Assembly: GCA_004565275.1 (NCBI GenBank)
Contig: SDOX01000166.1
Span: 148,653 to 177,637, forward strand
Length of the DNA: 28,985 nucleotides
Origin: Nannochloropsis salina CCMP1776
Taxonomy: Eukaryota; Sar; Eustigmatophyceae; Eustigmatales; Monodopsidaceae
Direction of reading: 5' to 3'
The translations under genes were made by a program, and so were the position numbers. Each line of letters starts with the position of its first letter. Within the stretch, counting starts at the first letter, position 1. Shown in pieces: positions 1-28,985 of the stretch. Below the pieces are notes generated by a model. That model saw only the letters and a list, made by a program, of their open reading frames with translations, was not told the DNA's origin and made no database searches.

Positions 1-2498
1 CCCCCCGCTACCTCCACCTGTGCGTCCGGCCCATGTACGAGCTTGAGACGCTCCTCCGTACCTCCCTCGCCCACTCTAAATCCATCACTCGCACTCTGGC
101 GCAGATCCAGCCGTCGGGAGGAGGTGAAGGAGGAGGAGGAGGAGGAAGAGGAGGAGGAGGAGGAAGAGGAGGAGGAGGAGGAAGAGGAGGAGGCGGGAAG
201 CTCATCACTCCCATGAAAAAGGTGCGCCCATACCAAGTGAAGACAGCCACTGATTGGTTGCAAGGACGGCCCAGGCACGAGGAGGGGAGGAGTGAGGAAG
301 GAGGAAGGGAAGGAGGAGGAGGAGCAAGAGGAGAAGGAAGGGGAGGGGGAGGAAGCGGAAGGGAAAGCCAAGCAGGAGGTGGGAGTGCTCCTTTCGCTCC
401 CTCCTCCCCCTCCTCCTTCCCTCCCTCTCGTACTTCCTCTACCTTCCCGCCTCCTCACTCAGTTTCACTCGCTTCGAGCTTGCCCGTTCCTTCTCCCTCC
501 CCTTCCCTCTCTTCCCCTCCCTCCTCCACGACCCCCCTCCTCCCTCCACCCTTACCTTCCCCGCTCCTCGACCAACCCTCCCCCTCCCTGGTGGAGGCGA
601 AGGACGAAAAGGCGCGCTTGCAGCACCGTAGCCTCCTTCCTCATCACCTGAGCCCCCTCCTTAACTCCATGCAAGCCGCCTTCTTTGCCCAACACCCGGA
701 TCTCCACCGTTACGCTGACCTGGCACTTCAAGCGACCGTTAAAAATGCCCGGGCCCTCGCCCTTGCCCGCACCTCCCCCCTCTCCTTCCTGCCTCCTCAC
801 GACCCCTCTTCTTCCTTCCCTCCTCACGTCCTGTCCTCCCTCCGCGCCCGCTTGCGGTCTTTCTACGCCGCCCGCCTTCCCTCCTGCTTGGACTCGATGG
901 CCCGTCCCTCCCTCCCCCTCACCCTCGTCCACATGGCCGCCACCTTAACTGTGCAGCATGCCCATGCGTCCGCCGTCGACCCCATCCTCGAGGAAGTGGC
1001 TTCCCTCTTCCAATCTCATCACGCCCACACCCGGGCCCACGCCCGACGAAGCCACGAAAAGGCCTTTCTTTCCCTCTCCTCCCCTTCGCCCTCCCTCCCG
1101 TCCTCCCTCCCTCCCTCGGCCCCGCCCTCCTCCTGGGTGCGTACGACGCAAAGGAGGCTGCAGTCGTTGCGGAGTATGATGGAAAGCGCCCCCTGGCTGG
1201 AAATGAGCGACCTGGTTCGGGTGTTGAGGAAGGTACTGGCGGTGATGGAGGAGAAAGGGGTCCTGGAGGGAGGCGAGGAGGAGGAGGAGGTGGAGGACTG
1301 GATGGTCACATCCAGCGCCCTGGTGGCCTTGTTGGTGCGAGCGGGGGGGGCGTTGCTGGGGACGAGGGAGGAGGGGAAGGGGAAGGCGAAGAGGGAGGAG
1401 GAGGGGGAGGAGGAGGAGGGAAGGGGGGAGGAGCCGACGGAAGGTGTGGGTACTGGGACGGAGGAGGGATGCCTGGCAGGAGGAGGGGGGGGAGGAAGGG
1501 AGGGTGATGATGGGGAAGGAAGAGGGGAAGAGGTGCTTGCTTCTCTCTGTGAGATGCTCTGGCGGTTACCTAGTCTGTGGGCCCGGCTCATGATTGATAG
1601 GGAGGGTGCGATGGGAGGTAAAGGGGAGGGAAGGCGAAGGCGCCTGGTCCAGAGGGAGGTGAGGCTATGGATGGAGTTGGAGGAGGGAGAGGAGGAGGGA
1701 GGAAGGGAGAGCATGGTGCTGCTGACGGCCAAGTTGTTGATGATGGGGTGGGAGGGAAAGAGGGAGGAGAGAAGGAGGAGAAGAGGGGGGAAGTCGGAGG
1801 AAGGACAGGGGGAAGGTGCGGATGGAGGAGGGATGAGAAAGGAGGAGGAGGTGGAGGTGGAGAGGAAGGAGAATCGGACCCCGAAGAGTCTGCCGCCGAC
1901 TCGCGCCCTCCTTCCTACCTCCTCCCCCTCACTCCCTCCACCTCACCTCATCCCTCCCTCCTGTCCCTCCCACGTCGCCTCCTGGTGGCTCGCCCTCGCC
2001 CGGGCACGTGTCGTCAGCGGCCCCACGGTGGAAGCTGCCTGGTTGCTCCTCCTCGCCTGCCCTCCCTCCCTCCCTCCTTCCCTCCCTCCCTTGCCCTCGA
2101 CACGGCTGGGAAAGGAGGAGGAGGAGGAGGAGGAGGAGGAGGAGGAGGAGGAGGAGGAGAAGGATGAGGAGGAGGAGGGATGGTGGGAGGCGAGTGTCGA
2201 GCTGATGGCGTCGTGCCCGGGAAAATTTCGGCGCCACCCTCCCGGCCCATCACCGCTTCACCGCCCAGCCACAGGGGCTTCATCGCAGAGCACGGGAGCA
2301 CCGAGCAAGCACGGGATCGAGCGAGAGGGAGGGGAGGAGGGAGGGAGGGAGGAAGGGAGGGAGGGAGACGGAGAGGATGGGGGAGGGGCCTGGGAGTGGG
2401 CGCGTTTGCGGGCTTTCTTGGCCGGAGGAGGGGGATGGAGGGGACGGAGGAGGTATCGAGAGGAAGGAGATGAGGGTGGAGAAAGGGGGGTTGGATGA
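1..2498 (+). CDS. Large low-complexity protein, possibly codanin-1-like (5' partial)
   Basis: The reading frame is open from the left edge, so the true start lies outside the window; the first ATG inside is at 33 and the stop is TGA at 2496-2498. About 830 residues are visible without an obvious intron. The N-terminal part carries a Gly-rich GGA repeat (about 118-195) and Ser/Pro-rich linkers. A conserved-looking helical block lies at about 620-1060, with the motifs LNSMQAAFFAQHPDLHRYAD and LVHMAATLTVQHAHA. From memory its spacing resembles the C-terminal domain of codanin-1, the animal partner of the histone chaperone ASF1 (an FF..Q..LRR..EF block followed by an N-V/C-K motif). The resemblance is weak. 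After about 1240 the protein is mostly Glu/Gly/Arg repeats, including a long (GAG)n poly-Glu tract at about 2113-2160. Coding status is likely; the family assignment is tentative. Confidence 0.5.
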   Translation, partial: PRYLHLCVRPMYELETLLRTSLAHSKSITRTLAQIQPSGGGEGGGGGGRGGGGGRGGGGGRGGGGKLITPMKKVRPYQVKTATDWLQGRPRHEEGRSEEGGREGGGGARGEGRGGGGSGRESQAGGGSAPFAPSSPSSFPPSRTSSTFPPPHSVSLASSLPVPSPSPSLSSPPSSTTPLLPPPLPSPLLDQPSPSLVEAKDEKARLQHRSLLPHHLSPLLNSMQAAFFAQHPDLHRYADLALQATVKNARALALARTSPLSFLPPHDPSSSFPPHVLSSLRARLRSFYAARLPSCLDSMARPSLPLTLVHMAATLTVQHAHASAVDPILEEVASLFQSHHAHTRAHARRSHEKAFLSLSSPSPSLPSSLPPSAPPSSWVRTTQRRLQSLRSMMESAPWLEMSDLVRVLRKVLAVMEEKGVLEGGEEEEEVEDWMVTSSALVALLVRAGGALLGTREEGKGKAKREEEGEEEEGRGEEPTEGVGTGTEEGCLAGGGGGGREGDDGEGRGEEVLASLCEMLWRLPSLWARLMIDREGAMGGKGEGRRRRLVQREVRLWMELEEGEEEGGRESMVLLTAKLLMMGWEGKREERRRRRGGKSEEGQGEGADGGGMRKEEEVEVERKENRTPKSLPPTRALLPTSSPSLPPPHLIPPSCPSHVASWWLALARARVVSGPTVEAAWLLLLACPPSLPPSLPPLPSTRLGKEEEEEEEEEEEEEEEKDEEEEGWWEASVELMASCPGKFRRHPPGPSPLHRPATGASSQSTGAPSKHGIEREGGEEGGREEGREGDGEDGGGAWEWARLRAFLAGGGGWRGRRRYREEGDEGGERGVG

Positions 2499-3129
2499 GT
2501 GATGGGGAAGGAAGGCGATGAGGAGGAGCTGGGAAGGAAAGGCGGAGCATGGGATGGTGTGGGGCGGGAAGCGTGGCGGGGGCACACGGAGAGGGAGGGA
2601 GGGAGGGAGGGAGGGAGCAAGGGAGGAAGGGCGTAGCATGGGTGAGTGAATAGGTGGAGGTTCAAGTCTTCGTGCAAGATATCATGGCACATTAAGAAAT
2701 ATGAAAAATTCTAGAAAGAAAATAGGCACAGCATGTTTGGGGGGAGGGCATTGGCACTCCGCCCTCGACTTTCCGGGGGCTTTCTTTGGGCGAAGCCACC
2801 AACTTAGCTTCACACGGCACTGACGCATTGAGGAGGAGCGAGGCAGGGGAGGCGAAACCCCCTGTTGACGGGGGAGGGAAAGGGGAGGGGAGGTAGGGAG
2901 GTAGGGAGGTAGGGAGGAGGTAGGGAAGGAACAGGACGTCCTGCAAGACATAAGGGGCTGGTTCCCGATCTTTTCTGTGTCTCCCCTTTCGCATATGGTC
3001 CTCCTCAATTTACATGGCATTGACTTCCCCCTTTCGTCCCTCTCACCCCGCTTCACTTTGCCTCGCTCTTTCCTCATCTCCCTCCCTCTTTAATGTGCAC
3101 GTGAACATTGCTCTCCCCTGTATAGTCAT
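2499..3129. other. Intergenic spacer with GGGAGG and GGTAGG repeats
   Basis: No convincing gene is seen. The left part is a GGGAGG tract (about 2588-2625), and a short GGGAGGTA tandem run lies at about 2885-2925. Overlapping open frames encode only Ser/Pro/Leu or Gly/Arg repeats. Base composition becomes more AT-rich after 2690, which marks the change from gene to retroelement-derived DNA. Confidence 0.6.
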
Positions 3130-3616
3130 GCGCAATTCACCGTCCTACGTGGAAATATACATGGAAATAATACATGGAAATAAACATGGAGATAAGGACA
3201 CTCATCTACCGTTGACCCGTCACTCGACGACGAAAGTAGTCGTTCAATTGAGCGACGATGTGGCGGTACAGGCATTACTTGATACGGGAGCGGGTAGGAG
3301 CTGCGTCCAAGCGGAGTGGTGGGCGCAGGATCGGCAAAGACACGACGACGAGCCTGAGAAGACTCACCCCGAACGAGAGGAGATTCCACTCGTGGGAGCA
3401 GACAGACGACCTTTAGACACTCTCGGGGTCGAAGACATTAAATTTAAAATGGGAAATCGGGTGCTCACCCAAGAAGTAGCAGTGGTGCGCGAACTCAAAC
3501 AACAGCTGATACTAGGGTGTGGCTTTCTCCGGCGGACCAACGTCGTGATAGATTCTCAGACGGACAGCGTGGTACTGCGTCGCCCCCAACATTCCCGAAG
3601 CGGTAATAGGTTCTGA
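3130..3616 (+). mobile_element. Retroelement fossil: retropepsin fragment, probably Ty3/gypsy-type
   Basis: An open frame here encodes a retroviral-type aspartic protease domain. The active-site motif is ALLDTGAGRSC, followed about 85 residues later by the LILGCGFLRR motif and then VVIDSQ, which is the usual order in LTR-retrotransposon proteases. The domain is the only part recognised. I see no reverse transcriptase, integrase, gag or flanking long terminal repeats within several kilobases, so this is a broken remnant and not a whole element. Its base composition is lower in GC than the neighbouring genes. The open frame extends upstream to about 3014. Age cannot be estimated from one fragment. 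A domesticated protease is possible but not supported. Confidence 0.6.
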
Positions 3617-4621
3617 ATTTGTTTGGCCCGATTGCACGTAGAGGGCAGTGTGGTCTTCTGGGAAAGGCTTCCTTTCGCCCGCGGGTATCGAGGGGGGTGA
3701 GGAGGACGATGTGGAGGAAGGCGGGCATGGCCGGGGGATGTGAGGAGGACAAGCAGGAGGAGGGGCAGGAGGAAGGACAGAGAAAGGAAGGAAAAGGCAG
3801 TCATAGATGCTTTCAGGATCCTCCCATGGCTCGTGACAGTGCTAGCTCTAAGACGGAAAACGTGACCTGTGAGGAAAGTTTGGAATTTAATTAAAAACCA
3901 AAAACGACATTGCGAAGGAAAAGTTTTCGTCCTGACTAGCATATTTAGCCCTCCACTACATGTCAGCAAGACGGGAACAATTATAACATGCGCGAGCTTG
4001 GATGAATATGTGGCGGAGGGCTGGTAGAGAGGAGGTAATTATCCTGCACGCCATGAAACCATGAAGAAAATCTTTCACACCGTCTTCGCTTATTTTGGCC
4101 TCAAGACCATGAAATTAATTTACAAAGACAAAATCGAACACAAAAGTTTTATTTTTATTTGTCGTACGCACCGACTTTTGTTAGCAAAAAAGGATGGCGT
4201 CGCATCAAGGAGAAGATAACATCGCAAGGACTCGCTAAAAACGGAAAAAATAGCGTTGGTGGCAAAATAAGACGCACAAATGAAGAATTGTACGACCAAA
4301 GAGGACGGGACGCGCGTAAATTTCTTCAGCCCAACGTCCGGGGCAGTATCAGTGGTGATCGCCGGTGACAGCATACTCCTCAGGACAGGCGGGACCTCGA
4401 TGTGGAATGCGTGAGGTGGTGTTGTTACCATGAGACGTTTTCTACTAATTCCTTTTTAGTTTCTTAGTGGCTTTTAATCAACTAAGAGCAAGACTTACGG
4501 AGAGAATGGCATCGTATCGTTCCTTTTCGTGCAAAATTGTCATCAATCTACCCCTCCGTACTCTCCATAGGGAAAAGACGCCGGCACAGGACAGATCAAA
4601 TAATCTGTATACCACGGGCAT
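3617..4621. other. AT-richer intergenic stretch, no gene recognised
   Basis: About 1 kb of lower-GC sequence lies between the retroelement fragment and QNG1. Short open frames exist (for example 4159-4368 on the plus strand, Lys/Arg-rich), but none has a recognisable domain or splice partner. Part may be decayed retroelement DNA. The last 150 bp before 4622 should hold the QNG1 promoter and 5' leader; no clear TATA-like box was identified. Confidence 0.5.
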
Positions 4622-6166
4622 ATGACCACAGAGGACGATGTCCCCGCCCCATTCACGGTAAAATTGTCAGCATTGCGCATTCGAGCCCTGGATGCAGTAC
4701 TGCCTTCCGGGCCTCCCGCTCATTTCTACCTCTTTGCCCTCCCCTCCCCTCCCTCCTTCCTGCGGCAGTGCTCCTGCCCCACCGGACTCAAGCTTTTCAT
4801 TCCTAATTCTTTTCTCCCTTTCCCTTCCCCCTACAGCCACTCACCTCCGTCCGCGCGTCCACGGCCCGGGTCGTGCGCCGAGCCCAGCACGTGCACATCG
4901 ACTCAGCCGCCCTCGCAGCCCTCACCCGCAGCCTGACCACGCGCCAAACCCAACCACTGGCGTGGCAGGAGCTTGGATGGCACTACCACGCCGACGCCGA
5001 GACGGCCGGGCCGTTGACCTGCCAATACGCTCTTGTCTTGGACGCCCTCAATTTTTGCTTCTGGCCGACCCCGGGCCTCGAGTACGAACACTTGGCCCGT
5101 GGCTTGAGGAGGGCGTTGGAACGGGACCCAACCGCTTTCAACGCACAGGCCTTGGCCTCGGTCTCCCCCGCCACTGTCGCGGGCTGGGTGGATTGCCCTT
5201 CCCCTCCCTCGCCTTCCCATCTCTCCACCTCCACGCCGCCCACCGGCCCGGGACCGGCGACCGGAGCCAGGGGTACCTCTCCTCCTTCCTCCCCCGCTTC
5301 CTCGCCCCCTTCTTCCTTCCTTCCCTGCCTCTCTGAGCGCGTCCGGAAAGTCCGGGAAGTGGGGCACGTCCTCCTTCAACACTTCAACGGCCAGGCCGCG
5401 GACCTGGTCCGGGCCTCGGGGTTTTCCGCGGTGGAACTCGTCCGTCTCCTCTCGGCCTTTTTCCCTTCCTTCCGGGACGAAGCCCTCCACCAGGGCGAGC
5501 AGGTCTACTTCTACAAGCGGGCACAGATCCTGGTGGCGGACATATGGGCCGCCTACGGCTGTCGGACGGATCCTCCTTTCCCGTATGCCTTCAGGGACAT
5601 GGGCGAGCTGACCATGTTCGCGGACTACCGGGTGCCGCAGGTGAGGGGGGGAGGGAGGGAGAGAGGGAGGGAGGGAGGAGGGGAAGGAGGGAGGGAAGGA
5701 GGGAAGAAGGGAGGAAGGAAGGAAGTGAGGGAGGGAGGGAGGGAGGTTCCCACAGCTTTTACCGCGAGGGTACTGGTCGGGCCGATGCTCCATTCCCCCC
5801 CGCCGGAAATCGTCGCCTTCCTTTCCTCTTTCCGATGAAATTTAATTTTGATTTTAAACTACCACCTTTCCTCCCCCCCCCCCCTCTCCCTCCGCCCAGA
5901 TACTTCGGGGCCGGGGGGTGCTCCGTTACGCCCCGGGCCTGGCCGAGCGCGTGGACGGGAGGGAGGAGCTGCCCGCGGGGAGCGAGGAGGAGGTGGAGAT
6001 CAGGGCGGCCACCGTGCAGGCAGTGGAAAGCATGCGAGAGGTCTGGAGGGCGGGAGGGAAGGGAGAAATTTTGAGCGTGGAGCTAGATTGGTTGTTGTGG
6101 CAGGAGGGCGAGCGATACAGGGACTCCCTGCCTCCGCACCACCGGACATTGTCGATTTTCTACTGA
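4622..6166 (+). CDS. QNG1: Queuosine 5'-phosphate N-glycosylase / queuosine salvage protein (DUF2419)
   Basis: Three exons are inferred: 4622-4657, 4837-5640 and 5900-6166, all joined in phase 0 at GT-AG sites, giving 368 residues, close to the family's usual length. The family releases queuine base from queuosine nucleotides so that it can be reinserted into tRNA anticodons. Family signatures run in order: PLTSVR near the N-terminus, LDALNFCFW, FYKRAQILVADIW (about 237-250), MFADYRVPQ (about 272-280) at the end of exon 2, EEEVEIRAATVQAVE in exon 3, and the C-terminal PHHRTLSIFY. The acidic residues in VAD and FAD are those expected at the active site. A Ser/Pro-rich insertion sits at about 5199-5335. 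The tiny first exon (12 codons) is supported by phase and by the match of exon 2 to the family N-terminus. Intron 2 is packed with GGGAGG. No targeting peptide is seen, so the protein is probably cytosolic. Confidence 0.93.
5641..5899 (+). repeat. QNG1 intron 2 with 5' GGGAGG tract and 3' C-rich tract
   Basis: The intron begins GTGAGGG and its first ~115 bases are nearly pure (GGGA/GGAA)n. It ends in a long C/T tract before CAG. The two ends are roughly complementary. The repeat is open in several frames, which creates misleading Pro/Ser-rich ORFs on the opposite strand. Confidence 0.85.
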
Positions 6167-6319
6167 GAGGGGTCTTCGAGGGGCAGGGGGTGGGAGGGTG
6201 TTGTACTTTTGGGGGAGGGGGTAGGGGAGGGCACACTGAAAGTACCAAATGCATCCGCGGGCAGTGCCTTCGGACGGTTTAGTCTGTCGGACTGCGGGCT
6301 ACTTTTGTGGTCGTGAAAA

Positions 6320-8968
<2,649 letters not shown>

Positions 8969-9351
8969 CTCCGATTCCTGCGAATGGTGCGATTTTTTTC
9001 ATTTTCAGATCTATACTTAAGTAACAACATATTGATCCAGCAGCATCGACGTCTTTCGTCGTCAAAGGCGCTCTGCACCGGTCGCCCCGTGGCCTCGTTG
9101 GGAGGGCGGAACGTGGCTGGGGCGTGTAGTAGGGCAGCCGTTAAGAAACTTCAACATGCCCGGAAACGGCTGAGCCTGTGCTTCCAGACGTCGAAGGACG
9201 CAGGTCACTGCGACTGCAACTTGTTCAATCGTGGCTTGGCGTTGTAATTTATCCTTTATTTCTCAATTTTAATCTGTTACTCTTTTTTTTCTGCCATTCT
9301 CACGCAGGCAAAGAAAAAAGACTTTCGTGGCAAATTTGGAGGACCATCATC
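8969..9351. promoter_or_regulatory. Shared divergent promoter of the ETNPPL-like gene and ClpB
   Basis: The two start codons are 383 bp apart and face away from each other, so both promoters and leaders must lie here. A heat-shock-element-like site occurs at 9144-9153. A possible 5'-leader intron of ClpB is 9244-9307: it starts GTAATT, is T-rich and ends CACGCAG, 44 bases before the ATG. That leader intron is a guess from signals only. Confidence 0.5.
9144..9153 (+). promoter_or_regulatory. Heat-shock element-like inverted pair (nGAAnnTTCn)
   Basis: The ten bases AGAAACTTCA match the two-unit core of the HSF binding site exactly. They lie about 200 bp upstream of the ATG of a ClpB-type chaperone, a classic heat-shock gene. 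A third unit in perfect register is not obvious, and a two-unit match is expected by chance at appreciable frequency. Confidence 0.35.
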
Positions 9352-12300
9352 ATGCTACGCCCTCTCTTGCTCCTCCCGCCTTACTCGCGGTCTCCACGGG
9401 CATCAACGGCGTTTTTCCGCCGACTCCAAGACTTCCACACCTATCGATGTCCCTCTCCTCTCGGGCTTTCTCTGGGGATGACCACATCTGGACAATTGTC
9501 TTCTCTCCCGGTACAAAAGAATCTTTGTCGTCCGGCGCCGGCCTCCTTCCCCTTGTCAGGAGGAAGGCGGGCCTTTTCCATGCCTCCTGGTGGGGGAAGT
9601 TCCTGGGTGAGCCCAGATGCAGTGCCCAAAGGAGAAAATCTAAAGAAATATAGTCGAAATCTGACAAAAGAAGCGATGGATGGGAGGTTAGACCCGGTGA
9701 GCAGGGCAGTTGGGTTGGCGGTGCCGAAAGCGTCTTGGTCGTGTCGCTCTCTTGATCAAAGGCTCTGTCCTGTGTCTTAATTCCACGCCTTTAGAGGGAG
9801 TGAATTGCCTTCCTTCTTTCTCTCCACAAGGATCTTCTCCGGTGTTGTTTCGTGTCATTTTTCCGGGGCCCTGGCGTCCGGTCCGGGTCCGAGTCCCATG
9901 GCATCCATTCACACTGCTCCTCAGCCCCTTTTCCTGGCGCTCGGTCCGTGCCCGACCTTCCCATCTAATTTATTGACACCGCCTTGTAGGTGATTGGTCG
10001 GGACGGGGTGATTCGTCGGGTAGTGCAGGTACTGTCCCGGCGGACGAAGAACAATCCGGTCTTGATCGGAGAGCCTGGGGTGGGGAAGACCGCGATTGCG
10101 GAAGGTGCGCGCGGGAGTCATATAGTCATATATATATGTGTATGCCCTTGGATTGATGTCTGCGTCCTCCTCGCATTCCATCATGCAAAATACACTCCTT
10201 TCTTCCTTCCTCATCGCCACTTCCCCCCCATTCCGCTCCTCGGTCTTTTCGTGCTCCTTCCTGTCTCCCGGTCCACAGGTTTGGCCCGCCGGATCGCGGC
10301 GGGGGAGGTCCCTGAGAGTATGCGTTCGAAGCAGGTTTATGCCCTGGACATTGCCGCCCTTGTAGCGGGGGCCAAATTTCGGGGGGAGTTCGAGGAGCGC
10401 CTGAAAGGAGGTGGGGCAGCAGGATAGGGAGGGAGGGAGGGAGGGAGGGTGGGTGGATGGATGGGTTTGGGCTCTGGAAGAGGAAGACGGGGGGCTGGGC
10501 TTGCGCACGCGCCAACCTCCTCCCTCCCCCCCTCCCTATCTTCCACGGTTTGCAGTCCTCCGGGACGTGGAGAGCTTGCACGGGCAGGTGATCCTCTTCA
10601 TCGACGAGCTTCACCTCCTGGTCGGCGCGGGGGGGGGGGAGGGCGCAATGGACGCGAGCAACATGCTGAAGCCGGCCTTGGCCCGGGGGGAGCTTCGCTG
10701 CATGGGGGCGACGACCTTGGACGAGTACAGGTGGGTGGCGGCGGGGGGCTTCTTGGGGGTTCGATTTGGGCGCTTGTCTCTGCGTGTGATGGTGGCGCAG
10801 ACTTTTCCAGGCTACTGGACCTCCCCCGCCGGTCCCGCCACGGCGAGTTGCCTGGGAAACGGTTTTTGGAAATTTAAAAACCCACCCGTCCACGATGGGA
10901 CTCGTCGGCAGGAAGCACATTGAGAAGGACGCCGCCCTGGCCCGTCGCTTCCAGTCCGTGTTGGTGCAAGAGCCCGACCTGGAGGACACCATTTCGATTT
11001 TGCGGGGCTTGAAGGAGAAGTACGAGGTGAGGGAGGGAGGGAGGGAGGGGAAGGGCTGGGGCGGGGACGATTGAATGTGTTGGAAAGTGAGCTGTATTGT
11101 GGAGAGATAGGGGCTGTGGAGTCTCTTTTTCTCACTCTGTTAGGGTTAGGGTTAGGGTTAGGGTTAGGGACACTCGCCACCTGAGTGAAGCGGATTCCTC
11201 CCTCCTTCCCTCCCTCCTTCTCTCCCTCCCTCCCTCCCTCCCGCCATCAGGTCCATCACGGGGTACGCATTGCCGACACCGCCCTTGTGGCCGCCGCCCG
11301 GCTTGCGGACCGCTACATCCAGGTAGCCTCTGGCCCTCTCTCCCTCCCTCTCTTCCTCCCTCTCTCCCTTCCTCTCTTCCTTCCTCCCTCACTCCCTCCC
11401 TCCCCCCTTCCTTAGGATCGGTTCATGCCCGACAAGGCCATCGACCTCATTGACGAAGCTGCGTCTAAGCTGAGGATGCAGCAGGAGAGCAAGCCGGAAG
11501 CCATCGACGTGATGGAGCGGGAGCTGATCAGGTACCCTCCCCCTGCCCTCCCCCTCGTCCTCCTCCCCTCCCCTCACCCTCTTCCCTCTCTCCCTCCCTT
11601 CCTTCCTCCCAGGAAACAGATCGAGATCGAGGCCCTCAAGCGGGAGACGGACGCGGCCTCCAAAGCTCGGCTGATGAAACTGGAGGAGGAGGTGCGGGCG
11701 AAAAAGGAGGAGGAGAAGCTTCTGCTCGAAGAATGGTAAGTGTGCCCGTCCGGAGTCTGGCCTTCTTGCCCATTTCCCCCGAGTCTTTTTGGAGGGGTTG
11801 CGGGGACGTTGGGGACGATGTCGCGCCGTGGATGAGGGCTTGTAATCGCCGGGTGCTCGGTCTTTGTCTTTCCTCCCTCCCTCCCTCCCTCTCTCCCTCA
11901 TTCCCGCCCTCCTGCCCTCCCTTCTCCCTCCTCCCATCATCGGACCCTCCCTCCCTCCCTCCTACGCAGGCAAGAAGAGAAAACGCTTCTGGAAGCCACC
12001 AAGGCCGCACAGAAGGAGCTCGAGGCCGCCCGTCGGGACGTGGAGATGGCACAACGGGCGGGAGACTACGCCCGAGTGGGGGAGTTGCTCCACGCGATCA
12101 TACCCGAGCTGGAGGCGAAGGCGGGGCAGGCGGGGGGAGGGCGGGGGGGAGGGCGGGGCCCAAGATGCTGAGCGAGGTGGTGACGGAGGAGCAGGTGGGT
12201 GAGGTCATCTCCAGGGCGACGGGCATCCCCCTGGGCGCCCTCTTGGAAGGAGAAGGGGACCGGCTCCTGCACATGGAGGAGGCGCTGAAGGAGGGCGTGG

Positions 12301-14052
12301 TTGGGCAGGACGCGGCCGTCAAGGCGGTGGCGAATTGTGTCCGGTGAGGGCGGGGGGGAGGNNNNNNNNNNNNNNNNNNNNNNNNNNNNNNNNNNNNNNN
12401 NNNNNNNNNNNNNNNNNNNNNNNNNNNNNNNNNNNNNNNNNNNNNNNNNNNNNNNNNNNNNGAAGAAACTCTGCGACTTCCTCTTCCGGGACGAGCGCGC
12501 CATGACCCGCTTGGATATGACCGAGTTCTCGGAGAAATTCACCGTCTCCCGCCTCATCGGCTCCCCGCCCGGCTATGTGGGCTATGAGGTGGGGCGGGAG
12601 GGAGGGAGGGAGGGAGGGAGGGAGGGGGTGGGGGAGGGAGAAGGAGGGCATGACGACGCATGCCACGCCCGCCCCCGCACGGCTCACTTGTCCCTCCCTC
12701 CTTCCCTTCTCCTCCCCCGCTTTTCCCTCCCCTCCTCGTCTTCAGGAGGGTGGGGTGCTGACAGAGGCGGTGCGACGGCAGCCCTATCAGGTCCTCCTCT
12801 TGGACGAGTTCGAGAAAGCGCACCGAGAGGTGGGCAACCTCCTCCTCCAAGTCTTCGACGACGGCCGCCTCACGGACTCGCAGGTAGGGAGCAAGGGAGT
12901 GAGGGAGGGAGGGAGGGAGGGAGGGATCAAAGGCTGGCACGGTTTTGGTGGACCGTCCTGGACAAGGATACCGCCAGGAGGCTGGATATCCAACCCTCCA
13001 ATTCCCTCCCTTCCTCCCTTCCTCCCTCCCTCCCTCCCTCCCTCCCTCCCAGGGCCGGACGGTCGACTTCCGCAACACCATCATCATCATGACCAGCAAC
13101 CTTGGGGCCCAGTACCTGAGCGAGCTGCCCCCGGACAAGCCCTCTTCAGCGGCCAGGGAGGACGTGATGCGGGTAGTACGGGCGGCATTCCCGCCGGAAT
13201 TCATCAACCGGTACGGGGCACCTTAAGTCCTGTCCTTGTCCCTCCGCTTCTCTTTGTTTGCAGCATTGACATGTGTCGGGGTGAAGGGTGGCAGGCGGGG
13301 AGGGAGGGAGGGAGGGAGGGAGGGAGGGACGACCCGTTCGCTCCTTCTCTGCTGCTTCCCACTTCCTGGTCCTCGTGATCGATCGCATCCCCCTTCTCTC
13401 CTTTCTTTCCGTCTTTATCCTTGCAAACCTTTCCTCCCCCTCCCCCTCTTCCTCCCTCTATTCTCCTTTCTGTGTCCCCCCACGTCCCTCCCTCCCTTCC
13501 TCTTCCTCCCCCCCCCCCGTCACCCCCCGCCACGTTAGGATCGACAACGTAGTCCTCTTCAACCGGCTCAAGCGCCAAGACATGGACCGGATCGTCCTCC
13601 ACCAGCTCGACCGGCTTCGCGCCCTTTTGCACGAACGTCGGTTGGGGCTTAAGGTGGAGGAGAACGTCCTCCACCTCCTCGCCGACCTGGGCTACGACCC
13701 TGCCTACGGCGCCCGCCCCTTGAAACGGGCGCTGCAAACTGCCGTTTTGAATCCGTTGGCGACCCTCCTCTTGGAGGGGCGGGCGAAAGCCGAGTCTCTC
13801 CTTTGCTTGGTTCGGATGCCCCGAAGGGAGGTGCGGGAAGGGAGGGACCTGGTGATCTATGGGAAGGGTGCGATAGGAGGGGAGGAGGGAGGAGAGGGGG
13901 AGGAGGGGCTGGAGGGCTTGCTCCTGGGCGAGGACGTCCTTGTCTGCCGCGTGGTGGAGGGAGGATTTGTGGAAGGGGGGGGAGAAAGGAGGGGGGGGGA
14001 GGGGGAACAGGGGAAGGAGGCGGGGAGGGAGAGGGAGGGAGAGGCTGCATAG
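9352..14052 (+). CDS. CLPB: ClpB/Hsp78-type AAA+ disaggregase, probably mitochondrial (interrupted by assembly gap)
   Basis: Exons are inferred at 9352-9696, 9990-10104, 10279-10410, 10556-10730, 10912-11026, 11251-11322, 11416-11531, 11613-11735, 11970-12343, [gap], 12463-12588, 12746-12883, 13053-13210 and 13539-14052; phases agree at every visible junction. The hexameric motor threads aggregated proteins with Hsp70. NBD1 has Walker A GEPGVGKT (142-149), the pore loop in [11 protein letters not shown], Walker B LFIDELH and the Arg-finger region ALARRFQ. The coiled M-domain spans exons 7-9. NBD2 has pore loop PPGYVGYE, Walker [11 protein letters not shown], sensor 1 TSN and sensor 2 [13 protein letters not shown]2 Walker A falls in the N gap. 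The first 95 residues are Arg/Ser/Leu-rich and acid-poor, like a transit peptide, and there is no Clp_N domain, as in Hsp78. Exon 9 changes frame once in a G-rich run (about 12118-12162). The C-terminal tail is Gly/Glu-rich. Confidence 0.93.
11140..11169 (+). repeat. Interstitial telomere-type repeat, (TTAGGG)5
   Basis: Five perfect head-to-tail TTAGGG units lie inside ClpB intron 5 (11027-11250), between its GGGA-rich start and CCCT-rich end. There is genic sequence on both sides, so it is not a chromosome end. Confidence 0.95.
12362..12461. other. Assembly gap of 100 N
   Basis: Exactly 100 N, the usual placeholder for a gap of unknown size. It follows a GTGAGGGCGGGGGGGAGG donor region and hides the rest of ClpB intron 9 and the exon start that should encode NBD2 Walker A. 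Confidence 0.98.
12884..13052 (+). repeat. ClpB intron 11: GGGA tract at donor, CCCT tract at acceptor
   Basis: The intron starts GTAGGGAG and enters a (GGGA)n run (about 12897-12925). It ends in a (CCCT)n run (about 13007-13050) directly before CAG. The two tracts are reverse complements and could pair in the pre-mRNA. Introns 3, 5 and 10 of the same gene share the layout. Confidence 0.85.
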
Positions 14053-15243
14053 ATACTGAAGAGGGAAAAACGAGGGAGGGACAGATGGAGGGAAGGAGGG
14101 AGGAAAGATGTAAAGGACCTCACTGCCGCGAGGGGCTTGGAAAGGAAGCTTGGGGAAGGAGGGAGCCGACAGGAAGGGAGGGATAAAGGTCTCGATTGAG
14201 GGTAGAATTCACAAAGCAGGAGAGTGTACAGGATCATGCGTCGAGGAGCTGGGGGCAGAGAGGTGCTACCGAGTGACCTTAGTTTGGTCGAGGCCCCTGA
14301 GACAGGGAGGCGAAAAGGAACTTAAGGGCGGGGCGGATGGACACACGAAGTGAAAAAAATCTTTGTCTTGGTTCTTGTTGACGTTTTCGAAAAGAAACGG
14401 AGGTATTTCTGTTAATGTGCGGACGACTTCTTCTCCGTTGGCGGTTGCACGGCCATCGCCGGGGGGTTGATCATTTCTTTCCACCACTCCTTGTATTTCG
14501 ATCACTTAGGTTCCACGAGACGGATGGCGATATGATAGATGGTAGAAGGCATAACTCAGTCTTTCTTTCTCATCTTCCATTCCAGCTGCACTATGTTGTT
14601 GATGTTGGCTGTGATTTTTTTTATGATCAACACGTTACCCGTTCCAGCACGTCGGAATATATCTGAAGAGAATATAGGAGATCAGAAGTGGGAGAAACCA
14701 TAAAAACAACCTGAACATTGTGAAGAAGACCAGCTTCGCACAAGTTTTTTTTTCCCATTGAGCAATTTGTGGCTAGTATTCCAGAGGGAGGAGGTTAAAA
14801 GTGCATTGGCCGGCAAACGACCCTGAAAGTGGTCAAGCGCCGACCACAAGCACCTTCCACCGTCATATCGTAAGACACACTGCTCCGCACGGCAATGATG
14901 CTAGTCTTGTAAGCGTCGCAAACATGAGTATCGCCGTGGTTACTGGGTCACAAGGCACATGCCAAGTGACAAGGCAATTGGGGAAAGCACGGGCGGCGCC
15001 GGAGGCAGCGAGGATGGGGGCAGGTTCCGCCCACGGAGAAATAAGGCTTGCCATAAAAAGTGCTGGCGCATGGCCTGTCACTGGCAGTGTATGGACGTAG
15101 ACACATGCACGAGTGTGTGCTAACCCTTCACTGTCCTCCCTCTACGCCACAGTCTTGTACCATTCTCCCACGGGCGGGGGTTCCGACCACACAGACGACC
15201 ATACATACTTCCCCCTCCCCCCTTCCTCGAAAAAGCGTCACGC
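14053..15243. other. Intergenic region between ClpB and the dispanin gene
   Basis: About 1.2 kb. The first 150 bp are GGGA-rich and are probably the ClpB 3' UTR. From 14340 on the sequence is AT-richer, with short open frames (14266-14505 minus, 14415-14666 plus, 14801-15100 plus) that show no domain or coding signature. The part just before 15244 presumably holds the promoter of the dispanin gene. No RNA gene was recognised. Confidence 0.5.
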
Positions 15244-16112
15244 ATGAACGGCGGCCGTCATCCCCGTCCACCCGGGGTCATCCCGCCAGATCAAGACCTG
15301 AACGACATACCCGAAGCCACGGTACTGTCAGGTCCCCCTACCGGAGGGAATTCCCACGCAAGCACAAGTCATCAATCCACTATCCCCGCCGCCCAGATGG
15401 CGTACACTATTGCACAATCAGCGCACCCCCCATCCCATCCCTCTGCCCCGTCGCCCATGGTCATGTACCCGACACAAGGAGGAGAGTACCCCCCTCGACA
15501 AGGCCCGGTTGTCGTTGACGACAGCGTCATGGCGCAGTACCTGGCCCAACAGGGGGGGTCTGTTCCCCCCCCTCCTCCGGGTAGGGTGGGACGGGGCGCG
15601 GGGGGGACGGAACGTGTGGACGGTCGATCGTGTGCATTGGTTTTAAGACGCGGAGATATTAAGGGGGGGGAAGCTGTGATGAACGACGTTTCATAACACA
15701 TCAAGCTCAACAGTCTGACGCCCCTAGTGGGGCCTGGCGAAATCATGTCATCTTCTATTTCCTGAGCTCCCCCCCCCCTTGCCCCCCCCCCCTCCCCTGC
15801 CAACCGTGAAAAGAAAGCGAACCACCCACCCCACGCCACTTTCTCCTTCCCTTTCGTCCTCCAGATCACATGCCCCTGGCCGTCTGCTCCTGCCTGTGCT
15901 GCTGGCCTCTGGCGATCCTCGCCATCTTCAACAGCCGCCAGGTCCGCCTCCTCTACGGTCGGGGACAATACCTTCATGCCTACCTGGCCTCCCGACGTAC
16001 CCGGGCCCTGGCCCTTCTCTCCATTTTCACCGGCTCTTCCCTCCTCATCATGTATTTCCTCATGTCCCGGCGACGGGGGGATGCCGCGGGCGCGCTGGGC
16101 CACGATGGTTGA
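15244..16112 (+). CDS. CD225/dispanin-family small membrane protein
   Basis: Two exons, 15244-15580 and 15865-16112, are joined in phase 1 (PPPP-DHMPLA), giving 194 residues. The first ~110 residues are Pro/Gln/Ser-rich and disordered, ending in a polyproline stretch, which is typical of dispanins. The CD225 region follows: a first hydrophobic segment with the Cys-rich motif CSCLCCWPLAILAIF, the basic loop NSRQVRLLYGRGQY with ASRRTR, and a second hydrophobic segment ending LLIMYFLM. IFITM and PRRT proteins share this CCWPLGI...SQV pattern. In animals some restrict membrane fusion or regulate trafficking; the role in an alga is unknown. It is likely an endomembrane or plasma-membrane protein, with S-acylation possible at the clustered cysteines. 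The intron opens with a G-rich tract and ends C/T-rich. Confidence 0.82.
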
Positions 16113-17154
16113 GATGCGTCGGAGGGATCCCTCCCTCCCTCCCTCCTCTCCCTCCCTCCCTCCCTCCCTCCCTCCCTACCCTCGAAAAAAGGAAGAGGAG
16201 GAAGTGCCAAGGAGAATGGCCTTGGGAGGAACCGAGGCCTGAAGCAATGCGTCTTCCCTCCCTCCCTCCCTCCCTCCATTTCGCCCTTCCTCTTTCCCTC
16301 CCTCCATGAGGGACGCTGCTTGCAAGAATGCCGCTGCATCGGGAGGGCAAGCTGCATGGAAGTCGACAACCCAACGCGAGGAAACCGCCGACAAGACGAG
16401 CGGCCAAACTCCACCCTCCCTCCCTCCCTTCCTCCCTCCCTCCCTCCCTCCTCCTCGCCCCTCGGCCCACCTCCGCGAGTCGGGGCCACGGCCAGGACTC
16501 TGTTTCCTCTTCCCATGGACCGTCAGATTCCTGCCACTCCCCACCCTTTCCACCACGGGCGTGGAGGCGAGCCTGGAGTCAGGGAAAAGGGGGGAGGACG
16601 GGACGAGCACGAGGGCGGGGCCCAGTGATGGGATGGGAAGGAGTCAGGGGTTGGCGAGTCTGAGGATACGGGCGGAGGTGTGGAGCGTGGTCAGTGCATG
16701 CACATGCACGGGTTAATGACTGGGAAATAAAGATGAGGGAAGGAGGGTGCCACCCTGCGGCCTACAGGGAGGCCCTCCCGGCACATGCACGGGTTAATGA
16801 CTGGGAAATAAAGATGAGGGAAGTAGGGTGCCACCCTGCGGCCTACAGGGAGGCCCTCCCGGGGGGGGTCCCTGTCTCCGTTCCTCGCCACTCCGCGTTT
16901 AACGACTTGCGGCAGTCACCTTCCCTTTTGAATTACTTTCACGTTGCGTCGCATTCCTCTTCATCAACCCTGTCTACTTTTCCTCCCCCTCCTCCCCTCT
17001 CTCCCTCCTCCATCCCTCCTCCACCTGCGGCCTCGTCTTCCTCGTAAAGTGTGATCCTCCCTCCCCATCAGCCATCCTCCCCTTCCCCTCACGTCCTTCC
17101 CTGGGCCCCTTACCGTTCCCTGCTCCTCTCCCCTACCCTCCCCATCCTTCCCAC
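16113..17154. other. Convergent 3' spacer with CCCTCC tracts
   Basis: The region lies between the stop codons of the dispanin gene (+) and PDCL3 (-), so it should contain both 3' UTRs. It contains CCCT tracts (about 16132-16178, 16254-16280, 16416-16452), an 81-bp tandem duplication and a Pro/Ser-coding pyrimidine stretch at about 16975-17150. No gene was recognised; long open frames here are repeat artefacts. Confidence 0.6.
16700..16861. repeat. 81-bp tandem duplication (two copies)
   Basis: Copy 1 is 16700-16780 and copy 2 is 16781-16861. By eye they differ at one base (AAGGAGGG against AAGTAGGG). The near-identity suggests a recent event. Each copy contains the short palindromic-looking segment GCACATGCAC at its start and GAGGCCCTCCCG at its end. 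Confidence 0.95.
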
Positions 17155-18302
17155 TCAATCCTCGTCCTCCTCCCCATGTGCCCATCTCCCTTCCCTCGCC
17201 CTCCATCCCTCCCTCCGCCGCTCCCTCCCCTCTTCCTCCCGCGGGTCCTCCTCCATCTCAGTCTCCACCACTCCTGCCTGCGCCAACCACCATTCCAAGT
17301 CGCGCGCCTGCGCTTTCTTTCCCCCTACCTTCTTCAACCCCAGCATTTGCGTCCGTAGCTCCCCATCGCGGTACACGAACAGGGTCGGGAGGTTCCGGTC
17401 CGGCCAATTCTCGATCGCCGACGTGGAACGGATTTTCAAAAATTTGACCGCCTTGAACTTGGCAGCCACCGCCCTCAGCACCTCCTCCAGCACCCGGCAG
17501 TCCTCCACCCTGTCCTGATAAAGGTGTACCACCACCCATAGCCCGCCCTCCCCCCCGCTTCCCTTCCCGCCTGCCTTGCTCCCTTCCGTCACTTCCCGCA
17601 CCCAATCCTCCTTCCCAATCTCCTCCACACTCCCAAACCGCTCCGTGGCCAGCCGCTCCTTCCATTCCTTCATCCGCGCCGCACGGAATTTGCTCATGGC
17701 GGCGTCATCGTCCAGAGCTCCCCCATCGTCCTCCTCTTCCGCCAAGGTCAGGGCCTCCAAGGACGCGTCCTGGTACACATGTTCTTTCCCTTCCGCCGCG
17801 TCCTCAGAGAAGAGCGCGGGTTGGGTTTTGCTGTGGGAGGTGGAGGAGGAGGGAAGGGGGGGAGGAGATGCGGCCGGGTCGGGGAAGTCACGCTCGTCCA
17901 GACCCTTGGCCCCGAAGACTTGGGCGCGGTTCACGATGCCTTTCTTCATCAAGATGTCCTGGGTGCGGGGACAAGGCGCAGGAACGAATGGCATTGTATG
18001 AGTGTGGTGGGGAGAGGGCTTGGGATTGAAAACACTTCGGGCCCGGGGAAGGGGCCTCTGAATACAGACAAATTAGGCAACAACATCGGCTAACTTGCCA
18101 AGATATCATGAGTGTAGGACTAGCCATGTCGACTGTAGGCAAGGACACGATCAGCGACCCCAAACACTGCGCAGGCGCCGGTCTTTTCTCCCTGTGGGGG
18201 CACGCTCATCCCCTCCTCCTCCTCGCCCCATGCCCTGTTGCTTACCTCCCACTCTGTAGTTTCCCCCGAGTACGCGTACGACGTGGCGCCCCGGTCGCCC
18301 AT
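17155..18302 (-). CDS. PDCL3: Phosducin-like protein 3 (thioredoxin-fold chaperonin cofactor)
   Basis: Two exons on the minus strand, 18302-18246 and 17958-17155, are joined in phase 0, giving 286 residues. The join restores the family N-terminal signature TTEWEDILMKKGI. The family (yeast Plp2, animal PDCL3/VIAF) helps the CCT chaperonin fold actin and tubulin. Visible features are an acidic linker (LAEEEDDGGALDDD), a helix ending in MKEWKERL, RFGSVEEI, the thioredoxin-like domain with LWVVVHLYQD, VKFLKI, and the NWPDRNLPTLFVYRDGEL motif, which is nearly diagnostic. As in the family there is no redox CXXC. The C-terminal tail is Glu/Arg-rich and longer than in animals. An ATG at 17994 lies in the intron and is not the start. 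The gene is divergent from UPF1, with 240 bp between start codons. Confidence 0.92.
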
Positions 18303-18542
18303 TCTTGTGTCTGTCCTGTCCTAGTGCTGTGCATGCGTACCCGTGGGTGTTAGTATACATTGCCGGCTTGTGGGAAAGGAGATAAATTTGGAGCCGCCCC
18401 TCACAGAGAATGACATGTTCCTGGAGCGTCTCTTCGCTGACCTCGTGCCCCCCTCCAGACGATATTTCGCCCGAAGCCACGCACCCCATTGACGTGTGAC
18501 GCCCGTAAGTGTTCACTCACCGCGCTATTTCACACGTCCCAG
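18303..18542. promoter_or_regulatory. Short shared promoter of PDCL3 and UPF1
   Basis: Only 240 bp separate the PDCL3 ATG (minus) from the UPF1 ATG used here; with the upstream in-frame ATG at 18489 it is 186 bp. The region lacks the GGGAGG repeats seen elsewhere. No specific element was identified. Confidence 0.5.
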
Positions 18543-21500
18543 ATGGCCACGCACGATCCCGGGGGACAGCAATACGATTTCTTGGAGTTCGAGACCCCGG
18601 GCCATGATGAGGAGGATGACGCTTACACTCCTTTCGGCCGGAGCGGGGACGGAGGGACTTATGAGCCTGGAGCCCGTAAGGAGGGCACCGGGGCCGCAGC
18701 TTTTTTGGGCCTGCCACAAGAATGGACCGCAGCGTCTGCGGCCTCCTTGCCACGTGCTCCCCTTGGCAAGCAAGAGCAGCCACGGGGGTCAGGGAAGGAA
18801 GAAGAGAACGGGGGGCTAGGGCATGTGACGGCTGGCGTCAAGGCCCTGCATTTACAAAACGACGCGCACAATGGGCACGACGCGGAGGAAGAGGACGGGG
18901 CGGGGAGCTTGGGAAGCAGTAGTGACGAAGAATTAGGGGAGGACGCGTCCCACCTCCAGGAACATGAGGAGGAGGAGGAGGGAGAGGGCCTGGACACACC
19001 GGAGTACGCCTGTCGGTACTGCGGGATCCACGACCCGGCCTGCGTGGTTCGTTGCGTGGAGAGCAATAAGTGGTTCTGCAATTCCCGGTGGAACACGACA
19101 GGGTCCCACATTATCCAGCATCTGGTCAAGGCGCGGAACAAGACGGTGGCCTTGCACCCTCAGAGCCCCCTGGGCGACACCGTCCTGGAATGCTACAACT
19201 GCGGCTGCCGCAACGTCTTCCTCCTGGGCTTCATTCCCGCCAAGTCGGACTCGGTGGTGGTGTTGCTGTGCAGGGAGCCCTGCTTGAGCAACGGGGCGTT
19301 GAAGGACCTGGACTGGGACCTGGCCCAGTGGATGCCCCTGATCGAAGACCGGGCGTTCCTGCCCTGGTTGGTCCGGGTACCCTCGGAGCAAGAGCAGCTC
19401 CGAGCCCGACAAATCACGGCGGGGCAGATCCAGAAGCTGGAGGAGGCGTGGAAAGAGAACGCGGAGGCGACCTTGGAGGAAGTGGAGCGGCAGGGCGGGG
19501 AAGGGGAGGAGGAAGGGGTGGCAGTCCTGCTCAAGTACGAAGACGGCTACCACTACCAGAACGTGCTCGCCCCCCTGGTGAAGATGGAGGCGGACTATGA
19601 CAAGAAGATGAAGGAACAGCAGAGCCAGGACGGGGTGAGCGTGACCTGGGACGAGGGTCTGAGCAAGCGGAAAGTCGCTTCCTTCAGGTTCGGCGGGGGG
19701 AGGAGGAGGCGGGACTGACGGTGGGGGACGAGCTCCGCCTCAAGCTGGACGTATTGACGGCGCGCATGCACGGGGTGAACGGGGGCCAGGCCTGGGAGGG
19801 CGTGGGCAATGTCCTGCGGATGGCGGACGGCGAGGTGAGTCTGGAGATGCGGGTCTCGCACTGCCCGACCGAGGTCCGGGACGGATTCTCAGTGGAGTTT
19901 GTCTGGAAGTCCACCAGTTTCGACCGGATGCAAGGCGCGCTCAAGAGCTTTGCCGTCGACGACGCCTCCATCTCCGGATACCTGTACCACAAGCTCCTGG
20001 GCCACGAGGTGGAGCCGCAGACCTTGCGGGTGAGCCTCCCCAAGAGATTCTCGGTGCCCCACCTCCCCGACTTGAACCACTCGCAGTTCCAGGCCGTGAA
20101 GAGCGTGCTCCAGAAACCCCTCTCCCTCATCCAGGGCCCCCCGGGGACGGGCAAGACGGTCACCTCCGCCTCCATCGTCTACCACTTGGCCCAGCAGGGG
20201 GTGGGGCAGGTCCTGGTGGTGGCACCCTCCAATGTCGCGGTGGACCACCTGACCGAGAAAATCCACGCCACGGGCCTGAAGGTGGTCCGGCTGGCGGCCA
20301 AGTCCCGGGAGGGCGTCGACTCTTCTGTGGACCACCTCTGCCTGCACACCATGATCACTACCCTGGCCACGCCCGAGCAGGAGGAACTCTCCAAACTCCG
20401 GCAGTTGAAGGCCGAGCTGGGGGAACTGGTCCCGCAGGACGAGGCCAAGTTCCGCAAGTTGAAGACGGCGGTGGGCCGGGAGGTGCTCAAGGCTGCGGAT
20501 GTGATCTGCTGCACCTGCGTCGGAGCGGGGGACCCTCGGCTGAAGAATTTTCGCTTCCGCCAGGTCCTGATCGACGAAGCCACCCAGGCGATGGAGGCGG
20601 AGTGCCTGATCCCCATCGTCATGGGCTGCAAGCAGCTGATCATGGTGGGGGACCATTGCCAATTACCCCCCGTCATCACGTGCAAGAAGGCGGCGAAAGC
20701 GGGACTGACCCAGTCCCTCTTTGAGCGCCTCATCATCTTGGGCCACCGGCCCCATCGGCTTCAGGTTCAATACCGGATGCATCCCTGCCTGTCCGCGTTT
20801 CCTTCCAACATGTTTTATGAAGGTGAGCCATGGTGCGGCGGCTTCGTGGGCTGGGGATGGTTTCCCACATGACCCACTTTATTGCACTTCTCACATGGAA
20901 CGTGCCAGTCAGGAACCGATGTCCACCCAGTCATCTGCCATCCCCCGACCCCTGCCACTGACCCCTCCCTCCCTCCCTCCCTCCCTCCCTCCCTCCCTCC
21001 CTCCCTCCTTCCCTCCTTCCCCCAGGCACTCTCCAGAACGGCATCACGGAGGACGAACGCAGCCCGGACCGGGTTTCCTTCCCCTGGCCCACGCCCACCA
21101 AGCCCATGTTCTTCTGGATCCAGACGGGGGCGGAGGAGCTGTCCTCCTCGGGTACCTCGTACTTGAACCGGAGCGAGGCTTCGGCCACGGAGAGGATCTG
21201 CACGGCCTTGCTCAAGGTGGGGGTAGAGGCGGGGAAGATCGGGGTGATCACGCCCTACCAGGGCCAGCGGGCGCACCTGATCTTGCACATGGCCCGCACA
21301 GGGCCGTTGCGCCAGTCCGTGTACAAGGACATCGAGGTCGCCTCGGTGGACTCCTTCCAGGGCCGGGAGAAAGACTACGTGATCCTGTCCTGCGTCCGCT
21401 CCAACGACCACCAGGGCATCGGCTTCCTGGCGGACCCTCGCCGGTTGAACGTGGCGCTGACGCGGGCCAAGTACGGGATGATCCTGGTGGGGAACGCCCG

Positions 21501-22319
21501 GGTCTTGGCCCGGGTGCCCCTTTGGCACGCCCTCATCTCCCAACTACAAGGACAACGCCTGTGTCGTGGAAGGGCCGCTGCTCAACCTCCAGCCCACCCT
21601 CCTTTCCTTCCCCCGCCCCGCATTCGGCCCACAGACCGCCGGCTCTACCTCTCCCAACTCTCGGCGTTGCAGTCGGCCAGTCCTGTGTTACCGCCTTGGG
21701 TGGTGCCCATGCAGGACTACTTCACGAGGGAGGGAGGGAGGGCGGGGAGGAAGGGCGGGAGGGAGGGCGGGAAGGAGGGCGGGGGGACAGGGGACAACTG
21801 CCGGCATATCCGCCCTTGGATTCCCGCTTTGACCCCCGTTATGAGGCGGCACAAGCGGCGGCCGTGGCGGTGGGGATGGGAGAGGGCGGGAGGGAGGGCG
21901 GGAGGGAGGGCGGGAGGGAGGGCGGGTTGGGCCCGCTTGGGACCGCGAACTTTGGCTACGAGGCGAGCAGCCAAGGGACGGTGCGGAGGGAGGGCGGGAG
22001 GGAGGGTGGATACGGGGGCCATTTCAACCTGGGTATGGGCTCCCAGTCCTTCAGCCAACTCACAGAGGGGGGACTCTCCTTTGGGGGAGGTCTCAGCCAG
22101 AGCAGTCTGGGCGACGGGAGGGGGGGCGGGTGGGGAGAAGGGCGGGAGGGAGGAGGTGATTACGTCGGATTCGACTCCTCGGCGTTCAATCGGAGCGGCC
22201 CAGTTCTGGGGGGAGGTGGCGGGGGAGGCAGGGGCGGAGGGAGAGGGGGAGGGACGCCAGAAATGTTGGGTCAGAGTCCGGTGTATCAGGATGCGGAGGA
22301 GGAGAAGAGAGAGCGATGA
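18543..22319 (+). CDS. UPF1: UPF1/RENT1 nonsense-mediated decay RNA helicase
   Basis: Two coding exons are inferred, 18543-20822 and 21026-22319, with a 203-bp intron joined in phase 1 (FYEG-TLQNG). UPF1 is the ATP-dependent SF1 helicase that commits faulty mRNAs to decay in the cytoplasm. The N-terminus is acidic and SQ/Gly-rich. The Cys/His-rich UPF2-binding domain starts at about residue 155 with [15 protein letters not shown]. Helicase motifs: Walker A GPPGTGKT, Ia [71 protein letters not shown]. The tail is Gly-rich, with SQ sites ([15 protein letters not shown]) like the SMG1-phosphorylated tails of other UPF1s. The coding frame changes at about 19690, 21541, 21620 and 21730-21790, each next to a homopolymer or GGGAGG run, while conserved sequence continues on both sides. 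Assembly indels seem likelier than a pseudogene. A start at 18489 is also possible. Confidence 0.93.
20960..21025 (+). repeat. (CCCT)n tract at the UPF1 intron acceptor
   Basis: The last ~65 bases of the UPF1 intron are almost pure CCCTCC repeats ending in CCCCCAG, an unusually long and repetitive polypyrimidine tract. Confidence 0.9.
21722..21925 (+). repeat. GGGAGGGC repeats within the UPF1 tail
   Basis: Two blocks of (GGGAGGGC)n, about 21728-21782 and 21884-21925, translate as Gly/Arg/Glu repeats in the C-terminal tail. A frame change of the tail falls in or near the first block. Confidence 0.85.
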
Positions 22320-23630
22320 GAGGGAGGGCGAAAAAGACGAGAAAAGAATCTTCTAGAAGAACGAAGGGCAGGACGACACGACAAGCGCGCGCGGCCGCGC
22401 AAAGACATTCCCTGGCACAGAAAGGGGAGGGAGAGAAGGAGGGAGGGAGGGAGTGAGGAAGGTCTTTGTAGGTGCCCTCGGTACCGTTCACAAGGACGTT
22501 ACTCCCCTGTCCCACACCGTCTCCCGGTCCACAAAAATGTCCTAGCGCGCACGACCTGGTGACAAGCCCCCCCAACAAAGTCGGGGGTAGCCGGCTGCGT
22601 GCGCCTATGCAGCCACTCCTTGCCCGGTCAGGCAACGTCACTCCCACGGGTGCCACGGAAGGTGCGGGCATTGGCGCGATCCAAAAAGGCAGGACGTATA
22701 CGGGGGGAAGGAAGGGGGGGAAGGGATGGGCTGGTCGGGACGAGGAGGAAAAATGTGCGAAGGGCGGCAAGCTGGGAATGGAAGAGAGGAGGCCGGGAGT
22801 AGGGGTAAGGCACATTGCGCTTCATTTTCAGGTTCAGAGGGAGGAAGGAGGGGAGGCCATGAATGCAGGGGTCAAGGAAGAGGGAAGGGAAGGACCGCGG
22901 TGCGGGCAGGGTGAGCACTTGCCCTGCGTCTGACAGGGGGGAAAAGAAAACGAATCGTGCCGCGGGTGAGTGGGGGAGGGCGAGAGAGCTTCCTTTTATT
23001 CTCAACGGCCGGATAAACCGCATGGAAGGGGAGGAAGGGGGGGATATGGGAGATTTGGAGAGAAAAAGCTCTGGAAAATAAAATCGGAGGGATCTATTGG
23101 CTCTGTCGATTGCTCACCCGGACCTCGGGCCCATTCTTGTTCATGGTCTGTTTGTCTGCTCGTAGACTCTCTTCTCCCTCTTCCCACCGTCCCCTTGCAT
23201 CTTCCCCCACTCTCCGCCCCCTCCTCCCTGCCTCAAAATTTCCTCGACCATTTTCCCGACTTTTTTCTAACTTCAACCGGTGTTTCTCGTGCCGCTCCGC
23301 TCCTCCAGCCCACCACGCACGGACTGTGCGAGGCCCTCCCTTCCCTCCTCCCTTCCCCCCCCCCTCCCTCTCGCCCACCTTCCCCTTCCTGTCCGTCGCT
23401 GGCTAGTCGTCCTTTCACGCCTCGACCGCCCTCTCATTCCATCCCCCAGGCATATATATACGTTCTCACCCCCAGGCCCCCTCCTTTCCCTGCCTGACAT
23501 GTCCCGGTTCCCCTCCTGGTCCGCCTTCGCCCTTTCTTGAATCTTGGCGCTCGGCCACCGGGCTCCTGCTTCCCTCCCTCCCACTTTCCCTCCCTCCCTC
23601 CCTCCCTCCTTCCCGCCCGCCCGAAACTTC
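22320..23630. other. Convergent spacer between UPF1 and SDHD
   Basis: About 1.3 kb between two convergent stop codons. It holds the 3' UTRs, a GGGA tract (about 22425-22453), a hairpin-forming stretch (22546-22604), and pyrimidine-rich sequence from 23160 to 23625. Long open frames on both strands are low-complexity and lack domains. No RNA gene was recognised. Confidence 0.55.
22546..22604. other. Imperfect inverted repeat (possible hairpin)
   Basis: GCGCACG at 22547-22553 pairs with CGTGCGC at 22598-22604, and an inner CCCCC (22567-22573 run) pairs with GGGGG (22583-22587). It lies about 230 bp after the UPF1 stop, in unannotated sequence. Function unknown; chance occurrence in GC-rich DNA is possible. 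Confidence 0.4.
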
Positions 23631-24559
23631 TCACGCCTCCTCCTTCTTTTCTGCCCGCCACAGACTCTTGAAGGTCTCCGTCAGTCCCGGTCCACTCAAA
23701 TTCAGTTTCAAGAGTCCCAAAAGCGTTACCGTCGTGGCCCCCAGGAGCACGTAACGGGCCAAGGGCCGGGAGGCCCGCGGGACGTAGTCGGAGATGATGT
23801 AATTGATACCGATGTGTCCGTGGACGGGGAAGGCGACCCCCAAAAAGAGGTCGACAGGAAAGGTGAGGGGGGACGGCGAGAGGAAGAGGGCGAGGGGGGC
23901 GGCGACAAGGAGGGCGGTGTTGCTCAAATGGTAGAATTTCGTGCCCACGGCCCCACTGTCGGCTTCCACGAGGCTTTGCACGTTCACTGAGGGAGGGAGG
24001 GAGGGAGGGAGGGAGGGGGAGGGAGGGAGAGGAATGGAGGGGGAGAAAAGAATGAGGGCCGATGATGTGGTGGACCGGACTATGGCAAGACATAGCCTGG
24101 GTGTGCGGGAGAGGGGCCCTGCATGAACGAGGAGATGGCTGGTCGAGGCAGGGGGGGAGGCGGCCCAGAGAGGGTGTTTTCACAATTAGGAAGACCGGGA
24201 CCGGGACGACGCGCGACAAGCGAATGGTCATGCATTCATGCATCCATTGTTGCGCCATGGTCATGTTTGCAATGGGAAAGTGGAAGATTGAACACGGGCA
24301 AGGGAAAGGGGAGAGGCGACTAGGAAATTGCCTCGTAGCGCCAGCCCCATACATTGGTACCGCACATTCCCTGCATCACACTGTGGAGAGCAAGTAAACC
24401 TCGCCCTTACACGCCTTTAATACGTGACGCACCTTTCTTGGGTTGTCCTGTGCTGATGCATCGGCCGAGGAGGAAGGCATTTGTCCGTGAAGTGCGAGAG
24501 AGGAGGGCCCCGGAGGATGGAAGAGAGGAAAGCACAGAGGAAGCGCGCCGAGTTGCCAT
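23631..24559 (-). CDS. SDHD: Succinate dehydrogenase membrane-anchor subunit (CybS), mitochondrial
   Basis: Two exons on the minus strand, 24559-24433 and 23986-23631, are joined in phase 1, giving 160 residues, the normal size for SDHD precursors. The protein anchors complex II in the inner mitochondrial membrane and helps form the ubiquinone and heme b sites. Exon 1 encodes an Arg/Ser/Leu-rich, acid-free presequence starting MATRRASSVLSS. Exon 2 has three hydrophobic segments (about 66-80, 87-107 and 119-135). The family signature is VHGHIGINYIISDYV, with the heme-ligand His region (98-100) and the Asp-Tyr pair (109-110) expected at the quinone site. The C-terminus TFKSLW matches the family end. 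The 446-bp intron ends in a long CCCT tract. The closest alternative, another small membrane anchor, is unlikely given the HGH...DY pattern. Confidence 0.85.
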
Positions 24560-24840
24560 GGCTGTGCAATGCATCCACAAAAGCGGTTTCTGCGTCCGCC
24601 AGATTGAATAAGATCGTGGAACATGAGAAGCGGGCATGGGGGCGGGTATTGAATGTTGCTCGGAATGGCGGTTTTGGGTTTTGGGAAGGAAATCGTCGCT
24701 GAGGCACGGGATAGGCGATAACAAGACAGGACGTCAGATTAAGCATCCAAAAAGGAGGACAGGGGGGGAAGAAGGCGGTGTCCTCATGTATGCATGGTCT
24801 CAGGGATATACTGCGGTTATTTCGAGGTGACGTTGGCTTT

Positions 24841-25141
24841 TTAGCACTTTGTCCGCTCTTTGTCCTTGGTTTTACATCTCTCAGCGTGCTTCAGCGTTGC
24901 CCCGTAGCCCACCTCGTCGGGATCTAGGATTACGATAATGTTCCTCTGTAATAAAAAGGCGCGATGAGTAGCATTAAGATGGCTAGAAAATGACACGATA
25001 TACCCGTTGGATAGCTTCTGTCCCACTGTGGTTCTTTTTCACGACTCCTGCCCCTGCTTGCCTGCCAAAGACGGAGTAACAAAAGTGTCTCGCGGCTGAT
25101 TTAGGTTTGTTTGGCTCCAGCAAAGAAAACACGACTTTCAT
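24841..25141 (-). CDS. Candidate small gene, unrecognised (two exons, 80 residues)
   Basis: Two minus-strand exons are proposed: 25141-25004 and 24945-24841, joined in phase 0 across a 58-bp intron with GTATAT at the donor and a T-rich tract ending ATTACAG at the acceptor. The product would be an 80-residue basic protein containing VFGRQAGAGVVKKNHSG and ILDPDEVGYGATLKHAERC, ending at TAA. The frame stays open upstream of 25141, so the start may be further 5', which would overlap the plus-strand ORF at 25246. I do not recognise the family. The strong acceptor and the protein-like sequence are the only support. Confidence 0.35.
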
Positions 25142-25245
25142 AGAAAAGAACGTCTGAAGAAGAAATGCTTGGCTGCTGCAAGTGCTTGACTTCGAGGTGA
25201 CTCATTGCCTTCTTTCCTGCGCACCGGTACAGCCCAAGGGAGGGG

Positions 25246-25467
25246 ATGGATCCTACGGAAGCCCTCTTTGCGAAAGCCTTTCCCCTCCTCCACGCGCACG
25301 ACCACGCATTCTCCCAGGGAAAGCTCAAAGAGATGCTGGCAGAGCTCGTCGCCCAGGACCCGTCCCTTGGGGTGCTTCGAGGCTGGGAAACGATGGCGGC
25401 CGAGGCGGGAGTCCCGCTGAAAGAGGCGCCACGGGGAGGGATCGCTCCCGTTAAAACCAGTCGTTGA
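25246..25467 (+). CDS. Candidate small protein, unrecognised (73 residues)
   Basis: An open frame from ATG 25246 to TGA 25465-25467 encodes an amphipathic, non-repetitive protein with LKEMLAELVAQDPSLGVL in its middle. Codons favour G/C in third position, like the neighbouring genes, while the surrounding DNA is AT-richer. A CGGTACAG just upstream (ending at 25232) could be a splice acceptor, so this may be the last exon of a larger gene. No family recognised. Confidence 0.4.
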   Translation: MDPTEALFAKAFPLLHAHDHAFSQGKLKEMLAELVAQDPSLGVLRGWETMAAEAGVPLKEAPRGGIAPVKTSR

Positions 25468-26447
25468 CCGGCTTCAAGGGATTCAAGAGAGCCTTGAGCC
25501 TAGCTGATAGAGCTCGTATTGTAGCATACCGTGTAAAGAAAGAATGGGACGGGTTCCCTGACATGAGAAGGAAGGGGTAATCCATCCCTAATCACAGCCT
25601 GATTTCGATGCTTTTGGCGGCGCCGATAGTTTGACAACGGCCACAAAATTTGGGGCGGCATTGCACTTCTCACGACAATCATCATATGCTCTGCGCCCCT
25701 GTCTTTTCCATTACAACATTTCCTTTGACATTGCCTACAACACATCCACTTCTCCTTCCCCCCTTCCTTCCCTTCCCTCAAGTGCCTATTGCCCCCCTCC
25801 CCCTTGCCCCCCCCCTCCGCATCCCTCCCCTTTAAATGATTCCCCCACTTCCCCCCTCTCCCTCTTCACGCAGTGAATTCATTTCACCTCCTCCTCATCC
25901 ACTCCGCCCCCCCCCCCACGCCTCTCCCTCCTCTGATGTACCGCTAGCATGTTCCTTCCTCAGCCACCCTCGCCTTCGAAGCCTCCCTCCCTCCCTCCTT
26001 CCCTCCTTCCCTCCTTCCCTCCTTCTCTCCCTCCCTCCCTCCCTCCCTCCCTCCCTTCAATTGCTCAGCCGTCCACCCCATCCCCCCCTTTTCCGCTCTC
26101 CGCGCCTCCCTCCCCTCCGTCCAGGTCCCTCACCTGCCCCCGCCCTCCTCGGGACAAAAGGTCACCTTGTAGTGGGGGCCCCCTTTCCCTTCCTGCCCGC
26201 AGCATAGATACAGGGAGTTGGCGCCGTCGTTATATTGCCTGGGAGGAGCCAAGGACAGAGGAAACGGCGAGTCTGAGGGCGGCGGAAGAGATCAGCTCCC
26301 ACGTGGCGGGGGCACGTGCCCCGGGAATCGAGGGGTGACGGTCCACATTTTTCAAACTTCAAATTTCACATTTTGAATCACCAAATATTTTGCGACAACC
26401 CCCTCTCCTGTACGCATGAGACCCCTCCCCCCCCTCCCCCTCCGTCC
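25468..26447. other. Intergenic stretch with a long CCCT tract
   Basis: About 1 kb. The first half is mixed composition with nothing recognisable. From 25745 to 26130 the plus strand is almost purely C/T, including (CCCT)n at about 25985-26056. The part from 26200 to 26447 likely includes the 3' UTR of the minus-strand gene that ends at 26448. No gene supported. Confidence 0.55.
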
Positions 26448-26886
26448 CTACCAGACATAGACGGAGGGGTTTCTGTCTTTGTACTGCATCGCGTAGTTCC
26501 CGTTTTGGGTCGAGAGGGGCCAGTCCGGCCAGGGCGAGGACATACGGACCTGCTGGTCTGCGAAGGAGGGAGGGAGGGAGGGCAAGATGAAGGAATTGCC
26601 ACCCTATCGAAAAGGTCGCGATCGCGCGCATCGCCATCCCCCGCGCCCGCCCCACCTTTCTGCGGGTAGTCGAGGTCCGGCTGCCTCCCCCCTCGCGCCG
26701 CATGGAAGGGGCTCTTGGGGTCACCGGCCCCCAGGGTGGGGCAAGCCATCGCGTAGGAGCCGCCAAGGCCGTTGTTGGGTTGGTAGGGGGACCAGGAGAA
26801 GGTCCCGGCGCAGCAAACCAGGTCGGACATTTTGTGGCCTTGCCTGGCGTATACGTCCCGCCGGTAGCCCCCGAACGCCAGGTTCT
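26448..26886 (-). CDS. Unrecognised conserved-looking gene (C-terminal two exons seen)
   Basis: Minus-strand exons 26886-26656 and 26557-26448 are joined in phase 1 (YPQK-DQQVRM) with good GT and CGCAG sites, giving at least 112 residues ending NPSVYVW and TAG. The sequence is rich in Tyr, Trp, Asn and Gly and is not repetitive: GGYRRDVYARQGHKMSD, CCAGTFSWSPYQPNNGLGG, SSPWPDWPLSTQNGNYAM. That composition looks like a structured protein under constraint. The 5' end is unresolved: exon 1 must end in phase 1, and one candidate ends at the CAG before GTGTCACC near 26936, but that exon would be mostly repeat. Family not recognised. It would be divergent from the KDM5-like gene, with a very short spacer. 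Confidence 0.6.
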
Positions 26887-27053
26887 CTGAGGGGGGGAGG
26901 GAGGGAGGGGGGCGGGGGGTGGAGGAGGGTGACACCTGTCGTCTCGCTTACATGACGGAGGGAGGGAGGGAGGGGGGGGGAAGGAGGGAGGAAGGGAGGG
27001 AGGGGGGGGGGAGGAGGGAGGAAGGGAGGGAGGAAAGGAGGGAGGGGCGGCCC
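26887..27053. repeat. GGGAGG repeats between the unknown gene and the KDM5-like gene
   Basis: Two GGGA-rich blocks (about 26890-26920 and 26955-27045) flank a short unique segment (26925-26957). The first exons and promoters of the two divergent genes should lie here or be hidden by misassembly of the repeat. Confidence 0.7.
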
Positions 27054-28985
27054 ATGTCGGAGTGCTACGTCTGTGGCGCCTTGCGGCACGCGGCGTGCAT
27101 GGAACCCCCTAGAAAGCACCTTCCTTTTGGGGACTGGTTCTGTCCCGACTGTGCGAAAGAGGAGGTGGATGATCTCCTCCTTCCGCCCTCCCGCCCCCCC
27201 TCCTCATCCGGCCCCTGTCGGCGGCGGGACTCTGAGGAGGCGTCGCGGGTGGGGGGGAGGAAGGGGGGCAGGAAGGGGGGGAGGAAAGGGCAGGGGCCCG
27301 CGGTGCCCCCGGGGGTGGAGGAATTGTTCGCCTCGTTTGGCTTCGAGGACGGCGAAGATTATACTTTGGAGTCCTTCAAGGCGATGGCCGTATCCTGGCG
27401 CGACGAGTACTTCGGGCGGGCGCGGGGGAAGGAGGGGGGGAAGGTGACTGAGGAAGAGGTGGAGGCAGAGTTCTGGCGTCTGATAGCGGGGGGCGGGGCG
27501 GGGGCCGACGAAGGGCAGGGAGGGCGGGAAGGAGGGCGGGAAGGAGGGCGGGGGGGAGGGCGGGGGGTGAGTCGGGCCCCCCCTGAGGTGAAGGTCGAGT
27601 ACGGAAGCGAGCTGGACACCGGCCGTTACGGCTCTGGGTTTCCGTTACCGGCGCCGTTACGGAGGGTAGCGCCTGGCAGCAACGATTGCACCTTCCTGAA
27701 GCCCCGCCCGAGCACCGTGGCCACTCCCACCCGTAGCTTGGAGGGAGGGAAGGAGGGAGGGAAGGAGGGAGGGAAGGAGGGAGGGAAGGAGGGAGGGAAG
27801 CTCTCCACGCCTACCCGCCTTGTCCCCCGCCGGGGCCCGCCCTCGGCCCCGCCCTCGGCCCCGCCCTCCCCCAAGCCCTACCTCCGCCACGGCTGGAACG
27901 TGAACAACCTGCCTCTGGCCACGGGAAGCATGCTGCACCACCTGGACGTGCCGGTTACGGGGGTGGTGGTCCCCTGGCTCTACGTAGGCATGGCCTTCTC
28001 CGCCTTTTGTTGGCACGCGGAGGACCATTACCTCTACTCCATCAACTACCTCCACCACGGCCTGGGGCCCAAGCACTGGTACGGACTCCCCGGCGCCGCG
28101 GGCGACGCCTTCGAGGCGCTCGTCCGGGAAAGCTACCCGGAGCTCGTCGCCCGAAACCCAGACCTGATGCTGCAGCTCGTAACCATGGTCGACCCCCGGT
28201 GGGTGGCGGACCGCGGCCTGCCCGTCTACACGACCAAGCAACGGCCAGGTCCGGGTTTGAAAATTTGAATTTGAACAGTGTTCCTTTGTACCTGTTTCTT
28301 TTCTTCCCCCCCCTTTTCTTTCTCGAGGGGGATCCGGGGATGGGCTAGTGGACAGCTCCCGTCTCCTTCCATGCATCGATCCTTCTCACGACTCCTCCCT
28401 CCCGCCCCTCCCTCCCGCCCTCCCCTCCCCGCCCTCCCTCCCGCCCTCCCAGGCCAATTCGTCGTCACCTTCCCCCACGCCTACCACGCGGGCTTCAACC
28501 ACCACTTCAACCTGGCCGAAGCGGTGAATTTCGCGCCCCCGGACTTCTTGCCCTGGGGAGGGAAGGCTCAGCACCTGTATCGGCGCCTCCATCGGGCCCC
28601 CGTCTTCTCCCAGGATCAGTTGGTGGTGGCGGCGGCGGCGGCCCTGCTCCAGCGCCCGGCCCGAGAGACGGCGGAGAGTCTGGAGCCGGTGTTGGAGGAG
28701 GTGCGGCGGATGGAGGAAGAGTCTCGGCGGCGGCGGGAGGGGGTGGAAAGGGACAAGCGATGGGGAGGGAGCTTCGTGGTGGAGGGGGGGGAGAGGAGGA
28801 GGGAGGGGAGGAGGAAGGGCGGGAAGGGAGGAGGAGGAAGGAGGAGGCGCGCCTGCTTGCCTCCTTGAGTTTGGAGGAGGAGAAGGAGGAGGAAGGGGAG
28901 GGAGGGGAAGAGAAGAAGGGGCGGAGGAAGCGGGGGAAGGAGGGAGGGGAGGAGGGGGAGACGAGCGTTCGGGTGGGGAAGGCGA
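27054..28985 (+). CDS. KDM5: KDM5/JARID1-type histone demethylase, PHD-JmjC (partial at both ends)
   Basis: Exons seen are (5' uncertain) 27054-28248 and 28453 onward, joined in phase 1 across a 204-bp intron ([11 protein letters not shown]). The family removes methyl groups from H3K4 using Fe(II) and 2-oxoglutarate in the nucleus. Order: the second half of a PHD finger ([12 protein letters not shown], then GDWFCPDC), the KDM5 linker ([36 protein letters not shown]), and the JmjC domain with [27 protein letters not shown] (Fe ligands H and E), [16 protein letters not shown], and [21 protein letters not shown] (third Fe ligand His). GGGA repeats insert Gly/Lys-rich loops. The first PHD Cys pair, JmjN and ARID are not seen upstream. 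In the present frame a TGA falls at 28866-28868 in G-rich sequence, but a neighbouring frame stays open to the window end ([16 protein letters not shown]), so the gene probably continues. Confidence 0.88.
27736..27801 (+). repeat. GGGAGGGAAGGA repeat encoding a Gly/Lys/Glu loop
   Basis: An 8-12 bp purine repeat lies in frame inside the KDM5-like exon, between the EYGSELD region and the JmjC domain. It encodes (EGGK)n and inserts a flexible loop without shifting the frame. Confidence 0.85.

What the first reader, a model, noticed from the sequence alone, without database searches (positions are those of the whole stretch)
10411..13538. Introns with complementary ends: GGGA tract after the donor, CCCT tract before the acceptor
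ClpB introns 3, 5, 10 and 11 begin with GT plus (GGGA)n and end with (CCCT)n plus AG. QNG1 intron 2 and the dispanin intron show the same order, and the unknown gene at 26448-26886 shows it more weakly. The order follows the transcribed strand in genes on both strands. Pairing of the two tracts would bring the splice sites together; G-triplets near donors are also known splicing enhancers in animals. Either way the bias looks systematic and not like random microsatellites.
Basis: partly seen in the sequence, partly recalled or inferred. Interest (0 to 1): 0.72.

Follow-up and report, generated by a model that had tools for sequence, protein, structure and literature searches.

The report
G-rich start, C-rich end introns
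Introns in this small, apparently algal genome tend to start G-rich and nearly always end C-rich; the two ends could pair, but the pattern is best explained by ordinary splice-site signals (above all a C-rich polypyrimidine tract) rather than by a special pairing device.

Summary
In detail: ClpB introns 10411-10555, 11027-11250, 12589-12745 and 12884-13052 and the queuosine-salvage intron 5641-5899 run from GGGA to CCCT in the sense direction. The list was selective: ClpB introns 11323-11415 and 11532-11612 carry CCCT at both ends and cannot pair (folds -2.3 and 0.0 kcal/mol).

I tested 122 introns elsewhere in the genome, 80 of them bounded by Pfam matches. The acceptor side is overwhelmingly CCCT (tracts of 11 nt or more: 33 CCCT, 2 GGGA). 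The donor side has excess G runs (GGG 5.6, CCC 2.8 per 100 nt, p=0.0005), but tract orientation there is not significantly biased (16 GGGA, 10 CCCT, p=0.33). GGGA-first/CCCT-last occurs 7 times, CCCT at both ends 8, the reverse order 0.

End complementarity exceeds random swaps (p=0.011), but not GC-matched swaps (p=0.22), same-gene swaps (p=0.14) or, as predicted pairing, half-preserving shuffles (p=0.51). Polarity is systematic; pairing as its cause is not shown. Best reading: a C-rich polypyrimidine tract that excludes AG, plus donor-side G-run enhancers, lengthened by slippage. A bridging role for a minority with long tracts is not excluded.

The parts
10411..10555 (+).
   Evidence: sequence, tandem repeats, boundaries by coding model, tract lengths, AAA domain after joining
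11027..11250 (+). ClpB intron 5: GTGAGGGAGGGAGGG... to CCCTCCCTCCCTCCCGCCATCAG; holds about five TTAGGG-type units at 11139-11169
12589..12745 (+). ClpB intron 10: GTGGGGCGGGAGGGAGGG... to a C-rich end
12884..13052 (+). ClpB intron 11: donor GGGA tract (repeat 12882-12926), CCCT tract 13003-13050
13211..13538 (+). ClpB intron 12: (GGGA)8 in mid-intron at 13298-13329, C-rich 3' third
11323..11415 (+). ClpB intron 6: CCCT at both ends, no predicted structure (-2.3 kcal/mol); counter-example
11532..11612 (+). ClpB intron 7: CCCT at both ends, no predicted structure (0.0 kcal/mol); counter-example
11736..11969 (+). ClpB intron 8: CCCT at acceptor only
5641..5899 (+). Queuosine-salvage protein (QNG1) intron: GGGA tract then C-rich end
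   Evidence: Q_salvage PF10343 after joining
15581..15864 (+). CD225/dispanin intron: G-rich start without GGGA repeat, C-rich end
   Evidence: CD225 PF04505 after joining
20823..21025 (+). UPF1-like helicase intron: CCCT tract 20963-21021 before the acceptor, no GGGA tract at the donor
28249..28452 (+). JmjC-protein intron: CCCT tract at the acceptor only
7071..7245 (-). Class-III aminotransferase intron: GGGA tract at the donor in sense direction, no CCCT tract in the last 80 nt
7392..7756 (-). Class-III aminotransferase intron: GGGA tract at the donor in sense direction, no CCCT tract in the last 80 nt
26558..26655 (-). Intron of the unidentified minus-strand gene: G-rich start, CCCT tract before AG
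   Evidence: borders read by eye, this gene was not tested for homology

Best explanation
The pattern is intron polarity produced by splicing constraints acting on introns rich in GGGA/CCCT microsatellites. Step 1, shown: the last 60 or so nt of introns are C-rich pyrimidine tracts with very few G runs. Step 2, inferred: this is the polypyrimidine tract read by U2AF or a poly-C-binding equivalent, and GGGA repeats are excluded there because each unit carries AG, a cryptic acceptor. Step 3, shown: the first 40 or so nt after the donor carry an excess of G runs. Step 4, inferred: these act as intronic splicing enhancers (hnRNP H/F-type binding or contact with U1), as in short GC-rich vertebrate introns. 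Step 5, inferred: slippage lengthens these pre-existing purine and pyrimidine stretches into repeats, more in some genes such as ClpB than in others. The complementarity of the two ends is then mostly a by-product.
For: Acceptor side, 122 introns outside the window: CCCT tracts 33, GGGA 2; CCC 7.23 and GGG 0.79 per 100 nt, p=1.9e-14. Donor side: GGG 5.62 and CCC 2.81 per 100 nt, p=0.0005; in the 80 homology-bounded introns alone 4.91 and 1.82, p=0.00015. GC skew goes from +0.23 at +7..+21 to about 0 at +67..+81, and is -0.56 at -5..-34; a transcription-wide strand asymmetry would not change sign inside one intron. Non-complementary CCCT...CCCT introns (8) are as frequent as GGGA...CCCT (7). 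Predicted 5'-3' pairing is no more than half-preserving shuffles give. Same-gene and GC-stratified swaps remove the cis excess. Over the 113 introns held, donor GGG and acceptor CCC density are hardly correlated (rho 0.11, p=0.25; 0.02, p=0.82 after allowing for flank GC), while flank GC goes with both (rho 0.20 and 0.44). Tracts are about four to five times denser in the introns (4.17 per kb) than in 12 random 5-kb stretches (1.05 per kb in predicted coding, 0.84 elsewhere). [quoted passage not shown]
Against: Donor-side GGGA tracts are not significantly more frequent than CCCT tracts (16 to 10, p=0.33), and in the 42 ab initio introns GGG is not significantly above CCC at the donor (6.98 and 4.68, p=0.25). 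The enhancer reading predicts that G runs go with weak donors or weak pyrimidine tracts; no such correlation was significant (donor score rho 0.07, p=0.46; U fraction of the tract rho -0.17, p=0.06). Long tracts do co-occur in cis as GGGA/CCCT (at 15 nt: 6 of 10 introns with donor GGGA, 11 of 112 without, p=0.0005), which this reading does not predict beyond local microsatellite load. No RNA-seq, no trans-factor and no related species were examined.
Confidence: 0.68

Rival explanations
1. Bridging introns: the donor GGGA tract pairs with the acceptor CCCT tract, loops out the intron and brings the splice sites together, easing the need for U2AF, as described for dinucleotide repeats in zebrafish (AC/GT, as I recall).
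For: Cis duplex energy is stronger than random donor-acceptor swaps: -31.63 and -30.00, p=0.011, 122 introns outside the window; p=0.0157 in the 80 homology-bounded ones; p=0.0018 with the 17 window introns added. Long tracts co-occur: at 13 nt or more, 7 of 12 introns with donor GGGA and 15 of 110 without have acceptor CCCT (odds ratio 8.9, p=0.001). Predicted 5'-3' pairing is above whole-intron shuffles (0.267 and 0.173, p=8.6e-7). In 10411-10555, 12589-12745, 12884-13052 and 5641-5899 half or more of the first 80 nt (or first half) pairs with the last 80.
Against: The excess is absent in the 42 ab initio introns alone (p=0.29) and in the window alone (p=0.38), and is lost under GC-tertile-stratified swaps (p=0.22), same-gene swaps outside the window (p=0.14; window p=0.12; together p=0.055) and half-preserving shuffles (p=0.51). 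Reading the acceptor backwards, which keeps its composition, weakens the cis duplex only slightly (-30.65 and -31.63, p=0.076). At the 11-nt threshold the association is stronger for non-pairing CCCT/CCCT (odds ratio 13.9, p=0.0004) than for GGGA/CCCT (2.4, p=0.13). CCCT-only introns sit in the same ClpB gene with no predicted structure. Pairing would also hide the pyrimidine tract.
Confidence: 0.17
2. RNA G-quadruplex: (GGGA)n with four or more G triplets folds near the donor and slows or marks the transcript, which affects donor choice; the C-rich end is unrelated.
For: 8 of 17 window introns carry a G4-type motif in the sense donor half, 1 in the antisense. Folding with a G4 term lowers the energy of several, for example 5641-5899 from -130.7 to -179.8 kcal/mol.
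Against: Outside the window the donor half holds sense G4 motifs in 15 and antisense in 14 of 122 introns, so there is no orientation bias. CCCT-first introns cannot form it in the RNA.
Confidence: 0.08
3. Neutral microsatellites with orientation filtered only at the acceptor: AG-containing GGGA repeats are purged near the acceptor, and donor-side orientation is free.
For: Donor tracts 16 GGGA to 10 CCCT (p=0.33), acceptor 2 to 33; CCCT/CCCT as common as GGGA/CCCT.
Against: The G-run excess at donors is significant as GGG (p=0.0005; p=0.00015 in homology-bounded introns) and decays with distance from the donor.
Confidence: 0.07

Closest known systems
G-rich and C-rich intronic splicing enhancers of GC-rich human introns with weak pyrimidine tracts (LCAT intron 4; PMC2481429, passages seen)
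   Same: GC-rich introns with G runs and C runs; pairing between them considered there too
   Different: There the motifs lie upstream of a weak pyrimidine tract and their function was shown in HeLa minigenes; here they are repeats towards the two ends and no function was tested
Introns with complementary dinucleotide repeats at opposite boundaries that replace U2AF2 (Lin et al. 2016, Genome Res; paper not held; one sentence seen in PMC9198270; rest recalled)
   Same: Complementary simple repeats at the two ends of an intron in a subset of introns
   Different: Repeat unit is GGGA/CCCT; the acceptor repeat is itself a pyrimidine tract; cis excess is not shown beyond composition; U2AF independence untested
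Cytidine-rich polypyrimidine tract of conventional introns in Euglena gracilis (PMC11170887, three passages seen, mostly from the abstract)
   Same: C exceeds U in the tract before the acceptor (here C 0.43, U 0.34 at -5..-34)
   Different: Here the tract is often expanded into CCCT repeats and goes with a G-run bias at the donor

Membership tests
Complementary-repeat bridging introns (U2AF2-independent class) | Complementary simple repeats at opposite ends of the same intron | tested here: met
   In a minority: 7 of 122 introns outside the window at the 11-nt threshold, 5 of 17 in the window set
Complementary-repeat bridging introns (U2AF2-independent class) | Co-occurrence of the two repeats above expectation from composition and region | tested here: inconclusive
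   Threshold-dependent; lost under GC-stratified and same-gene swaps
Complementary-repeat bridging introns (U2AF2-independent class) | Splicing independent of U2AF2 and dependent on pairing | not testable with these tools
   Needs splicing assays
G-run / C-rich enhancer introns | G-run excess close to the donor | tested here: met
   GGG 5.62, CCC 2.81 per 100 nt, p=0.0005, 122 introns
G-run / C-rich enhancer introns | G runs compensate weak pyrimidine tracts or weak donors | tested here: inconclusive
   rho -0.17 (p=0.06) with U fraction, 0.07 (p=0.46) with donor score
G-run / C-rich enhancer introns | Loss of splicing on mutation of G runs | not testable with these tools
   Needs minigenes
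Introns with a C-rich polypyrimidine tract | C exceeds U upstream of the acceptor | tested here: met
   C 0.43, U 0.34 at -5..-34 over 122 introns

The most novel reading that the evidence does not exclude
A minority of introns in this genome, those with long GGGA and CCCT repeats at opposite ends (13-15 nt or more, as in ClpB introns 3, 5, 10 and 11; the QNG1 intron just misses with a 12-nt acceptor tract), form a bridging class: the repeats co-expanded in cis under selection for pairing that juxtaposes the splice sites. It would be a tetranucleotide, GC-rich counterpart, in a protist, of the dinucleotide-repeat introns of fish.
Probability: 0.17. Interest if true: 0.62.

Novelty: new member of a known kind. 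Interest (0 to 1): 0.36.

Why it matters
If only polarity: it gives gene finders for this genome a usable content signal, and it shows GC-rich splice-end signals like those of GC-rich human introns in a genome that looks algal. If bridging were shown for the long-tract subset, it would mean structure-assisted splice-site pairing arose from simple repeats more than once and with a different repeat, which a minigene test could settle directly.

Tried and rejected
Taking the window's introns as evidence: rejected, since the finding was made on them; the main tests used introns elsewhere in the genome, with the window kept apart.

Ab initio introns alone: the first single-strand model was poor, the first two-strand run found exactly 31 of 70 homology-bounded introns, the retrained one 45 of 70. 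I therefore kept homology-bounded introns as the main set. Rows dropped before counting: one search examined 90 exon pairs and 52 introns were accepted; one search examined 28 and accepted 18; I added 3 by hand (L105, L110, L101: AAG acceptors with exact residue agreement) and dropped 2 (L085 at 1006, L101 at 219: doubtful acceptors), giving 71; one search examined 13 and accepted 9, total 80. From the ab initio set 16 frames that read through without a stop were dropped, along with those overlapping a homology intron and all window ones, leaving 42. Twelve random 5-kb stretches gave only 9 filtered introns.

Branch-site enrichment: CTRAY in 25 of 122, shuffled 15.6 (sd 3.7); weak and not used further. 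Cis GGGA/CCCT association was first seen at one-sided p=0.033 in 71 introns and proved threshold-dependent on 122. Literature: searches naming Nannochloropsis with intron terms matched 2,362, 13 and 38 papers and listed 20, 13 and 12; no listed title is about this pattern, but the first list was a small part. Only PMC12702839 was opened for it, by term search: it has no occurrence of polypyrimidine, G-rich, secondary structure, microsatellite or complementary. The species is not identified here; Nannochloropsis/Microchloropsis is my recollection of a fitting genome size and composition, untested.
Full report
What was given. The window lies in contig C40 of a 26.5-Mb genome of 103 contigs that is not named.

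Window anatomy. ClpB exons from 9990 on join into AAA/ClpB domains, the queuosine-salvage exons into PF10343, the dispanin exons into CD225, the UPF1-like exons into AAA_11/AAA_12, the JmjC exons into PF02373 and the minus-strand aminotransferase exons into PF00202, so these intron borders rest on protein continuity; the minus-strand intron 26558-26655 does not. In ClpB, introns 10411-10555, 11027-11250, 12589-12745 and 12884-13052 go GGGA to CCCT; 11323-11415 and 11532-11612 are CCCT at both ends; 11736-11969 has CCCT only before the acceptor; 13211-13538 carries (GGGA)8 in its middle; 10105-10278 and 10731-10911 have no tract of 11 nt at either end. In the window set of 17 introns, donor tracts of 11 nt or more are 8 GGGA and 1 CCCT, acceptor tracts 0 and 11, with 5 GGGA...CCCT and 1 CCCT...CCCT (the dispanin entry in that call started one base late, mended). 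Within the window the two ends are not associated across introns (p=1.0 at 11 nt).

Test set. To avoid judging the idea on the sequence that suggested it, I collected introns elsewhere in the genome. Pfam searches gave exon-by-exon matches; between neighbouring matches I picked the GT-AG pair that keeps the frame, fits the residues missing from the profile and scores best on two exon bases and six intron bases at the donor and on the base before AG and the first exon base at the acceptor. That gave 80 introns. A two-strand coding model with a strand-symmetric intron model added 42. Median length of the 122 is 165 nt. Base counts start at +7 and end at -5, outside the scored bases.

Positional bias. 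In the 122 introns, in the 60 nt next to each splice site: GGG 5.62 and CCC 2.81 per 100 nt at the donor (p=0.0005); GGG 0.79 and CCC 7.23 at the acceptor (p=1.9e-14). GGGA against TCCC at the donor is weaker (1.98 and 1.51, p=0.034). GC skew is +0.23 at +7..+21, +0.15 at +22..+36, about zero at +67..+81, and -0.56 at -5..-34. In the 80 homology-bounded introns alone the donor figures for GGG and CCC are 4.91 and 1.82 (p=0.00015); in the 42 others 6.98 and 4.68 (p=0.25). So the two ends differ systematically, and the change of sign inside the intron points to splicing rather than to transcription-wide asymmetry.

Tracts and order. Counting repeats of 11 nt or more within 80 nt of each end: donor 16 GGGA and 10 CCCT (p=0.33), acceptor 2 and 33 (p=4e-8); GGGA...CCCT 7, CCCT...CCCT 8, GGGA...GGGA 2, CCCT...GGGA 0. 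In the homology-bounded 80: donor 7 and 3, acceptor 1 and 16, GGGA...CCCT 3, CCCT...CCCT 2. Other thresholds (9, 13, 15 nt) give donor counts 23:15, 12:9, 10:7 and acceptor counts 3:41, 1:22, 1:17. Four of the eight CCCT...CCCT introns lie in one gene (L088), so they are not fully independent.

Is it pairing? Donor GGGA and acceptor CCCT co-occur at 13 nt (odds ratio 8.9, p=0.001) and 15 nt (13.8, p=0.0005), not at 11 nt (2.4, p=0.13) or 9 nt (1.7, p=0.33). Donor CCCT and acceptor CCCT, which cannot pair, co-occur at 11 nt (13.9, p=0.0004) and 9 nt (4.9, p=0.007), weakly at 13 nt (p=0.055) and not at 15 nt (p=0.25). As continuous densities in the 113 introns then held, donor GGG and acceptor CCC have rho 0.11 (p=0.25), 0.02 after allowing for flank GC. 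Duplex energies between the two ends of the same intron are stronger than in random swaps (122 introns p=0.011; 80 homology-bounded p=0.016; 42 ab initio p=0.29; 17 window p=0.38; all 139 p=0.0018), but not in swaps within GC tertiles (p=0.22) or within genes (28 genes, 69 introns, p=0.14; with window genes 30 genes, 81 introns, p=0.055), and reading the acceptor backwards loses little (p=0.076). Folded introns show 5'-3' pairing of 0.267, above whole-intron shuffles (0.173, p=8.6e-7) and level with shuffles that keep each half's composition (0.252, p=0.51); overall folding energy is somewhat stronger than half-shuffles (-50.6 and -46.7, p=7e-6), which shows more structure than composition alone but not more pairing between the ends. 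In short: polarity makes the ends complementary; nothing beyond polarity, GC and region is established.

Mechanism. I commit to two ordinary signals: a C-rich polypyrimidine tract kept free of AG, and G runs after the donor acting as enhancers, both lengthened by slippage. The first part is well supported as a pattern; that it binds U2AF or a poly-C factor is inference. The enhancer part is an inference from position and from human precedent (PMC2481429); the predicted inverse relation with donor or tract strength was not significant. Tracts are denser in these introns (4.17 per kb) than in random stretches (about 0.9 per kb), and the window is itself tract-rich (5.62 per kb), which explains why the pattern stood out here.

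Known relatives. The closest published case seen is human LCAT intron 4, with G-rich and C-rich enhancers and a stem considered and disfavoured by mutation (passages seen). C-rich polypyrimidine tracts are reported in Euglena (passages seen). The present introns work at most like these; membership in the bridging class is not shown.

Limits. No RNA data, no annotation, no related genome; the genome could be read only in stretches. The 122 introns lean to conserved gene families. P-values are uncorrected for the several thresholds tried.

Noticed in passing
19680-19691: Frame break in a G run between two open stretches of the UPF1-like gene; the bases before it still look UPF1-like (judged from memory of the human protein), so it looks like an assembly error in a homopolymer rather than the 53-nt intron my coding model proposed.
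   Followed up: partly
12131-12153: Frame break in a G-rich (GGGGGGAGGGCG) repeat in ClpB's middle region; assembly error suspected, not tested.
   Followed up: partly
12362-12461: A run of N, apparently an assembly gap, inside ClpB; the intron before it also starts G-rich (GTGAGGGCGGGGGGGAGG).
   Followed up: no
11139-11169: About five TTAGGG-type (telomere-like) units inside ClpB intron 5.
   Followed up: no
16700-16862: 81-bp unit in two tandem copies, 98% matches, after the dispanin gene.
   Followed up: no
6729-6841: 45-bp unit repeated 2.5 times with 100% matches in the region of the minus-strand aminotransferase gene.
   Followed up: no
about 3242-3601: Plus-strand open frame with ALLDTGAGRSC, resembling a retroelement aspartic protease (frame seen; motif recognised from memory, not searched).
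   Followed up: no
L088 (G000:C15:228350-232000): A TCP1/Cpn60-family gene with four introns having CCCT tracts of 12 nt or more at both ends; a natural counter-example to end pairing.
   Followed up: yes
introns outside the window: GGGA/CCCT tracts are about four to five times denser in the collected introns than in random 5-kb stretches of the same genome.
   Followed up: partly
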